Origin: Thermocrinis albus DSM 14484
GTDB taxonomy: Bacteria; Aquificota; Aquificia; Aquificales; Aquificaceae
DNA length: 64,000 nucleotides
Direction of reading: 5' to 3'
Assembly (NCBI RefSeq): GCF_000025605.1
Contig: NC_013894.1
Span: 481,529 to 545,528, forward strand
The translations under genes were made by a program, and so were the position numbers. The notes below the pieces were generated by a model. That model was given only the letters and a program-made list of their open reading frames with translations. It was not told where the DNA came from and searched no databases. Shown here piece by piece: positions 1 to 64,000 of this stretch (position 1 is the stretch's first letter; the number at the start of each line of letters is the position of its first letter).

Positions 1-1864
1 AATCTACAGAGGTTAAGCGCCTGAAGTAGTTTTCTAAAACAAAGGAGAAGGCAGAAGGTAAACGTGATATATCGCTGACCTTTATAGCTGTTCTGTCAAA
101 GTACTCCTCTATGTAGTTTCTGCTTTGTCCCACTCCCACACCCACAAGGGGATACTCCTTTTTCATGGTGTCTATGATTTTTTTCAGTTCTGTTCCTTTC
201 AAACCTCTCGTAGGTTCTCCGTCTGAAAAGAGGATGAGAACACCCCGACGGTGGGTGGTTTTACAGTAACTACTAAGGTGATCAAAGGCTTTAAGAAGTG
301 CCAGCTCTATGTTGGTGGCACCTCCCACCATGGAGGGTATCTGCATGAACTTACTTCTAAAGTTTCTGTAGTCTTCGTCAAAGTCCTTGAGGGTCATAAC
401 CCTCTCGCTGAAGAGGTCTACAGAGAGGGGCATCCCCATACTGCTGAGGGTCTCTGCCACCAAAAGGAGGGCTTTCATGGCGCTTACCAGTTTTTCCTCC
501 TTCCTCATGGAAGAGGAGACATCTATGACCAGCTTGAAGGCCAACTCTTTCCTCTCCGGTACAACGCGCCTCTGGTAAATCCTACCTCTACCTGTGGGAA
601 CTTCCACCGATAGTTTTTTCAGATTTAACCTCCTTCCCGTATGGTATCTACCCCACCAGTACTCTTCCTCCTTGGGTAAAAGCTTTTCAAACTTCCTTCG
701 GAGGGCCTCCACGTGCGGAAGAACATCCTTCAGCATGAGTCTGTAGCTTCTGTACTCTTCCTCTGTGAGGCCTGTTTCACGCAAAAACTGTTTGTCTTTG
801 TCAGAGAGATCTTTACGAGAATGAGAGGAGGAGGAGAGACTTCTACCGGACCTTTCTTCCTGCCAAGGTTTGAAAAGGAAGGTGAGAAAACCTCTGTGCT
901 CCAGCTCTACCTCCAGGGTTTTGGGAAGGAAGAGTCTTAAGAAGCTTACGTCCCTCTCCAGCATGTTGAGATAAGACATCTGTTTCATGTAGTCCTTCAT
1001 CCAGTCTGGTAAGTTCCTTATGTGTTTTACAAGATCCTTCACCACATCCGAAGGTATTTGGACGGCTTTTAGATCTCTGTTCTTCAGTATGAAGTCCTGA
1101 AGGTGTGGAGGGAGTTTCTTGAGGACATCTGTCATTATACGGCCTCTGTGACCATCCTGTCGGTTTCTGCCTCTTGCCTCTTCCAAAAGGAGATCTACAA
1201 AGTTAAGTTCCTGCGCCTCCTCCAGCAACACCCTGTACTTACCAAAGAACTCCTCCATGAGAACGTCGTAAGCCTGTCCATCCGGTAGGGAGAGGTACTC
1301 CTGCATTGCTCTAGCAAGACTTCTCACCTGTCGTGACACAAGGGGAGACAAAAGGTCTTCTCTACCTGTCCACAAGGCTATAAAACCCAGTGCCATAAGA
1401 TGATGGGGATAAAGATCCTCCAGCTGAGAGAGGATGTGTAGGTACCTCTGCTGGAGATAGGAAGAGGAGTGGGGGTGTCTTTCGGTAATTCTTTTGTCAG
1501 CCTTGAGGGATTCTAAGGGGGCGTAAAGGACTAGGAAGGATGTGGGAGGGTACCCGAAACGGAAGAACTCCCTCTGACCCAATCTCCACAGGTAGAAGTT
1601 GGTTTCTAAGAGGCTCACCTCGTGTCTTATCTCGGTCAGTATTTCCTCTTCACTTTTTCTGGAGAGCTGGTTTATGTCAAAGACGATACCTTCGGGTTTT
1701 CTTACAGCGGGTGGAACCTCCTCTACCTCAGCCCGTGCCCACATTTCCAACAAAGGCAGATGCATAGGATCGTATCCACAGCCCCAGCCCTCGTAGCTGG
1801 GAACGAACTTCATACCGTACTCTTGCTCCAATAGGTGAGACACCACTCGCCATTTTTCTTTCAT
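1..1864 (-). CDS. VWA-domain protein (CoxE/CobT/NorD-like), 3' end outside window
   Basis: This minus-strand frame is open from an ATG at 1864 down to the window edge, giving about 621 residues without a stop. The first ~430 residues are charged and helical and I do not recognise them. A von Willebrand A domain follows. Its metal-binding (MIDAS) residues are visible as VIDVSSSM near residue 448, the Thr of GGATNIEL near 516 and the Asp of FSDGEPTRG near 547. Proteins of this build usually work with a MoxR/CbbQ/NorQ-type AAA+ ATPase to activate or load metal into an enzyme; no such ATPase is in the window, so that role is inference. The gene diverges from the lipoprotein gene at 1887 across only 22 bp. 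The family (CoxE, CobT or NorD/CbbO) cannot be decided from this fragment. Confidence 0.85.
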   Translation of the reverse strand, partial: MKEKWRVVSHLLEQEYGMKFVPSYEGWGCGYDPMHLPLLEMWARAEVEEVPPAVRKPEGIVFDINQLSRKSEEEILTEIRHEVSLLETNFYLWRLGQREFFRFGYPPTSFLVLYAPLESLKADKRITERHPHSSSYLQQRYLHILSQLEDLYPHHLMALGFIALWTGREDLLSPLVSRQVRSLARAMQEYLSLPDGQAYDVLMEEFFGKYRVLLEEAQELNFVDLLLEEARGRNRQDGHRGRIMTDVLKKLPPHLQDFILKNRDLKAVQIPSDVVKDLVKHIRNLPDWMKDYMKQMSYLNMLERDVSFLRLFLPKTLEVELEHRGFLTFLFKPWQEERSGRSLSSSSHSRKDLSDKDKQFLRETGLTEEEYRSYRLMLKDVLPHVEALRRKFEKLLPKEEEYWWGRYHTGRRLNLKKLSVEVPTGRGRIYQRRVVPERKELAFKLVIDVSSSMRKEEKLVSAMKALLLVAETLSSMGMPLSVDLFSERVMTLKDFDEDYRNFRSKFMQIPSMVGGATNIELALLKAFDHLSSYCKTTHRRGVLILFSDGEPTRGLKGTELKKIIDTMKKEYPLVGVGVGQSRNYIEEYFDRTAIKVSDISRLPSAFSFVLENYFRRLTSVD

Positions 1865-1886
1865 CACAGATGTTAAATTTAATTCA

Positions 1887-2849
1887 GTGAAAGGTGTTGT
1901 ATTTCTTCTCTTGACACTGATACCTTGGATCTTCTCATGTACAGGAGATGATACACCTTACATAGCTTTCTTTATATCGGGTGAAGGAAGACAGAGTAAG
2001 GTGGAGGGATTTAAACAGGCTATGAAGGATATGGGCGTGAGTATAAAGTATGACCTATACGATGGTCAAAACAACCTGAGAAAGATAGAGGAAATTGCCC
2101 AGCAGATAGCTCTGCAGGAAAACAGATACCGTCTGGTGGCTGTAGGTGGTAGTCTCGAGGCTTACTACCTTAAGAAGGCAAAGCCCAACTTTTCAAAACC
2201 CATCGTTATCATGGGAGGTACAGCCGTGAAGGTTTGGGGACTGACACAGGACTTCGGTAAACCCACCAACGGTGTGACAGGTGTTGATAACCAGAATGCG
2301 GAGCTTATGGAGAAAAGACTTGAGATATTCAAAAAGTTCTTTCCTCACGTGAAGAAAGCTGTTGTTTTCTGTACGCCAAAGTTTGAAGCCTCTCGTTACG
2401 CCACACGCCTGACGGTAAAAGCTGGTGAGAAGATAGGAATAAAGGTAGTTCCGGTGAGTGTGAGAGATCTGAGAGATCTGGAATACGTTATGGCCAACAT
2501 GAAGAAGGATGGGTTTTCGGCCGTCATAATAACGCCTTGCTTTTACACCGAGAACTTTCTTACCACGTATATTCTTCAGTTAGCCAACTTCTACCAGATA
2601 CCTGTTATGTGTCTCTCTCCGGATCAAGCTGCCAGAGGCTGTCCTGTAGCCTACGGCAGTTCAGGATTTGAGCAAGGTTATCAGGCCGCCCATATAGCGT
2701 TGCGCCTTCTGAGGGGCGATCCTGTGGAATCCGTTCCCTTCGAGAAGGTAAGGACAGTCCATCTCGCTGTCAACATGCGAGCTCTTAGGGAACTAGGCTA
2801 CACCTACGACAGGAAAGCTCTTGATTTTGCCGACATAGTTTACCGGTGA
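1887..2849 (+). CDS. ABC-type substrate-binding lipoprotein (ABC_sub_bind family)
   Basis: This 320-residue protein starts at a GTG. It has a short hydrophobic signal ending in a lipobox (WIFSC, Cys near residue 18), so it should be a lipoprotein facing the periplasm. The rest has the two-lobe periplasmic-binding fold of the ABC_sub_bind/TrpX-like family, with typical stretches such as YIAFFISGEGRQ and KPIVIMGGT. No permease or ATPase lies nearby. Instead its stop codon overlaps the start of a sensor kinase (TGATG at 2847-2851), which suggests that it presents a ligand to the kinase rather than feeding a transporter; that is inference. The ligand cannot be told from the sequence. AT-rich boxes around 1873-1883 lie very close to the start, so the transcript leader may be very short. 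Confidence 0.85.
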   Translation: MKGVVFLLLTLIPWIFSCTGDDTPYIAFFISGEGRQSKVEGFKQAMKDMGVSIKYDLYDGQNNLRKIEEIAQQIALQENRYRLVAVGGSLEAYYLKKAKPNFSKPIVIMGGTAVKVWGLTQDFGKPTNGVTGVDNQNAELMEKRLEIFKKFFPHVKKAVVFCTPKFEASRYATRLTVKAGEKIGIKVVPVSVRDLRDLEYVMANMKKDGFSAVIITPCFYTENFLTTYILQLANFYQIPVMCLSPDQAARGCPVAYGSSGFEQGYQAAHIALRLLRGDPVESVPFEKVRTVHLAVNMRALRELGYTYDRKALDFADIVYR

Positions 2850-4768
2850 TGAGTGTAAGGAAGAAAGTTCTCTTTACGGTAGTGGTTCTACTCCTACTAC
2901 AGCTTTTATCTCTTTTTCTGCACTACTTTATGCTACGCTCTTACCTAATAGACAGGTGGAGGGAAGAGGCCAGTGCGGTGGCAGGCAGTCTGGCCAGTCA
3001 CGTGGCTGTTAGGATAAAAGATGACATCGACAAGGCTAGGAGAACGGTAGAGTTATACAGTAGTCTACCCTTGGAAGCTCTCATGTGGAAGATAACCTCG
3101 GAAGTGGTTCACGTTAAGAGGGTGGATTATATGGACAGTGGTGGTAGGTACTTAAAGAGTGTTAGCAGGTTCCACAATGTGCCACGTTACGTGGGAAGCA
3201 TCGGTGTAGCCTTAAGGGAAGAACAGGTGGGTGAAGTTAGGGACGAGTACGGGGAGACCTATCTTGTATACAAGCTCCCCGATATGAGGGAAAATGTGCA
3301 CAGAGGTTTCTTTCTTCTTTACCTGAGTCTGAAGGATCTTCTGTGGGATGTCCTTTCCACAGGCTATCCGGGAAAGATAGGGATAGTGTTGAAGGACAGT
3401 AGGGGATCGCCTACAGTGGAACTAAGTGGGTCTCATGTTCCCAGTCCTTTTACAGTATCTTACCCGGTGAGAGGATATCCGTACCATCTGGAACTTTTCT
3501 GGAAAAGAGAGGATGTCCTTGCTCCAGCGGATAAGTTTCTGCAAAGTGCTGGTATATTTGGCGTGACCACTACGGCTTTTTTACTGTTCATCTTATTCCT
3601 TGTAGTGTACAGGACCTTTAGACCTCTTGAAGTTCTTACACAGGAGGTGATCAACTACAGTGGTAGTTTCACCCGTAAGGGTGTCGATGAGCTAGATATC
3701 CTTTCCCGTGCTTTCGAAAATCTCCTGAAGGGTGTGGAACGTGAGAAAGAAACTTACAGGAAGTTGTGGCAGGAGATAGGTGATGGGATGCTTCTGGTAA
3801 GGGACGATGGTACGGTGGCTATGGTGAACGCTCAGCTGGAGATGAGGTTTGGTGTAAAAGGCGAAGAGATGGTGGGGATGGAAGTCTCTCGGATATTTCC
3901 AGGACTGAACCCCAAGGTTAACACCTTTATTTCTGAAACGGATATGCTGGTTAAGGGTAAAAGGTACACGGTGAGTCTCAGGATATTCCCTGTTTCTCTA
4001 GAGGACGGCGTCTATCACCTTATACACATAAAGGACCTCACCCTCCAAAAGGAAATGGAGTACGTACTCTCCAGACATGTACGCCTAAACATAGCTGGTG
4101 AGATAGCTGTTTCTATAGCTCATCAACTCAACAACCCTCTTGCCTCAATACTAGCTTCCGCGGAGGTACTCATGAGCCGTTTGCAGGACGACACCCTAAA
4201 GCCCTTAGTCCAGAGGATAGTGGACAACACGGCGAGAGCATCCCAGACAGTGAGGAAGCTTCTGGATATCTCTGGAAGTAAAGACGGTTCTCCCAGTAAG
4301 GTAAATCCAGCAACCCTCACGGAAGGTGTAGTGGACATGATGCTGTACAAAGCCAGGAAGAAAGGTGTAAAACTAGAGTACGTGAACTTCCTTAAGGAAA
4401 ACATCACCCTGTTCTGCTATCCGTGGAAGCTAGAACAGATACTTATGAACTTGGTGGATAACGCCATAGATGAAACACCTCAGGGTGGGTATGTGCGGGT
4501 AACCTTAGAAGAGGTGAGAGGAGGTCTTGTGTGGAGTGTGAAGGATTCAGGAAAGGGTGTGAGGGAAGATATCCTGGATAGGATCTTCGAACCCTTCTTT
4601 ACCACAAAGGTAGAGGGCTATGGGCTAGGTCTTTCCATCGTCAAGAGGTTTGTGGAAGATATGGGCGGGAGAGTGGAGGTCATCAACCACCCCGATGGTG
4701 CTGAGTTTAGAGTTATTCTGAGATTGGGGGAAGGATATAGCCATGAGAGTTCTGTTGGTGGAAGATGA
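2849..4768 (+). CDS. membrane sensor histidine kinase with PAS domain
   Basis: A 639-residue two-component kinase. The order is: TM helix (~7-29), a periplasmic sensor region of about 200 residues, TM helix (~231-254), a linker/HAMP-like part, a PAS domain (from GDGMLLVRDDGTV, ~308), an H-box (AHQLNNPLAS, phospho-acceptor His ~424), an N-box (LMNLVDNAIDET) and G-boxes (DSGKGV, GYGLGLSIVKRF). The ATG at 2849 overlaps the stop of the lipoprotein gene; a GTG at 2846 is an alternative start. Its 3' end overlaps the next gene, an NtrC-type regulator, by 26 nt, so the pair is translated together and is almost certainly a cognate pair. The signal is probably periplasmic, perhaps the ligand of the preceding lipoprotein. 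Confidence 0.92.
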   Translation: MSVRKKVLFTVVVLLLLQLLSLFLHYFMLRSYLIDRWREEASAVAGSLASHVAVRIKDDIDKARRTVELYSSLPLEALMWKITSEVVHVKRVDYMDSGGRYLKSVSRFHNVPRYVGSIGVALREEQVGEVRDEYGETYLVYKLPDMRENVHRGFFLLYLSLKDLLWDVLSTGYPGKIGIVLKDSRGSPTVELSGSHVPSPFTVSYPVRGYPYHLELFWKREDVLAPADKFLQSAGIFGVTTTAFLLFILFLVVYRTFRPLEVLTQEVINYSGSFTRKGVDELDILSRAFENLLKGVEREKETYRKLWQEIGDGMLLVRDDGTVAMVNAQLEMRFGVKGEEMVGMEVSRIFPGLNPKVNTFISETDMLVKGKRYTVSLRIFPVSLEDGVYHLIHIKDLTLQKEMEYVLSRHVRLNIAGEIAVSIAHQLNNPLASILASAEVLMSRLQDDTLKPLVQRIVDNTARASQTVRKLLDISGSKDGSPSKVNPATLTEGVVDMMLYKARKKGVKLEYVNFLKENITLFCYPWKLEQILMNLVDNAIDETPQGGYVRVTLEEVRGGLVWSVKDSGKGVREDILDRIFEPFFTTKVEGYGLGLSIVKRFVEDMGGRVEVINHPDGAEFRVILRLGEGYSHESSVGGR

Positions 4769-6047
4769 GGTAGATCTCGGTAGTGTTCTGGTGGAGTACC
4801 TGACGGAAAGAGGTGCCAGTGTAGTGTGGGTGCAGAGGGGTGGTGAAGCTTTGAAGACTGTGCAGACAGAGAGTTTTGATGTGGTGCTTTTGGACCTGTT
4901 CCTTCCAGATATGGATGGTATGGAACTTCTCAAAGAGTTGAGGGAGAGCGCACCTCTCACGGAAGTAGTCATACTGACTGGTCATGGAACGGTTAGGACC
5001 GCTGTGAGTGCCGTTAAGATGGGTGCTTTTGATTTTCTCACAAAACCTTGCAGTCTGGAAGAGGTGTTTTTGGCCCTGAAGAGAGCTGAGGAGTATGCCT
5101 CTCTAAAACGAGAGAGTCTACTTATGAGGAGAGAGAGGGAGGATTCTCTCAGAGGTCTTGTCTTTGAGAGTGAAGCCATGAAGAAAGTACTTGATATGGT
5201 GAAGAAGATAACTTGCAGCGACTGTAATGTTCTCATAACTGGAGAAACAGGAACGGGTAAGGAGGTAGTGGCCAGACTTATACATCACATGAGTGACAGA
5301 AGAGACAAACCCTTCGTGGTGGTTAACGTGCCATCCATCCCAAAAGATCTTCTGGAGGCAGAGATCTTCGGTTACGAGAAGGGAGCTTTTACTGGGGCCA
5401 ACCAGTCCAGAGAAGGTTTCTGGGAACTGGCCAAGGGTGGTGTGATATTTCTTGATGAAATATCGGAGATAGATATCCCACTACAGGCTAAGCTGTTGAG
5501 AGTTATAGAGACAAAGAGGTTCTACCGGGTAGGTGGTAGGAGGGAGATACACAGCGATGTCAGGGTCATAGCAGCCACCAACAGGGACCTTAGGGATATG
5601 GTGAAGAAGGGTCTCTTCAGAGAGGATCTGTACTATCGCCTGAACACTGTAGAGATTCGTATACCTCCCTTACGGGAGAGAAGGGAAGATATCCTGCCAC
5701 TGGCCCATCTCTTTCTGAAAGAGTTCTCCGTCAAGTATTCTAAGCATGTGGAAGGATTCACGGAGGAAGCCAAGAGAAAACTTCTCTCCTACCATTACCC
5801 CGGAAATGTAAGGGAACTGAGAAACATAGTGGAGAGGGCCGTCCTCTTCGCAGAGAGCAACATAATAGAGGAAGATGATATTTATATAACCACCGAAGAA
5901 GAGTGGAAATCCTTAAGGGAACTGGAGAAGAAGAAAATAGAAGAAGCATTAATAGCCTGCGGCTATAACAAAAAGAAGGCTGCCGAACTTCTGGGAATTC
6001 CTTTACGCACCTTCTACAGAAAGCTGGAGAGGTACGGTCTTATCTAA
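4743..6047 (+). CDS. NtrC-family sigma-54-dependent response regulator
   Basis: 434 residues in three domains. The receiver has its phospho-acceptor Asp near residue 50 (VVLLDLFLPDMDG) and a conserved Lys near 100 (TKPCS). The AAA+ domain has a Walker A (TGETGTGKE, ~165) and the sigma-54-contacting GAFTGA loop (~213). A Fis-type helix-turn-helix closes the protein (KKKAAELLGIPLRTFYRKL, ~409-428). The intact GAFTGA loop shows that it can activate sigma-54 RNA polymerase. It overlaps the kinase gene by 26 nt. Two near-identical 14-bp repeats and a -24/-12 promoter follow directly downstream, so the adjacent DsrE-like/porin pair is the obvious target. Confidence 0.95.
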   Translation: MRVLLVEDEVDLGSVLVEYLTERGASVVWVQRGGEALKTVQTESFDVVLLDLFLPDMDGMELLKELRESAPLTEVVILTGHGTVRTAVSAVKMGAFDFLTKPCSLEEVFLALKRAEEYASLKRESLLMRREREDSLRGLVFESEAMKKVLDMVKKITCSDCNVLITGETGTGKEVVARLIHHMSDRRDKPFVVVNVPSIPKDLLEAEIFGYEKGAFTGANQSREGFWELAKGGVIFLDEISEIDIPLQAKLLRVIETKRFYRVGGRREIHSDVRVIAATNRDLRDMVKKGLFREDLYYRLNTVEIRIPPLRERREDILPLAHLFLKEFSVKYSKHVEGFTEEAKRKLLSYHYPGNVRELRNIVERAVLFAESNIIEEDDIYITTEEEWKSLRELEKKKIEEALIACGYNKKKAAELLGIPLRTFYRKLERYGLI

Positions 6048-6080
6048 TTGCCAAACTGACAACACCTTGCCATAGTGACA
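6048..6080 (+). promoter_or_regulatory. tandem upstream activator sites for the NtrC-type regulator (predicted)
   Basis: Two 14-bp direct repeats, TTGCCAAACTGACA at 6048-6061 and TTGCCATAGTGACA at 6067-6080, agree at 12 of 14 positions. Their spacing is 19 bp, about two helical turns. Each is also an imperfect dyad of the form TTGCCA-N3-TGACA(A/C). They lie about 75-95 bp before the start predicted from the -24/-12 promoter at 6126-6140, the usual place for binding sites of bacterial enhancer-binding proteins. Binding by the product of 4743-6047 is inference. Confidence 0.6.
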
Positions 6081-6125
6081 CACATACTCCACGAGGAAAT
6101 TTAGGACTTACCACCTTTTTAGGTA

Positions 6126-6140
6126 GGCATCTTGTTTGCA
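6126..6140 (+). promoter_or_regulatory. sigma-54 (-24/-12) promoter
   Basis: The segment AGGCATCTTGTTTGCA contains GG at 6126-6127 and GC at 6138-6139, separated by exactly 10 bp. The -12 box is TTGCA and the -24 box GGCAT, close to the consensus TGGCAC-N5-TTGCA. Transcription should start near 6150. A purine-rich ribosome-binding site (GGAGGAGGT, 6152-6160) leads to the ATG at 6166. The location directly after an NtrC-type regulator gene strengthens the call. Confidence 0.75.
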
Positions 6141-6165
6141 AAAGATGGGGTGGAGGAGGTAAATC

Positions 6166-6672
6166 ATGGACCGGAGAAGCTTCTTCAAGTGGGCTGGTCT
6201 TATAGGTTCTCTACCTTTGGTGGGACGGATGGCTGGTGCCGCACCTCCAAGAGTAAAGATGGAGGATATCAAGAAAGAAACACCCATAGCAGTGGTGTAT
6301 CACTGTGACTTTCCACAGGAGGCACGTTTTAAGGCTATGCTGGGTAACATAAGGAACCACCTATCCGTGTACGACAACGATCCGCTGCGCATAAAGATCG
6401 TGGTGGTGGCTCACGGGCCAGGTGTAAAGTTCTTCATGAAGGATCTGACCGGTAGTCCTTGGGAGAGCGAGCCTATAGATGTGAAGGGCATATACCAACA
6501 AGAGAAGGATCTGACCGCTTATGGAGTAGAGTACTATATATGCAACATAACTCTCACCCGCCTTAGACTAGATGCTAACAAGCTACACGAGTTCTGCAAG
6601 ATAGTACCCTCAGGAGTTGGTGCCATAGGAGATCTGCAAGCTAAAGGCTACGCTTACATAAAAGTTCAGTAG
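6166..6672 (+). CDS. Tat-exported DsrE-like protein
   Basis: 168 residues. The N-terminus carries a twin-arginine signal (DRRSFFKW, then a hydrophobic run ending around GAA). The mature part resembles DsrE/DsrF-like proteins, with a beta-strand/Cys pattern VVYHCDF and YYICNITLTRL. Related DsrE proteins carry or relay sulfur in sulfur oxidation, and exported versions are common in sulfur-oxidising bacteria. Here it is the first gene behind the sigma-54 promoter, with a good ribosome-binding site, and is followed 11 nt later by a porin, so both should be induced together. Its exact substrate is unknown; several Cys residues could be involved. Confidence 0.75.
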   Translation: MDRRSFFKWAGLIGSLPLVGRMAGAAPPRVKMEDIKKETPIAVVYHCDFPQEARFKAMLGNIRNHLSVYDNDPLRIKIVVVAHGPGVKFFMKDLTGSPWESEPIDVKGIYQQEKDLTAYGVEYYICNITLTRLRLDANKLHEFCKIVPSGVGAIGDLQAKGYAYIKVQ

Positions 6673-6683
6673 GAGGTCATAGC

Positions 6684-8267
6684 ATGAAGAAGATAGCCTG
6701 GAGCTGTTTTCTGGCTACAGCCCTCTTCTCATCGCCCATGGCCTTCGCCATAAGGATCTCTGGTCCAGCGGAGGAGCAGTATATGGATGTGAACGTACTT
6801 ATGCAGTTATGGTTCCGTCATCAGGACATAAGCGATTCTAACAGACCTAACTTCGTTAACGCCAGCGACAGGGACGATGTCTTCTTCAGAAGGGTTAGAC
6901 TTAGATTCTTCGGAAGTGTCAATCCGTGGTTCAAGTTCAACTTCGTCCTAAGGGACAACGACTTTGGAAGAGATCCTTACGATGCCCCCTTTGGAGGACA
7001 ACCAACTCATTCAAAACGCCAAAGCAACCGTAACACCGGCTATATTCACGAACTTGACGCTATCCTCGCTCTTGATAAGATGACGGACACACGCGGTTTC
7101 ACAGTAGACCTTCACTTAGGCTATCCCAGAGTTCCCTTAGGAAGAGAACAGTTCCAAAGGGCTTATGACAACATCGATCTCGATAGAACCAACGCCACCT
7201 TAAGGTGGACTCATCTGGCTACAGGTGACGTAACGGGCAGAGCCTTCGGAGGATACTTACACGTGAGAACTGGTACCGAAGGTAAAGGTTACCGGAAGGT
7301 GACCTTCGACGGTTTTGTGGGTGCCTTCGGTGGCTATAAGAACGTAAAGAATCCATGGGATGACACAGTGGTAGGTGTTTCCGCAAACACACCTCTGTGT
7401 GGGTTTACAGTCCCTAACCCCGCTATAGGGACATGTCTCTCCCGAGTCAGAGGCAACAGCTCCAACAACCTTCTTTACACCTTCAGGGCTACCCTAGCCT
7501 TCGGTGATCCAGAAGGTAGGCCGGCCATATACAACTGGCTTTACAGGGACACGTACCTTGGGAAGAGAAAGGGAATAACCATCGGAGTATCCTATGCCTT
7601 TCAAAACAAGATAAGCCAGCATATTCTAACAGATACCCAAGGAATACAACCGGGTTTTCTAGGTAACGGTTCTCCTTACAACGGTGCTGGAACGGTAAAC
7701 GTGAGAATACCCTACCTTCTGCTACCTAACCCCATAGGAACGAACAGTGTTACTGTAAGTAACGCGCTCCTTAACAACAAAGTGGATATGAAATTTTACG
7801 GTGCGGACATAGCATGGCACCATGGACCTGTATCCTTCGTAGCAGAAGTTGGACAGGTGAAGTTCAGCAAACTCCTCCTTACGGACGGTGCCAACAACCT
7901 GTATCCCGGAAGAAGTATAAAGAACGACTTTTGGCTTGTTAAAGCTGGCTACATGATAAACCCTAATGCGGTGCATAAGTTTGAACCTTACATCAGCTAC
8001 TCAGAGTACAAACCTCAGATAGTTCAGGTAGGTAACGGCGCAAACGCGAGACTGTATGGAGACGCCACCAACTTCGTAGGTCCAAACCAACTGACTGGTG
8101 GCACAGATAGATCCAGTTTGGGTAAGATAAAGCAGCTTGGTATAGGAATAAACTACTATTACAGAAACGAGAACTTTAGATGGACTCTCGAGTACACAAG
8201 ATTTAGTGAACAGAGAAACAGCATAGATAACAACGCGCTTACCCTCCAGTTTCAGTGGATATTCTGA
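6684..8267 (+). CDS. outer-membrane porin
   Basis: 527 residues with a Sec signal peptide (~1-22, ending PMAFA). Alternating aromatic/polar strands and a C-terminal aromatic end (FQWIF) are typical of outer-membrane beta-barrels. It resembles the large phosphate-selective-type/anion porins common in Aquificae and Proteobacteria; the early segment with NPWFKFNFVLRD is typical. It follows the DsrE-like gene by 11 nt with its own ribosome-binding site (AGGAGGT), so it belongs to the sigma-54-controlled unit. What passes through it cannot be told from the sequence; the neighbour hints at a sulfur or other inorganic anion. Confidence 0.8.
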   Translation: MKKIAWSCFLATALFSSPMAFAIRISGPAEEQYMDVNVLMQLWFRHQDISDSNRPNFVNASDRDDVFFRRVRLRFFGSVNPWFKFNFVLRDNDFGRDPYDAPFGGQPTHSKRQSNRNTGYIHELDAILALDKMTDTRGFTVDLHLGYPRVPLGREQFQRAYDNIDLDRTNATLRWTHLATGDVTGRAFGGYLHVRTGTEGKGYRKVTFDGFVGAFGGYKNVKNPWDDTVVGVSANTPLCGFTVPNPAIGTCLSRVRGNSSNNLLYTFRATLAFGDPEGRPAIYNWLYRDTYLGKRKGITIGVSYAFQNKISQHILTDTQGIQPGFLGNGSPYNGAGTVNVRIPYLLLPNPIGTNSVTVSNALLNNKVDMKFYGADIAWHHGPVSFVAEVGQVKFSKLLLTDGANNLYPGRSIKNDFWLVKAGYMINPNAVHKFEPYISYSEYKPQIVQVGNGANARLYGDATNFVGPNQLTGGTDRSSLGKIKQLGIGINYYYRNENFRWTLEYTRFSEQRNSIDNNALTLQFQWIF

Positions 8268-8286
8268 GCCAGGGCTCAGCCCCCGC

Positions 8287-9210
8287 TCACCTCCCTCTTT
8301 CTTTTTCCAGCTCCTCCTTTTTCTCCTCTACCAAAAGACCTTCCTTTATGCCCCAGTCACTTACCACTATCTCCGTGTGTCCCATAAGTAGCATGATCCT
8401 GTAGAACAAAACCGCACCAGCTACTATCACCCTGGATCTTTTGGGTTCTATCTGAGGGAAAGCCCTCACTCTATCCTCTGCCCTCATAGATGAGAGCTGT
8501 TCTATCCAAAACATAAGCTGCTGTATAGTAAGCTTCTTACCGTGTACCAGAGTAGGGTCGTAGGGATAAACACCGTACTGAAGAGCGCAGAGGGTGGTTA
8601 TGGTCCCTCCAAGTCCCACCAAGGTCTGGCACGGTTGTACCACAGGCCTTATCTGCTCATCCAGGAAGTTTTTCAGAGATTCCAGCTCGTAGATGGTGGG
8701 AGGGTCAGAATTCAGAAACTCTTCCGTTAGCCCCACTATACCTATGGGTAGGGAGTGAAGATAGTCTATCTCAAAACCTCTGCCACACACTATCTCTGTA
8801 GATGCACCACCTTGATCCACTATACAGAACCTACCTTCAGGCTTTAGGGAGTACGCTACCGCCCAGAAGGCGTACTTTCCCTCCTCCTCCGGTTTTATCA
8901 CCCTTACCTCCAAACCTGTTCTCTCTTTCACCTTTTGCAAGAACTCTTCTGTGTTTCTGGCTCTCCTTAGGGCTTCTGTTCCCACAGCTTTTATCTTCTT
9001 CACCCCCATCTTGTGGGCTATCTGCACATAGCGTTCCAAAACATTTAGAGTTTCTTCCATTCTATCTTCGGAAAGCTGGCCTGTTTTGGAGAGAGACTGA
9101 GCAAGAGAGGTTATGTTACCTTCCTCATAGAGGATCTTGATACCGTCTGTAAGATCTGCCACACTTAACCTACATGAGTAGGAACCTACATCTATGACAG
9201 CCACCTTCAT
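8287..9210 (-). CDS. ppx: exopolyphosphatase / pppGpp phosphohydrolase family (Ppx/GppA)
   Basis: 307 residues of the actin-like ASKHA ATPase fold. The first phosphate loop is AVIDVGSYSCRLSV at the N-terminus, the second is VDQGGASTEIV (~137), and GLGGTITTLCAL follows. The length matches the single-domain Ppx/GppA form, which lacks the C-terminal HD domain of long exopolyphosphatases. Members hydrolyse inorganic polyphosphate and/or pppGpp; sequence alone does not separate the two. It is divergent from maf, with 23 bp between the start codons, and convergent with the porin gene. Confidence 0.88.
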   Translation of the reverse strand: MKVAVIDVGSYSCRLSVADLTDGIKILYEEGNITSLAQSLSKTGQLSEDRMEETLNVLERYVQIAHKMGVKKIKAVGTEALRRARNTEEFLQKVKERTGLEVRVIKPEEEGKYAFWAVAYSLKPEGRFCIVDQGGASTEIVCGRGFEIDYLHSLPIGIVGLTEEFLNSDPPTIYELESLKNFLDEQIRPVVQPCQTLVGLGGTITTLCALQYGVYPYDPTLVHGKKLTIQQLMFWIEQLSSMRAEDRVRAFPQIEPKRSRVIVAGAVLFYRIMLLMGHTEIVVSDWGIKEGLLVEEKKEELEKERGR

Positions 9211-9222
9211 GTACGCTATAAT
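9194..9222 (+). promoter_or_regulatory. promoter of maf, near-leaderless
   Basis: A -35 box ATGACA (9194-9199), a 17-bp spacer and a perfect -10 box TATAAT (9217-9222) precede the maf ATG at 9234. Transcription should start around 9229-9230, leaving a leader of only a few bases with no ribosome-binding site. The -35 box lies inside the coding start of the divergent ppx gene. Confidence 0.65.
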
Positions 9223-9233
9223 TTTATTAAAAA

Positions 9234-9785
9234 ATGAGATTCCTTGTGTTGGCTTCTGAATCCAAGAGAAGGGTTGAGATACTGAAGATGTTAGGTTTTA
9301 AGTTCTTCGTTATCCCTGCGGGGATAGAAGAAAGACCTTTAGGTCACCCAGTAGCCACCGCTCGCCGGCTTGCGTATTGGAAGGCTCTGAAAGTTTGGAA
9401 AGATTACAAATACGCCGTTGTGTTGGGTGCCGACACTCTGGTGGTGGTGGACAACGTCATCTTAGGTAAACCTAAGGACGAGGAGGAGGCAAAACGTATG
9501 TTGCGCCTCCTATCAGGAAGGTGGCACAAGGTGGTGACAGGCGTTTCCATTCTGTGGCAGGGGGGTAAAAGAACCTTTCACGACGTAGCTCTTGTAAAGT
9601 TCAGAAAACTGGACGACGAGGAAATAGAGGAATATATTAAGAGCGGAGAGCCTATGGACAAGGCTGGTGCGTATGCGGTACAGGGAAAGGGAGCAAGGTT
9701 TATACAAGCCATCAAGGGTGACTTTTACACAGTTATGGGTCTCCCTGCCAGTAAGACTTTTACTGCTCTTAAGTCTGTCCTTTAG
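9234..9785 (+). CDS. maf: Maf-family nucleotide pyrophosphatase
   Basis: 183 residues, the normal family length. The signature motifs are LASESKRR at the N-terminus (normally SxSPRR, here slightly altered), GADTLVVVD with the metal-binding Asp, GRWHKVVTGVSI, and KAGAYAVQGKGARF. Maf proteins hydrolyse non-canonical or pyrimidine nucleoside triphosphates (dTTP/UTP) to monophosphates and are linked to arrest of cell division. It has its own promoter. It is followed by an 85-nt stretch in which I see no clear signal and then by the structured leader at 9871. Confidence 0.9.
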   Translation: MRFLVLASESKRRVEILKMLGFKFFVIPAGIEERPLGHPVATARRLAYWKALKVWKDYKYAVVLGADTLVVVDNVILGKPKDEEEAKRMLRLLSGRWHKVVTGVSILWQGGKRTFHDVALVKFRKLDDEEIEEYIKSGEPMDKAGAYAVQGKGARFIQAIKGDFYTVMGLPASKTFTALKSVL

Positions 9786-9870
9786 CTTATCCTCCTGCTC
9801 GGTGGTGATGGAGAAAGGTATCGGTATTCAGACACAGATACAGTACAGAAGGTGAAGGTGAAACATGGTG

Positions 9871-9953
9871 GGTGCCCAAATACCGCCTGCTGGGGATGGG
9901 CACCTTTAAAAGGGCGGGATACAAATACCCCAGCCCCGGACGGAGAGTTCGGG
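9871..9953 (+). ncRNA. structured RNA leader, copy 1 (triple-crossing pseudoknot plus hairpin)
   Basis: Stem A pairs 9871-9878 (GGTGCCCA) with 9897-9904. Stem B pairs 9883-9888 (CCGCCT) with 9912-9917 (one G-U). Stem C pairs 9889-9895 (GCTGGGG) with 9928-9934. Hairpin D pairs 9935-9941 with 9947-9953 around the loop GGAGA. The strand order A-B-C-A'-B'-C' means the three stems cross each other. Unpaired CAAATA occurs twice, before B and before C'. D ends 15 nt before the ATG at 9969, leaving room for a GAGGGGAG ribosome-binding site. Two further copies with the same plan lie at 32428-32511 and 54741-54831. I do not recognise the family. Confidence 0.8.
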
Positions 9954-9968
9954 TAAGAGGGGAGTGTC

Positions 9969-10271
9969 ATGGGGCTTTACGTGATGCTTACCAAGATATC
10001 ACCTTACGCTGTTAAGAATTTAGAGAAACTCAAAGAGATAGAGCAGGAGGCTGAGAGACTGATAGAGGAGAACTGTCCCGGTGTGAGATGGATAATGAAC
10101 TTGGTGGTATTTGGTCCCTATGATTATCTGGACATATTTGAGGCATCCAGTGACGAGGAGGCTGCCAAGGTGGCTATGATCATAAGATCCTTCGGACATG
10201 CCACCACCGAGACTTGGCCCGCCATAAAGTGGTCTGAGTTCAAGGATCTTTTGGGTAAAATAAAGGTATGA
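9969..10271 (+). CDS. GYD-domain protein
   Basis: A 100-residue protein whose whole length fits the GYD domain: the start YVMLTKISPYAVKNL, the central strand VVFGPYDYLDIFEA and an alpha/beta pattern like ferredoxin-fold dimeric proteins. The family has no settled biochemical function. It is notable that such an obscure gene shares the leader element found upstream of rpsT and ndk. It ends 10 nt before fliN of the chemotaxis operon and could be transcribed together with it. Confidence 0.75.
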   Translation: MGLYVMLTKISPYAVKNLEKLKEIEQEAERLIEENCPGVRWIMNLVVFGPYDYLDIFEASSDEEAAKVAMIIRSFGHATTETWPAIKWSEFKDLLGKIKV

Positions 10272-10281
10272 GGCTATCCCT

Positions 10282-10659
10282 ATGGAGGAGAAGGAGAATT
10301 TTCAAGAAGACACTTCCAGCATGTGGGAACAAGCGTTGAAGGAACAACAGGAAGCGGAAGGGAGACACGGAGAGGGGCAAGGGGATAGTCAGGATCTTTC
10401 CGAGAAAGTAAGGCGCTTCCTGGAGATTCCTTTGGAACTTGAGGTGGTCATAGGACGTACTACTCTTAAGTTGGGAGAACTTCTGCATCTTGGCCCGGGT
10501 TCTGTTGTGGAGTTGGACAACCATGTTGAGTCTCCCGTAGATATACTTGTTAACGGTAAGCTGGTGGCTAAGGGAGAGATAGTGGTGGTGGAAGATAAAT
10601 TCGGTGTCAGGATCACCGATATAATAGCAAGGGAGGAGAGAATAAAGGGGTTTGTGTAG
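10282..10659 (+). CDS. fliN: flagellar motor switch protein FliN
   Basis: 125 residues. The N-terminal ~45 are acidic and Gln-rich, probably disordered. The C-terminal ~75 form the SpoA/FliN domain: FLEIPLELEVVIGRTTLKLGE, then GSVVELD, VDILVNGKLVAKGEIVVVEDKFGVRIT. FliN sits in the cytoplasmic C-ring and, with FliM, responds to CheY-P. No other flagellar structural gene is in the window, so the switch protein is placed with the signalling genes. Its stop codon directly touches the ATG of the next gene, cheZ. Confidence 0.88.
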   Translation: MEEKENFQEDTSSMWEQALKEQQEAEGRHGEGQGDSQDLSEKVRRFLEIPLELEVVIGRTTLKLGELLHLGPGSVVELDNHVESPVDILVNGKLVAKGEIVVVEDKFGVRITDIIAREERIKGFV

Positions 10660-11214
10660 ATGGAAGATCTCAAGAAAATTTTGGCGGAGCTTCTCAGAGA
10701 GATAAGTTTTCTGGAGGCGAAGGTGGATGAGGTAATAAAACCCCTGGAGGAAACCTCCGTCACCCTACCTGCGGCCAGTGAGAGCTTACAGGATGTTATA
10801 ACCTTTACCGAACGTGCGGTAAATCAGGTGGTGGAGCTTTTGGAGGCCATAAACGAGAACTCACAGGTTATAGAGAAGGAGGTGGAGTTTTTGCTAAAGC
10901 TCAGCCCTATTCCCTCCATCGAGAGTAGATTGATAAACGTACGTGAGAGGAACAGGGACAACATCAACAAACTGCTTCAGATCCTGACACTGCTGTCCTT
11001 TCAGGATCTGGCTAGTCAACAGCTTAAGAAGGTTATAAGTACCCTTGAGGAACTTAAAAGGGGTATAATAAAGATCGTTGTAAGCTCCGTGGAGAGGATG
11101 GAGGTTAGTAGAGAACAGAAGGAGAGGATTCTGGGTAAGGCTACGGAGATGTTGACTGGTGACAGGATAAGTCAGACTGATGTTGACGCTCTTCTAAATG
11201 AACTCGGTTTGTAA
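10660..11214 (+). CDS. cheZ: CheZ-type CheY-P phosphatase
   Basis: 184 residues, mostly long helices as in the CheZ four-helix bundle. The catalytic motif is visible as LLSFQDLASQQLKKV (~109-123), where the Gln that attacks CheY-P is expected. The C-terminus, DVDALLNELGL, matches the amphipathic CheY-P-binding tail (family pattern DxDDLLxxLGF). It should shut off the CheY signal at the flagellar motor. It starts with no gap after fliN and lies 12 nt before cheY. Confidence 0.88.
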   Translation: MEDLKKILAELLREISFLEAKVDEVIKPLEETSVTLPAASESLQDVITFTERAVNQVVELLEAINENSQVIEKEVEFLLKLSPIPSIESRLINVRERNRDNINKLLQILTLLSFQDLASQQLKKVISTLEELKRGIIKIVVSSVERMEVSREQKERILGKATEMLTGDRISQTDVDALLNELGL

Positions 11215-11226
11215 GGAGGAAGGTTT

Positions 11227-11616
11227 ATGCCACCGAAGGAAGCCAAATTTCTCGTGGTGGATGATATGAGTACCATGAGAAAGATAGTAAAAACTCTGCT
11301 AAATCAGCTGGGTTATACCAACGTAGATGAGGCAGAGAACGGAAGAGACGCTTTAGCTAAGCTACGCAGCTCTTCCTATGATCTCGTCCTTCTGGACTGG
11401 AACATGCCGGAGATGGATGGTCTGGAACTGTTGAAGGCCATAAGGGCAGATGATAGTCTGAGACATATTCCCGTTATCATGATCACGGCAGAGGCAAAAA
11501 AGGAGAACGTTTTAGCTGCCATACAAGCGGGAGCCAACAATTACATAGTCAAGCCTTTTACTTTAGAGACACTTCGCGATAAGCTAGAGAAAGTGTGGAG
11601 TTCTGTAAACAGGTGA
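11227..11616 (+). CDS. cheY: chemotaxis response regulator CheY
   Basis: A stand-alone receiver domain of 129 residues. It shows the acidic pair [12 protein letters not shown], the phospho-acceptor Asp in [13 protein letters not shown] (~57), the switch Thr in MITAEAK (~87) and the Lys in YIVKPFT (~109). All catalytic residues are present. Phosphorylated by CheA, it should bind FliM/FliN at the motor. It lies 12 nt after cheZ with a strong ribosome-binding site (AAGGAGGAAGG). Confidence 0.95.
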
Positions 11617-11625
11617 GGTATTGGC

Positions 11626-12177
11626 ATGGATGAGCTGGAGCTTCTGAAAGCTGTAAAGGAAGGCTTGGATACATCGTTGAAAGAGATAGAGGACATCTAC
11701 AGAACCCTGAATAACGGTATGCAGATGATAGAAGAGATGTACAGTAGGTTAAAGGAAGAAGAATCGTACATGGAAAGCGTCAAGAAGTTGACGGACCTAC
11801 TGCGTGAAAGATCGAAGGATATAGAGGAGATAACACACATAATAGAGAGTATTTCTGAGCAGACAAACCTCCTCGCTCTGAATGCTGCCATAGAGGCAGC
11901 CAGAGCTGGGGAGCACGGTAGAGGTTTCGCGGTTGTAGCCGATGAGGTGCGTAAGCTTGCCCAGAAGTCCATGGCCTCTGCCAGAGAGATAGGTAAGAAT
12001 CTCAAGGAGATAGGTAAACAGATAAGGGAGCTAAGTCAGGCTATAGACAGAGTGATGGAGAACGTCAAAGAGACCAGTGAACTTTCTGACGATGTGAGAA
12101 CCATTGTAGAACTCATATATGACAGGCTGAGACTGCTGGCTGACAGCTACCAGAAAGTGGCAAATCTTATGAAGTGA
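11626..12177 (+). CDS. short soluble methyl-accepting chemotaxis-type protein
   Basis: 183 residues, all predicted coiled coil, with no membrane segment, HAMP or ligand domain. The hairpin tip is near-canonical: [19 protein letters not shown] followed by [14 protein letters not shown] (~78-112). This is the part of chemoreceptors that binds CheA and CheW. A classical receptor is three times longer. It could be a cytosolic receptor whose sensing happens through its N-terminal helices or through a partner. It sits between cheY and an even smaller receptor-tip gene. Confidence 0.85.
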
Positions 12178-12186
12178 GGTGTTAAC

Positions 12187-12447
12187 ATGAACTTGAGGGA
12201 AGTGGAGGAACAGCTGGAGAGGCTAAAGGAGCTGACGGAGAGCTTGGTAAAAGCCTCAAAACAGACAAATCTACTCGCTCTCAATGCGGTGATTGAGGCG
12301 GCAAGGGTGGGCGAGGCGGGGAAGGGCTTCTCGGTGGTAGCTGCAGAGTTCAGAAAATTAGCTGAGAACTACAACAGAACTGTCGTGGAACTGAGAGATG
12401 CTGTGAGGAAGATAGAGGAGTACCTGAAGAATCTAGGAGAGACATGA
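12187..12447 (+). CDS. minimal chemoreceptor hairpin-tip protein (86 aa)
   Basis: An 86-residue protein made of little more than the receptor tip: [18 protein letters not shown], then [14 protein letters not shown], flanked by about 25 residues of helix on either side. It matches the canonical tip closely, so it should still contact CheA/CheW, but it is too short to sense anything by itself in the usual way. It has a start signal (GAGGTGTTAAC before the ATG) and the cheV ATG is 1 nt past its stop, so it is translated as part of the operon. It may be an array-assembly factor or a decoy; no characterised protein of this size comes to mind. Confidence 0.8.
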
Positions 12448-12448
12448 T

Positions 12449-13393
12449 ATGGAGTACTCCGGCCTGCCGGAAGTTTTGAAAACGGGGTCCAACGAACTTG
12501 AACTGGTTAACTTTCGGATATTTGAAGATAGGCCTGAAGGTCTCTATGCCTGGAACTTTGGGGTAAACGTAGCTAAGGTACGGGAAGTTTTACGTATGCC
12601 TCCTGTAACTAGGTTACCTAATGTCCCTCCAGCGGTGGAGGGTCTGGCAGAGGTAAGGGGGGAGATGATACCGGTGGTAAGCCTTGCCCGTTGGATGGGG
12701 CTGCACGAACCTCCGGAGAGAAAGAAGTACCTCCTACATCTTGAGTTCCTGAGAGAGCATGTGGGTATAGTGGTACACGATGCGAGGAAGATAGTGAGAG
12801 TGTCATGGCAGGAGGTGAGAAGAGCTCCTGAAGGTTTAAACCAGCTTCTGAGGGGGCGTATTACAGGTATTGTAGACGTAGAGGACGGTACTATACTGGT
12901 TCTCGATCTTGAGGGTATAGTCAGTGATATAGGTATATTGAAGGTCTTTGGCATGGAAGAGGTCTCCGAAGGCAGTAAATCGGAAGGTCACTACACCGTT
13001 CTCGTGGTGGAGGACTCTTCGGTGGCCATGAAGATAATAAAGGACATCCTGGAGGGAGCTGGACACAAGGTCATACCCTGTGAGGACGGTGAGGAAGCAT
13101 GGGAGAAGCTTACGCAGTTGCTGGAAAAGGCACAGAGAGAGGGCAAGAACATAAGGGAGTACCTCCAGGTGATCTTCACGGATATAGAGATGCCCCGTAT
13201 GGACGGTCTAACCCTTACCAAGAAGATAAAGGAAACACCAGGTTTGATGCATCTACCTGTAATAGTCAACACTACTCTCTCCGATGAAGCTAATCGTGAG
13301 AAGGCTTTCCTGGTAGGTGCCGATGCTTACCTTGTAAAGTTTGATGCTAGAGAGATGATACAACTGGTAGAGAAACTAGGAAGAGGATCATGA
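12449..13393 (+). CDS. cheV: CheV, CheW-receiver fusion adaptor
   Basis: 314 residues. The N-terminal half is a CheW-like domain (FGVNVAKVREVLRMPPVTRLP, then EVRGEMIPVVSLARWMG). The C-terminal half is a receiver with YTVLVVEDSSVAM and the phospho-acceptor Asp in IFTDIEMPRMDG (~245). CheV couples receptors to CheA and can be phosphorylated to damp signalling. With no CheR/CheB methylation enzymes in sight, it may provide the adaptation. Its end overlaps cheA by 4 nt (ATGA). Confidence 0.93.
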   Translation: MEYSGLPEVLKTGSNELELVNFRIFEDRPEGLYAWNFGVNVAKVREVLRMPPVTRLPNVPPAVEGLAEVRGEMIPVVSLARWMGLHEPPERKKYLLHLEFLREHVGIVVHDARKIVRVSWQEVRRAPEGLNQLLRGRITGIVDVEDGTILVLDLEGIVSDIGILKVFGMEEVSEGSKSEGHYTVLVVEDSSVAMKIIKDILEGAGHKVIPCEDGEEAWEKLTQLLEKAQREGKNIREYLQVIFTDIEMPRMDGLTLTKKIKETPGLMHLPVIVNTTLSDEANREKAFLVGADAYLVKFDAREMIQLVEKLGRGS

Positions 13394-15174
13394 TACCGGA
13401 GGAAATGAGAGAGGTCTTTGAAGAGTTCGTGTTGGAAGCGAAGGAGCATCTAGAGGAGCTTGAGAAAACGCTGTTGCATCTTGAGAAGGTTCCCAACGAT
13501 CTATCCGCTATAAACGCCGCCTTCAGGAGTATGCACACCATAAAGGGAGGTGCATCTTTCCTGGGGCTCACTCCCATAGTGGAAGTAGCCCATGCGGCGG
13601 AAGATGTGCTGAGTAAGGCAAGAGAGGGGAGCCTGCACCTCACATCTACCACAACGGACCTCCTCTTGAAAAGCGTAGATTTTATAAGATCGGCCCTAGA
13701 GGCGTATGTGGAGGGTAAGCCTGTCAGTGATTACGGTGAGTTACTAAAAGCACTACGTCATCAAGAAGAGACAAAGCTAGAGGAAAGGCCATCACTGGAT
13801 AAACTTCTGGAGAAGTATGGACTATCCCACCTGAAGGGAAGACCTGTTGAGGAGCTTCTGGAAGAAGTGGTGTTAATGCCTCCCGATAGACGACCAACCG
13901 AGCTCATAGCCGCTCTAGAGGAAGCTCTACATGGGGAGTCGGAGGATGTACCGGAAAAAGGGGAGCAGGTGCCTCCTCCCTCGCAGAGTAAGGAGGAGGG
14001 GGAGAGAGTTCTCAGGATAGACGTTCAGAAGGTGGAGACCCTTATGAACCTCGTAGGAGAGCTTGTTCTGGAAAGGAACAGACTTCTGCGTATAATGCAG
14101 GCCATGATGGAGGAGGGTCTATCCAGAAGAGTGGAAGAGTTGGAGTCGGTAGTATCTTCCATAGACAGAATCGTAGGGGATCTTCAGCTGGCGGTTATGA
14201 AGACACGTATGCAGCCTGTCAGAAAGCTCTTCCAAAAATTTCCCCGTGTAGTAAGAGACCTGTCAAGAGCACTGGGCAAGGAGGTCGTCCTCATAACAGA
14301 GGGAGAGGATACCGAGATGGATAAATCCCTTATAGAGAGACTAGAGGATCCTCTCATACATCTGGTAAGAAATGCGGTAGATCACGGTATAGAGTACCCA
14401 GAGGAGAGGGAACGCTTAGGTAAGCCGAGGGAGGGACGAGTCCTTCTGAAGGCCTACTACCAGGGAGACAGGGTTTACATATCGGTGGAGGACGATGGTA
14501 GAGGTATAGATGTGGACAGGGTGAAGGAAAAAGCTCTGGAAAAGGGAATAGTTTCCAGAGAGAGGTTGGAAAAACTGACGGACAAGGAGGTACTCTCCCT
14601 CATATTCAGTCCCGGTTTCTCCACAGCTGATCATGTGTCAGAGGTATCCGGGAGGGGTGTGGGTATGGATGTGGTTCTCAGTACCGTCACCAGCTTCAGG
14701 GGTACAGTGGACATAGCCAGTGAGAGGGGGAAAGGGACAAAGGTAGTTATGAGCTTTCCCCTAACGGTGGGAATAATAAAATCCTTAATAGTGAAGGTAG
14801 GGGATCGCCTCTTTGCCATACCCATACACTCAGTGTTGGAGATAGTGAGCGCGGATTCTGCAGAGATATCTCACGTTTCCGGTGAAGAGGTACTGATCCT
14901 TAGGGGTAACACTATTCCGTTGTTACATTTGTCTGAGATTCTAGGCATGGAGAGGAGACATGTGGGGTTTATAGTGGTGGCCTTAGCTGGAAACAGGAGG
15001 GTGGCCTTTGGGGTGGATGACCTTTTGGGAGACGAGGAGGTGGTCATAAAACCACTGGGAAAGCTGTTTGGTGAGATAGAGGGTATATCGGGAGCCACCA
15101 TTACGGGAGATGGTAGTGTTGTCTTGATACTAGATCCCGTGGGTATCGTGAAGAGGACGGTAGGTATGCTCTGA
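13390..15174 (+). CDS. cheA: chemotaxis histidine kinase CheA
   Basis: 594 residues, a little shorter than usual. The domains are: HPt (P1) with the phosphorylated His in MHTIKGGASFLG (~48); a linker with a short helical segment in place of a full CheY-binding P2; the P3 dimerisation helices (LMNLVGELVLERNRL, ~219); the P4 kinase with its N-box (LVRNAVDHGIEYP) and G-boxes (VEDDGRGID, GRGVGMDVV); and the P5 CheW-like domain to the end. It phosphorylates CheY and CheV. It starts inside the last codons of cheV and is followed 10 nt later by cheW. Confidence 0.95.
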   Translation: MIPEEMREVFEEFVLEAKEHLEELEKTLLHLEKVPNDLSAINAAFRSMHTIKGGASFLGLTPIVEVAHAAEDVLSKAREGSLHLTSTTTDLLLKSVDFIRSALEAYVEGKPVSDYGELLKALRHQEETKLEERPSLDKLLEKYGLSHLKGRPVEELLEEVVLMPPDRRPTELIAALEEALHGESEDVPEKGEQVPPPSQSKEEGERVLRIDVQKVETLMNLVGELVLERNRLLRIMQAMMEEGLSRRVEELESVVSSIDRIVGDLQLAVMKTRMQPVRKLFQKFPRVVRDLSRALGKEVVLITEGEDTEMDKSLIERLEDPLIHLVRNAVDHGIEYPEERERLGKPREGRVLLKAYYQGDRVYISVEDDGRGIDVDRVKEKALEKGIVSRERLEKLTDKEVLSLIFSPGFSTADHVSEVSGRGVGMDVVLSTVTSFRGTVDIASERGKGTKVVMSFPLTVGIIKSLIVKVGDRLFAIPIHSVLEIVSADSAEISHVSGEEVLILRGNTIPLLHLSEILGMERRHVGFIVVALAGNRRVAFGVDDLLGDEEVVIKPLGKLFGEIEGISGATITGDGSVVLILDPVGIVKRTVGML

Positions 15175-15184
15175 GGTAAGTACT

Positions 15185-15643
15185 ATGAACATAGTGCTCC
15201 ATAAGGACAAGAATCAGCTGGAGAAGGTCACCCACATGTACGAACTTCTTGCCTTTTATCTGGAGGGGGAGCTGTTCGGTGTACCTTTGAGGAAGGTACT
15301 GGAGGTGTCCAGGATGGTACCTATAGTACCCGTGCCCTTCTCCCCCACTTACGTAAAGGGTGTCATAAATGTGAGAGGGGAGATACTACCCGTCGTGGAT
15401 CTCAAAGGTCCACTTCGCATGAAGAGAACAAGGGAGGAGAACCGCATAGTTCTTTTAGAAACGGAAAGAGGTAAAGTGGGTGTCCTGGTGGACGAAGTGG
15501 TAGGCGTTATGAGGGTAGAGGAGCAGAGGTTCGAACCAAACCCCATGGTGGGTAGGTACAGTGAGTTTGTGGAGAAGGTAGCTTACCTGAAGGAGGGTCT
15601 GCTCTGTCTTCTGGAGATGGATAGGATAATAAACTCTCTATGA
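15185..15643 (+). CDS. cheW: CheW coupling protein
   Basis: 152 residues, a single CheW domain: ELLAFYLEGELFGVPLRKV, EVSRMVPIVPVP, KGVINVRGEILPVVDL and VGVLVDEVVGVMRV. It links receptor tips to CheA. The ATG at 15185 is preceded by GAGGTAAG and is preferred over the internal ATG at 15236, although the extra N-terminal 17 residues are not conserved CheW sequence. Its stop overlaps the next gene, a J-domain protein, by 4 nt. Confidence 0.93.
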   Translation: MNIVLHKDKNQLEKVTHMYELLAFYLEGELFGVPLRKVLEVSRMVPIVPVPFSPTYVKGVINVRGEILPVVDLKGPLRMKRTREENRIVLLETERGKVGVLVDEVVGVMRVEEQRFEPNPMVGRYSEFVEKVAYLKEGLLCLLEMDRIINSL

Positions 15644-16125
15644 GGAACTTTTACATAAAGGTACTGGACTACCTGTTGGAAAAGAGACTGGAAGCCTTTC
15701 AAGCCCACTTCTTCCAACTAAATAGGAACTTCGGTGACAACGTGGATAGGTTCATAAGGGTATGGTTTGAGGGTTACATACTGAAGAGACTCATCCAGCA
15801 CTTTCCCCTTTCCGATATAGTGGAGCATTACCCATCTTATATGAGAAGAAAGAGACAGCTTATAAGATCCTACGTGGCTACTTACTGGAGCTTTTGTAAG
15901 AGACCCTATAGGTTCCCTACAAAAGTGACAGAATCCTTACGGTTCTTTGGTCTCGATACTTTAGACGAGGCAAAACTCAGAAAAGCCTACAGACAGATGG
16001 TACTCAAATATCATCCTGACAGGTACGGTAACAGAGAGGAGGCTCACAGGCGGATGGTACTCATCAATTACCACTACCAGGTACTGCTAAGCTATCTCTC
16101 GCGTCTAAGGAATGATCCAGTGTAG
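15640..16125 (+). CDS. J-domain protein at the end of the chemotaxis operon
   Basis: 161 residues. The first ~105 are basic and helical and I do not recognise them. The last ~55 are a J domain: FFGLDTLDEAKLRKAYRQM, then the diagnostic KYHPDRYG with the HPD tripeptide that stimulates Hsp70 ATPase. It overlaps cheW by 4 nt and so belongs to the same operon; the link of a DnaK co-chaperone to chemotaxis is unusual. The last 62 nt overlap the 3' end of the convergent flavin oxidoreductase gene. Confidence 0.82.
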   Translation: MRNFYIKVLDYLLEKRLEAFQAHFFQLNRNFGDNVDRFIRVWFEGYILKRLIQHFPLSDIVEHYPSYMRRKRQLIRSYVATYWSFCKRPYRFPTKVTESLRFFGLDTLDEAKLRKAYRQMVLKYHPDRYGNREEAHRRMVLINYHYQVLLSYLSRLRNDPV

Positions 16126-17221
16126 GGTCAGGTCTTTTTCCTGTGAGGATCTCTAACAGTTCCTTCACGCTTATGATACCTTGCTTTTTCAGAAGGTGTC
16201 CGTTGGCACCGCTTATAAACAGCCCCTCCTCGTAGTTACCCAGCCAAGCAGCACCCAGTCGGTCAGCTATACAGAAACCCACCTTTTTGGCTTCTTCTCC
16301 TTTGTTGCAGGGAACCACACAGTGGGAAACACAGCCCTGCCAACCATTGTAACCTTCCAACAGGCGTTCTACAAAGGGAGTTTTTACAACCCTCAGGGGG
16401 TAACCTACTGGAGACTTGAGGAGTATTATATCCTCCTCCTCTGCCTTGAGAAGTATCTCCTTGTATATGGGAGGTGCGTCGCACTCGTGGGTGGCTATAA
16501 AACGCGTGGCTATCTGCACCCCTTTAGCTCCCCTGTCTATGTACCACTTTATATCTTGGTAACTCCATACTCCACCGGCCACTATGACAGGTATACCACC
16601 CCACCTGTTGGCCTCCTCCAAAAGGGAGGGAAACAGGTTCTCCAGTTGGTATTCAGGCATAAAACACTCCTCGTACTTAAACCCTTGGTGTCCTCCTGAC
16701 TTTGGTCCCTCCAGTATTACAGCGTCGGGAAGCCTTTTGTACTTTTTCTCCCATGTCCTGCATATGAGGTTAAGAGCTCTTGCCGAGGACACTATAGGTA
16801 TGAGAGCCACATCGGAACCTTCTGCGTACTCAGGTAACCTGAGAGGAAGACCGGCTCCCGATATGATGGCATCGGCACCGGCTTCTATGGCGTCCTGCAC
16901 AACTCTACCGTAATCGGTTATGGCACACAGTATGTTGACCCCTATGGCACCCCTGTTCTGGGATATTCTTTTGGCCTCCTTTATCAGTATGGTGAGAGCT
17001 TCTTTGCTGTGAGTGTACACGGAACCTATAGGTCGCCCAAACTTGTCCCTCTTTACCAACTCGGGAAACCTGTAACCTGTACCCACCGCCGACACTACTC
17101 CCATTGCTCCCTCTCTGGCCACAGCACCGGCCAGCTTTTCCCACGATATACCTACACCCATTCCCCCCTGTATTATGGGTATCTCCAGTCTTATCTTTCC
17201 TATCTTCAGTTCCGGTAGCAT
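16064..17221 (-). CDS. NAD(P)H-dependent flavin oxidoreductase (nitronate monooxygenase / FabK-like)
   Basis: About 385 residues of the TIM-barrel FMN family: PIIQGGMGVGISWEKLAG at the N-terminus, EGPKSGGHQGF and IPVIVAGGVWSYQDI for FMN phosphate binding, and GAKGVQIATRF. A C-terminal Cys-rich stretch (CVSHCVVPCN, then FCIADRL) marks the subgroup often annotated as 2-nitropropane dioxygenase; the true substrate is uncertain. I chose the ATG at 17221 because MLPELKIGKI matches the usual start; a GTG at 17239 would add six residues. It follows purB on the same strand. It overlaps the J-domain gene tail-to-tail. Confidence 0.8.
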   Translation of the reverse strand: MLPELKIGKIRLEIPIIQGGMGVGISWEKLAGAVAREGAMGVVSAVGTGYRFPELVKRDKFGRPIGSVYTHSKEALTILIKEAKRISQNRGAIGVNILCAITDYGRVVQDAIEAGADAIISGAGLPLRLPEYAEGSDVALIPIVSSARALNLICRTWEKKYKRLPDAVILEGPKSGGHQGFKYEECFMPEYQLENLFPSLLEEANRWGGIPVIVAGGVWSYQDIKWYIDRGAKGVQIATRFIATHECDAPPIYKEILLKAEEEDIILLKSPVGYPLRVVKTPFVERLLEGYNGWQGCVSHCVVPCNKGEEAKKVGFCIADRLGAAWLGNYEEGLFISGANGHLLKKQGIISVKELLEILTGKRPDPTLDHSLDARDSLAVPGSGN

Positions 17222-17245
17222 GCAACAAAATCTAAGCACTGATCT

Positions 17246-18559
17246 TTAAGCGTCAAGATCTTTCAAAACTCGCTGGTATATGACATCTACGTTTTTCAGG
17301 AAAGAGGAAGGATCCAGAGCTTCCTTTATCTCCTCTTCCGAGAGGATCTTGTTGACTCTTTCGTCTTGCATAAGGGAGGCCTCAAAGGGAATACCATCTT
17401 CCCAACTTCTCATAGCACACTCCTGCACTATACTGTATGCCGTGTCGCGTGGAATACCCTTCTCCATAAGTAGAACGAGCAGTTTGGAAGATCCGTACAG
17501 ATGATAGGAGATATCCATGTTTTTCCTCATTCTGTCAGGAAATACTTTAATACCTTTAAGAATATCTATAAACAGGTGTATCATGTAGTCTAAGGCTATG
17601 GTGGAGTCGGGTAGTATTATCCTCTCTGCCGAAGAGTGAGATATATCTCTCTCGTGCCAGAGAACTATGTTCTCAAGGGCTACCTGCAAGTTGGCTCTTA
17701 TCACACGCGCAAGACCGCATATTCTCTCTGCGTGAATAGGATTCTTCTTGTGGGGCATGGCGGAAGATCCCCTCTGGCCTTCCTGAAAAGGCTCCATAAG
17801 TTCCAGAACCTCTGTCCTCTGAAGATGTCTTATCTCGGTGGCAAACCTCTCAAGGGCCGATGCTGTACTGGCAACAGCGTACATAACCTCAGCGTGTCTG
17901 TCTCTGGGCACCACCTGGGTGGCCACAGGTTCTACCTGGAGACCCAACTCCTGCAGAGCATAGTACTCAACACGTGGATCAAGATTGGAGTAGGTGCCTA
18001 CAGCACCCGACAGCTTTCCATAAGATATGTTTTCTCTGGCTCTCTGGAGGCGTTCTCTGTTACGTGCCATCTCCTCATGCCAGCTTAGAAACTTCAGACC
18101 AAGGGTTATAGGTTCCGCATGTACACCGTGTGTTCTGCCCATCATAACCGTGTTTTTGTGAAGAAGGGCCAAGCTCTTAAGAAGTTCCATAAGTTCTTCC
18201 ACTCCCTTCAGGATAAGGTCCAGAGCCTGTCTTAACTGCAGAGCAAGAGCTGTATCCACCACGTCTGATGAAGTGAGACCCATATGAAAGAAGTGAGAAT
18301 ACTCAGGAATCTGCTCTCCTATGGCGGATATGAAGGCAAGAACATCGTGTTTGTATACCCTCTCGTACTCCTTTATTCTGCTTATAACTTTTTCGTCCAC
18401 GAAAGTACGTCTTTCTATCTCCTGTACCACTTCGGGTGGTATCTTTCCCAGTTTCTGCCAACCTCTACAGACAGCCAGCTCTACCTTCAACCACAGTCTG
18501 AACTTATTGAGTTCAGACCATATCTCTCCCATCTCCTTCCTTGTGTAGCGCTCTATCAT
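17246..18559 (-). CDS. purB: adenylosuccinate lyase PurB
   Basis: 437 residues, the normal length. The superfamily signature SSAMPHKKNPIHAE (~267) carries the flexible catalytic loop; MMGRTHGVHAEPITLGLK contains the conserved active-site His. It catalyses two steps of purine synthesis: release of fumarate from SAICAR and from adenylosuccinate. It diverges from the gene at 18610, with AT-rich promoter sequence between them. Confidence 0.96.
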   Translation of the reverse strand: MIERYTRKEMGEIWSELNKFRLWLKVELAVCRGWQKLGKIPPEVVQEIERRTFVDEKVISRIKEYERVYKHDVLAFISAIGEQIPEYSHFFHMGLTSSDVVDTALALQLRQALDLILKGVEELMELLKSLALLHKNTVMMGRTHGVHAEPITLGLKFLSWHEEMARNRERLQRARENISYGKLSGAVGTYSNLDPRVEYYALQELGLQVEPVATQVVPRDRHAEVMYAVASTASALERFATEIRHLQRTEVLELMEPFQEGQRGSSAMPHKKNPIHAERICGLARVIRANLQVALENIVLWHERDISHSSAERIILPDSTIALDYMIHLFIDILKGIKVFPDRMRKNMDISYHLYGSSKLLVLLMEKGIPRDTAYSIVQECAMRSWEDGIPFEASLMQDERVNKILSEEEIKEALDPSSFLKNVDVIYQRVLKDLDA

Positions 18560-18575
18560 GGCAGAAAAATTTTAG

Positions 18576-18581
18576 TATAAT
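18576..18581 (+). promoter_or_regulatory. -10 box upstream of the PA2779-like gene
   Basis: A perfect TATAAT lies 28 bp before the ATG at 18610, leaving a leader of about 20 nt with a GAGGGGGTGAG ribosome-binding site. On the other strand the overlapping TATACT (18574-18579) could serve purB. No clear -35 box is visible in either direction. Confidence 0.45.
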
Positions 18582-18609
18582 TACACTATCAACTTGAGGG
18601 GGTGAGAAG

Positions 18610-19002
18610 ATGATGAAGTTTTTCAGAAACAGGCTGCTGATCTTAGGTGTGGCAGGCTGGTTCCTTGCCTTTAACACAGCTCCCGCATTGGCAGGGCTTG
18701 TGGAATCAAAGCCCGCCAACCAACAGTTAGAGAGCTCCCGAGAGGAGAACATAAGGACCATTCAGAGGGCTTTGGAAAGTAAGATAGTGCAGGAGAAACT
18801 TAAAGCCTACGGCCTCACCAAAGAAGAGGTAGAAAAAAAACTAAAGGAGATGGACGACCAGCAGATTCATATGCTGGCACAGGCATCCCAAAAGGTACTG
18901 GCGGGTGGCGATGGTCTTGGAGTGGTGATAGCGGTTCTGGTGATAGCCATACTGGTGGTGATCCTTCTGAAGCTCCTCAACAAAGAGATAATCATCAGAT
19001 AA
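18610..19002 (+). CDS. PA2779-like small membrane protein
   Basis: 130 residues: a Sec-type signal (to ~APALA, residue 28), a charged helical middle with a family pattern (LKAYGLTKEEVEKKL, MDDQQIHMLAQASQKV) and a C-terminal TM helix after a Gly-rich turn (GGDGLGVVIAVLVIAIL). This is the build of the PA2779 family, which is found next to a PA2778-type C39-like cysteine peptidase; such a gene follows here. The function of the pair is not known. The stop TAA (19000-19002) overlaps the earliest plausible start of the next gene. Confidence 0.75.
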   Translation: MMKFFRNRLLILGVAGWFLAFNTAPALAGLVESKPANQQLESSREENIRTIQRALESKIVQEKLKAYGLTKEEVEKKLKEMDDQQIHMLAQASQKVLAGGDGLGVVIAVLVIAILVVILLKLLNKEIIIR

Positions 19003-19433
19003 TCCTCCCGGTACCTTTTTACCAACAGCGGGATCAGTTCTGTGGTCCCGCTGCTTTAAGTAGTGTCTTTGCTTACTACGGTCGTAATATCCCACAGGAA
19101 GAGATAGCAAGAGAGGTCTATATGCCTGAGCTTAAAGGTGCCCTCATAACAGATCTGGAAAACTATGCCAGGAGACAAGGTTTCAAAACGGAACTTTTTA
19201 GGGGAGACATCCAAAAGGTGAAAAGTTACTTACGTAGAGGGATTCCCGTCATACTTTTGGTGGATTTGGGTTTTCTTTGGGTCAGCGTGCCCCATTACGT
19301 GGTGGTGATAGGCTACGATGAGAAGTGTGTATACCTACACACAGGCTATGAAGAGAAGGTGTGTTGGAGTCCTGATAAACTGAACGCATTGTGGAAGAAG
19401 ATGGGAAACGTGGGACTGGTCATCTTTCCATGA
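18999..19433 (+). CDS. PA2778-like C39-type cysteine peptidase, start codon unusual
   Basis: The open frame encodes a C39-fold peptidase: LPVPFYQQ, then RDQFCGPAALSS with the catalytic Cys at 19041-19043, a catalytic His in VPHYVVVIGYD and an Asp nearby. The first in-frame ATG is at 19122, 26 residues after the catalytic Cys, so it cannot be the real start. Upstream the frame stays open into the previous gene but contains no ATG, GTG or TTG near the expected N-terminus. An ATA at 18999 overlaps the TAA stop of the previous gene and is the best candidate; a -1 frameshift fusion to the PA2779-like protein, or a lost N-terminus, are alternatives. The TPR part of PA2778 is absent. The stop overlaps nadD (ATGA). 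Confidence 0.6.
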   Translation: MILPVPFYQQRDQFCGPAALSSVFAYYGRNIPQEEIAREVYMPELKGALITDLENYARRQGFKTELFRGDIQKVKSYLRRGIPVILLVDLGFLWVSVPHYVVVIGYDEKCVYLHTGYEEKVCWSPDKLNALWKKMGNVGLVIFP

Positions 19434-20029
19434 AGGTTCTCTTTTTCGGAGGAAGCTTTGACCCTGTTCACGTTGGACACCTGGTGGTGGCAAGGGATGT
19501 GATGGAACTTCTTGGTTTTGATGAGGTGGTTTTTGTACCTGCCTTCCAAGCACCTTTGAAAGCACCTCACGAAGCTTCTCCCTTCCAACGATTAAGGATG
19601 TTGGAGATAGCGTTGGAAGGAAAAAGAGGTTTTTCGGTAAGCGATATAGAGATAAGGAGGGGAGGTGTGTCTTATACGGTGGACACAGCAGAGGAGATTT
19701 TCAAGAAAATGGGTGAAAGACCTTACTTTCTCTTAGGTGCTGACAGTGTCCTTCACATGCATCTTTGGAAAGAGCCAAACAGGCTTTTGAAGATGGCACG
19801 TTTCGTCATAGTGGATAGAGAAGGTAAAAAAGATGTGGTGAGAGATTACTTACGTACCCATTATCCTTCCTTCAGGGAAGGTGAAGACTTTACAGTGATA
19901 GCCCACACAAGGAGAATAGACGTGTCCTCCACCGAGATAAGAAAGAGGGTGAAGGAGGGAAAACCCATAAGCTGGCTTGTTCCCGAAGGTGTGGAGGAGT
20001 ATATATACAGAAAAGGACTATACCGTTAG
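19430..20029 (+). CDS. nadD: nicotinate-nucleotide adenylyltransferase NadD
   Basis: 199 residues. The start MKVLFFGGSFDPVHVGHL contains the nucleotidyltransferase HxGH motif (HVGH). The family end motif is present as RIDVSSTEIRKRVKEG. The enzyme makes deamido-NAD from nicotinate mononucleotide and ATP. The ATG at 19430 overlaps the stop of the peptidase gene; a longer open frame upstream is not NadD sequence. The last 4 nt overlap the convergent SulP gene. Confidence 0.95.
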   Translation: MKVLFFGGSFDPVHVGHLVVARDVMELLGFDEVVFVPAFQAPLKAPHEASPFQRLRMLEIALEGKRGFSVSDIEIRRGGVSYTVDTAEEIFKKMGERPYFLLGADSVLHMHLWKEPNRLLKMARFVIVDREGKKDVVRDYLRTHYPSFREGEDFTVIAHTRRIDVSSTEIRKRVKEGKPISWLVPEGVEEYIYRKGLYR

Positions 20030-21762
20030 AGGGCCACTCGTTTCTCCTTGACGGAAGTACACTCATCAAAGACTACGTATGGACAGACTTTGGCACAGTA
20101 TGTATGGTCTATCCTACGAAAGAGTTCCACTATGGACTGTCCTTTGGAGTCAAAAATGAGATCTGTATCCACGTGCTCAGTGATGTTTATCCTTTCCAGA
20201 ACAGGGTATACGGTACATCTTATATTGGCCAAAGAAGGTTCCACACCCATGCCTCTTATATCTCCTGCCAGTTTTACCAACATAAGGGCACCGGGTGCAT
20301 CTATGTAAGCTACATCCTCCATGTCAAGGAGTACAAATTTCAATCCACCTTCCTGTAATCTCTCTTTCACTTTCTGGAGTATAAATTCCTGGATGTAACC
20401 TGCGTTACCGAAGTATATACTGGTACCTGGTCTTATGTAAAGGATCTGGGGACACTGAGGGAGTCCGGTGCGTTCTGCGTTGACAAAGGTCCTACTCTTC
20501 GGATCTCTTGTCATAACTATGATACGGGGGTACATGGTCTTGTAAACGAAGGTTCCAAGGGACACCAGAATACCTAGCAGTACGGCCTGCCACAACTCCA
20601 TAAAGAAAACAGAGGCAAAGGTTAATCCTGCCACCACACCGTCAGGCTTGTTAATCTTGTATAGCTTTAGTATCTCCTGGGGTTTTATGAGACCCACCAC
20701 CGCTGATAAAACCACCGCCGAGAGGGTAGCTTTGGGAAGATAGTAAAAGAGGGGAGCAAGGAATAGGAGAGTCAATCCAACGATGCTACCTGTTATTACA
20801 CCCGCCAGAGGTGATGCTGCATTTAAGCGAAAGTTGAGGGCCGATCTGGAGAAAGAACCGCTCACCGGAAAACCTCTAAAGATACCTGCCACTATGTTAG
20901 CAAGTCCTTGACCTATGAACTCTCTGTTGGCGTCCCATTTGTCACCTACCCTTTGAGCAAAGGTCTTGGCAGTGGCTATAGCTTCCACAGATCCCACCGC
21001 TACCACCACCACCGCGCCTGCCCACATATCCGCCAGGATGTCCAGGTTGGGAGGTGGTATGTAGGGAGTGGGAAGACCTGCTGGTACGTCTCCCACTATA
21101 GCTACACCCTTCTCCTTGAGGTTAAAAAAGTAAGATACCAGCGAACTTACAGCAGATGTTATGAGGGCAGCTGGTATGAGGGGATGTAGTTTACCGAGAG
21201 CCCATATAGAAAGGAAGGATAAGGTGCCTACCATTAGGGTGTAAGGATTCACATTGTGAATCTTGCTGATAATGTCCACCAGAACCTCGTATATGAGGGT
21301 ACTCGTCTTTACGCTGAAACCCAGTATACTACCTATCTGGCTCAGGGATATGACGATAGCAGCAGCACTCGTTACTCCCAAGATTACACTGGAAGATATG
21401 AGTTCTACAGCACTTCCCAACTTAAACACGCCTATCAGAAGCCTTATGAGACCCGCCATGATGGCCAAGTAGGCCGCCAGGTGTATCCATTCCTGGGACT
21501 GGGGTTGAGCGTAAGCGGCGAGGACAGAGGCAGATACCATAGATGTGATGGCCACCGGGCCTGTACCCAAAAAGCGAGAACTACCGAACACAGCGGCCAC
21601 TATGGTAGGTAAGAAGGAGGCGTAAAGACCGTATATGGGAGGCATACCCGCCAGAAGGGCGTAGGCCATGGACTGGGGAACCAGCACGGTGGCCACAGTG
21701 ATACCTGCCACCAGATCCCTCACAAACTTATCTTTACCGTAGTTCTTAAACCACTCCAGCAT
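20026..21762 (-). CDS. SulP-family anion permease with STAS domain
   Basis: 578 residues. The N-terminal two thirds is the SulP membrane domain; the signature GITVATVLVPQSMAYALLAG is at ~20-39 and about 12 hydrophobic segments follow. A cytoplasmic STAS domain follows (~435-560: ILYIRPGTSIYFGNAGYIQ, FVLLDMEDVAYIDAPGALML). SulP proteins carry sulfate, bicarbonate or other anions; the substrate here is not determined. In a CO2-fixing, sulfur-oxidising organism both sulfate and bicarbonate are plausible. It diverges from the lipid-synthesis gene at 21826. Confidence 0.92.
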   Translation of the reverse strand: MLEWFKNYGKDKFVRDLVAGITVATVLVPQSMAYALLAGMPPIYGLYASFLPTIVAAVFGSSRFLGTGPVAITSMVSASVLAAYAQPQSQEWIHLAAYLAIMAGLIRLLIGVFKLGSAVELISSSVILGVTSAAAIVISLSQIGSILGFSVKTSTLIYEVLVDIISKIHNVNPYTLMVGTLSFLSIWALGKLHPLIPAALITSAVSSLVSYFFNLKEKGVAIVGDVPAGLPTPYIPPPNLDILADMWAGAVVVVAVGSVEAIATAKTFAQRVGDKWDANREFIGQGLANIVAGIFRGFPVSGSFSRSALNFRLNAASPLAGVITGSIVGLTLLFLAPLFYYLPKATLSAVVLSAVVGLIKPQEILKLYKINKPDGVVAGLTFASVFFMELWQAVLLGILVSLGTFVYKTMYPRIIVMTRDPKSRTFVNAERTGLPQCPQILYIRPGTSIYFGNAGYIQEFILQKVKERLQEGGLKFVLLDMEDVAYIDAPGALMLVKLAGDIRGMGVEPSLANIRCTVYPVLERINITEHVDTDLIFDSKGQSIVELFRRIDHTYCAKVCPYVVFDECTSVKEKRVAL

Positions 21763-21814
21763 GAAACTTTCACCCTATCTTCTTCCTCATTATCTTCACA
21801 TTATAGCACCACTG

Positions 21815-21820
21815 TATAAT
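21815..21820 (+). promoter_or_regulatory. -10 box, leaderless promoter of the CDP-alcohol transferase gene
   Basis: A perfect TATAAT ends 5 nt before the ATG at 21826, so transcription should begin at or within one or two bases of the start codon. There is no ribosome-binding site between them. A TTCACA at 21795-21800 is a weak -35 candidate with a short, 14-bp spacer. Confidence 0.5.
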
Positions 21821-21825
21821 TTTCC

Positions 21826-22887
21826 ATGCGTGCCACCATGAGTATTCCCAACCTTGTGTCCATCACGAGACTTTTACTCTCTCCTACACTTTTGCTTTTA
21901 GATGAAAACCTCTTTGGCTTTTTCTTTGTACTTCTGGCCCTTACAGATGCTCTGGATGGGTATTGGGCAAGAAAGTATCACGCAGAGACCCAGTTGGGTA
22001 GATTACTGGATCCTTTGGCGGACAGAATCCTCACATGGGTGGGTGTCGGTGCATGCAGTTTTAAGTTTGGTCTTTTGCCTCATTGGTTCTTCTACCTACT
22101 CTTCCTCAGGGATGTAAGCGTGTTACTGGGAGGTCTTCACATAACCTTTTTGAAGGGAACTGTTCCTCAAGCGCGCCTCTTAGGAAAGGTATCTACTCTC
22201 TTTCTTTCTCTCTTGGTACCTTCTGTAACCTTCCTGAAAGGTACTGGTCCATACGTGTTGGCTCTCACCTTTCTGGCGGTGGTGGCTTCTTGGGCAGACT
22301 ATTCTTTCTTCTGGATCAGACAGACAATACCCCCCTTAGACAGTAGAGAGTACCACAGAAAGATCTTACACCTCTTCGGACTATCCTTATGGCTTCTTCC
22401 GGTGCTCTTTTTCAACGAAAAGGTGACCTTATTGCTGATGGTTACAGTCCTTTTGGCCAACGGACTTATACTGCTAAGGTGGCAGGAGAAAAAACTAAGG
22501 TTCCTTTACCAACTTATCTACAGCGTGGAGAGGGACAAAAACAGAGAAAAGCCGGGAGTGCAGGCTTTTTGGGCTCATCTAGGTATACTGGTCAGCTTTG
22601 TTATGTGGGGTAAGTGCAGCGCTGTAGGTATAACACTGTTGGCGGTGGGTGATGCCTTTTCCTCCTTGGTGGGTATGTATCGCGGTAAACTTATCTGGAA
22701 AGACAAAAGTTGGGAAGGGTCCGTGGCTTTCTTCTTATCCTCCTTCTTGGTGCTAACACCTTTCGTGGGATGGGAAAAAGCCTTCATCTTTTCTGTGGTA
22801 GGCGCTCTTACAGAGCTTCTTCTGGATAAACCGGACGATAACTTCACCCTCCCCCTTGTGGGAGGCCTGCTATGCTACATGCTTTAA
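21826..22887 (+). CDS. fusion: CDP-alcohol phosphatidyltransferase + phytol/dolichol-kinase-like domain
   Basis: 353 residues in two membrane domains. The N-terminal ~165 have the CDP-alcohol phosphotransferase motif D-x2-DG-x2-AR-x8-G-x3-D-x3-D, seen as DALDGYWAR then GRLLDPLAD. The C-terminal ~180 resemble CTP-dependent dolichol/phytol/diacylglycerol kinases, with VGDAFSSLVGMYRGK and KSWEGSVAFF. Both domains handle polar head groups or lipid phosphates. The next gene is pgpA, so the first domain probably makes phosphatidylglycerophosphate or a related lipid. I do not recognise this fusion from a characterised protein. ATGs at 21826 and 21838 are both possible starts. Confidence 0.8.
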   Translation: MRATMSIPNLVSITRLLLSPTLLLLDENLFGFFFVLLALTDALDGYWARKYHAETQLGRLLDPLADRILTWVGVGACSFKFGLLPHWFFYLLFLRDVSVLLGGLHITFLKGTVPQARLLGKVSTLFLSLLVPSVTFLKGTGPYVLALTFLAVVASWADYSFFWIRQTIPPLDSREYHRKILHLFGLSLWLLPVLFFNEKVTLLLMVTVLLANGLILLRWQEKKLRFLYQLIYSVERDKNREKPGVQAFWAHLGILVSFVMWGKCSAVGITLLAVGDAFSSLVGMYRGKLIWKDKSWEGSVAFFLSSFLVLTPFVGWEKAFIFSVVGALTELLLDKPDDNFTLPLVGGLLCYML

Positions 22888-22896
22888 AATTATTCA

Positions 22897-23328
22897 ATGC
22901 TTCAAGAACTCATAGCTACGGGTTTTTATACAGGGAGATTCAGGTACGCACCTGGGACTGTGGGCACCCTTGTAGGAGTTCCCCTCGTTTATCTTCTGGG
23001 CTTCGACCCATGGTTTTTGCTGCTACTCTCCCTGTTTCTGTACGCTGTAGGATATTGGTCTGTTAACTACATGTTGGATCTCACGAGAGAGGAGGACCCG
23101 GAAGAGGTGGTGATAGACGAAGTGCTTGGTTACACGGTTGTTTTCGTATTGGTAAAACCCACCCTTTACCACCTACTGGTGGGCTTTGTTCTGTTCCGTA
23201 TTTTGGATATAGTGAAACCCTTTCCCATACCATGGATGGAAAAGCTACCGAAAGCCCACGGTGTTCTTATGGATGACGTGACGGCAGGTGTTATAACCGG
23301 CTTAATTTTGTACCTTCTGGTAGGCTAA
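22897..23328 (+). CDS. pgpA: phosphatidylglycerophosphatase A
   Basis: 143 residues, the normal PgpA length. The motifs are the start GFYTGRFRYAPGTVGTLVG, EEVVIDEVLGY with acidic metal ligands, FRILDIVKPFPI, and the end GVLMDDVTAGVITG. The enzyme dephosphorylates phosphatidylglycerophosphate to phosphatidylglycerol. It lies 9 nt after the CDP-alcohol transferase fusion, which would supply its substrate. Its last 27 nt overlap the convergent YihY-family gene. Confidence 0.92.
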   Translation: MLQELIATGFYTGRFRYAPGTVGTLVGVPLVYLLGFDPWFLLLLSLFLYAVGYWSVNYMLDLTREEDPEEVVIDEVLGYTVVFVLVKPTLYHLLVGFVLFRILDIVKPFPIPWMEKLPKAHGVLMDDVTAGVITGLILYLLVG

Positions 23329-24072
23329 CGCTAGCCTTGCACCCGTCAAAAGGATCACGAACACCTTCTCCATCCACACCATAAAGACCAAGACAGAACC
23401 CATGACGGCATACAGAGGATTGGCATGCACCAGCTTGATGATGACCACCGTAAAGAGGTAGTTGAGCACCGTTATGAGAACCGCTGAGAAAAGAGAAGCT
23501 TTAAGAAGGTGTTGTGGTTTGACGGACACAGGTAGAAAGATGTAATAAGTAACGTATATCATTCCGGTGAGGATCATAAACTTAACAGGCCAGAGAACCA
23601 ACTGAGGCGCCCAAGGTAAAAACAGTTTCATCACAGCTGGAAAGAGTGCCAGCAGAGAGAGAAACAGAGAAAGTAGTAGCAGGTAAAGGGGAGTGATGAG
23701 GAAAAGACTTATGTAGCGACCTTTAGGTTTTATACCTGTGGCGTAGCCGAAGGCTGTGCGCATACTACCTGCAAGGTCTGCCGCAAAGTAATAGGCCAGT
23801 AAGACACTGATAAAGGAACCTGTTCCCCTGTGCCTGTAAAGGGTCTCAAGGCGCATCATCACTTCACCAGCTTTTTCCGGAATAAGGCGTGCCAGATAGG
23901 TATAGACTTCGTAGTTGGCGAGGGGGGTGTAAGATATCAGGATGCCGGTAAGTATAAGGAGGGAACCTATCACCATAAAGAACCTGTAGGTAAGAGCGGA
24001 AGCGTGATAACCGAACTCTCCCTTCAGGAGTAGCCATATAGATTCGGTAAGATCAGAGTTCCTCAATTTCAT
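23302..24072 (-). CDS. YihY/BrkB-family membrane protein
   Basis: About 256 residues with six hydrophobic segments. It matches the YihY/virulence factor BrkB family: an early amphipathic helix, SALTYRFFMVIGSLLILTG, later GTGSFISVLLAYYFAADL and a final LALAYQKVQN. The function is uncertain despite the old name RNase BN. I chose the ATG at 24072 ([10 protein letters not shown]) because GGTGGAG precedes it; a longer frame to 24132 would run deep into the KamA gene. It overlaps KamA by 20 nt and is convergent with pgpA. Confidence 0.75.
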   Translation of the reverse strand: MKLRNSDLTESIWLLLKGEFGYHASALTYRFFMVIGSLLILTGILISYTPLANYEVYTYLARLIPEKAGEVMMRLETLYRHRGTGSFISVLLAYYFAADLAGSMRTAFGYATGIKPKGRYISLFLITPLYLLLLSLFLSLLALFPAVMKLFLPWAPQLVLWPVKFMILTGMIYVTYYIFLPVSVKPQHLLKASLFSAVLITVLNYLFTVVIIKLVHANPLYAVMGSVLVFMVWMEKVFVILLTGARLALAYQKVQN

Positions 24073-25156
24073 ACTCCACCAACTCACCTGTAAAGCTTCT
24101 GAAAGTGTATCGGTTACCTTCTTTCCTGACAAGGTAAGAAGGAAGCAGAGGTACCTTTCCCTTCCCTCCCGGAAGATCCACCGCGTAGGTGGGGATTCCC
24201 ATCCCCGATATCTTTCCGCGCAGAAAGTCCATTATCTCCAGACCTTTCTCTAAACTGGTTCTAAAGTGAATGGCTCCCTTTATGGGATCACAGTGAAAGA
24301 GATACTGGGGCTTCACCTTTATTCTCAGGAGCGATCTCATAAGTTCCAGCATGACCTGAGGGTCGTCGTTAACACCCTTGAGGAGAACGGTCTGGTTGTT
24401 AACAGGAATACCGTGTCTCAGAAGATTTTCCACTGCTTCAGCAGCGTAAGGGGTTATTTCCTTAGGATGGTTAAAATGGGTGTTGATCCATATAGGTGAG
24501 TATCTTTCAAGGAGTTTTAGAAGTTTTTCGTCAAAGAACCTCTGAGGTGCCAGTACGGGAAGGCGTGTACCTATCCTTATTATCTCCACGTGGGGGATTC
24601 TTCTCAGTCTGCTAAGGATATACTCCAGCTTCTCATAACTGAGAGAAAGAGGATCACCTCCCGAAAGCAATACGTCCCTTACACTAGGGTGTGCTTCTAT
24701 ATACTGTATTATGGTGTCTATCTCTTCCTTAGTGATGGACCTTTCTCCCTGCGAGAAGATCCTTTTCCTCATACAGTGTCTGCAGTACACAGCGCAGAAA
24801 GTGGTCACCCTCACCAGCACGCGGTCAGGATACCTGTGAGTCATGTGGGGAATCTGTCCTTCTTCCCTGAGGGCGTCTTCTTCACCGTAAGACTGCACGT
24901 AAGGGTCTGTCTCTATGGCACGGGGTATAGCCTGGAGCCTTATGGGGTCTTGGGGATCGTGGGGATCTATGAGGGAAAGATAGTAGGGTGTTATGGCCAT
25001 AGGATAAAGTCCCTGCGTCCTCCTTATCCCCTCCTCCTCTTCGGGAAGGAGTTTTATGTAACGAGTGAGCTCATGGATAGTTTTTATCCTGTTCTGTATC
25101 TGCCAGTGGTAATCTCTCCAAAGGTCTTCCGGAACGTCCTGAAAAAACCTCCTCAT
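24053..25156 (-). CDS. KamA-family radical SAM protein (lysine 2,3-aminomutase-like)
   Basis: 367 residues. The radical SAM [4Fe-4S] motif is CAVYCRHC (CxxxCxxC, ~125-132), followed by RKRIF and the SAM-binding [13 protein letters not shown]. The middle contains the PLP-binding-type segment of aminomutases ([15 protein letters not shown]) and the C-terminus the usual [14 protein letters not shown]. Members convert L-lysine to beta-lysine, either free (KamA, an osmolyte route) or for modifying elongation factor P (EpmB). No EpmA or acetyltransferase gene is beside it, so the use is open. Overlaps metF by 4 nt. Confidence 0.87.
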
Positions 25157-26046
25157 ATCTTGGTAGGTACGCGGTCCTTTATGGCGTCGTATATGAGAAG
25201 GGTGGCTTTAGACTTGTTGAGGGTATAAAAGTGAAGTCCAGGCACACCGTTCTCTATAAGATCCTCACACTGTTTTATGGCTAGCTCCACACCTACCTTC
25301 ATAGTTTCCTGAGGAAGGTGGGCATAAGGTTCTAACCTCTGCACCACATGGTGGGGTATGCTGGCACCACACATGCTGGCAAACCTCTGGATCTGTCGGA
25401 AGTTGGTGATGGGCATTATACCGGGTATTATGGGTATGTCTATACCTTCTTTTCTGCACAGCTCCACAAATCGGTAGTAGTAGGAGTTGTCAAAGAACAT
25501 CTGGGTTATAGAAAAGTCAGCACCTTCTTCCACTTTCATCTTAAAGTAGCGTACCTCCCACTCCAGGTTGGGAGACTCGGGGTGTCCTTCCGGATAGGAG
25601 GCCACTCCCACAGAGAAGTGATCTCCAAACTTGGTCCTTATGAGGCGCACAAGTTGGTAAGCGTACTGGCACCCTCTTTTCTCGGTAGCGCTGTTATCTT
25701 TTGGCCTATCACCCCTCAGGGCCAGAATGTTCTCTATACCTATTTCTCTGTACCCCCTCAGTATCTCCGTAAGCTCCTCCTCCGTGTGAGCTATGCAAGT
25801 AAGATGGGCCATTACTGTCAGACTCGTCTCTCGGTGTATCCTTTCTACCACTCGGCGTGTTTTTTCACGGGTGCTTCCACCTGCACCGTAAGTGACCGAT
25901 ACGAAGGTGGGGTTTATGCTTTGGAGGTTCCTTATAGTTTCAAAGAGTTCTTCCTCTCCCTCCTCTGTTTTGGGAGGGAAGAACTCAAAGGATATGCTAA
26001 ACCCCTTTCTGAGCAGGTCTCTTATCTTCAAGGAGAGCCTCCGCAA
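25153..26046 (-). CDS. metF: 5,10-methylenetetrahydrofolate reductase
   Basis: 297 residues, the length of single-domain bacterial MetF. Motifs: [15 protein letters not shown] with the catalytic Glu, [31 protein letters not shown] and [12 protein letters not shown]. It reduces methylene-THF to methyl-THF with FADH2 for methionine synthesis. The start region (ATG at 26046) overlaps the 3' end of the upstream gene by 50 nt, more than usual here; a TTG at 26031 would reduce this only partly. Confidence 0.94.
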
Positions 26047-26341
26047 AGCTGATAAGTTTTATTTTACAGGGAACGGGTGACTTTACAAAGATACTGAGAA
26101 GTTGGAGAAGTTTGTGGGCTCCTTCTGGATCCTCTCGGCTGAGCTTATAAAGGTCCTCCAGCAGAAACTCTATACCCTCAGATATCTCCCTCTTCTGAGA
26201 GACCTCGGATGGAGATGACCCTTCCAAAAAGGCTCTTATCGCCTTCATACACTTACTTACAAGATCATCCCTGCTTTTACCCCACGTCAGATCAGTGAAG
26301 CTCTTCGCTATTTTGGAAAAAATAAGAACAGCTTTGTACAT
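25997..26341 (-). CDS. hypothetical protein, helical
   Basis: 114 residues with no recognisable motif, largely helical, with a pattern of leucines and charged residues ([28 protein letters not shown]). No signal or TM segment. It has an ATG start next to the divergent pseudopilin gene gspK (28 bp away) and ends 50 nt inside metF in another frame. The length, composition and position in front of metF support a real gene, but nothing indicates the function. Confidence 0.55.
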
Positions 26342-26369
26342 CCTTCTCCTCTTGGTTTTATTATAAATT

Positions 26370-27212
26370 ATGATCCTTCTACTGGCCTTAGCTATGTTCC
26401 TTACCCTCTCTTACTACACAGCCGATCTCTATCAGGATGTAAACTCTACAAGGCGTTTGGTAAATTCCGTGTATGCCAAAGAACAGGCCGTCTATCTGTG
26501 CGGGCAAATCTATCCCATCCTGAGAGGTATTCTTACCGAGGATGATCCTTCGGTAGACACTTTGTCGGACACGTGGGCGAGACCCTTAACCCTTGCCACA
26601 GAGAAAGGAGATATAACCATAAGTGTCTACGACGAGGAGAGATACATAAACCTGAACACGGTACCTGAAAGGGTGCTCAAAAGACTGTCTGTGATCCTCA
26701 ACATAGATCCATCTTACTGGGACCGACTTTTGGCATGGACAGGTAGAAAGAACATCACCTTTGACTCGGCTTACCCCATCAAGGCTTCTCCCATGGACTC
26801 TCTGGAGGAACTTTACTACATGGGTTTCAACAAAGAAGATCTTGTGGGAAAAACGGTAGGTGCCCGCTTCTATCCGGGTATTCTCAGTGTAGCCACCGTT
26901 TACTCTTCCGGTAAGATTAACGTAAACACCGCACCTCTGTACGTGCTCATGGCCTTAGATGACAGGATAGATGAGGATCTTGCCAGGAGGATCATAGAGA
27001 GGAGAGATAAAGAGCCTTTCAGGAGGGTTGAAGATCTTCTCTTGGTGGAGGGTTTCACTTTAGACATCCTATACTCTGTGAGGGATCTTGTGGATGTCAA
27101 AAGTAACGTTTTTCACATAGTGGTAGATGTAAGAACCCAAGAGGGCAGCGCTGTCTGCGAGTTCATCTACAACAGGCAGAGGGACACTCTACTTTACTCT
27201 ACCGTTTACTAG
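26370..27212 (+). CDS. gspK: type II secretion minor pseudopilin GspK, shortened N-terminus
   Basis: 280 residues. The hydrophobic N-terminal helix is followed by the GspK body: DERYINLNTVPE, then a region ending in helix-hairpin-helix motifs (SGKINVNTAPLYVLMAL, PFRRVEDLLLV). GspK caps the pseudopilus tip with GspI and GspJ. Oddly, the protein starts inside the helix (MILLLALAMF) and lacks the basic leader and Gly before the cleavage site; an in-frame TAA two codons upstream rules out a longer start. A TATTAT box ends 5 nt before the ATG, so the mRNA may be leaderless. First of four pseudopilin genes. Confidence 0.82.
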   Translation: MILLLALAMFLTLSYYTADLYQDVNSTRRLVNSVYAKEQAVYLCGQIYPILRGILTEDDPSVDTLSDTWARPLTLATEKGDITISVYDEERYINLNTVPERVLKRLSVILNIDPSYWDRLLAWTGRKNITFDSAYPIKASPMDSLEELYYMGFNKEDLVGKTVGARFYPGILSVATVYSSGKINVNTAPLYVLMALDDRIDEDLARRIIERRDKEPFRRVEDLLLVEGFTLDILYSVRDLVDVKSNVFHIVVDVRTQEGSAVCEFIYNRQRDTLLYSTVY

Positions 27213-27215
27213 CTT

Positions 27216-27629
27216 ATGATAATAGCTATGGATAAAAGAGGCTTTACCCTCATAGAGGTATTGGTGGTTATTGTGGTTTTGGGTATTTTGGCTGCCATAA
27301 TAGTGCCTCGCATAACGGGCCGCCTGGACGAGGCCAAGATAGAGGCTACCAAAGTTCAGATGAAGGCTATAAGAGATGCTTTAGAGCAGTACCGCCTGGA
27401 CAACGGTTTTTACCCTACCACCGAGCAGGGACTTAGGGCTCTCGTGGAGAAACCTACCGTACCTCCCATACCTCCCCGTTGGAGACAGTACATGGAGAAA
27501 GTTCCCAAGGATGCTTGGGGGAGGGACTTCGTATACATATCGCCGGGAGTAAATCATCCTTACGAACTCAGATCGGTAGGACCTGACGGTAAAGAAGACA
27601 CGCAGGATGACATTGATGCGTGGCAGTAA
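27216..27629 (+). CDS. gspG: type II secretion major pseudopilin GspG
   Basis: 137 residues. A class III signal (MDKRG then FTLIEVLVVIVVLGILAAI, with the conserved Glu at +5) is cut by prepilin peptidase. The rest is the GspG body with FYPTTEQGLRALV, the Pro-rich loop and KDAWGRDFVYISPG; it ends with a calcium-site-like stretch GPDGKEDTQDDI. It forms the pseudopilus shaft. Starts at 27216 or 27228 are both possible; the second gives the shorter, more typical leader. Confidence 0.95.
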   Translation: MIIAMDKRGFTLIEVLVVIVVLGILAAIIVPRITGRLDEAKIEATKVQMKAIRDALEQYRLDNGFYPTTEQGLRALVEKPTVPPIPPRWRQYMEKVPKDAWGRDFVYISPGVNHPYELRSVGPDGKEDTQDDIDAWQ

Positions 27630-27894
27630 AGGATTTATTCTGGTGGAAGTGTTGGTAGCTTTGATGGTTCTGGCCGTAGGTTTTACTACTCTCTTCTCCC
27701 TGATGGGCCAACAGCGTAGGTTCCTCTACACAACGGAGAAACGTTACCGGGATATGCTCACTCTTACAGATAAGCTTGCTGAGGGTAGGTGGGATGAACT
27801 GCAGGTAAAGGAACGCTCCATAGAAGAGTATCCCGGTATTAAGGAAGTAACGGTAAGGCTAGGTGATGCGGAGATATATCTCTACACGCGCTGA
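27616..27894 (+). CDS. gspI: minor pseudopilin GspI
   Basis: About 92 residues with a prepilin leader MRGSKG, then FILVEVLVALMVLAVGFTT. The body is short (TEKRYRDMLTLTDKLAEGRWDEL) and agrees with GspI, which bridges GspJ and GspK at the pseudopilus tip. It overlaps the end of gspG by 14 nt in another frame; an ATG at 27607 would add three residues. There is no gspH in the set. Confidence 0.82.
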   Translation: MRGSKGFILVEVLVALMVLAVGFTTLFSLMGQQRRFLYTTEKRYRDMLTLTDKLAEGRWDELQVKERSIEEYPGIKEVTVRLGDAEIYLYTR

Positions 27895-28414
27895 TGGCTT
27901 TACCTTACTGGAGGTTCTCGTCACCCTCACCCTCCTGGCTCTGGTGGTGGGTATGTCCTTCGGTATCTTCTTTGGCGGTGTGAGGTCTTACACAGGTCTT
28001 AAGGAAAGATCTGAGGAACTTCGTCAGCTGGCTACCCTCCATTGGAGTCTTCAAAGAAAGCTCTTTGGAGCAACCCAGTTACAGCTCTCTTCCGACAGCA
28101 TCTTCATGATCACGTGGGGAGGCGACTATCACAAGGGTGTGGTAAAAGCGGCCTTTCTGTACAAAGATGGTACCCTTTACTACTACGAGTTTCCTTACCC
28201 TTACGGGGACCTCCGTTTTTATGAAGAAGACAAACTGGTACCCTTGGCAAAGTTCCCTTCACTTAGATTCTTCGCTATGGTAAAAGGTAAACTGGAAGAT
28301 ACTTACACAGGTATACCGGACGCTATAGTCTTGGATCTTCCCGACAGAAGGATAGTGGTAAGTAGGCTTATTCCACCAGCGCCTTCACCCTTGCATAGCT
28401 CTGGTAGACCTTGA
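27866..28414 (+). CDS. gspJ: minor pseudopilin GspJ
   Basis: About 182 residues. The prepilin leader ends RADG, followed by FTLLEVLVTLTLLALVVGM. The beta-rich body with SLRFFAMVKGK and VLDLPDRRIVVSRLI fits GspJ. It overlaps gspI by 29 nt in another frame; a GTG precedes the ATG directly. The last 47 nt overlap the convergent lytic transglycosylase gene. The gene order K-G-I-J is compact, and the secretion ATPase, secretin and inner-membrane parts must be elsewhere. Confidence 0.82.
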   Translation: MRRYISTRADGFTLLEVLVTLTLLALVVGMSFGIFFGGVRSYTGLKERSEELRQLATLHWSLQRKLFGATQLQLSSDSIFMITWGGDYHKGVVKAAFLYKDGTLYYYEFPYPYGDLRFYEEDKLVPLAKFPSLRFFAMVKGKLEDTYTGIPDAIVLDLPDRRIVVSRLIPPAPSPLHSSGRP

Positions 28415-28808
28415 TAACATAGTGGCTATAGTCTCCTCTGGGAGACCCTTTGTTGTAACAGTCTATGGCCTTCGGAGTGTATCCGTAGCTTATGATACAC
28501 CTTTTTAAAACCATGGCACCCATATGGATGTTGTAACAGGGTTCCATTATCCACTGGATAGGTATTTTGTATCGTTTAAGCCAGTAAGAGTTTATCTGCA
28601 TGATACCGTAGTCTGTACTGCCGTTCCCGTTATGGTGTATGGCTGTAGGGACAAAGTTACTTTCCACTTTAGCTATGGCTACCAGAAGGTAAGGATCAAC
28701 TCCGTAACGTTTCCCTGCTTCAAAAAAGCAGTGATAGAAACCAAAGGAGAGTTCAAAGATGGCAAGGAGGACCAGAACTACCACCATCAGTGGTATTATA
28801 CTTTCCAT
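28368..28808 (-). CDS. membrane-anchored lytic transglycosylase (SLT family)
   Basis: 146 residues: an N-terminal TM/signal helix (PLMVVVLVLLAIFEL), then a compact SLT domain with the catalytic Glu in IAKVESNF (~49), STDYGIMQINSYW and the end AIDCYNKG. It cleaves peptidoglycan; small ones like this (IagB/PilT-like) often open the wall for secretion or pilus assembly, which suits the adjoining pseudopilin genes. It runs against them. Its ATG shares the CATG at 28806-28809 with the divergent nurA start. Confidence 0.85.
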   Translation of the reverse strand: MESIIPLMVVVLVLLAIFELSFGFYHCFFEAGKRYGVDPYLLVAIAKVESNFVPTAIHHNGNGSTDYGIMQINSYWLKRYKIPIQWIMEPCYNIHMGAMVLKRCIISYGYTPKAIDCYNKGSPRGDYSHYVIKVYQSYARVKALVE

Positions 28809-29748
28809 GAGGGTAGTTCTTAGCAGGAGAGACTTTCTTACTCAGCATATTATGGAGCTGGAAGAATCAGTTCAGCTCAGTGAGTTTGCGGAAGAGGGCA
28901 GGCTCTACGAGGGTAAAAGCCCACAACAACTGAAGCTGGCTTTTGTGGACGGCGTCCTTAGGGAAGAGTACGGCTTTGCTCTTCTGGAAGAGGAAACAGG
29001 AGAGGTTTACGAGGGAGTATTGGTGAGCGTAGCGGCTGGTGCCGTTCTTTTCAGAAAAGGTTCACCGGGAAGTTTTTGCCACGGGACGGTCAAAAGGTAC
29101 GCCATCGTAAAAGGGATACCTCCCTCTGCAGAGAAACTCAGAAGGCTCATGGAGAGGGCGGGTTTTGAGCTGGTAACAACTTCCGAGGACCTTTTGCAGC
29201 AGGCCATAAGACTCATGAAGGAAGATTTAGAAACACAGGTGGTACGGGAGGTTTATCAAAAAGAAAAGGTAGATCTGGTGGTGTGTGACGGTACCATAAG
29301 TAGGAAGGTGCGCGGTATACCTTGTGTAGGTTACATAAAGGCTCTTAAGAAGCTCTTTTTGCCTAAGGACTCTCTTGAGATGCTGAGACAGATGCCCGTA
29401 GGTTACAGGACACCCCTTGTGAAGGTACACTATCAAGAGAGGATGGAGGAAAAAGCTGATAAGGTAGAGAAGTACGCATGGTACGTGAAACTGGCACAGA
29501 TGTCAGGGCTGGCTGGTATAGCGAGACTAGAAGCTTTGGCAGAACACGGTGTGGAACGTGTGAGAGAATGGGCGGACTGGATGGCCTACCTTCTACCTTC
29601 TTTGAGAAGTGAGAGTTTTCAGGACAGCAGGGCACCTCAGAACCTTCAACCAATAAGGGGTTTAGAGCAGTTTCTACATAGGTATCTGGGCAACCCAGCA
29701 CTGATAAGAAGGAGACTGGAGGAAGTATTAGCAAAAAGTTATGCCTGA
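28807..29748 (+). CDS. nurA: NurA-type 5'-3' nuclease
   Basis: 313 residues. It has the NurA pattern: LAFVDGVLRE with the first catalytic Asp, the second acidic site in LVVCDGTIS, GYIKALKKLFLP, the late KYAWYVKLA, and the hallmark DSRAPQNLQPIRGLEQFL. NurA works with the HerA helicase and the Mre11-Rad50 complex in DNA end resection; SbcCD homologues are at 45178-49177, no herA is in view. The start is uncertain: ATG 28807 overlaps the divergent gene, ATG 28852 is an alternative, and the frame also runs back to 28759. Confidence 0.78.
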   Translation: MRVVLSRRDFLTQHIMELEESVQLSEFAEEGRLYEGKSPQQLKLAFVDGVLREEYGFALLEEETGEVYEGVLVSVAAGAVLFRKGSPGSFCHGTVKRYAIVKGIPPSAEKLRRLMERAGFELVTTSEDLLQQAIRLMKEDLETQVVREVYQKEKVDLVVCDGTISRKVRGIPCVGYIKALKKLFLPKDSLEMLRQMPVGYRTPLVKVHYQERMEEKADKVEKYAWYVKLAQMSGLAGIARLEALAEHGVERVREWADWMAYLLPSLRSESFQDSRAPQNLQPIRGLEQFLHRYLGNPALIRRRLEEVLAKSYA

Positions 29749-30604
29749 CATCTTTTTACCTCTCCTGGCTGGTTATATCCTCAGAAGGTGGGTTTTCAAA
29801 GAGGAGGATGCTCGTGTTCTTATCAACTATGTCCTTTACTTTGCCTTGCCTATAACCAGTTTTATGGCCGCCCATCGTCTGGGGATAAACCGAGAGGTGA
29901 TAAGTATCGTGCTGCTTGCATGGAGTTCCATCATTTTTTGCATCCTCTTGGCCTGGCTTGTGGGTAAGCTCTTTTCCATAAAAGGTCCTACCCTAAGGAG
30001 TTTTCTTCTTGTATCTTCCTTTGGTAACACCGCTTTTTTAGGATATCCTTACACGGTAACTCTTCTAGGTAAAGAGGCACTTCCCTACGCTGTCATATAC
30101 GATAACTTAGGATCCTTTTTACTTGTCTCCAGTGTAGGTATCACGGTAGCTACCGGAAGGCCAGACATTAGGAGAGTGATCACTTTCCCTCCCTTTCTGG
30201 CATTGCTCATAGGCTTCATCACGAGACCCATAGAGATACCTCCCTATCTTTACCATGCCATGGAGTTGGTGTCTTCTTCTCTACCCGCGGTGATTCTCTT
30301 CAGTATGGGCCTCCTGCTAAACTTGTCTCACCTAAAAAGAGGGTGGGGGAAGGTGTTGGGAGCGCTTCTTATAAAGATGGGTGTGTCTCCTCTCCTGACG
30401 GCGTGGATTTTACAGCACACAACACTTCCCGATCCAGCCTACAAAACTGTCCTGCTCCAGTCCTCCATGCCTCCCATGCTGATGGCGGGTGTTCTGTCTG
30501 TGCGTTACGGACTTGATGTATCTTTGGCCTTCACCAGTATAGGAGCCGGTATGTTAATAAGCTTCTTGACAGTTCCGTTAATAGGCAGGATAATAGAAAA
30601 GTAA
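29741..30604 (+). CDS. AEC-family (auxin efflux carrier-like) transporter
   Basis: 287 residues, about 10 TM segments in two inverted halves as in the AEC/BART superfamily. Recognisable parts: LPLLAGYILRRWVF at the start, VLYFALPITSFMAAH, SSFGNTAFLGYPYTV and LLQSSMPPMLMAGVLSVRYGLD. Bacterial members are proposed to move small carboxylates; the substrate is unknown. It overlaps nurA by 8 nt, and its stop codon touches the tRNA-Leu at 30605 directly. Confidence 0.85.
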   Translation: MPDIFLPLLAGYILRRWVFKEEDARVLINYVLYFALPITSFMAAHRLGINREVISIVLLAWSSIIFCILLAWLVGKLFSIKGPTLRSFLLVSSFGNTAFLGYPYTVTLLGKEALPYAVIYDNLGSFLLVSSVGITVATGRPDIRRVITFPPFLALLIGFITRPIEIPPYLYHAMELVSSSLPAVILFSMGLLLNLSHLKRGWGKVLGALLIKMGVSPLLTAWILQHTTLPDPAYKTVLLQSSMPPMLMAGVLSVRYGLDVSLAFTSIGAGMLISFLTVPLIGRIIEK

Positions 30605-30688
30605 GCCGGAGTGGCGGAACTGGCAGACGCGGGGGATTCAAAATCCCCTGCCCGAAAGGGCGTGCGGGTTCGACTCCCGCCTCCGGCA
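30605..30688 (+). tRNA. tRNA-Leu (anticodon CAA)
   Basis: An 84-nt class II tRNA. The acceptor GCCGGAG pairs with CTCCGGC and the discriminator is A at 30688. The anticodon stem GGGGA/TCCCC holds the loop TTCAAAA, so the anticodon is CAA (Leu, UUG codons). A long variable arm (GCCCGAAAGGGC) and the T arm GCGGG-TTCGACT-CCCGC are present. No CCA end is encoded. It begins on the base after the stop codon of the AEC gene and must be cut out of that transcript. Confidence 0.97.
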
Positions 30689-30699
30689 TACAGAACAAC

Positions 30700-32184
30700 A
30701 TGGGACTTCTGAGATACAGCTTTTCCTTTTCGGTAGGTACACTCCTCAGTAGGGTCTTCGGTTACGTGAGGGATGCCGTCATCGCCTACCACTTTGGTGC
30801 GTCTTACGTAACGGATGCTTTCTTCGTAGCTTTTAGGCTACCCAACACCTTCAGAAGACTGTTGGGAGAAGGAGGTTTCAACGCCGCCTTCATCCCAGTT
30901 TATGCCCGGGAGATAAAGGAAGGAAGAGAAAGAGATTTTCTAAGCTCCACTTTCACTTACTTTACCTTGATCAGCTTTGTCATAACTCTGCTGGGAGTGG
31001 TTTTCTCAGAGGTGATCCTCAGCGTTCTGTCTCCTGGGTTAAGACACAGGCCTTACTTTGACCTCGCTGTCTTTATGGCACGTTGGCTTTTCTTGTACTT
31101 TTTGGCTGTCAGTTTATCCTCCTTCTTTATGGCGGTCCTCAACACGCGGGGTGTTTTCTTCGTTCCCGCCTTCGCTCAAGCCGTTTTCAACATAGTATCT
31201 TCCTTTATACTGGCCTTTGCTACCCACCTCTGGGGATACTACACCCTCATCGTAAGCACCCTGGTAGCAGGGTTGGCGCAAGTCCTCTTCCACCTTCCTT
31301 CTCTCCTATCTCAAAAGGTTCCTTTGGGAGTTTCTTTTCACCTGGATAAAGACGTGATCTTACTGGTAAAGAGGTTACTGCCTGCTACCGCAGGGTTCGG
31401 TGTTGCCCAGCTTTCTATGTTTGTAGATACTTTTCTAGCCTCCTTCCTTCATCAAGGTTCTATCTCCTACCTTTACTATGCCAACAGGATCTTTCAACTT
31501 CCCTTAGGTGTGGTGTCGGTGGGTGTGGCCAACTCCCTTCTCTCCGTTCTCTCAAGGGGTGGACACATAAAGAACAACACCACTTTAGCGGTCAGCGTAA
31601 TACTGGGACTCTCCTTACCATCAGCTGTGGGACTCCTACTACTGGCGGAACCTATCGTTTCTCTTCTGTACGGAAGGGGTAGGTTCTCTTCCCAGGATGT
31701 TATCGTGGCCTCCCACGTTCTTATGGCTTACAGTTTGGGGCTCGTCTTCTTCTCAGTACAGAAGGCGATAAGTAGCGTGTTCTTCGCAAGGGGAGACACT
31801 AAAACTCCCGTAATGGCTTCTCTGTTGGCGGTTATGTCGGAAGGAATCTTCGGTTATCTGTACGCCTTTCACCTTAAGTTGGGTGTGGTGGGTCTGGCAC
31901 TGGGAAATGCTACCTCCTCCCTCTTTGCTATAGGGTATCTCCTCGCTAAGGACCACACCATGATTCACTGGAAAACTCTGGCAGGTGTGGTTATAAGGTG
32001 CGGGGTGGCAAGTGCCGTCATGGGATACGTAGCCCACACACTGGCAAAGAATCTTCCCCACCCTGCCCTTGTTTTTGTGATACCCTTCTGCGCTTTTCTT
32101 TACATGGTGCTAGTCTTGCTACTATTTCCCGAGATTCTGAGAAGCCTGCGCAAGCGCTTTGTTGAGAAGTTGAGTAACCCTTGA
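30700..32184 (+). CDS. murJ: lipid II flippase MurJ (MviN)
   Basis: 494 residues, about 14 TM helices. The N-terminus has FSFSVGTLLSRVFGYVRDAV and the MurJ signature AFFVAFRLPNTFRRLLGEGGF-type segment; later GVAQLSMFVDTFLAS and FFARGDTKTPV. MurJ flips lipid II across the inner membrane for peptidoglycan synthesis. It starts 11 nt after the tRNA-Leu. Its last 63 nt overlap the 3' end of rpsT on the other strand. Confidence 0.95.
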   Translation: MGLLRYSFSFSVGTLLSRVFGYVRDAVIAYHFGASYVTDAFFVAFRLPNTFRRLLGEGGFNAAFIPVYAREIKEGRERDFLSSTFTYFTLISFVITLLGVVFSEVILSVLSPGLRHRPYFDLAVFMARWLFLYFLAVSLSSFFMAVLNTRGVFFVPAFAQAVFNIVSSFILAFATHLWGYYTLIVSTLVAGLAQVLFHLPSLLSQKVPLGVSFHLDKDVILLVKRLLPATAGFGVAQLSMFVDTFLASFLHQGSISYLYYANRIFQLPLGVVSVGVANSLLSVLSRGGHIKNNTTLAVSVILGLSLPSAVGLLLLAEPIVSLLYGRGRFSSQDVIVASHVLMAYSLGLVFFSVQKAISSVFFARGDTKTPVMASLLAVMSEGIFGYLYAFHLKLGVVGLALGNATSSLFAIGYLLAKDHTMIHWKTLAGVVIRCGVASAVMGYVAHTLAKNLPHPALVFVIPFCAFLYMVLVLLLFPEILRSLRKRFVEKLSNP

Positions 32185-32412
32185 AGCTCTTCTGGCAGCC
32201 TCGTTTTTGTGAATCACACCTTTGGAAGCTGTATGGTATATGATGGATATAACCTCGGGGAGAAAGGCTTTCGCCTCTTCCAGTTTGCCTTCCTGCACCA
32301 TCTTACGGAACTTTCTTATATAGGTCCTCATACGGGACAGGTGGTATCTGTTTCTTTCGCGCCTCTTGGCATCTCTCCTCATACGCTTAGCTGCTTGTCT
32401 CGTGTTGGGCAT
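32122..32412 (-). CDS. rpsT: ribosomal protein S20
   Basis: 96 residues, very basic and helical: start MPNTRQAAKRMRRDAKRRER, then MRTYIRKFRKMV, and the conserved GVIHKNEAARRASRVTQLL. It binds 16S rRNA in the small subunit. It has its own promoter (TATAAT at 32518-32523) and a leader consisting almost entirely of the structured element at 32428-32511. A GGAAGG lies directly against the ATG, an unusually tight spacing. The last 63 nt are antisense to the end of murJ. Confidence 0.96.
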   Translation of the reverse strand: MPNTRQAAKRMRRDAKRRERNRYHLSRMRTYIRKFRKMVQEGKLEEAKAFLPEVISIIYHTASKGVIHKNEAARRASRVTQLLNKALAQASQNLGK

Positions 32413-32427
32413 CCTTCCATGTCCGTA

Positions 32428-32511
32428 CCCGAACTCACCGTTCGGGGCTGGGGTATTTGTATACCGCCCTCCTCAGGGTGTCCATGCCCCAGCAGGCGGT
32501 ATTTGGACACC
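32428..32511 (-). ncRNA. structured RNA leader, copy 2 (upstream of rpsT)
   Basis: Read on the minus strand from 32511. Stem A: 32505-32511 (GGTGTCC) with 32477-32483. Stem B: 32494-32499 (CCGCCT) with 32464-32469. Stem C: 32487-32493 (GCTGGGG) with 32447-32453. Hairpin D: 32440-32446 with 32428-32434, loop GGTGA. Compared with copy 1, stem A has T-A where copy 1 has C-G, and D has A-T where copy 1 has G-T, keeping pairing. Both CAAATA single strands are conserved. D ends 15 nt before the rpsT ATG. The first base of stem A is the predicted transcription start, 6 nt after a TATAAT. Confidence 0.82.
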
Positions 32512-32517
32512 ATATAC

Positions 32518-32523
32518 ATTATA
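32518..32523 (-). promoter_or_regulatory. -10 box of rpsT
   Basis: On the minus strand a perfect TATAAT is followed by GTATAT and then by the first base of the structured leader (32511), so the RNA should start on or next to that base. No convincing -35 box is visible 16-18 bp upstream. The box begins 6 nt after the stop codon of the ABC permease gene. Confidence 0.6.
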
Positions 32524-32528
32524 CACCA

Positions 32529-33749
32529 TCAACCACTTCTGAATATATCCACCGGGTTCAACTTACCGGCTCTGTAGGAAGGGTAAAAACTGGCCACTAC
32601 ACAGAACAAAAGAGAGAAACCAGCTCCAAAAAGGTAAAAGGTGGAACTTCTGTCCAGTACGAAACCTTTAGTGCGTATAAGGCCTTCTACATCCAGCTTC
32701 ACACTACTCAGATACTCCTGAAGACCAAAGGCCAGCAGAGAACCTATCATCACACCCCCCACACCCAGCAGGACACCTTGCAGTAAGAACACAAGAGTTA
32801 TCTCTCTCCGGGAGTAACCCATGGCCATAAGGATGGCTATCTCCTTTCTTTTCTCTAAGACCGTCATCATGATGATGTTAAATATGCCGAAGGCTGATAC
32901 AGTAAGTATGGCCACCACTATCATGTAGGTTATGATGTTTTGGATGCGAAAGATGGTGAGAAAGTTTCTGTATGCTTTCTGCCAGCTTTCTACCTCGTAG
33001 GAAGTCATGGACTTCCAGCGACGTGCTACCTTTTCCGCATGGGAAGGATCTCTTAGTTTAACCACCAGCTCGTTGACTTCGCCGGGTCTTTGGAGGAGAG
33101 CCTGCAGAGCAGACAGCGAAATGTAGACTCTTGAGTCGTCGATGTTGGTGATGCCTGAGTCCATTATATCCACCACCACCATACTTACACTACCTTCTGG
33201 TACGCTAAGGATAACCTTTTTCCCTTCCGCCACACCCAGATCCCTTGCCACCAAAGCACCCACTATGAGGACATCTTTCCTTTTCTTCATCTCCTCAAGG
33301 CCTTTACCCCTTAGAAACCTCTTCAGCACAGAGGCCTTCTCCTCCAGCTGGGGATCTATACCTATGAGGGTGACGGGCTTTTCCCTCACACCGTATCGTA
33401 GTATGCCCTTACTCACCAGATGAGGTGCGACGCCTTCCACTTCAGGGTCCTTGCGTATCCGCTCTATGAGCTCCTTCCATCCTATAAGCCTATCTTTTTT
33501 CTGGACCTCCTCCCCCAGCACCAGTGTAGGTATGTCTCCCTCATATCTTCTTTTCTCCTCCCTCGCTTTTATACGCACGTGAGCATCTATGTCCACCACC
33601 TGCTGGATAAAGTATCCTTGGAAACCAAACATGATAGAACTCATCACCACAAAGGCAGCAAAACCTACAACCACACCCATAAGGGACACAATGCTCTGCC
33701 TCTTTCTCTCCACCATGAGTTTATAAGCGAGGAAAAAAACATGCCTCAT
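32529..33749 (-). CDS. ABC transporter permease (FtsX/LolE/MacB-type)
   Basis: 406 residues. One TM helix near the N-terminus (RKRQSIVSLMGVVVGFAAFV), a large periplasmic domain (~45-270) and three C-terminal TM helices with the FtsX motif region (FNIIMMTVLEKRKEIAILMA, GYSRREI). This is the 4-TM architecture of LolC/E and MacB-type mechanotransmission systems. It follows a membrane-fusion adaptor gene with a 4-nt overlap, so the pair probably forms an efflux or lipoprotein-sorting machine; the ATPase is not encoded here. Confidence 0.85.
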   Translation of the reverse strand: MRHVFFLAYKLMVERKRQSIVSLMGVVVGFAAFVVMSSIMFGFQGYFIQQVVDIDAHVRIKAREEKRRYEGDIPTLVLGEEVQKKDRLIGWKELIERIRKDPEVEGVAPHLVSKGILRYGVREKPVTLIGIDPQLEEKASVLKRFLRGKGLEEMKKRKDVLIVGALVARDLGVAEGKKVILSVPEGSVSMVVVDIMDSGITNIDDSRVYISLSALQALLQRPGEVNELVVKLRDPSHAEKVARRWKSMTSYEVESWQKAYRNFLTIFRIQNIITYMIVVAILTVSAFGIFNIIMMTVLEKRKEIAILMAMGYSRREITLVFLLQGVLLGVGGVMIGSLLAFGLQEYLSSVKLDVEGLIRTKGFVLDRSSTFYLFGAGFSLLFCVVASFYPSYRAGKLNPVDIFRSG

Positions 33750-34864
33750 GGTGGAACCACCAGAAGGTCACCCTCTTTGAGGCCTTCCAACACCTCCAGA
33801 TAACCGTCGTAGTTGTTGCCTACCTTTACAGGAAGCTCCACTTTCCTCACCTTTTCGTACTTGATGACCTTGCCATCTTTGTAGGCATAGGCTGGTATAA
33901 GGAGGGCGTACTTTCTTTCTACTAGTATCTGGGCAGATACAGAGGCGTGTACCGGGACATTTTCCGGAAGTTCAGCCTTTACCTTTACCGTCATAACCCT
34001 TCTAGATCTATCCACAAGAGATTCCACTTTGTACACAACACCCTGCCAGACCTTACCGGGGAAAGCGTCCAAGGTGAGCAGGACCTTCTGTCCCTCCTTT
34101 ACCAGTCCTGCATAATCTTCGTCTAGTTCCAGTAACACCTGGTTCTTTTGAGATCCACTCACCGCAAACAGCTTGTTGTCTTGGGACAGATGGTTCACAT
34201 AGCTACCTTCTGAGACAAACCTTTTCAGCACTAGCCCGTCTACAGGACTCCTCACAAAGCGCTTATCTATATCTTCCCTGACCCGCTGAAGTTGATACCT
34301 CAGTATGTTTCTCTCTCTCCGGAGGCTTTCCACAGTGTCCCTATAGCTGGCCTCCGCCTCTCTGAGGAGGTGAACAGCTCTTTCGTAGGCGGTGCGATAC
34401 TTCTCCAGCTGTTCTGAGGGTATGAGGCCTTTGGCGGCCAGTTCTTCCCTCCTTCGCAGCTCTCTCTCTGTTTGGTCCACTTGGATACGGGCATCATCCA
34501 CTCTACTTTTCAGGGCTGTAAGATACGGAGAGTCTTCCTTAAGGCGCTCCTCTACAAGTTTCAGTCTCTGTAACAGTTCTTCCTCTGCGGCAACAAGATC
34601 CTCATGACTCAAAACCGCCATCAACTGTCCTTTTTTCACCCTGTCCCCTTCTCTTACCAGGAGTTTTTCCACCCTTCCGGAAACTTCTGACTTTATCACC
34701 AGATAGTCCTCGGGTTCTACGTAACCTGATGCATAGACCACCTTCTGTACTTCTCGCCTTTCTACCTTTACCAGTTTTTCTCTCTTCTGAAATTTGACCA
34801 TAAAGAAGACTGCCAAAAGGGAAAGAAGGAAGATGGAGAGTGTGATGAGGATCCTTTTCCTCAA
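33746..34864 (-). CDS. periplasmic adaptor (HlyD/MacA-type membrane fusion protein)
   Basis: 372 residues: an N-terminal TM anchor (LITLSIFLLSLLAVFFMV), a split biotinyl-lipoyl domain (VEPEDYLVIKSEVSGRVEKL and later VRSPVDGLVLKRF), a long coiled-coil hairpin (~95-200) and beta-barrel parts. It should link the inner-membrane ABC permease at 32529 to an outer-membrane channel. It starts at TTG (34864), which overlaps the TGA stop of fabI as TTGA; no ATG is available near the expected N-terminus. Operon order: fabI, adaptor, permease. Confidence 0.87.
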   Translation of the reverse strand: MRKRILITLSIFLLSLLAVFFMVKFQKREKLVKVERREVQKVVYASGYVEPEDYLVIKSEVSGRVEKLLVREGDRVKKGQLMAVLSHEDLVAAEEELLQRLKLVEERLKEDSPYLTALKSRVDDARIQVDQTERELRRREELAAKGLIPSEQLEKYRTAYERAVHLLREAEASYRDTVESLRRERNILRYQLQRVREDIDKRFVRSPVDGLVLKRFVSEGSYVNHLSQDNKLFAVSGSQKNQVLLELDEDYAGLVKEGQKVLLTLDAFPGKVWQGVVYKVESLVDRSRRVMTVKVKAELPENVPVHASVSAQILVERKYALLIPAYAYKDGKVIKYEKVRKVELPVKVGNNYDGYLEVLEGLKEGDLLVVPP

Positions 34865-35673
34865 CTTTCAAAAACTTCCTTCTTTATGTCCTCCTCTCTA
34901 CCAAAGACACCCATGATGTGGTACCCATTGTCCACATGTATTACCTCACCGGTGATACCTCTGGCCCAATGACTACAGAGGAAAACCGCTGTATCGCCTA
35001 CATCCTCTATGGTGATAGGTCTACCGAAGGGGTTTACTTTGGTGGTGTGTTCCATCAAAAGATGGAAACCTGTTATGCTGTAGGCAGCCAAAGTTTTCAC
35101 AGGTCCAGCAGATATGGCGTTGATCCTGTGTCCCTTCTTGGCTATATCGTAGGCCAGATACCTAACAGTGCTTTCAAGAGCGGCTTTGGCTATTCCCATC
35201 ACGTTGTAGTGAGGTACCACCTTCTCCGCTCCGTAGTAAGACAGGGTTATTATGCTACCTTCCCTACCTTCCATGAGGGGTAGAGCCTCCCGCGTGAGGG
35301 CTATGAGAGAGTATACGGAAACATCCATGGCTATCTTAAAGCCTTCCCGCGACGTATCTATCACACCTCCCTTGAACTCTTCTTTAGGAGCGTAGGCTAT
35401 AGAGTGAACCAGTATGTCAAGGAAGCCCCACTCTTTCTCAAGGGTTTGGATCACGTTTTTTATATCCTCGTCGGAGGTGACATCACACTTCATCACCAAT
35501 CTACTACCCAGTTGGTGAGCTATCTCTTCCACCTTGGGTCTTAACTTCTCAATGGCGTAGGTAAAGGCCAACTCTGCACCCTCTCGCCTGAAGGCTTTTG
35601 CGATGCCGTAAGCAATGCTCCTCTCGTTGGCAACACCCGTTATGAGAGCTCTCTTTCCTTCCAGAAGACCCAT
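34861..35673 (-). CDS. fabI: enoyl-ACP reductase FabI
   Basis: About 270 residues of the short-chain dehydrogenase fold in its FabI form: KRALITGVANERSIAYGIA for NADH binding, SIAYAPKEEFKGG, and the catalytic Tyr/Lys in YNVMGIAKAALE. It carries out the last reduction in fatty-acid elongation. The ATG at 35673 overlaps the stop of the preceding gene (TGATG); the frame reads one codon further to a GTG. The end overlaps the adaptor gene. Confidence 0.95.
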   Translation of the reverse strand: MGLLEGKRALITGVANERSIAYGIAKAFRREGAELAFTYAIEKLRPKVEEIAHQLGSRLVMKCDVTSDEDIKNVIQTLEKEWGFLDILVHSIAYAPKEEFKGGVIDTSREGFKIAMDVSVYSLIALTREALPLMEGREGSIITLSYYGAEKVVPHYNVMGIAKAALESTVRYLAYDIAKKGHRINAISAGPVKTLAAYSITGFHLLMEHTTKVNPFGRPITIEDVGDTAVFLCSHWARGITGEVIHVDNGYHIMGVFGREEDIKKEVFES

Positions 35674-36473
35674 CACTTTTCCCCCTTTAGTATGCTGAGA
35701 GCCTCGTCCACCGTACCACCTTTGTGTACCAGATGATACAGAGCTCTCACCATCCTGACTCTGTCCTTTGCCTGAAACACGTTTCTACCTATGGAGAGAC
35801 CCTTAGCTCCCGCCTGTAGGGCACCGTAGACCATCCTGAGGACCTCCTCCTCCGTCTTCATCTTGGGTCCGCCTGCTATCACCACCGGAACTGGGCATCC
35901 CTCCACCGCCTTACAGAAGGTTTCTGGATCACCTGTGTAGGGAACTTTTACTATATCGGCACCCAGCTCAGCCCCCAGTCTAGCACAGTGAGCCACTACC
36001 TGAGGGTCATACTGGTTCATATCCTTTCCTCTTCCGTACACCATGGCAAGAAGGGGCATACCCCACTCCTCACACACTTTAGCCACATATCCCAGATCTC
36101 TCAGCATCTCTCTCTCCAGATCTGCGCCTATGTTGACGTGAACTGAAACGCCGTCAGCTCCCAGTTTTATAGCCTCCTCCACAGTACACACCAACACCTT
36201 GTCGTTTTTGGTGGGTGCCCAGTCGGTGGAAGCGGAAAGATGCACTATGAGACCTATGTCCCTTCCTCTACCCCTGTGCCCTGCCCTAACCATACCCTTG
36301 TGGAGCACCACTGCGTCTGCACCACCCTCAGCTACGTCCGCCACAGCGCTCCGTATATCCACGATCCCCTCTATGGGACCTGAGCTCACCCCATGGTCCA
36401 TGGGCACTATAATGGTTTTGCCTGTCTCTCTGTTCATTATGCGTTCCAGCCTCACCTGTTTACCTATACTCAT
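35673..36473 (-). CDS. ADTH synthase / class I aldolase of the DhnA family
   Basis: 266 residues, a TIM barrel with the DhnA/archaeal-type aldolase features: [13 protein letters not shown], the Asp/Tyr pair in [10 protein letters not shown], the Schiff-base Lys in [12 protein letters not shown] (~184) and VVIAGGPK. Closest in pattern to 2-amino-3,7-dideoxy-D-threo-hept-6-ulosonate synthase, which starts the alternative, archaeal route to 3-dehydroquinate; some members are fructose-bisphosphate aldolases. A dehydroquinate dehydratase (38980) and shikimate kinase (44688) in the window fit the first role. The partner DHQ synthase II is not seen. Confidence 0.78.
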
Positions 36474-36474
36474 A

Positions 36475-37113
36475 CTAATCCCCCCTGAAGTGAAAAGTTA
36501 AAAGGCCTGTCTGAACCACATCGGCATCAATCTTTTCAAACTTGATACCGTAAACAAACTCCACTATCCGCCTGTCTATGTGGGGCACACCACTTCTCCT
36601 AAGGATCTGCACCTTCACCACCCTTCCTGAAGAGTCTATCCATATCTTCACCTGCATGGTGGAAGGGAGTTCCTCCGAAGAAAGTTTGGGGAAGGGAGGT
36701 AGGTAAACCACTCCTCTGTTACCACCGGTAAGATGGGGCACACCCCCGGACAGACTGGCGGTTATGTTACCTACACTGGTGGATACTACCTGAGTCTTTT
36801 CTGAAACGTTGGATACAGGAGATGGATTTTGATTCCTCAGCTTAGCTTCTATCTCGGCAAGTACAGAAACCTCTTTCTTGGGCTGTACTTTAGAAGGGTT
36901 GCCGGTAGCTGCCTTAGAGGATCCTTTTATGATCTTGTGGGCCACAGGTGGTGTTTCTGTAGGGACCTCCTTCAAAAAGAGGTTTATGGGTGTAGATACC
37001 TGCTCAGGTACTACCGGTAAAAGGTACAGGGCTAAGAGTGTTAACATAATAAGGTTTAGAAAGAAGGATACACTTATGTAAAGCCCTCCTTCTAACAGAT
37101 GGGCGTCTTTCAT
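36475..37113 (-). CDS. TonB-like energy transducer
   Basis: 212 residues: a short cytoplasmic start, one TM anchor ([17 protein letters not shown], ~18-34), a Pro/Lys/Ser-rich linker that spans the periplasm and a C-terminal TonB domain (~130-212) with [20 protein letters not shown] and [12 protein letters not shown]. It transfers energy from an ExbB/ExbD-type motor to outer-membrane receptors; neither partner is in the window. It is followed by the aldolase gene after 1 nt. Confidence 0.82.
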
Positions 37114-37128
37114 GGAACCTAAATTATA

Positions 37129-37659
37129 CTACACAAAATCCATATGGATGCGGGATGGTACAACTCCTTTCTGACCTATGTACTTGCCTCTGTAAGGTTT
37201 CTCAGCAGGTCTGTCTAAGCGAGCTAGTACTATTTGACATATTCTCATACCCGGATAGAGTTTTATGGCGCAGTTACTGGCGTTATAAAGTTCTAAGGTT
37301 ATCTGCCCTTCAAAACCTGCATCCACCCATCCTGCGTTCTCTATGAAGAGACCCAGTCTCCCTAAGGAGGATCTTCCTTCCACAAAGGCGGTCAGATAGT
37401 CTGGCAGTTTTATATACTCCATAGTGGTAGCCAGCAGGAAAGTCTTAGGCTCTATCAGAACTCCCTCCGGCGGGATATGTATTATCTCTATCTCCGTCAC
37501 AGGCTCCTTGGGATCTATCACCTTTGCCCTGTAAAACACCAGCTGGTCTCCCAGACGGAGGTCTATGGAAGATGCCTGTATGTTCTTTTCTTCGTAAGGA
37601 TCTACCTTAAGCTCTCCCCTTTCTATGAGCTCCTTTATGGTAGCATCGCTGAGAATCAC
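37129..37659 (-). CDS. dcd: dCTP deaminase
   Basis: 176 residues. The family motifs are ILSDATIKELIERGEL at the start, ASSIDLRLGD, EGRSSLGRLGLFI and the catalytic Glu in GFEGQITLELYNAS. It deaminates dCTP to dUTP for thymidylate synthesis; some relatives also cleave dUTP. It begins 14 nt after the tRNA-Leu on the same strand, so the two are probably co-transcribed from the TATAAT at 37772-37777. Confidence 0.92.
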   Translation of the reverse strand: MILSDATIKELIERGELKVDPYEEKNIQASSIDLRLGDQLVFYRAKVIDPKEPVTEIEIIHIPPEGVLIEPKTFLLATTMEYIKLPDYLTAFVEGRSSLGRLGLFIENAGWVDAGFEGQITLELYNASNCAIKLYPGMRICQIVLARLDRPAEKPYRGKYIGQKGVVPSRIHMDFV

Positions 37660-37673
37660 CTTACCTTCTCCAA

Positions 37674-37757
37674 TGGGGGTGGAGGGACTCGAACCCTCAC
37701 GCCCTTTCGGGCCGGGGATTTTAAGTCCCCTGCGTCTGCCAGTTCCGCCACACCCCC
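37674..37757 (-). tRNA. tRNA-Leu (anticodon TAA)
   Basis: An 84-nt class II tRNA on the minus strand. The acceptor GGGGGTG pairs with CACCCCC and the discriminator is A (37674). The anticodon stem GGGGA/TCCCC holds CTTAAAA, giving anticodon TAA (Leu, UUA codons). A long variable arm (GCCCGAAAGGGC) and a T arm with TTCGAGT are present. CCA is not encoded. Much of its body, including the variable arm, is the same as in the tRNA-Leu at 30605. Confidence 0.97.
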
Positions 37758-37771
37758 GCGTTGATGGTAAA

Positions 37772-37777
37772 ATTATA
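37772..37777 (-). promoter_or_regulatory. -10 box for tRNA-Leu and dcd
   Basis: A perfect TATAAT on the minus strand ends 14 nt before the mature tRNA 5' end, predicting a precursor leader of about 7 nt. The plus strand in the same 24-bp gap (TAAAAT 37768-37773, TTATAC 37773-37778) must also serve argG, so the two promoters face away from each other within the same few bases. Confidence 0.5.
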
Positions 37778-37781
37778 CCTC

Positions 37782-38978
37782 ATGCCAAAAAGGGTGATAC
37801 TTGCTTACTCAGGTGGTTTGGACACGTCAGTCATAGTGCGCTGGCTCACCGAGAGAGGTTACGAGGTTATTACCTACACCGCTGACGTAGGCCAAGGTGA
37901 GGAGCTCTCCGAGATACCCCAAAAAGCTAAAGACTCGGGTGCTGTGGAGGCCATAGTGGAAGACCTAAAGGAAGAGTTCGCAAGGAACTACTGCCTGCCC
38001 ACTTTGAGAGCTCTGGCCCTTTACGAAGGTAAGTATCCTCTGACCGCCAGCTTATCCAGGCCTCTCATAGCTAGCAAACTGGTAGAGTATGCCCAAAAGC
38101 TCTCCGCTCATTACGTGGCTCACGGTTCTACAGGGAAAGGTAACGATCAGGTAAGGTTCGAACTGTCTGTTTGGGCCCTGGCTCCCCACATAGAGGTCCT
38201 CGCTCCCGTCAGAGAGTGGGAGTTTAAGTCAAGAGAAGAGGAGGTGGAGTACGCGTTACGGCATAGCATACCTGTTAAGGTGACCAAAGAGAAACCTTAC
38301 TCCATAGACAAGAACCTTTGGGGTGTGTCCATAGAGTGTGGTCCTCTGGAAGATCCTTGGCAGGAACCGCCGGAAGATGCCTTTGAACTAACGGTGGATC
38401 CTAGGAAGGCTCCCGAAGAACCTCAGTATATAGAACTGGAGTGGGAGAAAGGAGTGCCCGTTGCTATTAACGGGAAGCGATACTCCCAGTTATGGGAACT
38501 GATAGCGGACCTCAACACGATAGCCGGAAGGCACGGTGTGGGTAGGATAGACATGGTGGAGAACAGGCTGGTGGGTATAAAGAGTAGGGAGGTGTACGAA
38601 GCTCCCGGTGCCACGGTTCTGTACGAAGCTTACAGGGATCTTCTCTCCCTTGTGCTGGATCGTTTCACTTACCACTACTTTTTGCAACATGTCCCCCATC
38701 AGTACGCCAAGCTGGTATACGAAGGACTGTGGTTTACACCGCTCCGTGAAGCTCTTGATGCCTTCACCGAAAACTTGGCCCAATGGGTGAACGGAAAGGT
38801 AAGACTTAAACTCTTTAAGGGAAGCGTGACCGTAGTGGGAAGGTGGTCTCCCAACTCCCTATACGTAGAGGACTTGGCCACTTACTCTGAAAAGGATGCT
38901 TTTGATCACAGAGCGGGAGCTCAGTTTACCAAAGTATTCGGTCTTCCTCTGCGCGTCTTAGGAAGAGTGAGGAGATAA
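37782..38978 (+). CDS. argG: argininosuccinate synthase
   Basis: 398 residues. The ATP-binding PP motif AYSGGLDTSVIVRW is right after the start MPKRVIL; further family motifs are AHGSTGKGNDQVRFE and DKNLWGVSIECGPLE. It joins citrulline and aspartate in arginine synthesis. The frame extends upstream to 37761, but the ATG at 37782 gives the standard N-terminus. It is followed by aroD after 1 nt. Confidence 0.96.
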   Translation: MPKRVILAYSGGLDTSVIVRWLTERGYEVITYTADVGQGEELSEIPQKAKDSGAVEAIVEDLKEEFARNYCLPTLRALALYEGKYPLTASLSRPLIASKLVEYAQKLSAHYVAHGSTGKGNDQVRFELSVWALAPHIEVLAPVREWEFKSREEEVEYALRHSIPVKVTKEKPYSIDKNLWGVSIECGPLEDPWQEPPEDAFELTVDPRKAPEEPQYIELEWEKGVPVAINGKRYSQLWELIADLNTIAGRHGVGRIDMVENRLVGIKSREVYEAPGATVLYEAYRDLLSLVLDRFTYHYFLQHVPHQYAKLVYEGLWFTPLREALDAFTENLAQWVNGKVRLKLFKGSVTVVGRWSPNSLYVEDLATYSEKDAFDHRAGAQFTKVFGLPLRVLGRVRR

Positions 38979-38979
38979 C

Positions 38980-39639
38980 ATGCTCATAGCGGTGCCGGTT
39001 ACATCTTTAGAACCTCTGAAAGAGTGTAAGGAGAAAGGTGCCGATCTGATAGAGCTCAGGGTGGACCTGATGGAGTCACCCACCGTGGACAGAGCCCTCA
39101 CTGTTTTGGAAGAGGCTCACCGTCTTGGACTGGGGACCATACTGACGGTAAGGAGTGCCCGTGAAGGAGGAAGAGATCTACCCAACAGGCTGGAGCTTTT
39201 TGAGAAACTCTCACCTTTCAGCGATTACACAGACATAGAGTTGACATCTTTGGACATCCTTCCTCAGGTAAGGAACACGGTACTGTCAGCAGGTAAGAAA
39301 CTCATTATCTCCTATCACAACTTTGAGAGAACTCCTGCAGGTTGGATTTTGAAGGAAACCATAAGGGAAGCAAGAAGATGGGGAGCTCACATTGTCAAGA
39401 TAGCGGTAAAGGCAGAATCTTACACCGATGTGGCCAGACTACTTTGTGCCGGCAGTCAAGAGGAAGGTGAAAAGATCCTAATAGCTATGGGATCCTACGG
39501 TAAGATCTCCCGACTGGCGGCTTTCGTCTTTGGTAGTGTCATAACCTACGCCTTTCTCGGTAAGGCCACTGCCGAGGGACAGTTACCTCTCGAGGAGATG
39601 GTGCGCCTCAGAGAGATATTCTACGGAAGACGGTCATGA
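38980..39639 (+). CDS. aroD: 3-dehydroquinate dehydratase, type I
   Basis: 219 residues, a TIM barrel. ADLIELRVDLME carries the substrate-binding residues, IISYHNFERTPA includes the catalytic His, and the Schiff-base Lys is in AHIVKIAVKAES (~140). It converts 3-dehydroquinate to 3-dehydroshikimate. The ATG follows argG by 1 nt and the end overlaps hemE by 4 nt. Confidence 0.94.
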   Translation: MLIAVPVTSLEPLKECKEKGADLIELRVDLMESPTVDRALTVLEEAHRLGLGTILTVRSAREGGRDLPNRLELFEKLSPFSDYTDIELTSLDILPQVRNTVLSAGKKLIISYHNFERTPAGWILKETIREARRWGAHIVKIAVKAESYTDVARLLCAGSQEEGEKILIAMGSYGKISRLAAFVFGSVITYAFLGKATAEGQLPLEEMVRLREIFYGRRS

Positions 39640-40646
39640 AGAACCCTTTACTCCTTCAGAGCATAAAGGGAGAACCCATAAAGCGTTTCCCCGTATGGTT
39701 GATGAGACAAGCAGGAAGGTACATGCCCCAGTACAGGGAGCTACGTAACAAAGCTCCGGATTTTCTCACCTTCTGTAAAGACGTAAAACTGGCCACCGAG
39801 GTTTCTCTACTGCCTCTACATCTACTGGGAGTGGATGCCATCATTATCTTTTCCGACATTCTCATCCCCCTAGAACCTATGGGAGTAAAGGTATCCTTCA
39901 AAGACGGAGAGGGACCTTCTCTGGAGTGGGATGGAGAGGTAAAAAACTTAAGGGTCCCTTCCTTTCGGGAGGTTTCCTTTGTAGGAGAAATAATAGAAGA
40001 AGTTAAGAGGTTACAGAAAGAAGTTCCCGTCATAGGCTTCTGCGGTGGACCTTTCACACTGGCCTCTTACATAATAGAAGGTGGCTCCAGTAGTACTTTG
40101 AAAAAAACCAAGACCTTTATGTGGAACAGAAAGGATGAATGGGAACATCTTATGAACCTTCTGGTGGAAACGCTGACCCACTACTTGGTGGGACAGGCTA
40201 AGGCAGGTGCCGATGTTCTCCAGATCTTTGATACCTGGATCTCTTACCTTCCCTTTGAGGACTTCGAAAACTACAAAAGATGGCTCTTACGTCTCGTGAT
40301 GCAGGTAAAGGAAAAAACCCAAGTACCCATCATATACTTCTTCAGGGGTTCTTCTTCCTTCTTGGAGGCTCTGGAAGGAGAGAAGTTGGATGCTGTGTCG
40401 GTAGACTGGACGGTGGATATGATTGGGTGGATGAAACGAGCGCCTCATCTCACCTTCCAGGGTAACATGGATCCTTCCCTTCTGTACTGTGAGGAAGATG
40501 TAATAATAGAAAAAACGCGTGGACTTTTGCAAAAAGTTCCCAGAAGTACCCGTTACATCTTCAACCTGGGACATGGTCTTTCTCCTGACATGGATCTTAA
40601 CAAGGTAAAGCTCTTGGTGAACACTGTAAAGAGCTTCTCATGGTAA
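39636..40646 (+). CDS. hemE: uroporphyrinogen decarboxylase
   Basis: 336 residues. The signature PVWLMRQAGRYMPQYREL is at the N-terminus, with DIIIPLE-like DILIPLEPMG and GFCGGPFTLASYIIEGG further on. It turns uroporphyrinogen III into coproporphyrinogen III in haem synthesis. The gene lies inside a compact run argG-aroD-hemE-trm1 in which every junction overlaps or nearly so. Confidence 0.96.
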   Translation: MKNPLLLQSIKGEPIKRFPVWLMRQAGRYMPQYRELRNKAPDFLTFCKDVKLATEVSLLPLHLLGVDAIIIFSDILIPLEPMGVKVSFKDGEGPSLEWDGEVKNLRVPSFREVSFVGEIIEEVKRLQKEVPVIGFCGGPFTLASYIIEGGSSSTLKKTKTFMWNRKDEWEHLMNLLVETLTHYLVGQAKAGADVLQIFDTWISYLPFEDFENYKRWLLRLVMQVKEKTQVPIIYFFRGSSSFLEALEGEKLDAVSVDWTVDMIGWMKRAPHLTFQGNMDPSLLYCEEDVIIEKTRGLLQKVPRSTRYIFNLGHGLSPDMDLNKVKLLVNTVKSFSW

Positions 40647-41728
40647 GGGAAGGGAAGGCTCTCCTTCAGCTCAGGGAGGGTGTGTTCTACAACCCTTACA
40701 TGGTAGTTAACCGAGATCTAAGCCTTTTGGTCATGCTCCTTTTGGGAGATGACATAGTTGTGTGTGATGCTATGGGTGCCAGTGGTGTGAGGAGTATAAG
40801 AGCTCTACTGGAACTTCCCAACGTGGCTAAGGTTTTATACAACGATGCTGACCCTTCCGCCATAGAGAGCTTTCGTCAGAACGCCCAACTTAACCAGATA
40901 GACATGTCCCGCGTGGAGATTCACTGTAAGGACGCATCCCTTCTTTTGAGGGAGATAAGAAACTGTCATTATGTGGATATAGATCCTTACGGATCTCCTA
41001 TACCTTTTCTGGAATCTTCCCTATTTCCCGTGAAACGTGGAGGTGTTTTGGCAGTAACCGCCACCGATACTTCTGTCTTGTCAGGTACTTATCCCCACAC
41101 CTGTTTGAGAAGATATGCCAGCAGGCCGCTTCTGAAGGCAGAGTTTTATCACGAAGTAGGCTTAAGGATTCTTATAAAAAAGGTGGTGGAGGAAGGAGCA
41201 AAGCACGATTATGCCTTTATCCCCATCTTCTCTTACTCTTACCGCCATCACATGAGAGTGTTCTTTAAGAAAGACATAGGAGCTAAGAGAACGGATCAAG
41301 TGGTACAGCAGCTCGGTTATATTCTTTACTGTGAGAACTGTCTCTACAGGGAAAGCAGCTTTTTGGAAAACATAAGGAAGGTATGCCCCGTATGTGGAAG
41401 TAAAATTCTGTGGTCCGGTCCCCTCTGGTTAGGTCCCCTGTGGAACAGGGATCTGGTGGAGGACATGTGGAAAAACAGAGGTGCTATTCTTATATCGGAG
41501 GAGACAAACCGACTACTTAAGAGGATAAGGGAGGAGGCAAATCATCAGTCCATAGGCTTCTACACCATGAGTTCCATAGGAAGAGCCCTGAAGGTATCCA
41601 ACCTGCCTCCCATGGTGAAGTTTCTAAGGAAGTTGGAGGGAGTGCGTACCCACATAAGTCACGAAGGTTTCAGAACCCTTCTCCCTCACGTGGAGGTTCT
41701 CAAAAGGATCCATGAGCTACTACGCTAA
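40640..41728 (+). CDS. trm1: tRNA (guanine-N2)-dimethyltransferase Trm1, archaeal/eukaryal type
   Basis: 362 residues. The SAM-binding site is VCDAMGASGVRSIRALLE and the catalytic motif DIDPYGSPIPFLE, both diagnostic of Trm1. A four-Cys zinc motif follows (CENC at ~230 and CPVCGS at ~250). Trm1 makes N2,N2-dimethylguanosine at position 26, and in Aquifex also at 27. It is typical of Archaea and Eukarya and rare in Bacteria except Aquificae, which supports the taxonomic call. Overlaps hemE by 7 nt. Confidence 0.93.
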   Translation: MVREGKALLQLREGVFYNPYMVVNRDLSLLVMLLLGDDIVVCDAMGASGVRSIRALLELPNVAKVLYNDADPSAIESFRQNAQLNQIDMSRVEIHCKDASLLLREIRNCHYVDIDPYGSPIPFLESSLFPVKRGGVLAVTATDTSVLSGTYPHTCLRRYASRPLLKAEFYHEVGLRILIKKVVEEGAKHDYAFIPIFSYSYRHHMRVFFKKDIGAKRTDQVVQQLGYILYCENCLYRESSFLENIRKVCPVCGSKILWSGPLWLGPLWNRDLVEDMWKNRGAILISEETNRLLKRIREEANHQSIGFYTMSSIGRALKVSNLPPMVKFLRKLEGVRTHISHEGFRTLLPHVEVLKRIHELLR

Positions 41729-42260
41729 ACTGAGAGAAAGGATTCTGACTATCAAAGGCGTCTTTTTCCTGTCTCCTAGGGAGATATGGTTTCTCAAAAC
41801 CCTGGAGGACTTGGGGTATCCCTTCGAAGCGGTAAAGGAAGGCCTGGAGCGTTTCTTCTCCTATGTACCTCCGGAAAGAAGGCCCAAAACACCCATATAC
41901 TTCGCTATGAAAGAGATAGAGAAGTTAAAGAAACGGATCTCAAAAAGTAGCGTCCCTGTGAAGGACTGGAGGGAAAAGTTCAGGGAGTTAGTGGAGTTGG
42001 CAAGAACTTACCTGAAGGATCTGAAGGTGGAAGAGCCCCGGAAGGAAGAGGAGGCGGAGCTTATCCTACGCCAGCTGGAGAAAGAAGTCTACAAACACCT
42101 TTGGAACATTCTCCCTCAGGAGGAGAAAAAGGATATTCTTAAGAAATACAAGGCTTTTAAGAATGACGAGGAAGTTTTCCGCCTTATGGTGAAGGGAGAG
42201 CTCAAGAGACGCTTCGGTCTTAAAACCTTCTCCCTTTACGTGGAGGAATATAATTTTTAA
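41712..42260 (+). CDS. hypothetical protein, charged helical
   Basis: 182 residues, very rich in Lys, Glu and Leu, entirely helical by pattern, without signal or TM segment. The N-terminal part (LSPREIWFLKTLEDLGYPFEAVKEGLERFF) looks like a small helical domain with winged-helix-like spacing; the rest is coiled coil and ends FSLYVEEYNF. I cannot assign a family. It overlaps trm1 by 17 nt and is followed after 31 nt by thrC, so it is translated with the former. Confidence 0.7.
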   Translation: MSYYAKLRERILTIKGVFFLSPREIWFLKTLEDLGYPFEAVKEGLERFFSYVPPERRPKTPIYFAMKEIEKLKKRISKSSVPVKDWREKFRELVELARTYLKDLKVEEPRKEEEAELILRQLEKEVYKHLWNILPQEEKKDILKKYKAFKNDEEVFRLMVKGELKRRFGLKTFSLYVEEYNF

Positions 42261-42291
42261 ATTTCTGTAAGAAAGGTACGGAGGTGGTTAG

Positions 42292-43524
42292 ATGGCAAAG
42301 GTGAAGGGGCTCAGGTGCAGAGAGTGTGGAAGAGAGTACCCTGCAGAGCCCATCCACGTGTGTGAGTTCTGCTTCGGCCCGCTGGAGGTGGAGTACGATT
42401 ACGATCTTATAAGGAATACTGTAAGTAGGGAGAAGATAGAGAGAGGTCCCAAGAGTCTGTGGAGATACGTAGATCTACTTCCCGTAGAGGAGCCTAAGGT
42501 AGGACTTACAGCCGGTTTCACTCCCCTTAGGAAAGCGGAGAATCTGGGTAAAGTGTTGGGTCTTAAGGAGCTTTACATAAAAGACGACTCGGTGAACCAC
42601 CCCACCCTCTCCTTCAAAGACCGAGTAGTTTCGGTAGCTCTCTCCAAAGCGGTGGAGTTCGGATTTGACACTGCCGCTTGCGCTTCCACAGGTAATCTGG
42701 CCAACTCGGTGGCTGCCCACAGTGCACAAGCCGGACTTAACTGTTACGTTTTCATACCTGCCAATCTGGAAACCCAGAAGATATACGGTAGCCTTGTCTA
42801 CAGCCCCACGGTGGTGGCGGTGGAAGGTAACTACGACGATGTCAACAGACTATGCTCTGAGATAGCCAACGAACTTAACTGGGCTTTTGTTAACATCAAC
42901 ATAAGACCCTACTATGCGGAAGGTTCTAAAACCCTAGCCTTTGAGGTGGCTGAACAGTTAGGTTGGCGTGCACCCGATGCGGTAGTGGCTCCCGCTGCCT
43001 CTGGTTCCTTAGTCACCAAGATATGGAAAGGATTTAAAGAGCTGCGCATGGTGGGTCTAATAGACGGAAAACTTCCCCGTGTCTACGGCGCTCAAGCGGA
43101 GGGATGTTCCCCCATAGCTCAAGCGTGGAAGGAGGGGAGAGACTACATAAAACCTGTAAAACCCAACACTATAGCCAAGTCCATAGCTATAGGCAACCCA
43201 GCTGATGGTATATATGCTCTCGCCGTTACCAGAGAGAGCGGTGGAGAGTGGGAAACAGCTACCGACGAAGAGATCATAGAGGGTATCAAGCTCCTTGCTG
43301 AAACAGAAGGAATATTTACAGAAACGGCAGGTGGTACCACCGTAGCTGTTCTCAAGAAACTGGCTCAAAGAGGTGTTTTTAGACCCGACGAAGTGGTGGT
43401 GGTTTACATAACAGGCAACGGGTACAAAACAATGGAAGTTCTGGAAGGGCATCTGAAGGATGTGGTTAGGATAAAACCCACTTTGGCAGATTTCAGGGAC
43501 AAGATACTGGTGAGGGTTCCTTGA
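42292..43524 (+). CDS. thrC: threonine synthase with N-terminal zinc ribbon
   Basis: 410 residues. The first ~45 hold a four-Cys ribbon (LRCRECGREYP and CEFCFGPL). The PLP-dependent fold-type II body has its Lys in LSFKDRVVSVALSKA (~115), a phosphate-binding CASTGNLANSVAAH and, towards the end, VVVYITGNGYKTM. It forms threonine from O-phosphohomoserine. A shorter homologue without the ribbon lies at 53232, so the window has two. The stop overlaps the next gene's TTG start (TTGA). Confidence 0.92.
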   Translation: MAKVKGLRCRECGREYPAEPIHVCEFCFGPLEVEYDYDLIRNTVSREKIERGPKSLWRYVDLLPVEEPKVGLTAGFTPLRKAENLGKVLGLKELYIKDDSVNHPTLSFKDRVVSVALSKAVEFGFDTAACASTGNLANSVAAHSAQAGLNCYVFIPANLETQKIYGSLVYSPTVVAVEGNYDDVNRLCSEIANELNWAFVNINIRPYYAEGSKTLAFEVAEQLGWRAPDAVVAPAASGSLVTKIWKGFKELRMVGLIDGKLPRVYGAQAEGCSPIAQAWKEGRDYIKPVKPNTIAKSIAIGNPADGIYALAVTRESGGEWETATDEEIIEGIKLLAETEGIFTETAGGTTVAVLKKLAQRGVFRPDEVVVVYITGNGYKTMEVLEGHLKDVVRIKPTLADFRDKILVRVP

Positions 43525-43958
43525 AAAGGCTCTGGGTTCTCTTCCTCTTGTTTCTCTGGGCCTGCTCACCTAAGGACTCCCTGCCGCCCGTCAAGGTTCT
43601 GGACCTAAAGGGCAGGCAGGTAAATCTCGACTCCTTCAGGGGAAGACCAGTTATCCTCTACGTATGGAGTAGAACATGTGCCGGACACGCCACCCAGCTT
43701 TCCCTTCTCCATGAGCTGGCACAGCGGAGAAAAGATCTCACCGTTATCTCTTATGCCATAGCCATGGACCCTGCCGCTGTATCCCAAAGCTACCTTTCTC
43801 TGGGCTTAAAACCCAGCTTTATCACCCTGGTGGATCCTGAGGTGAAGATCTCCGAGTACTACACCATAACCTTTCTCCCTTCCACCTTTTTCTTTGACGA
43901 GAGAGGAAGACTGGTAAAGATCTACGCGGGATTACCCTACGACAGTTTTATAAAATAA
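43521..43958 (+). CDS. TlpA/ResA-like thioredoxin-fold lipoprotein with a single active-site Cys
   Basis: 145 residues. A lipoprotein signal ends LWACS (Cys ~15), then a TlpA-like fold: DLKGRQVNLDSFRGRPVILYVW, a late cis-Pro loop FLPSTFFFDERGRLV. The usual WCxxC is changed to WSRTC, so only the second Cys remains; it cannot perform a normal dithiol exchange. It starts with TTG overlapping the TGA of thrC. The next gene is a cytochrome c assembly protein, so a role in haem or cytochrome maturation, or as a chaperone for copper/haem, is likely but inferred. Confidence 0.8.
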   Translation: MKRLWVLFLLFLWACSPKDSLPPVKVLDLKGRQVNLDSFRGRPVILYVWSRTCAGHATQLSLLHELAQRRKDLTVISYAIAMDPAAVSQSYLSLGLKPSFITLVDPEVKISEYYTITFLPSTFFFDERGRLVKIYAGLPYDSFIK

Positions 43959-43963
43959 CCTGC

Positions 43964-44698
43964 ATGCTGGATCTGTGCTTAGGGGTGTACTTTCTGTCCT
44001 TCTTGGCAGGCCTCATACAGAGGAGACTAGGCATCTTCCTTTTGACATTGAGTGTCACTTTGTATCTTCTTTACTTTATCCGGCTTTTTTACACGCTGAA
44101 GAGTTTTCCCTATGCTAACCTGTACGGTGTCCTCTCGGTGGCAGGCAACGTAACTGTAGCCGTGTTTTTACTTATGTCGATAAAGTTCAGAGACATAGCA
44201 CGGTTCCCCTACCTGATGGGTGTGGTGGGTTTCATGTCCACCCTCCTCACTTACCCTGCCGAACAGTCTCCCTACAGAAGTCTCCTTTACTCCCTACACG
44301 TTATGACGGCGGTAATCAGCTACGTGTCCGCCGTTATAGGGGGTACCCTTGCAGCAACTCGCTTGCTGTTGGAGTGGGAACTCAAGAGAAAGAAAAGCCC
44401 TTCCCTTTTCATGCCTCTTGATCTCCTCAGATCCTCTGAGAAGATATCGGTGAACATCACCTTTGTGATGCTAACCTTCACTATGGTACTGGGAAGCCTA
44501 TGGACCAGAAGTTACTTTGGGAGACACTGGATAGACGATCCCAAACTGGTGGCGAGCCTGGCCCTGTGGTTCTACTACGCCCTTTTGTCTCACATGAACC
44601 TTCTGAAGAAAATCTCACCCAAAAGGTTCTCCATAGGCCTGTTGATAGGTACATTACTGATGATGATGAACCTTTTCTTGGTGAGACATGCTGTATAA
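43964..44698 (+). CDS. cytochrome c assembly protein (CcsA/CcmC family)
   Basis: 244 residues, about eight TM segments. The family features are a conserved His in SLLYSLHVMTAVISYVS and the region GSLWTRSYFGRHWIDDPKL, which is the WWD-like haem-handling stretch with variation. CcsA moves haem across the membrane for attachment to c-type cytochromes together with CcsB/ResB, which is not in the window. It is 5 nt after the thioredoxin-like lipoprotein and overlaps aroK by 11 nt. Confidence 0.83.
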   Translation: MLDLCLGVYFLSFLAGLIQRRLGIFLLTLSVTLYLLYFIRLFYTLKSFPYANLYGVLSVAGNVTVAVFLLMSIKFRDIARFPYLMGVVGFMSTLLTYPAEQSPYRSLLYSLHVMTAVISYVSAVIGGTLAATRLLLEWELKRKKSPSLFMPLDLLRSSEKISVNITFVMLTFTMVLGSLWTRSYFGRHWIDDPKLVASLALWFYYALLSHMNLLKKISPKRFSIGLLIGTLLMMMNLFLVRHAV

Positions 44699-45188
44699 TC
44701 GCGTTTTTCTGGTGGGTTTTATGTGTAGCGGGAAATCTACCGTAGGGAGAGAACTGGCCCATACCCTTGGATGGGAGTTTGTGGATGTGGACGAAGAGAT
44801 ACAAAGACAGGAGAACAACACCGTTGCAGGTATTTTTCAGGAGAAAGGTGAAGCCTACTTCAGAAACTTAGAGTTACAAGTTCTCACCCAGCTTTCCCAA
44901 AGGAACAGACTGGTGATAAGTACAGGAGGTGGTTTAGGTGCCAATCCTGTGGCCATGGAGCTTATGAAGAACAAAGGTCTTGTAGTGTGGCTAGATATAC
45001 CCTTTCAGGAGTTTTTAGAGAGATGCAAAGGAGATGAAAACAGACCTCTTCTGAAAAAGAGTTTAGAAGAAATACAACTCATCTACCAAAAGAGAAAGGA
45101 GGTTTACAGAGAGGCACATCTGCACCTGGATGCCACCAAAGATGTTCCTTCCATCGTGAAAGAGATTGTTGGCTTTCTCAACAGATGA
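44688..45188 (+). CDS. aroK: shikimate kinase
   Basis: 166 residues, the normal size. The P-loop is VFLVGFMCSGKSTVGREL (GxxxxGKS/T), DVDEEIQ carries the shikimate-binding Asp, VISTGGGLGANP binds substrate and ENRPLL is in the lid region. It phosphorylates shikimate. Start at the ATG 44688 inside the end of the ccsA-like gene. The last 11 nt overlap sbcC, which converges. Confidence 0.95.
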   Translation: MLYNRVFLVGFMCSGKSTVGRELAHTLGWEFVDVDEEIQRQENNTVAGIFQEKGEAYFRNLELQVLTQLSQRNRLVISTGGGLGANPVAMELMKNKGLVVWLDIPFQEFLERCKGDENRPLLKKSLEEIQLIYQKRKEVYREAHLHLDATKDVPSIVKEIVGFLNR

Positions 45189-48039
45189 TTCTCACTTCTG
45201 ATCGGTCACCTCTTCTGATGACCTCTATCCTCTGATCAAACTTCTCCGCCATATCCTCCAGGTGTGTTATGATGCCTACCAGTCTTCCACTGTTACTCTT
45301 TATGTTCTCAAAAGGTCCTTCCAAGGTTTCCCTCGTTTCCCTGTCCAGAGATCCAAAACCTTCGTCTATAAAGAGGCTTTCGAGGGGAGCCTTCTGGGAT
45401 ATTATGTCACTGACGCCGAAGGCTAAAGCAAGACTGGCCAAAAAGGTTTCTCCACCACTTAGGGTTTCTACAGGCCTTGTGTGACCCGAAGACATGTCTC
45501 TCACCATAAGATCCCCACCCTCCAAGACAAAGTAGTAACTTCCTCCCGAAAACCTCTCCAGATACTCATTAGCCCTATTAACCACTATCTCCATCACGTA
45601 GGTACCTATAAAGTCAGGAAATCTGTCGCTTCTAAAGTCTTCCGCCAGCTTTTCATAAATTGCGAGTTCTTCTATCAAACATCTCAGTTCCTCCTCCTTC
45701 CTCCTAAGCTCCACACTGAAACTCTTGACTCTGTTTATCCTCTCTTCCAAAGCTCCCAACTCACGCTGTTTTTCTTCCAAATCCTTTTCTACCTCATCTT
45801 TCTCTTTGATTATCTCTACGCTACTCCTCACCTGCGGTAAAGAGCTCAGTTTCTCATACAGCTCTTCCTTTCTCTTTTCCAAAAGGCTTCTTCTGTTTCT
45901 GTACTCCTCTATCTTTTCCCTCACCTCTTTCATCTCTTCCTCAGACATGATAAACTTCTTAACTTCGTCAAGATGATAGTATTTCTCTAAAACAGGTTTT
46001 AGCTTCCCTACAACATCCAACTTCTCCCTTTCCAACTCCTCTAGCCTTTTCCTCAAAGTATCCAGCTCAACTTTTGTCATCTGAAGGAGGTTTTCCTTTC
46101 CCTGTAACTCCTCCCTCAGTTTTTCGTAGCGATCTATTACCTTCTTCTTCTTCATCTCCAGTTCTTCTTTCTGATTTCTTAGGTAGGTGGTGGAAGGGAC
46201 GTCACCTACAAACTCGCTAAGTTCAGATAGTTCCTTCTCTAGCTCAGCTTTTCTGGTTTTAAGATGATTAACCCTCTCGTCAAGGCGCGCCATCTCTTGG
46301 GTTAGAGTCTCGTACTCTTTTCTGAGCTCTTCGTAGCGTGTCTGTCCCTTAATGTACTTTTCTCTGAGCTCCTGCAGTTTTTTATAGTTTTCCTGAACTT
46401 TACTCCACAACTCCCAAAAACCTTCTGTAGTTGTACCTATCTTTTCCTTTATGGTCTGCAGTCTCCCTTTATACTCTTCCTTTTTCTGTTTAAGAGAAGC
46501 TATCTGTTCTGTAAGTTTGCTGATCTTATCCGCAATATGCTCTATCTTCTCGCGTAGCTCCCGGTAATCGGTGTCTATCTGGTCGGCGTGAACCTCCTCA
46601 ACTACGTGGCCACAGACTGGACAGATGTCGCCCTTTTTGAGGTTACTCCTAATCTTATGAACAAGGTACTCCTCTTCTTTCCTTCTTAGTGAACTTAGCT
46701 CCCCTTCTAAGTTTTTCTTCTCTTCCTCAAGACTTCTGAGAACCTCATCTATCTGACTGAGTTCTCTCTCTTTTTTCTCGTACTCCTTCACATCTTGCTG
46801 GAGTGTCTCCAGCCTTTTATACTCTCCTTCTGTACCCTCTAAAGATCTAAGCTCCTCTTCCCACTCTTTTAACAACCTCTTACCCTTTTCCAATCTTTCT
46901 TCCAGCTCACTTTTCCTTCGAAGTTTTTCTTCCTTCTCTTTTTCCCTCTCCAATAGTTCCTTATTGGTACGAATCATATCCTCCTTTAACTTATCCATTT
47001 GTTCAGCTTTTTGTATCTTCACTACAAGATCCTCTATCTCCCTTTCTATATCAGGTAGCTGTTCGTACTTTCTCTTTGCTTCTTGGTAAAGCTGGAGGGT
47101 TATATCATACTCGTGTTTATACTTTTCCAACTCATTCTGCTTTTTGTTGGACTCCCTCTTCTTATTCTTTATATCCTCCTCAATCCTGTCATAATGTTCC
47201 AGGTAACCTTTGTACTCTCGCAGATCCTCAGCTCTCTTCAGTTTCTCCTCCAGACTTCTTATCTCTTCCTCTTTTTCTATGAGAGATGTTAGCTGCTCTT
47301 CCACATCCAGTAGATCCTTCTGTAAACTTTCCCTTTCCTCTGCTTGTCTTAACTCACTTTCTAAAAGTTCCTTACGGGTTTTTAGCTCTTCTATCTCTTT
47401 CTTCAGTTCTCTTTCTCTTTGTTCAAGGTCAGGTAAGGATCCCAGTTCTTTTCTGCAATTTTCTATGTAAACCTTCAGATCTTCTGTTGCTTTCTTTCTT
47501 TTATCTTTCTCATCCTTTATGAGCCTTGTTAGTCCTTCTATTGTCTCCTCTATACCTATGAGTTTGTGGAGTATTTCCCTTCTTTCTACCGGTTTTGAAG
47601 GTTTCAAAAATCTGTCAAACTGTCCTTGAGGAAGCACCAAAACTTTTGTAAACACATCGTAGCTGAGACCTAAAAGATTCTCTACGTAGCTCTCCACATC
47701 CTTCGCCTTAAGGGGGAGAGGCCTAGAACCTTCGTAAAACCTAACATCTGACTTATCCTGGCTGTAGACCCTCTCCACAGCGTAACGCTTACCCTTTACG
47801 GAAAACTCTAAAAACACCCTCATACGTGACTCTCCCCGAGATATGACGTTTCTGTGGGCCGGCTTGCTTCCTTCTCTGGGCACTCTACCGTAAAGGGCAT
47901 AACATATGGCATCTACGATGCTGGATTTGCCGGATCCTGTTCTTCCTTGTATCACGAAGAAGTTCAAACATGAAAAATCTACCTCGTGTTCTCCTCGGAA
48001 TATACGGAAATTTTTTAGCTTAAGCCTGATGGGTCTCAT
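45178..48039 (-). CDS. sbcC: SbcC/Rad50 ATPase subunit
   Basis: 953 residues of typical SMC-like plan: N-terminal Walker A (IQGRTGSGKSSIVDAI, ~31-46), about 680 residues of coiled coil with the zinc hook CPVCGHVV in the middle (~475), and a C-terminal ATPase half with the signature LSGGETFLASLALAFG and Walker B SLFIDEGFGSLDRE. With SbcD it forms the nuclease that processes double-strand breaks and hairpins. It overlaps sbcD by 20 nt. Its AT-rich coiled coil generates many spurious antisense open frames. Confidence 0.96.
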   Translation of the reverse strand: MRPIRLKLKNFRIFRGEHEVDFSCLNFFVIQGRTGSGKSSIVDAICYALYGRVPREGSKPAHRNVISRGESRMRVFLEFSVKGKRYAVERVYSQDKSDVRFYEGSRPLPLKAKDVESYVENLLGLSYDVFTKVLVLPQGQFDRFLKPSKPVERREILHKLIGIEETIEGLTRLIKDEKDKRKKATEDLKVYIENCRKELGSLPDLEQRERELKKEIEELKTRKELLESELRQAEERESLQKDLLDVEEQLTSLIEKEEEIRSLEEKLKRAEDLREYKGYLEHYDRIEEDIKNKKRESNKKQNELEKYKHEYDITLQLYQEAKRKYEQLPDIEREIEDLVVKIQKAEQMDKLKEDMIRTNKELLEREKEKEEKLRRKSELEERLEKGKRLLKEWEEELRSLEGTEGEYKRLETLQQDVKEYEKKERELSQIDEVLRSLEEEKKNLEGELSSLRRKEEEYLVHKIRSNLKKGDICPVCGHVVEEVHADQIDTDYRELREKIEHIADKISKLTEQIASLKQKKEEYKGRLQTIKEKIGTTTEGFWELWSKVQENYKKLQELREKYIKGQTRYEELRKEYETLTQEMARLDERVNHLKTRKAELEKELSELSEFVGDVPSTTYLRNQKEELEMKKKKVIDRYEKLREELQGKENLLQMTKVELDTLRKRLEELEREKLDVVGKLKPVLEKYYHLDEVKKFIMSEEEMKEVREKIEEYRNRRSLLEKRKEELYEKLSSLPQVRSSVEIIKEKDEVEKDLEEKQRELGALEERINRVKSFSVELRRKEEELRCLIEELAIYEKLAEDFRSDRFPDFIGTYVMEIVVNRANEYLERFSGGSYYFVLEGGDLMVRDMSSGHTRPVETLSGGETFLASLALAFGVSDIISQKAPLESLFIDEGFGSLDRETRETLEGPFENIKSNSGRLVGIITHLEDMAEKFDQRIEVIRRGDRSEVRIIC

Positions 48040-49177
48040 GCTGAAGTCTCTCCAGTAGGGAGGCTAAAGTTTTCTTCACAGAAATGGGTGCTTCTTTACC
48101 ATGGAGACGCTTATGAAACTGATCGTACATAGAAAGAATGTTAAGGTCTGTGCTGAGCTCCGGCACCTCCTTCTCCCATCTGACACTGGTATCTTTTATT
48201 TGGACCCACACCAGCCTTTCACCCAGTATCCTCTGCACAAGGTCTTTCTTTACACCTATGCTGAAGTCCTCCTTGCTATCTTTTTCTAAGATGACCTTGA
48301 AGAGACCAGGCTTGTCTTTAAAAGGTTCTAAAACCCTCTCCGGACTTTCGCCTTTGGGTACAGTGACTTCGTAGAGTGGACGTTTTATATCCAGTTTTAT
48401 GGGATCTACCTTTACTCCATCCTGTTCCAGTACCACTAAATTTGCAAACTTGTCGTTTCCCTTTTCGGAAAAGTCCAGCTGGTAGAGGCTACCTGAGTAA
48501 TAGGTGAGAGAAGGTGCTGCTTTTATCTGTTGGTGACGATGTACGTGTCCTAAGGCCACGTAATGGAAACCGGGGGGTATCTGATCAGGCCTTATGGAGT
48601 AAAAGGGGCTCACAGATGACTCCTTCTCCGTTCCTGTATAAGAAGCTCCTTCCACCATGAGGTGGGCAAGGAGTATTCTGTAACGAGCATCTTTTACCGC
48701 ATGGGCCACTGCCTGCAGGTAGTTGCTCACCTTATGGGCGTAATCTCTACCTGCTGTTTCCTCCGCCTTGGTGATGACTTTTTCGTGGATGTAGGGTACG
48801 CAGGCTATTGCCAGATCTTCTATCCGGAAGATTATCTTTTCTACATCTTTCTCCGGCCTGTCGTAGGCATGTATGTTGGCCAGTTTTCTAAGGGGTTTGA
48901 AACTCTTTATGTTATCGTAAGGGTCATGATTCCCAGCTATCATAACCACATGCACTCTGTGGGTAGCTACATCCGTAAGAAACTCCATTATGAGATGCTT
49001 GGAATCTGCATCTATGGGGAACTTGTCGAAGATATCCCCGCCTATAAGGAGGATATCCACTCTTTCTTCTTTTAGGATACTTTTAACCTGCTCAAGGGCA
49101 TACTCAAGATCCTCGTTTCTACTGATACGGTTGATGGTTTTGCCTGCGTGCAGATCTGATATATGAAGTAACCTCAT
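48020..49177 (-). CDS. sbcD: SbcD/Mre11 nuclease subunit
   Basis: 385 residues. The calcineurin-like phosphoesterase motifs are all there: HISDLHAGK, GGDIFDKFP, IAGNHDPYD, LLAHLMVEG and GHVHRHQ, which bind two metal ions. It provides the nuclease activity of the SbcCD complex. Start MRLLHISDLH at 49177. It overlaps the LOG gene upstream by 4 nt and sbcC downstream by 20 nt, so the three are co-translated. Confidence 0.95.
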   Translation of the reverse strand: MRLLHISDLHAGKTINRISRNEDLEYALEQVKSILKEERVDILLIGGDIFDKFPIDADSKHLIMEFLTDVATHRVHVVMIAGNHDPYDNIKSFKPLRKLANIHAYDRPEKDVEKIIFRIEDLAIACVPYIHEKVITKAEETAGRDYAHKVSNYLQAVAHAVKDARYRILLAHLMVEGASYTGTEKESSVSPFYSIRPDQIPPGFHYVALGHVHRHQQIKAAPSLTYYSGSLYQLDFSEKGNDKFANLVVLEQDGVKVDPIKLDIKRPLYEVTVPKGESPERVLEPFKDKPGLFKVILEKDSKEDFSIGVKKDLVQRILGERLVWVQIKDTSVRWEKEVPELSTDLNILSMYDQFHKRLHGKEAPISVKKTLASLLERLQHETHQA

Positions 49178-49920
49178 GACTTCTTAGCCAACTTCAGTAC
49201 TTTTTCCAGCTTTTCAACAAGCGGATCAAAGGGATCCTTCTCCTTCAGCACCTTGAGGTTCTCCTTTGCGGTGGAGAGCACTATGGATATCACCTGGTCC
49301 GGATCGTGAGCCAGTTTTACCAGCTGGAGATCCTCCTCATCTATGGTGCCAAACTTAACCATAACTTCCTCCATGTACTTAAGAAGGGGTGTCCAGAATT
49401 CGGGACCATACAGAATTATGGGAAAGGGATGACTTTTGCCTGTTTGAATGAGGGTAAGAGCCTCAAAAAGTTCGTCAAAGGTACCAAAACCTCCGGGAAA
49501 TATCACATAAGCCATAGAGTACCTTAGAAGCATCACTTTTCTGACAAAGAAGTAATCGAAGGTCAAGGAGATAGTCTGGTATCTGTTGGGTTTCTGCTCA
49601 GTAGGTATCTCTATGTTGAGTCCTACCGACACAGTTCCAGCGTCGTAGGCTCCTCTGTTGGCCGCTTCCATTATACCTGGTCCCCCTCCTGTGATGATAT
49701 GAAAGCCCAGCTTTCCCAACATAAAAGCTGTTCTGTAGGCATGTTTGTAATAGACGTTATCTTCCTTCATCCTGGAGCTTCCGAAGAAGGTAACGGCAGG
49801 GCCTACGTTGGATAGTTGATCAAACCCCTCCACAAACTCGCTCATTATCTTGAGGACACGCCACGTGTCCCCCTGTTTTATCTTAAGCTCTTCTATAAGA
49901 CGTAACTTCTTACTGTTCAT
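49174..49920 (-). CDS. LOG-family phosphoribohydrolase
   Basis: 248 residues with a Rossmann-like lysine-decarboxylase-type fold. The two family motifs are GGGPGIMEAANRGA and FPGGFGTFDELFE (PGGxGTxxE), which cleave the nucleoside monophosphate. Plant LOG enzymes release free cytokinins; bacterial ones hydrolyse purine nucleotides such as AMP. The role here is not clear. It precedes sbcD with a 4-nt overlap and follows a small secreted His-rich protein. Confidence 0.88.
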   Translation of the reverse strand: MNSKKLRLIEELKIKQGDTWRVLKIMSEFVEGFDQLSNVGPAVTFFGSSRMKEDNVYYKHAYRTAFMLGKLGFHIITGGGPGIMEAANRGAYDAGTVSVGLNIEIPTEQKPNRYQTISLTFDYFFVRKVMLLRYSMAYVIFPGGFGTFDELFEALTLIQTGKSHPFPIILYGPEFWTPLLKYMEEVMVKFGTIDEEDLQLVKLAHDPDQVISIVLSTAKENLKVLKEKDPFDPLVEKLEKVLKLAKKS

Positions 49921-50167
49921 TTATGTCCTTTACCATACCCTCCAGTTTTAACAGTTCGCCTTCCTGAGGCTTGTTAATGTTATGGGAGTAACGGACCCTC
50001 TTTACAAACTTTTTGTGTTTCTTCTTATACTTATACTTATAACTCACCTTCACCTTATGGTGGTGGTGTTTCACCACCTTGTGGCGGTGAGCTTTGGCAT
50101 AACTGTCTACGGATGCTGAGAAGAGCCCCAGTGTAGCCACCAACAGGTAGGCCAACATTCTCCTCAT
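49910..50167 (-). CDS. small secreted His/Lys-rich protein
   Basis: 85 residues: a clear signal peptide (to SVDSYA, ~24), then a segment extremely rich in His, Lys and Tyr (HRHKVVKHHHHKVKV, YKYKYKKKHKK) and a short acidic tail. There are no Cys. The His cluster suggests metal binding in the periplasm, the Lys/Tyr run affinity for polyanions; neither is proved. It lies between the RND pump and the LOG gene on the same strand. Confidence 0.65.
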   Translation of the reverse strand: MRRMLAYLLVATLGLFSASVDSYAKAHRHKVVKHHHHKVKVSYKYKYKKKHKKFVKRVRYSHNINKPQEGELLKLEGMVKDINEQ

Positions 50168-50182
50168 GACAGTACCTCCTCC

Positions 50183-53100
50183 TCACCTATTATACCTTAC
50201 CTTTCTGCTGGTAATCTCGTACAGGACGGGTAGAAGGAACAAACTGAGGGGAAGTCCCGAAAATATTCCTCCTATCACCGCAAGGGCGAGGGGTTTTCTC
50301 AACTCGGACCCCGCCGTTAGTCCCAAAGCCACAGGCGTTAAAGAGGCCACTACCGTGAGGGTAGTCATAAGGATGGGTCTTAGTCTCTCTCGCCTTGCCT
50401 GAAGAATAGCTTCCCTAACAGGAAGCCCTTCTGTCTGTAGCTGTATTATCCGCTCTATAAACAACACCGCGTCTCTCACTATAATACCCACAAGGAGTAT
50501 TATGCCAAAGTAAGAAGGAACACTGAGGGATGTTCCGCTTACAAGAAGAAGTCCAAAAGAGCCCATCACCGCCAAAGGTACCATGAGAAGCACTATGAGG
50601 GGGTATCTATAACTCTCAAAAAGAGATGCCAGCACCATGTAAACGCCTAAGAGAGCCACGAAAAGCGCTAAACCCATTCCCCGAAAAGCTCTGGCAAATT
50701 CCTTGGCTTGTCCCGCAGGCTCAAAAGTATAACCAGGAGGAAGATTCTGCCGAAGCCAATCTTCTACCTCCTGCACCGCACTTCCTAAAGGTTTACCTTC
50801 CAAATTAGCGAAGAAACTGAAGGAGTACTGTCTGTTATATCTGTTCACTACGTGATATCCTGTTGCCTCTTCTATACCCACTACCTCTGTAAGAGGTACT
50901 AGGGATCCATTCATAGACCTGACGAATACCTTTTTGAGGTTGTCCACGTTGGTTATAAACTCGGGAGTTGCTTTAACGTAAAGATCGTAGCTCTCGGCAC
51001 CCAGCTCATAGGTTCCCAGTTTTAGTTTTCCCAACAGGGCGTTTAAGGTGGCAGAGACTTGTTCTAGAGGAACTCCCAGATCCCTCAGTTTTTCCCTGTC
51101 AGGATATATCCTCACCTGAGGCTCGTTGAGTCTGAGATCTGTATCCACGTCTCTGTAACCTTTCCTGTTTTTAAAATAGGCCACCATACTGTCTGCCAAC
51201 CTCTGTAGCTCCTGCAGGTCAGGTCCCTTTATTACGTATTGAATATCCACCTGTCTTCCTCCTGCGGGGCCTATTATCCCGGCACTCTCCACACTTACCC
51301 TCACATCCTTCAGGGAGGAGAACTGCTTTCTCAGTTGTTCCATAATTACCTTTTGGTGAGGTCTCTCACTTCTGTCCTTGAGATAGACGAAGGCAAGTCC
51401 ACCGTTGACGTCCGGCCTACCAGCCACCCCTTGACCTAGAGCCATACCGAACCTATCCACGTAAGGATTCTTCTTTAGAATATCCTCTATCTGGCGAGCC
51501 TTACTTTCGGTGTAATCAAAGGAGGAACCTACAGGTGTCTCAAAGCGCACCAGGAACCTACCCTCATCTACAAGAGGAAAGAACTCCTTTGGTGTCATTC
51601 GGAGAAACACAAAGCCTACACCCACCGCTACAGCGGACAGTAAAAGGACCGTTATCTTGTGATCTAAGGACCATCTTAGCCAGCTGTCAAAACGCTCCTC
51701 AAAGGAAGCGTACAACTTCACAAAGAGGTTTTCCTCTCCTTTCTCTTTCACCAAGCGAGAGACAGCCATAGGTGTAAAACTGACAGCCACTATGTAAGAT
51801 AGAGCTATGGCAAGCACCAACGTTAGAGCAAAGTTGCCAAAAAGCTTACCTACAACACCCTTAAGGAAAATGACAGGTAGGAACACTATTACCAAGGAGG
51901 CGGTAGACGCCAAAAGGGCAAAGATGACGATACGTGTTCCTATCTCTCCCGCCTGCAGTGGTTCTAAGCCTTCCTCCCTCCTCCTGTATATACTTTCCAG
52001 CACCACTATAGCGTCGTCTATCACTATCCCCACAGCTACCGCAAGGGCCAGCAAAGTAAAGGTGTTTAAGGAAAGTCCAAGTTCTCTGAGGAGAAAGACT
52101 GTTCCTAAAAGGGTCACAGGTATGGCAAATACGGGTACTAGTGTCAGCCTAAGTCTACCTAAAAACACGTAAACTACCAGCGCGGTAAGTAAGCTTCCTA
52201 TTACTATCTCCTCTATAGCTGCCTTCACACTGTCTTTAACGAAAACACTGGAGTCAAAGGTGATATCCATGCGAAGGCCAGGGGGCAGCTGGCGACTCAG
52301 TTCTTCCATCTTGGCTTTGACGGCATCTACTGTTGCCACAGTGTTGGTCTTGGATTGCTTGTATATGACGATAGCTATGGCTTGCTCTCCCATAAAACGA
52401 GCCATACCCCTCTTCTCATCTTCACCGAAGTAAGCGTACCCTACATCTCCCAAACGTACGTTGGGCGTTATGAAGATCTCCTCTAATTCTTTGGAATCCC
52501 TAGCTTTTCCATAGAGGCGCAGTATGTAGTCCCTTTTAGTGCCGTAGATAGCACCAGCAGGTGCATCCAGATAGTTTTTTTGAATGGCTTCCAAAACATC
52601 CGTAACCGCCAACTGTCTTCCGTAAAGCTTTTCTGGGTCTATTCTGACCCACATGACGTTATCTCTAAACCCTCCCAAATCCACCTGACCAACACCCGAT
52701 ATCCTCTCAAACTCTCTCTTTATAACTTTGTCGGCCCAGTAGGCCAGAGTCTGATAGTCCGCTGTAGGAGAGTGAAGTAAAACTGCCAAAACGGGTGCCA
52801 AGGAGGTGTCCACCTTTCTCACCACCGGAGGATCAACACCGGGTGGGAGCTGTTTCATGGCCCTCTGAACAGCGTCCCTCACCTCTTGAGCAGCCACGTC
52901 TATATCTTTCTCCAGAGAGAAGGTAACAGTTATGCGAGAAGTACCTGCAAAACTCTGAGAGGTGATGGCTTCTATCCCGTTTATGGTAGCCAGTTGGTCT
53001 TCTATAACACGGGTCACATTTACGTCCACCACGTAGGGATCAGCTCCCGGATAGGTAGTGACCACAGATACCACAGGAAAATCTACGTCGGGGAGTCTGT

Positions 53101-53197
53101 CCAGAGGAATACCTCTAAGGGAGTAAAGCCCAAGTAGTATGAAGGAGAGCATGAACATCCAAGTAGTGACTGGCCTGTGTATGAAGAACCTGTACAT
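50183..53197 (-). CDS. RND efflux pump, inner-membrane subunit (HAE1 type)
   Basis: 1004 residues with the RND plan of 12 TM helices and two large periplasmic loops. Landmarks: start FFIHRPVTTWMFMLSFILLG, ATINGIEAITSQSFAG, and the proton-relay Asp pair in VGIVIDDAIVVLES (TM4). The loops fit drug/solvent exporters of the hydrophobe class. The adaptor and outer-membrane channel are not beside it. It has its own promoter with a perfect palindrome in the spacer, so it is probably repressor-controlled, independently of the upstream thrC homologue. Confidence 0.93.
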   Translation of the reverse strand: MYRFFIHRPVTTWMFMLSFILLGLYSLRGIPLDRLPDVDFPVVSVVTTYPGADPYVVDVNVTRVIEDQLATINGIEAITSQSFAGTSRITVTFSLEKDIDVAAQEVRDAVQRAMKQLPPGVDPPVVRKVDTSLAPVLAVLLHSPTADYQTLAYWADKVIKREFERISGVGQVDLGGFRDNVMWVRIDPEKLYGRQLAVTDVLEAIQKNYLDAPAGAIYGTKRDYILRLYGKARDSKELEEIFITPNVRLGDVGYAYFGEDEKRGMARFMGEQAIAIVIYKQSKTNTVATVDAVKAKMEELSRQLPPGLRMDITFDSSVFVKDSVKAAIEEIVIGSLLTALVVYVFLGRLRLTLVPVFAIPVTLLGTVFLLRELGLSLNTFTLLALAVAVGIVIDDAIVVLESIYRRREEGLEPLQAGEIGTRIVIFALLASTASLVIVFLPVIFLKGVVGKLFGNFALTLVLAIALSYIVAVSFTPMAVSRLVKEKGEENLFVKLYASFEERFDSWLRWSLDHKITVLLLSAVAVGVGFVFLRMTPKEFFPLVDEGRFLVRFETPVGSSFDYTESKARQIEDILKKNPYVDRFGMALGQGVAGRPDVNGGLAFVYLKDRSERPHQKVIMEQLRKQFSSLKDVRVSVESAGIIGPAGGRQVDIQYVIKGPDLQELQRLADSMVAYFKNRKGYRDVDTDLRLNEPQVRIYPDREKLRDLGVPLEQVSATLNALLGKLKLGTYELGAESYDLYVKATPEFITNVDNLKKVFVRSMNGSLVPLTEVVGIEEATGYHVVNRYNRQYSFSFFANLEGKPLGSAVQEVEDWLRQNLPPGYTFEPAGQAKEFARAFRGMGLALFVALLGVYMVLASLFESYRYPLIVLLMVPLAVMGSFGLLLVSGTSLSVPSYFGIILLVGIIVRDAVLFIERIIQLQTEGLPVREAILQARRERLRPILMTTLTVVASLTPVALGLTAGSELRKPLALAVIGGIFSGLPLSLFLLPVLYEITSRKVRYNR

Positions 53198-53204
53198 GTC
53201 CCCT

Positions 53205-53235
53205 ATTATAACAGACCGACCGGTCGGTATGTCAG
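53205..53235 (-). promoter_or_regulatory. promoter of the RND pump gene
   Basis: On the minus strand, CTGACA (53230-53235) and TATAAT (53205-53210) are separated by a long 19-bp spacer. Only 7 nt (AGGGGAC) lie between the -10 box and the ATG, so the transcript is leaderless or almost so. The -35 box overlaps the stop codon of the upstream threonine synthase gene. Confidence 0.6.
53215..53228. promoter_or_regulatory. 14-bp palindromic operator (TetR-type, predicted)
   Basis: ACCGACCGGTCGGT is a perfect 14-bp palindrome located entirely within the promoter spacer, at about -17 to -30. Repressors of the TetR/AcrR family commonly bind such sites in front of RND pumps. No regulator gene is adjacent, so the binder must be encoded elsewhere. 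Confidence 0.65.
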
Positions 53236-54290
53236 ATCTCTATGAACTTGGCTACCACCTCCGCATCGGGTGGCACGTTGGTGGGTTGCTCACACACCTT
53301 AAGAGCTGTGTCAGGATCCTTGAGGCCGTTACCCGTTAGGGTACACACCACTACCTCGCCTCCTGAGAAGAATCCCTCTCTCACCAGTTTTATAAAGCCT
53401 GCCACAGAAGCTGCGGAAGCAGGCTCGCAGAATACACCTTCGGTGGATGCCACCAGTTTGTAAGCGTACAAGATCTCTTCATCTGTTACAGCATCTATTT
53501 TTCCACCTGACTCCTGAGCTGCCTCAAGAGCACTCTGCCAACTGTAAGGATTCCCTATCCTTATGGCGGATGCTATAGTCTGTGGATTTTTGATGGGATA
53601 TCCCTTTACGATGGGAGCGGCACCTTCTGCCTGCCATCCCATCATACGTGGTAACTTTCTTATCTTCCCCATCTGATAGTACTCTTTATAACCTTTCCAG
53701 TAGGCGGTTATGTTGCCTGCGTTTCCTACAGGCAAGAAATGGTAATCGGGGGCCTCTCCCAGAGCGTCGCATATCTCAAAAGCCGCTGTCTTTTGTCCCT
53801 CTATACGGTAAGGATTGACAGAGTTTACCACCTCTACCGGCAACATCTGCCCTATCTTTCGTACAATGTACAAGGCATCGTCAAAAGTACCCTTAACAGC
53901 CAGCACTTTGGCACCGTACATAACGGCTTGAGAAAGCTTTCCAAGAGCAACGGCACCTCTCGGTAGTAGTACGTAAGCTTTTAATCCTGCCCTCGCGGCG
54001 TAAGCGGCAGCGGATGCCGAAGTGTTACCGGTAGAGGCACATATGACAGCCCTCTTACCCTCCTCCAAAGCCTTGGATATGGCCACCGTCATACCTCTGT
54101 CTTTAAAGGAACCTGTGGGGTTGAGTCCTTCGTACTTAAGATAGAGCTCTCCTCTAAAACCCACCAAGCGCGCTAAGTTATCAGCCTTTATGAGGGGGGT
54201 GTTACCTTCGTAGAGGGTGACTACGGGGGTTTTGTCAGATACCGGCAGAAACTCCCTGTACCTGTGTATTATGCCCTGCCAACAGTTCAT
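53232..54290 (-). CDS. thrC: threonine synthase, short form
   Basis: 352 residues, fold-type II PLP enzyme. The Lys lies in [17 protein letters not shown] (~63); [19 protein letters not shown] binds phosphate, and [13 protein letters not shown]-like [16 protein letters not shown] is near the end. It lacks the zinc ribbon of the homologue at 42292. Both look catalytically intact. It is the last gene before the RND promoter and follows ndk by 11 nt on the same strand. Confidence 0.9.
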
Positions 54291-54301
54291 CGGTTATCAA
54301 T

Positions 54302-54724
54302 TTAACACAGCTCAAGGTTTGAGAACACAAAGGGGATTTCGTAAGCTGCAGACTCTAACGAATCAGAAGCATGGACAGCGTTTTTGCCCTTATCGGTACC
54401 AAACAGGGCTCTTATGGACATAGGTGCCACGCGCCTTGCCTCCTCACTGTCGGTAGGTCCTATAATCTCCCTCACACGTTTTACCGCGTTTTCTCCTTCC
54501 AGCAGAATGGCCACAACTGGTCCTGAGGTCATGAACTCCACCAGCTCGTTGTAGAAAGGCCTCCCTTTGTGTACCGCGTAGAACTCTCTGGCCTGTTCCA
54601 CCGTAAACCTAAACATCTTAAGGGCTCTTATCCTGAAGCCTTCCGTTATGAATCGGTCCAGTATCTTACCTACAGCGCCTTTCTCCACAGCATCGGGTTT
54701 GATGATGACCAGCGTTCTTTCCAT
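54302..54724 (-). CDS. ndk: nucleoside diphosphate kinase
   Basis: 140 residues. The start ERTLVIIKPDAVEKGAVG and the active-site His in KNAVHASDSLESA are as expected; GPVVAILLEGENAV is also present. It balances NTP pools by phosphate exchange. The 105 nt in front of the gene consist almost wholly of the third copy of the structured leader; AAGGTG serves as ribosome-binding site. Confidence 0.97.
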   Translation of the reverse strand: MERTLVIIKPDAVEKGAVGKILDRFITEGFRIRALKMFRFTVEQAREFYAVHKGRPFYNELVEFMTSGPVVAILLEGENAVKRVREIIGPTDSEEARRVAPMSIRALFGTDKGKNAVHASDSLESAAYEIPFVFSNLELC

Positions 54725-54740
54725 GTTTCACACCTTATTA

Positions 54741-54831
54741 CCCGAGCTTATGTATTGGCTCGGGTGCCGGGCTATTTATATCCCGCCTGTAAAGGGTGTC
54801 CCACACCCGGCAGGCGGCATTGGAACACCCT
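54741..54831 (-). ncRNA. structured RNA leader, copy 3 (upstream of ndk)
   Basis: Read on the minus strand from 54831. Stem A: 54822-54831 (AGGGTGTTCC) with 54793-54802, 10 bp including one G-T. Stem B: 54812-54817 (CCGCCT) with 54783-54788. Stem C: 54805-54811 (GCCGGGT) with 54766-54772. Hairpin D: 54758-54764 with 54741-54747, extended by an A-T pair, with a 10-nt loop. The sequence differs much more than copies 1 and 2 do, yet all four stems are kept: in C a T-A becomes C-G, in D A-T becomes G-C. D ends 16 nt before the ATG. The element begins inside the stop codon of the upstream gene. No -10 box is visible here, so it may be part of the ATP synthase transcript. Confidence 0.82.
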
Positions 54832-55117
54832 ACTCACCTTCAAAGGACTGCAGTTCCTCCATAAGAGCCTTTATCTGAAACAGAACAGCACCTTTGAGGG
54901 TCTCCACATCCGCTTTCCAGTAATTTTCTGAAAAAACCAACTTCTTTTCAGGACCCTCTACGTGTCTTATTATGACGTAAGGTTTCCCTTCATCTTCTTC
55001 ACATTCCTCGTCCTCAACACCTGGAAAACACACTACCAGATCTATCTCCGGACTTAGAGCCATTGAACGTAGTTCTTCTGCTAGTTTCTTAAACTTCTCT
55101 ACCGGATACTCCATCAT
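54830..55117 (-). CDS. hypothetical protein between atpH and ndk
   Basis: About 95 residues, acidic, no signal or TM. The visible features are VVCFPGVEDEECEEDEGKPYVIIRHVE and a helical C-terminus (LFQIKALMEELQSFEGE). I know no family for it. The ATG at 55117 overlaps the atpH stop (ATGA), which fixes the start; the frame extends to a GTG at 55123. It stands where atpA would follow in the usual operon. Confidence 0.7.
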   Translation of the reverse strand: MMEYPVEKFKKLAEELRSMALSPEIDLVVCFPGVEDEECEEDEGKPYVIIRHVEGPEKKLVFSENYWKADVETLKGAVLFQIKALMEELQSFEGE

Positions 55118-55638
55118 TTCCACGTTTCTAAAATCTTTTTGACAGAGGCGTCCACCACAAAACCGTAGCCCTGTACCACAAAACCTCCTATCAGAGAAGG
55201 ATCCTCCACCACCCGAAGCTCTAGATCTTTACCCATAGTTCTCTTCATAACTTCCTTTATCCTCTCTACCGTCTGCTGATCCACAGGCTTTGCCACAAAG
55301 AGGGTAGCACGGGAGAGTTTGAGGATCTTTTCTACCTCGTGTTCCAGAATCCTTCTAAGCTCACCCACTGAAGGGATCATGTTGGTGATGACCATATCAC
55401 CCAGAACTTGGTCTATTCTTTCCGGCAGTCCAAAGCGGGATCTTAAGGCCTTTAGGTAGTTAAGCTTCCTTTCGGTGGGAACGTTGGGATTTAGCATAGT
55501 GTCTCTAAAAAGTCTGTCCTTCTTGTAAAGAGTCTCCAAAAGCTGGAAGAACTGGATGGCGGATATAAGAGTGTTCCTGTCGGAGGGAAGGTGTCTCACC
55601 ACCGCTTTGGCCAGTTTCCTGGCAAGATCTTTGTTCAT
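55114..55638 (-). CDS. atpH: ATP synthase delta subunit
   Basis: 174 residues, OSCP/delta fold: an N-terminal six-helix domain (ARKLAKAVVRHLP) and a C-terminal strand region ending LELRVVEDPSLIGGFVVQGYGFVVDASVKKIL, the usual signature. It joins the peripheral stalk to the F1 head. Overlaps atpF by 4 nt. No alpha, gamma, beta or epsilon gene follows. Confidence 0.93.
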   Translation of the reverse strand: MNKDLARKLAKAVVRHLPSDRNTLISAIQFFQLLETLYKKDRLFRDTMLNPNVPTERKLNYLKALRSRFGLPERIDQVLGDMVITNMIPSVGELRRILEHEVEKILKLSRATLFVAKPVDQQTVERIKEVMKRTMGKDLELRVVEDPSLIGGFVVQGYGFVVDASVKKILETWK

Positions 55639-56129
55639 TCCTTAGCCTCCAGTATTTTGATCTTCTTTTCTATGTAATTCCTGTGCACCTCCTCCTTTTC
55701 AAACTCCTTCAACAGAAGAGCTGTGGCCAGTTCCTTCACTCTATTGGCTCCGTATGACACCAGCTCTTCTTTGGCTCTTTTGAGTTCCAGCTCTATGCTT
55801 TCGCTGGCTTTCTCCCTTATCCTGCGGATCATATCCTCAGCCTTTTTCATCTCCTGTTCTTTTATGTAAACAGCGGTCTCTTGAGCCAGTTTTATCTGCT
55901 CTTGGTATCTCCTCTTAGCATCTTCATACTCCTGTTTTGCTTTGGACAGCTCCTCCTGAGCCTTCCTCAGTTCTTCCTCTGATCTATCCAAGCCTTCTGT
56001 GAGGCTTACAAAAAAGTTACGGAAAGCTTCCTTTATGTGCTTTCCACCGAACCAGTAAAGGACTCCCAGAAAGAGGGCTATGTTGAAAGCCTTCCAGAGG
56101 AGTTCCTGGGTGTGGTGTCCACCTTCCAT
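55635..56129 (-). CDS. atpF: ATP synthase subunit b
   Basis: 164 residues: a membrane helix near the N-terminus (LLWKAFNIALFLGVLYWF), then a long charged coiled coil (~35-164). It is one of the two unlike stalk subunits; the other lies directly upstream. It starts on the last base of the b' gene (position 56129 is shared). Confidence 0.88.
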   Translation of the reverse strand: MEGGHHTQELLWKAFNIALFLGVLYWFGGKHIKEAFRNFFVSLTEGLDRSEEELRKAQEELSKAKQEYEDAKRRYQEQIKLAQETAVYIKEQEMKKAEDMIRRIREKASESIELELKRAKEELVSYGANRVKELATALLLKEFEKEEVHRNYIEKKIKILEAKE

Positions 56130-56572
56130 CAGGCCACCTCCTTAAGTACACGTCTTACTAATTCTTCTGCCACTTTCTGCAGTTCTTTGTCCAGTTTTAG
56201 CTTCTCCTCTTCCAACAGCTTTCTCATCTCAGCCACAGCGCGCTCTATATCTTCCTGAGCTTTCTTCTCCTCTTCCTCCAACATCTGGCGTGCTATCCTC
56301 TGAGCTTCCTTTCTTGCCTCTTCCAGTATAGCGTTGGATTCCTGTCTTCCCTTTTCCAGGATCTGCTGGGCTTCTTGCAAATATCTGGTGGCTTCTTCCT
56401 GAAGCTCTCTCGCCTTTTCCAGATTGTCGGAGATACGCTTTTCCCTCTCCTCTATCACCTCCGTGTAAGGTTTTACCAAAAGCCTGTGAATGAGAAAAGT
56501 GAAAACCAAAAACAGTGCCGCCTGCACCAAAAGGGTGTAGTTGGGATATAGGGACTGCTGTATGTCCTGCAT
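56129..56572 (-). CDS. atpF: ATP synthase subunit b'
   Basis: About 147 residues: short N-terminus, TM helix (TLLVQAALFLVFTFLIHRLL, ~12-31), then coiled coil (PYTEVIEEREKRISDNLEKA onward). It is similar to but distinct from the next b gene, so the stalk is a b/b' heterodimer, as in photosynthetic bacteria and Aquificae. I chose the ATG at 56572, preceded by GGTGGGAGG; the frame runs nine residues further upstream. Confidence 0.88.
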   Translation of the reverse strand: MQDIQQSLYPNYTLLVQAALFLVFTFLIHRLLVKPYTEVIEEREKRISDNLEKARELQEEATRYLQEAQQILEKGRQESNAILEEARKEAQRIARQMLEEEEKKAQEDIERAVAEMRKLLEEEKLKLDKELQKVAEELVRRVLKEVA

Positions 56573-56592
56573 CTTCTGCCTCCCACCATATT

Positions 56593-57039
56593 TTAACACA
56601 GCTCCTCTTCAATGTTTTTTATAAGATGCACGCGCCTCTCGTGTCTTCCACCTTCGAAAGGTGTAGAGAGCCACACATCCACTATAGAGAGGGCAAGTTC
56701 CTCACCTATCACTCTGTCCCCGAGACACAGCACATTGGCGTCGTTGTGAAGCCTGCTCATTCTGGCCATGTACTCGTTGAGACAGAGGGCTGCACGTACA
56801 CCTTTGAACTTGTTGGCCACTATACACATACCTATACCTGTTCCGCACACCAGTATGCCTCTCTCCGCTTCTCCTCTCTGCACCGCTAAAGACACTTCAC
56901 GGGCAAAGATGGGATAATCGGTGGACTCCTGTGACTGGGTGCCAAAATCCAACACTGTATGGCCTTTAGAGATGAGGAACTCCTTTATCTTCTCCTTCAA
57001 GGGAAAACCTGCGTGGTCCGACCCTATAGCCACCCTCAT
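56593..57039 (-). CDS. rpiB: ribose-5-phosphate isomerase B
   Basis: 148 residues. The LacAB/RpiB motifs are [12 protein letters not shown] at the start, the catalytic Cys in [17 protein letters not shown] and [20 protein letters not shown] with the conserved His. It interconverts ribose-5-P and ribulose-5-P. The ATG at 57039 overlaps the gatB stop (ATGA); a GTG two codons upstream is unlikely. Confidence 0.94.
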
Positions 57040-58448
57040 TGGCACACCTCTCTGAGGATTTTCTGTACCACTTGAGGATTTGCTTTACCTTTGGTGGCCT
57101 TCATTACCTGACCTACAAAGAAGCTCAGTAGTTTCTCCTCACCTTTACGCAGCCTGTCTGCCTCCGATGGGAAACTGGCAAGGACCTGAAGGACTATCTC
57201 CCTTATGGCCTGTTCGTCAGATATCTGAGTGAGTCCTTTCTCCCTCACTATCTCCTGAGGATCTTTACCTGTTTCCACCATCTCCTTCAGGACATCCTTC
57301 GCCAGTCTCGAAGAAAGGGTACCTTTGTGGATGAGCTCTACCAAGCGTGCCAGATGTAGGGGAGTTACAGGAGAATCCTCTATACTCATCTGTCTTTCTC
57401 TCAAATTACCCAGTAAGTCGTTCAAAAGCCAGTTACACAAGAGTTTAGGATCTTCTGAAAAATGACGTGCCGCTTCTTCGAAAAAGTCACCCACTTCCTT
57501 CAGATCCGTTAGGATCTTGGCTTCGTACTCTCCCAAGGCGTACACTTCCATCAGTCTCATCTTCCTCTCGTGGGGAAGTTCGGGCATGGATGACCTTATC
57601 TCCTGCACGAAATCTTCCGTCAGAACCAGAGGTAGTAGGTCGGGATCAGGAAAGTACCTGTAGTCGTGGGCTTCCTCTTTTGTCCTCATAGGGTAAGTGA
57701 GTCCCGTGGAGGGATCAAAAGTCCTCGTCTCCTGAATCACACTGCCTCCGGTGGTGATGATCCTCTTCTGTCTTTCTATCTCGCTCTCTATGGCTTTTTG
57801 GACGAATCTGAAGGAGTTTACGTTCTTAATCTCCACTTTGGTACCTAACTCTCTGGAACCCTTAGGCCGTAGAGAAACGTTTATGTCACACCTCAGCTGT
57901 CCCTTTTCCATATCTGCACGGGACACTCCTGCGTATCTCATTATGTTTCTCAAGGTCTCTAAAAATTCACGGGCCATCTGAGGAGAGTCTATGTCGGGTT
58001 CCGTCACTATCTCTATAAGGGGTGTGCCTGCCCTGTTGAAGTCCAAGTAGGTTTTACCACCTTCGTGGATGTTTTTACCAGCATCCTCCTCTAAGTGAAG
58101 TCTCCTTATTCTCACCCTTTTACCCTGAACCTCTACAAAACCGTTAACGGCCAGCGGATGCTCGTACTGGGATATCTGGTATCCTTTAGGTAAGTCGGGG
58201 TAAAAGTAGTTCTTACGGGCAAAGACTGATACAAGGTTTATCTCGCAGTTAAGGGCTATAGCTGCCCGAAGGGCCAGCTCTACAGCCCTCTTATTAAGAA
58301 CAGGTAGAGTTCCGGGCAGTCCCAAACAGACGGGACAAACGTTAGTGTTGGGTTCCGCGCCGAACTCCACAGGACAGGAGCAGAAAAGCTTACTGCGTGT
58401 TTCCAGTTGAACGTGAATCTCAAGACCTATGACAGGCTCCAGCTCCAT
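57036..58448 (-). CDS. gatB: Asp/Glu-tRNA amidotransferase subunit B
   Basis: 470 residues. Start [20 protein letters not shown]; family motifs [55 protein letters not shown] and [11 protein letters not shown]. The C-terminal YqeY-like tail domain is present. GatB binds the misacylated tRNA and carries out the amidation to Asn- or Gln-tRNA with GatA and GatC. The frame is open for 20 codons upstream, but only the ATG at 58448 gives the normal start. Divergent from trpD, 16 bp between starts. Confidence 0.96.
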
Positions 58449-58456
58449 AATAAAAT
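58429..58456 (+). promoter_or_regulatory. promoter of trpD, near-leaderless
   Basis: A -35 ATGACA (58429-58434), 16-bp spacer and -10 TAAAAT (58451-58456) end 8 nt before the trpD ATG. The -35 sequence is the same as that of the maf promoter. It lies inside the first codons of the divergent gatB gene. The 16-bp gap between the two start codons consists of AT-rich sequence and must also carry the gatB promoter. Confidence 0.5.
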
Positions 58457-58464
58457 AATAGCCT

Positions 58465-59478
58465 ATGAAGGACATTCTACACAAGCTTTCCGAAAGGGAG
58501 AACCTCACCGCTCAGGAGATGTACTCCTGCATGGAAGACATAGTAGAAGGGAGAGCCACCGACGCTCAGATAGGTGCCTTTATAATGGGCACAAGAATGA
58601 AGGGAGAGACAGTGGAAGAGATAGTAGGCGCCGTGCGTTTCTTTAGAGAGAGAGCCACCAAGGTGGAAGTTAGGGACCCTCATCATCTTGTGGATACGGC
58701 CGGTACAGGTGGCGACATGTCCGGTACCTTCAACGTGTCCACTGTGACCGCCTTTGTTCTAGCAGGTGCCGGTGTGAAGGTAGCCAAACACGGTAACAGA
58801 TCTGTCTCTTCCCGATGCGGCAGCGCTGATCTTTTGGAGTATTTGGGTGCTAAGATAGATCTATCTCCCCATCAGGTGTCTATCCTCATAGAAGAGTTGG
58901 GAATAGGTTTCATGTTTGCGCCTCTCTTTCACCCTGCCATGAAGAGAGTCCTTGGTCCCCGTAGAGAGGTGGGCATACGCTCTATATTTAACCTGGTGGG
59001 ACCTCTCTCCAACCCCGCAGGAGCCAAGAGACAACTGGTGGGTGTTTTCTCAGACAGCTTTGTGGAAAAGGTGGCTCACACTTTAAGAGAGTTGGGAGCT
59101 GTGAGGGCTGTGGTGGTACACGGAAAGGATGGAACCGATGAAGTCTCCGTATGTGCGCCTACACTGGTAGCAGAGGTAAGACAGGACGGGGTATATCTTT
59201 ACGAGTTTGTTCCGGAGGAAATGGGTATAAAACGCTATCCCCCCGAGTACATAAAGGTGACATCTGTGGAGGAAAGTGCGCGAACCGCTCTATCTGTACT
59301 GCGTGGGGAGGTTTCTCCTGCCTATTACATGGTTCTCCTCAACGCCACCTTTGGTCTTATGGTGGCAGGCGTCACCGATGACAAAAAACAGGCTTTCCAG
59401 ATAGCCAAGGAGAGTATTCACAGTGGAAGAGCCTATGAAAAACTGATGAAGTTTATAGAACTCACCAGGAAAGTGTGA
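58465..59478 (+). CDS. trpD: anthranilate phosphoribosyltransferase
   Basis: 337 residues. The key motifs are [18 protein letters not shown] for PRPP/Mg binding, [21 protein letters not shown] for anthranilate, and [11 protein letters not shown]. It carries out the second dedicated step of tryptophan synthesis. No other trp gene is beside it. The last codon is followed directly by the mqnA ATG with no gap. Confidence 0.96.
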
Positions 59479-60219
59479 ATGGTCAAAGTAGGTAGAGTCT
59501 CCTATCTTAACACCTTACCTCTCTTTTACAGATTTCAAGACGAAAGGATCCAGTTGGTGGACGGTCATCCCTCTCACCTTGTGGATCTTCTCAGAAAAAA
59601 CGTAATACAAGCAGGCATAGTATCCTCTGTGGAGTATCTAATGAGAAAGGACCTCTACCGTGTGGTGCCGGGTATCTCCATATCGAGCCGGGAAAAGGTG
59701 TGTTCTGTGGGTATATTCTCTAAGAGATCTAAGGATAACATAAGGACCGTGTTTCTAACACCCCTCTCTCTCACTTCCCGGTATCTCTCCATGTACGTAA
59801 TAGAAGTTCTCTGGAATAGGGATGTGGTCTACGTGGAGGATCCATCAGAGGCAGATGCCCTTCTTCTCATAGGAGACGAGGCACTAATGGAAAAGAAGAG
59901 AGGCTTATACCCATACTTTTACGATCTGGGAGAGGAGTGGTTTAAAAAACACTCTCTACCTTTTGTGTTTGCCCTCTTCTTGGTGAGGAAAGATGCTCCC
60001 CCTTGGCTGTGGGAGGTTATACACCACCTGTGTCAAACTTCCCTGCAGGAGTTTTACTCTCGCTTGAGGGATGGGAAGATTAGAATAGATGGTTTTGAAG
60101 AAGATGAGGTGAAGAGTTACTTTACCGAGTGTATTGGGTACGAGCTTGGACAGGAGGAAATGGCTAGCTTACAAATTTTCATGGAATTTTTAGCTGGAAG
60201 AGGTATACTGTTATTGTAA
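59479..60219 (+). CDS. mqnA: chorismate dehydratase MqnA
   Basis: 246 residues, periplasmic-binding-protein fold without a signal peptide, as usual for MqnA. Motifs: KVGRVSYLNTLPLFY at the start, AGIVSSVEYLM, CSVGIFSKRS, LLLIGDEALM and DLGEEW. It removes water from chorismate in the futalosine pathway to menaquinone, which agrees with the menaquinone-type quinones of Aquificae. The ATG follows the trpD stop immediately. Confidence 0.92.
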   Translation: MVKVGRVSYLNTLPLFYRFQDERIQLVDGHPSHLVDLLRKNVIQAGIVSSVEYLMRKDLYRVVPGISISSREKVCSVGIFSKRSKDNIRTVFLTPLSLTSRYLSMYVIEVLWNRDVVYVEDPSEADALLLIGDEALMEKKRGLYPYFYDLGEEWFKKHSLPFVFALFLVRKDAPPWLWEVIHHLCQTSLQEFYSRLRDGKIRIDGFEEDEVKSYFTECIGYELGQEEMASLQIFMEFLAGRGILLL

Positions 60220-60239
60220 AACCGAAAAGGAGGTGAAAC

Positions 60240-60638
60240 ATGAAGAAAGTGGCTCTATTTATGACAGGTGTGATTTTCTTCGCCGGTCTTTACTCCTGCG
60301 GGCAGGTGACCTCCCAAAGGACCTACGAAGGAGGTACGATAGGTGCCATAGGTGGCGCGGTGGCGGGAGCTCTCCTTGATAAGGAGAACCGTTGGCGCGG
60401 TGCTGTCATAGGTGGCGCTTTAGGTGCTGTAATAGGTGGTACCATAACGGAGATAGCCTCCAGGGCGGCAAGGGAAGCAGCCTACCAAAACAGACCGGTA
60501 GAGTACAGGTCTGAGGATGGCACACAAAGGGTGTATGCGGAACCCGTGGCCAGCAGGGGTCAGTGTAAGATCGTGAAGACCAACTACTACCAGAACGGTA
60601 AGTTGGTAAAGGTGGAAGAGAGAGAAGTGTGTCCCTGA
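60240..60638 (+). CDS. lipoprotein with glycine-zipper domain
   Basis: 132 residues. A lipoprotein signal ends LYSCG (Cys ~20). A glycine zipper with two hydrophobic segments follows (TIGAIGGAVAGALL, then AVIGGALGAVIGGTI), as in the 17-kDa surface antigen/RcpB-like families. The tail has a single conserved-looking Cys near the middle and one near the end (CKIVKTNYYQNGKLVKVEE), probably a disulfide. It likely sits in the outer membrane. It has a strong ribosome-binding site (AAAGGAGGTG). Confidence 0.8.
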   Translation: MKKVALFMTGVIFFAGLYSCGQVTSQRTYEGGTIGAIGGAVAGALLDKENRWRGAVIGGALGAVIGGTITEIASRAAREAAYQNRPVEYRSEDGTQRVYAEPVASRGQCKIVKTNYYQNGKLVKVEEREVCP

Positions 60639-62380
60639 GGTTCTTCTACCAGATCCTCTTTGCCCTGTCTCTCGTTTTAGTAGCCTTCTTACCTTTTCAT
60701 ATGGCTTCCTCCCCTCGGGGGGGAGCCGTAAGATGGGTTACGGTGAATCCCGAGGAGTTTCAACCTTTACCGGGAAAGGAGGGGGGAGAGCTACGTTTTA
60801 TACTGCGGGGAGATCCCAAAACCCTTAATCCTGTGGTAGCACAGGAAACCACTTCCACCGCCGTTATAGGTGATCTTTTTTCCGGACTTACCAAGTTGGA
60901 TCTTAAGACGATGACGTACGTTCCCGATCTGGCCAAGAGGTGGCACGTTCTGGACAACGGCAGAAGGTACATCTTTGAACTGAGGGAAAATCTAAGATGG
61001 AGTGATGGGCATCCCATATCTGCCGATGATGTAGTCTTCACTTACAGAGACGTGTATCTTAACCCCCAGATACCCAACTCCACCGCCGATATGTTGAAAG
61101 GTGTGTTAAAAACTCCTCAGCAGGTGCGCAATTTTGTCAGAAAGCTGGACGAAAAAAGAGTAGAGTTCCGTTTACCTGAGCCTTTTGCCCCTTTCCTCGG
61201 TATAATGGCATCACCTATCTTGCCACGTCATAAGTTGGAAAGGTACGTAAAAGAAGGAAACTTTATGAGTGCGTGGAACGTCTCTACACCCCCCTCCCAA
61301 ATAGTGGGATCAGGCCCTTACAGGTTGGTAAGATACGTAAAGGGTCAGAGAGTGGAGTACGAGGCCAACCCTTACTACTATGAGAGGGATGATATGGGTA
61401 AACATCTCCCCTACATAAAGAGAAAGGTAGGTTACATTCTGCAAGATCCTGATACAGCCCTTCTCATGTACACCACAGGAGGGGTAGATATGTTGAGTCC
61501 GCGGCCCCAAGACCTTCTAGTTCTGTCTAAGCTGGGAGGAAGCTCCCTCTACAACTTAGGTCCAACGCCAGCCATAACCTTCTTAGTCTTCAATCAAAAT
61601 CCTCGTTCCTCTTTACCTCAGTACAAGCTAAGATGGTTTCAGAACAAGCTGTTTCGTCTCGCTGTTTCTTACGCCATAGATAGGGAGAGTATGTGTACTC
61701 TCGTCTACAACGGTCTTGCAGTTCCCCTTTACGGACCTATAACACCAGCCAACCGTCCTTACTACAAGGAAGGGCTCTTTCCTCAGTACAGTTACTCTCC
61801 CCAGAAGGCCAAGGAACTTCTCTTAAAAGCAGGTTTTCGTTACGGGAAGGATGGATGGCTGAGAGATGCCGAGGGACACACCGTGGAGATAGTGCTCCTC
61901 ACTAACGCCGACAACAAAGAGAGAGAAAAGTTAGGTAACATGATAAAGGAAGATCTAGAGAAGATAGGCATAAAAGTCATATTCAGGACACTGGACTTTA
62001 ACACATTGGTGAGAAAACTCTCCACACCTCCCTACGATTGGGAGGCCGTTATCATAGGTCTTACAGGTTCGTTGGATCCCCACTTTGGAAGAAACGTGTG
62101 GCACTCCTCTGGAACACTTCACATATGGAACCCTATGCAGAAAAAAACAGCCACCCAATGGGAAGCTCGTGTAGATGCCTTATTGGACAGGGCGGCCTCC
62201 ACACTAGATCAAAAGGTTCGTATAAGTCTTTACCAAGAGGCCTTTCGCATAATAGCTGAAGAACAACCTATGATATTTCTAGTGGCTCCCCAAAGTATAC
62301 TCAGTGTTTCCGACAGGCTCAACAACGTCTTTCCCACCGTATGGGGATTTTACAGAGAGGAAAGTATGTTTTTCAAGTGA
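60629..62380 (+). CDS. peptide/oligopeptide-type ABC substrate-binding protein (SBP_bac_5)
   Basis: 583 residues. A signal/anchor helix (FFYQILFALSLVLVAFLPF) starts at a GTG that overlaps the previous gene. The body has the family 5 landmarks: GDPKTLNPVVAQE, the signature VIGDLFSGLTKLD, YIFELRENLRWSDGHPISADDVVFTY, FRLAVSYAIDRESM. No DppBCDF-like permeases are near. It may be an orphan binder; the ligand is not known. Its last 8 nt overlap the convergent gene at 62373. Confidence 0.9.
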   Translation: MSLRFFYQILFALSLVLVAFLPFHMASSPRGGAVRWVTVNPEEFQPLPGKEGGELRFILRGDPKTLNPVVAQETTSTAVIGDLFSGLTKLDLKTMTYVPDLAKRWHVLDNGRRYIFELRENLRWSDGHPISADDVVFTYRDVYLNPQIPNSTADMLKGVLKTPQQVRNFVRKLDEKRVEFRLPEPFAPFLGIMASPILPRHKLERYVKEGNFMSAWNVSTPPSQIVGSGPYRLVRYVKGQRVEYEANPYYYERDDMGKHLPYIKRKVGYILQDPDTALLMYTTGGVDMLSPRPQDLLVLSKLGGSSLYNLGPTPAITFLVFNQNPRSSLPQYKLRWFQNKLFRLAVSYAIDRESMCTLVYNGLAVPLYGPITPANRPYYKEGLFPQYSYSPQKAKELLLKAGFRYGKDGWLRDAEGHTVEIVLLTNADNKEREKLGNMIKEDLEKIGIKVIFRTLDFNTLVRKLSTPPYDWEAVIIGLTGSLDPHFGRNVWHSSGTLHIWNPMQKKTATQWEARVDALLDRAASTLDQKVRISLYQEAFRIIAEEQPMIFLVAPQSILSVSDRLNNVFPTVWGFYREESMFFK

Positions 62381-63539
62381 TGATCTCTCTGAGTCTCTCC
62401 TTGAGAGCCCTGTAGGCTTCTTCCCTTATTAAGGAAGCTATATCCACCGAGGATAAAACATCCTTCACCACATCTTTTACAGCCTCCTTTATCACCTCCT
62501 CCGACAGTACAGATCTCAGTGTCTCCTTTATCTGATCCCTTATCATCTCTTGGTCAAGGGCTTGGTGAATATTCTCCTTCAGCAAGGAAGGAAGGGACTG
62601 AAGGAGAGCCTCTCTTAAACTACCAGACATTTTCTCTTCCACATGAGAGGCCTGCGGCGTTTCTGTAGGTTCGTAGGTGGTGCCGGAGTACCCACTTAGG
62701 AGTTCTTCCAAGATGCTCTCCACTGGCTTTTCCACCGGTTCTTTCTCCAGGTTGGAGATGCTCTCCACCGACTTCTCCACTGGTTCTTCCTCCAGGATTG
62801 CTACAGCTCTCCTTTGACCAAGTTCCTGTATCTTTTGGACAGCTTTGCTTAGTTCTGACTCTCTGCCGAAAATGTACTTCTCACCGAGCTCCACATCAGA
62901 AACATCCACACCGAAGAGCTCATCCACCAGTATAACGAAAGGTTTTCCTCTCACTTCCTCCTTTCGGGAAAGCTCTGTTAAAACTTTCTGTGCCAAAACA
63001 CCCGATAGAGCATCTATCACCAGTATATCCGCTTGTTCTGCCTGAGGTATAACCTCCCTCACAGACTTAGCTTCCAGGTACAGGAAACCTTCCCCTAAGG
63101 CATCCTTTAACTTCTTTATGAAGTCAGGATCTAGAGAAAAGATCATTATCTTGGAGGAAGGCTTCTCCATCTGTGTCACTCCTCCTGTCATCTCCTCTGG
63201 GATCTCTCCCCCCCTTAACACATCCATTATCCTTTCTTCAGCTTTATCTCTGTCCACTAAAACTTTCCTGTGAGGGAGTAAGTTTTTAGCATCTATTGGA
63301 AAAAGCTGATCCACCAGGATGACGTAAAGAGAGTCTTTGAACTTCTGTTTATACATACTGTTGATATCTTCCTCTGATATAGATCCAGCTATAGCATCGT
63401 AGATGATCACATCTGCGTACTGAATGTTGGAGTTTACAGCCTCCTCCCCGTTCTTAAATTCTGCCACATCGTACTCTTTGAGCAGGTCTTTAAGTCTCCC
63501 CACTAAGCTTTTGTCAAAAGAGATCATAAGTACTTTCAT
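62373..63539 (-). CDS. protein with two degenerate receiver-like domains and a helical tail
   Basis: 388 residues. Two related halves, ~1-115 and ~128-240, each with a receiver-like fold: KVLMISFDKSL/KIMIFSLDPDF, a central strand VIIYDAIAG/ILVIDALSG and VILVDQLFPID/VILVDELFGVD. In each, the Asp of the central strand is kept but the N-terminal acidic pair is lost, so normal phosphorylation is doubtful. A linker has a repeated EPVEKxVESI motif. The tail (~290-388) is amphipathic helix with many Ile/Val/Leu. It overlaps the next gene upstream by 4 nt. Function unknown. Confidence 0.75.
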   Translation of the reverse strand: MKVLMISFDKSLVGRLKDLLKEYDVAEFKNGEEAVNSNIQYADVIIYDAIAGSISEEDINSMYKQKFKDSLYVILVDQLFPIDAKNLLPHRKVLVDRDKAEERIMDVLRGGEIPEEMTGGVTQMEKPSSKIMIFSLDPDFIKKLKDALGEGFLYLEAKSVREVIPQAEQADILVIDALSGVLAQKVLTELSRKEEVRGKPFVILVDELFGVDVSDVELGEKYIFGRESELSKAVQKIQELGQRRAVAILEEEPVEKSVESISNLEKEPVEKPVESILEELLSGYSGTTYEPTETPQASHVEEKMSGSLREALLQSLPSLLKENIHQALDQEMIRDQIKETLRSVLSEEVIKEAVKDVVKDVLSSVDIASLIREEAYRALKERLREIIT

Positions 63540-64000
63540 CTTTTACCCTCCATCTTTTTAAGTATATCATCTAGCAAACTCTTAGTCTCCGTTGCCGTTT
63601 CTTCAGGGATCACAGAGTTCACGGATAGGGTTGTTCTCAGGGCCTTCAGTTTGGCAACAAGTTCTTCATTGGTGGTAGAACCACCTCTGGACATAAAGTA
63701 GGCCAGGATCATAAGGACAGCACCTGAAAAAGCTATGCCTGCGGATGCCCACTCTTCCAAAAGGGTCTGAAGGTACTCTCCCAAGGTGGTACGTCTCAGA
63801 TAAACGTAAACCTCTGTTCCGTCAGATCCTTTACTGACGGAAGTTACATAAAGGGATGCATCCAGCGGGTTCAGAAGTCCAACAGATGGCACCAGAGACT
63901 TTCCGGCAGGTGTCTTCAGTATCAGGAGGGTTTGGTAACCCTTCGTAGGGTTTTCACCCCTCTGAAGGTGAAGAATAGCCTCACTTAACTCACGAGTAGT
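63536..64000 (-). CDS. hypothetical membrane protein, 5' end outside window
   Basis: The frame is open from 63536 to the window edge (154 codons and no stop), so the true start lies beyond 64000; a GTG at 63892 is internal. Visible parts: an N-terminal soluble, beta-rich part (KGYQTLLILKTPAGKSL, TEVYVYLRRTTLGEYL), one TM helix (AGIAFSGAVLMILAYFM) and a short charged tail. It overlaps the two-receiver protein by 4 nt, so both probably act together. No family recognised. Confidence 0.65.
   Translation of the reverse strand, partial: TTRELSEAILHLQRGENPTKGYQTLLILKTPAGKSLVPSVGLLNPLDASLYVTSVSKGSDGTEVYVYLRRTTLGEYLQTLLEEWASAGIAFSGAVLMILAYFMSRGGSTTNEELVAKLKALRTTLSVNSVIPEETATETKSLLDDILKKMEGKR

Follow-up and report, generated by a model that had tools for sequence, protein, structure and literature searches.

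Structured leaders in the window

Three copies of one structured RNA leader, each followed by a gene, lie in the window, i.e., the whole 64,000-nucleotide stretch of the Thermocrinis albus genome that was analysed. The features are as follows (SD, Shine-Dalgarno):

9870..9905, plus strand: hairpin P1 of copy 1 (strands 9870-9878 with 9897-9905), with P2a (9883-9887) and P3a (9889-9895) in its loop
9913..9934, plus strand: P2b (9913-9917), conserved strand ATACAAATA (9919-9927) and P3b (9928-9934) of copy 1
9935..9953, plus strand: hairpin D of copy 1
9954..9968, plus strand: linker of copy 1, 15 nt, with SD-like GAGGGGAG at 9957-9964
9969..10271, plus strand: gene for a GYD-domain protein (PF08734, 1.9e-26), 3' of copy 1
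32477..32523, minus strand: TATAAT (32523-32518) and P1 (32511-32504 with 32484-32477) of copy 2, 6 nt apart
32447..32470, minus strand: P2b, conserved strand and P3b of copy 2
32428..32446, minus strand: hairpin D of copy 2, the sequence of which recurs as the D hairpin before metE and hfq1 elsewhere in the genome
32413..32427, minus strand: linker of copy 2, 15 nt, with SD-like GGAAGG
32122..32412, minus strand: rpsT (30S ribosomal protein S20; TIGR00029, 6.3e-27), 3' of copy 2
54793..54831, minus strand: hairpin P1 of copy 3 (54831-54821 with 54803-54793), beginning right at the upstream gene's stop codon
54766..54788, minus strand: P2b, conserved strand and P3b of copy 3
54741..54764, minus strand: hairpin D of copy 3
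54725..54740, minus strand: linker of copy 3 (TAATAAGGTGTGAAAC), 16 nt, with SD-like AAGG
54302..54724, minus strand: ndk (nucleoside-diphosphate kinase; NF001908, 1e-51), 3' of copy 3

The distance from the last base of hairpin D to the ATG is thus 15 nt (9954-9968), 15 nt (32427-32413) and 16 nt (54740-54725), over linkers that bear no relation to one another; this fixed spacing was the point of departure of the first-pass annotation and is borne out in all positions and lengths. A side observation concerns copy 1, where single-strand folding of 9934-9975 (minimum free energy -17.2) pairs a strand of D with the start-codon region, a possible alternative to hairpin D, so that D in this copy rests on comparison and not on energy. 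The z-scores from single-strand folding of the D region are modest only.

Copy number and spacing

The Thermocrinis albus genome (1,500,577 bases in one contig) contains 35 copies of the leader, each just upstream of a gene, the same count being obtained with two different patterns and with a sequence profile. The pattern searches fixed part of the P2 and P3 letters, so that badly decayed copies could escape them; the profile search, which tolerated deviations, returned scores of 40-63 bits and nothing weaker up to E=10, i.e., no decayed copy was seen among the 35. Measurement of the D-to-start distance in homologous copies, the check proposed in the first-pass annotation, gave 13-16 nt for 29 of the 35 copies under a mechanical rule (some start codons being ambiguous), and three of the six exceptions fit with a neighbouring start codon. 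Across many genomes, 82 of 104 copies free of TnpB have this distance at 12-17 nt. The MAD of the distance in the TnpB-free copies is 1 nt from D vs. 3.5 nt from P3, and 82 of 98 of them fall within 13-17 nt, as compared with a mean of 28 and a maximum of 47 in 20,000 shuffles of D length. In the same 98 copies, the P3-to-start distance grows with D length (r=0.79), whereas the D-to-start distance is not appreciably correlated with it (r=0.10). The 3' side of D is the reference point of the spacing, and chance is excluded. The few copies without D (L120, L143, L162 (fusA), L148, L170, and the rplU-like L137), in which P3 lies ~16-20 nt before the ATG, indicate that the rule is that the structure ends next to the SD, not that D is needed.

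Leader anatomy and sequence relationships

The leader begins with P1, a hairpin of 7-13 bp, the loop of which carries P2a (RCCGCC) and P3a (GCNGGG). Their downstream pairing partners, P2b and P3b, flank the conserved strand ATAYAAATA; P1, P2 and P3 are mutually crossing helices of a three-helix pseudoknot, followed by D, a hairpin of free sequence. Covariation in P2/P3, most letters of which are fixed by the search pattern, comprises changes on both sides in 42 cells, a level reached in 0 of 500 shuffles. P1 lies outside the search pattern, and among 117 solo copies (those without TnpB) it has 81 different 5' strands; it forms at least 7 bp in 96.6% of these copies vs. 10% with swapped partners. 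Since the MAFFT alignment puts the 3' strand P1b out of register owing to loop length, P1 was scored per sequence and on a gap-free set of htpX leaders. Upstream of P1, a TATAAT-like box is found at 5-15 nt in approximately 11 of the 35 copies, and in many others the preceding gene's stop codon lies 0-8 nt before P1.

Cores are uniform inside a genome (GGCGCGTTAC in Thermocrinis albus, GGCGCGGTAT in G019), which points to gene conversion or to a shared trans factor. D varies between copies with near-identical cores. The rpsT (32428-32511) and metE (L013) copies are identical from P1 through the end of D and unrelated outside, and hfq1 (L001) has the same D, suggesting either gene conversion or that a copy spread recently from one locus to another. 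Rfam gave no relevant family match at gathering or permissive thresholds for the window, L152, L126 and others, and nothing of this kind appears in the section consulted of the Aquificales non-coding RNA list of PMC4227106.

The leader RNA in IS607/TnpB elements

Among the matches listed in a scan of prokaryote genomes, the leader RNA occurs not only in Aquificota but also in thermophilic Clostridia, a Thermodesulfobacteriaceae MAG and further lineages. It has two contexts: it stands alone as a solo leader, or it overlaps or abuts the 3' end of a TnpB-related gene (TIGR01765, TIGR01766, with matches in L126 and L152). TnpB-linked copies carry CCTGGGGCAGGGNCTATG or a variant 5' of P1 and the terminus GGGTAACCAGG or a variant; similarity between copies stops at CCAGG, and the start codon is mostly 4-9 nt farther on. 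By position, this RNA would be the 3' part of the TnpB guide-RNA scaffold. A closing helix CCTGG/CCAGG that would mask the AGG is suggested in the TnpB-linked copies, clear covariation being absent.

One locus (L117) is a complete element, in which an ORF for an IS607 serine transposase (NF033518, 1.5e-67; PF00239, PF00376) with a MerR-type N-terminal domain is followed by a TnpB reading frame. Filled and empty sites show a junction GG without duplication of the target, as is characteristic of this family, and left flanks are GGAGG or a close variant in 11 of 12 cases. Transposition of the IS200/IS605 type, an earlier candidate, was dropped in favour of IS607 once the serine transposase turned up.

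Three TnpB-linked copies (L122, L165, L190) lie away from start codons; in one of them (L165, Caldanaerobacter subterraneus), the element, near position 1260, adjoins on its 3' side GAAAGAGCCCGATGAAACCCGGCAACC, which by eye resembles a SAM-I riboswitch core and not a start codon, an insertion outside an SD. A TnpB-linked copy that looks complete (L245) was also noted on a contig of 172 kb with a viral classification (IMGVR_UViG_3300022514_000030). Two Clostridia genomes differ at a RadA-like gene, which bears a TnpB-linked copy in the first and a solo leader in the second (L155, L173), possibly a before/after pair.

Insertion into Shine-Dalgarno sites

The insertion site can be read directly from filled and empty versions of the same locus. 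Upstream of a trpD-like gene, the empty site AAGGAGG|AGAGGTATG (G024 and G008) corresponds to the filled site AAGGAGG|TTAGCAACAGTTGA...TnpB...GGGTAACCAGG|AGAGGTATG (G017). The fabI pair is AAAGGAGG|TAATTTATG (empty) vs. CCAGG|TAATTTATG (filled), and the rplM pair is GAGGAGG|GACCATG vs. CCAGG|GACCATG, the spacers being identical within all three pairs; four further pairs are consistent, at an lpd-like gene, atpA, a secG-like gene and one other site (gene names assigned by eye). The IS607/TnpB element lands directly 3' of the GG of an SD GGAGG, without target duplication, and its CCAGG end takes over the SD position a few nucleotides before the ATG. This agrees with the GG overlap and absence of target duplication described for IS607 (PMC4058570) and with the TAMs AGGAG or GAGGG of other IS607 TnpBs (PMC11061315). 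The D-to-ATG distance is thus approximately the sum of 8 nt of transposon end and the native SD-to-ATG spacing because of where the element inserts.

These observations divide the functional proposal of the first-pass annotation, which had read the spacing as the reach of an initiating ribosome and as a sign of translation initiation rather than of a mobile repeat. The tie to initiation holds, and a present role in translation or expression is indirectly favoured by the structure kept at htpX, the lack of decayed copies and the trimming to P1 beside promoters or stop codons, but the origin is the end of a mobile element, and the spacing is set not by ribosome docking alone but by the insertion site together with the element end (D plus TAACCAGG).

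Solo leaders in Thermocrinis albus and its congeners

No cognate TnpB was found in the Thermocrinis albus genome; the five TnpBs present there are of another type, with TTCAC ends. Those five near-identical genes (L251-L255; G000:C1 331569, 350814, 638908, 725064, 797004), each followed by GGGGTAGTTCAC, would form an active-looking IS200/IS605-like family of their own. The leader is absent from all six congeners examined. In one of them (G003), 32 orthologs lacking the leader have GGAGG in 30 cases (counted by eye) vs. 14 of 69 background genes (with approximate starts). Some solo copies retain traces of the insertion: GGAGG is still present 4 nt upstream of P1 in the rpoA copy, and the exact terminus TAACCAGG is kept before a korB-like gene, a small unknown gene and nuoB. 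The terminal AGG serves as the SD in many copies, and the SD left in solo copies is short in most. The left-end motif AACAGTTGA of the transposon was seen beside none of the solo copies, nor was a full element found at any locus that is solo in Thermocrinis albus.

The downstream genes include ribosomal and translation genes (S11, S18, S20, S21, L25, L32, IF-3, EF-Ts) as well as those for RpoA, Rho, two Hfq, FtsH, Ndk, NuoB, GlyA, IlvC, pyrophosphatase, thioredoxin and ferredoxin-oxidoreductase subunits, a set that may partly reflect GGAGG sites being the target. A ligand riboswitch or ribosomal-protein autoregulation was rejected, the same RNA heading unrelated genes with no shared pathway.

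Ten species of one genus have the leader at a gene named by eye as htpX, with no TnpB beside it. In this gap-free set, 97.8% of P1 cells are paired and seven of nine pairs are altered on both sides. These compensatory changes mean that the structure is selected, and from the sequences there is purifying selection on leader RNA structure at this one orthologous site.

Discussion

We consider it very probable that the leader is the right end of an IS607 element inserted 3' of an SD, and that the ~35 trimmed ends in Thermocrinis albus are now selected as cis-acting expression elements. The right end comprises, judged by position, the 3' portion of a putative guide-RNA scaffold (P1/P2/P3, then D) and the terminus TAACCAGG. 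The element inserts directly 3' of the GG in GGAGG, with the CCAGG end becoming the new SD and the native spacer and start codon following, so that D ends ~15 nt before the start. Some 35 such ends are left without TnpB and would have been trimmed to P1; the filled and empty sites establish the origin, and the route of loss and the trimming step are our reconstruction. The ends would thereby have become structured leaders, mostly with a weaker SD, in front of many genes of translation, transcription and central metabolism, where selection would keep them as cis-acting elements. The most likely mode may be that a rigid structure lies beside the ribosome-binding site and presents it, and/or that the mRNA 5' end is protected; the retained leader would accordingly aid translation initiation or mRNA stability.

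The principal challenge to this account is that the solo leaders might be inert scars of decayed transposons, fixed as the sole carriers of an SD, with a functionless pseudoknot. Origin alone would account for the spacing, the terminal AGG is indeed the SD in many copies, and the gene set may merely mirror GGAGG-bearing genes; this reading is nevertheless unlikely, considering the compensatory substitutions in P1 across the ten species with an htpX leader, the lack of decay in all 35 copies, and the loss of everything 5' of P1 with P1 itself intact. Selection at htpX, the absence of decayed copies and the loss of all sequence 5' of P1 together argue for exaptation. Improbable to a further degree is that the solo units are MITE-like non-autonomous elements moved in trans by the IS607 transposase, with P1 as their left end: 35 copies here as against none in six congeners, and the rpsT/metE identity from P1 to D amid different surroundings, would fit such movement, but the left-end motif AACAGTTGA is missing next to solos, D differs among near-identical cores, and gene conversion would also yield blocks of identity.

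Two readings that place the leader first in the host appear very improbable. Capture of a pre-existing host leader by TnpB elements as their right end would be compatible with solo leaders in several phyla, some at orthologous genes, yet the solos are patchy and absent from all congeners, several retain the transposon terminus TAACCAGG, and every TnpB-linked copy has the RNA where TnpB guide RNAs lie. The least probable alternative is a native translational-control leader (riboswitch, protein-binding or ribosome-docking), spaced by ribosome geometry and having no link to mobile elements. Tight spacing over free sequence and the structure kept at orthologous genes speak for it; the same RNA, however, ends IS607/TnpB elements, the filled and empty sites are SD insertions, congeners have plain SDs, and the downstream genes share no common pathway.

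Beyond the preferred reading of exapted IS607 ends, a more ambitious extension, which we regard as doubtful though worth stating, is that the shared, structurally maintained scaffold leader forms a genome-wide cis-regulon, coevolving in each genome with a trans factor (a host RNA-binding protein, a ribosome feature or a TnpB RNP being candidates), which would jointly set the translation of dozens of core genes in place of ordinary SD initiation.

Overall, the SD-like TAMs published for IS607 TnpBs can be linked by these results to a strategy of landing in a ribosome-binding site and re-supplying one, by which an element can sit before important genes and leave their expression possible. The results also present an apparent exaptation, in which a guide-RNA scaffold has come to head the mRNAs of many core genes and for which the leader-free congeners are natural controls, and they make translation start from structured leaders with weak SDs in thermophiles directly testable. 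Within the searchable literature (subscription papers mostly falling outside it), we found no description of SD-targeted IS607 insertion or of solo guide scaffolds as leaders.

Structured leaders of ribosomal protein genes and riboswitches likewise place a pseudoknotted 5' leader beside the ribosome-binding site; here, in contrast, one RNA derived from a transposon end precedes 35 unrelated genes. The closest known system is the IS607 TnpB with a RAGATH-18-derived reRNA (PMC11061315), which shares the IS607 family, a guide RNA 3' of tnpB with stem-loops and two pseudoknots, and an SD-like TAM, and the main text of which mentions neither Shine-Dalgarno sequences nor start codons. Our leader RNA differs in matching no Rfam family (RAGATH-18 itself was not matched in the window, L152, L126 and others), in the TIGR01765/TIGR01766 kind of its protein, and in the solo state of most Thermocrinis albus copies. 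Described IS607 insertion sequences (PMC4058570, PMC6188088) have the same serine transposase with MerR-type N-terminal domain, junction GG and lack of target duplication, but are reported to show little target pattern, whereas here insertions cluster 3' of GGAGG before start codons. Finally, TldR and other reused TnpB-derived proteins (PMC13418256) also represent TnpB-derived machinery recruited for gene regulation; in TldR, protein and guide are kept as a repressor, whereas in the leaders described here the RNA end alone, without a cognate TnpB, is proposed to act in cis.

Follow-up and report, generated by a model that had tools for sequence, protein, structure and literature searches.

A stand-alone receptor-tip protein linked to cheV and cheA in Aquificales: a candidate non-sensing subunit of chemosensory arrays

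The methylation region of chemoreceptors is located above the Gly hinge, and the best PDB relatives, by sequence, of the short protein described in this work are two receptor chains, 4jpb_B (90 aa) and 3ur1_C (85 aa), both of which we take to be engineered laboratory truncations, the former presumably within a receptor–CheA–CheW complex. Entry 3UR1 is described as Thermotoga CheW with CheA P4P5 (PMC7666581). One study gives the distance from the receptor tip to the Gly hinge as 75 Å, and the receptor classes stated there range from 12 to 32 paired heptads (PMC6628036). In TM1143, residues L362, L365, N366 and A368 were reported as important for the interaction with CheW/P5 (PMC5706961), and trimer contacts of NpHtrII/Tsr were listed in a figure legend (PMC8144572). 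For CheV, two roles have been proposed, namely that of an adaptor serving particular receptors and that of a phosphate sink protecting against over-stimulation (PMC4742279).

Thermocrinis albus HI 11/12T is described as motile, with a monopolar flagellum (PMC3035279), and a flagellin is present in the genome studied here, which consists of one contig of 1,500,577 bases and is 100% complete. The stretch analysed, referred to as the window, comprises 64,000 nucleotides of this contig (481529–545528), and it contains, all on the forward strand and in this order, genes for a fliN-like switch protein (10282..10659), a cheZ-like phosphatase (10660..11214), cheY (11227..11616), a 183-aa cytoplasmic receptor signalling domain (11626..12177), a stand-alone receptor-tip protein of 86 aa (12187..12447, denoted here as the tip), cheV (CheW domain plus receiver, 12449..13393), cheA (13390..15174), which gives the sole CheA match in the genome, and cheW (15185..15643), followed by a DnaJ-domain gene (~160 aa, 15640–16125). 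A match to this DnaJ-domain protein was also found among the che genes in 14 of the 20 fetched tip-containing regions, and it is possible that it serves as a co-chaperone for the array.

The first indication that the tip was a genuine protein came from an earlier note on this DNA, made from the sequence alone, which described an 86-residue product consisting almost only of the chemoreceptor signalling tip and preserved within the operon with proper translation signals. Both points stand. The ORF (12187–12447, forward strand) contains the two motifs quoted in that note, and it matches Pfam MCPsignal (PF00015) from residue 3 to 78 (8.4e-21, 75 bits), well above the curated cut-off of 34.6 for an MCP signalling domain. 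A ribosome-binding-like GAGGTG (12176..12181, +) is placed 5 nt before the ATG, the ATG of cheV begins 1 nt after the stop codon of the tip, and relatives keep the gene. Because an in-frame TGA starts at 12175, 12 nt 5' of the ATG, the frame has no room for a far upstream extension.

The match covers just positions 25–100 of the 172 in the PF00015 profile, short of a full-length domain, and it forms one stretch, so that the two signalling units per chain that characterise natural single-chain receptors are not found in the tip. The turn glutamate is E43, with 42 residues on its N-terminal side and 43 on its C-terminal side, which corrects the earlier note, where the helix on each side was put at about 25 residues. 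In contrast, that note was right that no sensory, membrane or HAMP segment exists, the 86 aa being a single hairpin. An AlphaFold2 model, built from a 30-row alignment (mean pLDDT 94.5, pTM 0.75), shows an unbroken helix assignment for residues 3–85. In Foldseek searches, which returned just two matches at E ≤ 0.001, the model superposed over 81–82 columns on the crystal structure 3g67_A (TM 0.89, rmsd 1.0) and on the integrative model 9a72_A (TM 0.91, rmsd 1.0), while the fit to 2ch7_A, 1qu7 and 6s1k_E was poorer (TM 0.73–0.76, rmsd 3.5–4.2). Since the model fits receptor hairpins over 81–82 columns, the tip is predicted to fold as an α-hairpin. Its arms would correspond to ~6 paired heptads, or ~63 Å at 10.5 Å each, which leaves it outside the known classes of 12 to 32 heptads and, judged by length alone, without a Gly hinge or methylation region. 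No family specific to the tip was present among the matches listed for Pfam and NCBIfam, and no description of a stand-alone tip protein was found in the literature covered, subscription papers and preprints lying largely outside that coverage.

The distribution of the protein confirmed that the tip ORF is not a chance frame, because intact short homologues are present at the equivalent position of 33 further genomes; a search for such short tip proteins in Aquificae had been proposed in the earlier note. Altogether, 34 intact short homologues in 112 Aquificales genomes were found among the matches listed, in addition to one that is damaged (G078) and another that is interrupted (G101). All short tips except that of G101 scored at least 118 bits with the tip profile, and the next matches listed were long receptors, at 105.5 bits or below; to say that a genome lacks the tip thus means only that no match of at least 118 bits is among those listed for it. 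In the wider phylum (136 genomes), no match at the tip level was listed outside Aquificales. Within this order, tips occur in genera g1, g3, g5, g7, g10 and g11 of family f1, and g16, g20 and g21 of family f2. A contig scan gave a similar picture: in the best 80 of 570 relatives, a short frame was observed at 4 loci, all of Aquificales, and at the other 76 the best-matching frame had at least 272 aa, although the scan, having been seeded with tip-type peptides, would overlook any short tips from elsewhere that carry ordinary receptor residues. Phage records with a match amounted to 51, and plasmid records to 4318. The one phage match examined (L218, 1687–3519, from the 290-kb Vibrio phage vB_VmeM-Yong XC31) is a receptor-signalling-like stretch with 44% identity to the tip, but it lies within a 1833-base CDS, annotated as hypothetical, and therefore is no tip.

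A second observation concerns the neighbours of the gene. For every one of the 35 distinct short frames, a cheV match comes next on the downstream side (with the broken cheV of G078, the match starts ~300 nt after the tip), and the tip and CheA share a contig, ~2 kb apart, in 34 of the 35, the pair in G061 being on two contigs. In a map of 21 regions (the window and 20 fetched ones), tip, cheV and cheA were consecutive in 20, including G078, where the genes are broken, and G097, with a split cheA; the 21st region is that of G101. The CheA type linked to the tip is found in 39 genomes (32 in f1 and 7 in f2), 35 of which have a tip (34 intact, and the damaged one of G078), and in the remaining four (G008, G011, G019 and G021) the contig ends inside cheA, inside cheV or 64 nt ahead of cheV. 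No tip was detected in the mapped stretch of 13 examined loci with a different operon order (cheZ-cheA-cheW-(mcp)-cheV-cheY or near). The tip is thus not generally required, given the Aquificota that have another che order and no tip-level match.

While cheV and cheA are constant neighbours, the gene upstream of the tip is variable: it may encode a cytoplasmic receptor of ~270–300 aa or a receptor frame of 401–666 aa, or it may be a gene on the opposite strand. This variability led to the rejection, as a general rule, of the notion that the tip is tied to the 183-aa neighbour, and for the same reason the mixed trimer specifically with that protein, put forward in the earlier note, is unsupported in general. 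The note had also proposed that one long receptor gene at this place in relatives would reveal both pieces as remnants of a broken gene; what relatives have instead is a separate receptor or other gene plus a separate tip.

The tip decays where the che genes decay. In G078, where cheA and cheV are in pieces, the tip lacks a start codon, and in G101, a genome in which CheA was not found, the tip frame continues, close to the end of a contig, into unrelated DNA. Three further genomes (G030, G046 and G047) keep receptor matches and have neither a CheA match nor a tip-level match, their best matches to the tip profile (3.5e-25, 2.0e-8 and 4.1e-23, respectively) being far under that level. The che locus of G078 (L102, 1338–7189) is fragmented in a genome rated 99% complete, and both decay and assembly error fit. 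In G101 (L107, 5859–6147), the break in the tip comes after VASE, and the unrelated DNA that interrupts it may be insertion-sequence-like. Finally, in G097 (L104, 7545–9503) cheA is apparently split by a stop into frames of 267 and 380 aa, and the tip is intact.

The shortness of the tip, together with the fact that the adjoining 183-aa receptor is devoid of the N-terminal part found in relatives, could suggest that the gene is what is left of a longer receptor that broke, preserved by chance. However, phylogeny and selection make this very improbable. In a tree of 81 rows and 77 columns, 30 tips were separated from 51 receptors by a long branch with 100/100 support, the short alignment leaving the inner forks weak; the tips form one clade across two families. 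Twelve tip pairs were compared for selection, and dN/dS was 0.017–0.071 in seven of them (two with dS > 2, and therefore rough). It was 0 in one further pair, identical in amino acids, and could not be calculated for four whose synonymous sites were saturated, among them the pair formed by the window and G055. Between the latter two, identity is 71% for the tip, 75% for CheV, 72% for CheA and 56% for CheW. A broken-gene remnant was consequently rejected on the basis of the single clade, the 34 intact genes (among the matches listed) with low dN/dS, the separate receptor and tip of relatives, and the existence of tip-only residues, as K25 or F55 was found in 0 of 64 long receptors.

These residues belong to a conserved interaction region that extends from K25 to R56 (codons 25–56, 12259..12354, +). 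By our own correspondence, L29, L32, N33 and position 35 of the tip are equivalent to L362, L365, N366 and A368 of TM1143, respectively. The first three are found in 35 of 35 tips and A35 in 31, the window tip being among the four with V35, which means that it keeps three of the four CheW/P5-binding residues. Binding to CheA and CheW, one of the tests named in the earlier note, would hence be possible in principle, judging from the positions kept. Likewise, Q26, E37, R40, F48 and R56, which correspond to the NpHtrII/Tsr trimer contacts, are kept in all 35 tips.

Other positions distinguish the tips from receptors, these being the 64 that fit a motif pattern in the fetched Aquificota loci, rather than all receptors (35 tips and 64 receptors with the broader pattern; other sets had 26 and 38, or 30 and 51; the frame of G078, L102, is included in the count of 35, and in the tree, despite its absent start codon). 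Position 25 is K in all tips, while the receptors have E (48), D (10), N (5) or Q (1). Position 55 is F in all tips, as opposed to V (60) or I (4). Position 22 is K or R in all tips and in none of the receptors, and position 53, acidic in the receptors (D in 59, E in 5), is never so in tips. In contrast, V41, common to the 35 tips, is not exclusive to them (A in 61 receptors, V in 2 and L in 1). On the assumption of a hairpin symmetric about residue 43, position 25 faces position 61 (25 + 61 = 86), and this pair is acid–base in 58 of 64 receptors, whereas in tips the K at 25 faces N, D, S or I. The 22–64 pair is basic–basic in 30 of 30 tips and acid–K in 26 of 51 receptors. It is therefore likely, as far as aligned residues can tell, that one or two salt-bridge layers were turned into an unpaired basic patch beside the trimer and CheA-contact positions. 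The partner of this patch may be the acid at position 25 of a neighbouring receptor in mixed trimers (the 183-aa receptor has E at this position), the P3 domain of CheA, or CheV. Nevertheless, K25 adjoins the contact of Q26 with R56' of a neighbour and might repel rather than attract, so that the altered charge does not in itself establish mixed trimers.

The same residues can be integrated into a different model, in which the tip would act as a titrant or chain terminator, competing with real receptors for CheA P5/CheW and lowering array size or kinase activity. A protein that keeps the CheA/CheW-binding residues and is devoid of sensory parts would suit such a role, and the basic positions 22, 25, 57 and 64 are close to residues for which contacts with CheA P3/P4 have been reported (PMC6746300), R379 and K390 of TM1143 being equivalent, by our own correspondence, to K46 and K57 of the tip. 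However, the trimer-contact residues are kept as well, although a protein that did no more than compete could do without them. In addition, and from study titles, Tsr fragments are said to signal constitutively and soluble receptor trimers reportedly activate CheA, which also argues against titration. We thus regard this model as quite unlikely.

The explanation we prefer, to which we would give about an even chance, is that the tip is a dedicated non-sensing receptor subunit that occupies receptor sites in CheA/CheW/CheV arrays and sets assembly and basal kinase activity. The computed features on which it draws are the predicted fold, the conservation of the gene, the single clade, the linkage to cheV–cheA, the kept binding and trimer-contact residues and the substitutions fixed in tips. 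According to this model, the tip would dimerise and, as a dimeric hairpin, take receptor positions at the array baseplate, where its dimers would probably join longer receptors in mixed trimers of dimers. In this place it would bind and promote the assembly of CheA–CheW(–CheV) rings and set the level of ligand-independent kinase activity. Its steady partner would be the cheV–cheA pair and no single receptor. The phosphate-sink and adaptor role proposed for CheV would fit a constitutive tip. Receptors that differ in length, however, reportedly sort into arrays of their own (PMC6628036), an argument against mixed trimers.

Alternatively, the tip could be a dedicated partner of CheV, either docking (phospho-)CheV in the array or keeping CheV off the receptors, as part of a methylation-independent adaptation module. 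The constant cheV match downstream (35 of 35 frames, broken in G078) and the 1-nt gap in the window favour this notion, as do the proposed adaptor function of CheV for particular receptors and the cheV–mcp adjacency in two genomes noted in an Enterobacteriales study (PMC4742279), the binding of phospho-mimetic CheV to a subset of receptors (PMC12691637), and the absence of CheR and CheB matches from the T. albus genome. Moreover, at CheV position 68, E is found in each of the 28 type-A sequences (of 33) that have a residue in this column, and K in all 13 of type B. This is, however, one of 13 CheV columns that contrast by operon type (27 in CheA and 4 in CheW), all confounded with phylogeny and hence a hint only. 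Furthermore, the linkage to CheA is equally constant, the other operon type has CheV but lacks the tip, and CheR matches are found in tip-containing genomes of g3, g5, g7, g10 and g11. Considering these facts, a dedicated CheV partner appears rather unlikely. The CheR matches of those five genera also show that the tip is not, in general, a substitute for CheR/CheB adaptation, and that candidate was discarded; tip-containing genomes with no CheR match are that of T. albus, G055, G020, G039, G077 and others.

Returning to the array-subunit model, the chemosensory complement of T. albus gives it a particular setting. The genome has only two PF00015 matches, the tip and the 183-aa receptor (a very divergent receptor could escape this search), and zero matches for CheR and CheB. 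In the tree, the closest neighbour of the 183-aa receptor is a 304-aa cytoplasmic receptor from a different genus (support 100/99), both within a group of seven (97/91); the 183-aa receptor is without the ~100-residue N-terminal part found in this relative. A PAS_8 match in this part was obtained for L110 alone among L096, L099, L100 and L110 (1.6e-5, 25.1 bits, cut-off 21.8), and the 304-aa receptor gave no PAS domain match, so that the label "PAS-like" for its N-terminal part rests on its alignment with L110. No sensor domain was recognisable in either of the two MCPsignal proteins of T. albus. Tentatively, these data could be integrated with the former by assuming that many Aquificales possess a third, obligate array subunit, a non-sensing receptor co-translated with CheV, whose charge-reversed contact face would favour mixed assemblies with sensing receptors, and that in T. 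albus the system has been reduced to two hairpins without recognisable sensor domain or methylation enzymes, so that input signals would have to enter at the level of the coiled coils, of CheV or of the kinase itself. With two hairpins and no sensor domain, such a thermophile would provide structural studies with a minimal chemosensory system. If the tip is an array subunit, this protein would offer a direct test of what a tip alone does: ring assembly, kinase activation or gain setting.

Compared with known systems, the tip is built from the MCP signalling domain (PF00015) and is not a new fold: it shares with it the hairpin fold, the turn glutamate, and the CheW/P5-binding and trimer-contact residues, but it lacks methylation helices, hinge, HAMP, membrane and sensory parts, and it differs in the basic position 22, K25, V41, F55 and the lack of an acid at 53. 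Its length is roughly half that of the shortest class found stated in PMC6628036. The cytoplasmic receptor 3g67 of Thermotoga maritima (213 aa) is also soluble and has no membrane part, and its hairpin superposes on that of the tip at an rmsd of 1.0, although it is more than twice as long. Natural single-chain receptors are described as soluble signalling domains of unknown role, as is the tip, but they resemble constructs with two subunits in one chain (PMC4692393), while the tip has one short hairpin per chain. The AIF domain of Vibrio ParP, which is reported to be non-sensing, to insert into core units and to promote array formation, is similar in its role to what is proposed here for the tip; yet it has a CheW-like fold that binds receptor tips (PMC5706961), whereas the 86-aa protein is the tip itself. 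In extent, the Thermotoga maritima receptor fragments 3ur1 (85 aa) and 4jpb (90 aa) have hairpins nearly equal to that of the tip. The latter, in contrast, is a natural, conserved gene with residues of its own, and evolution has thus preserved roughly the minimal fragment that crystallographers excised to study receptor complexes.
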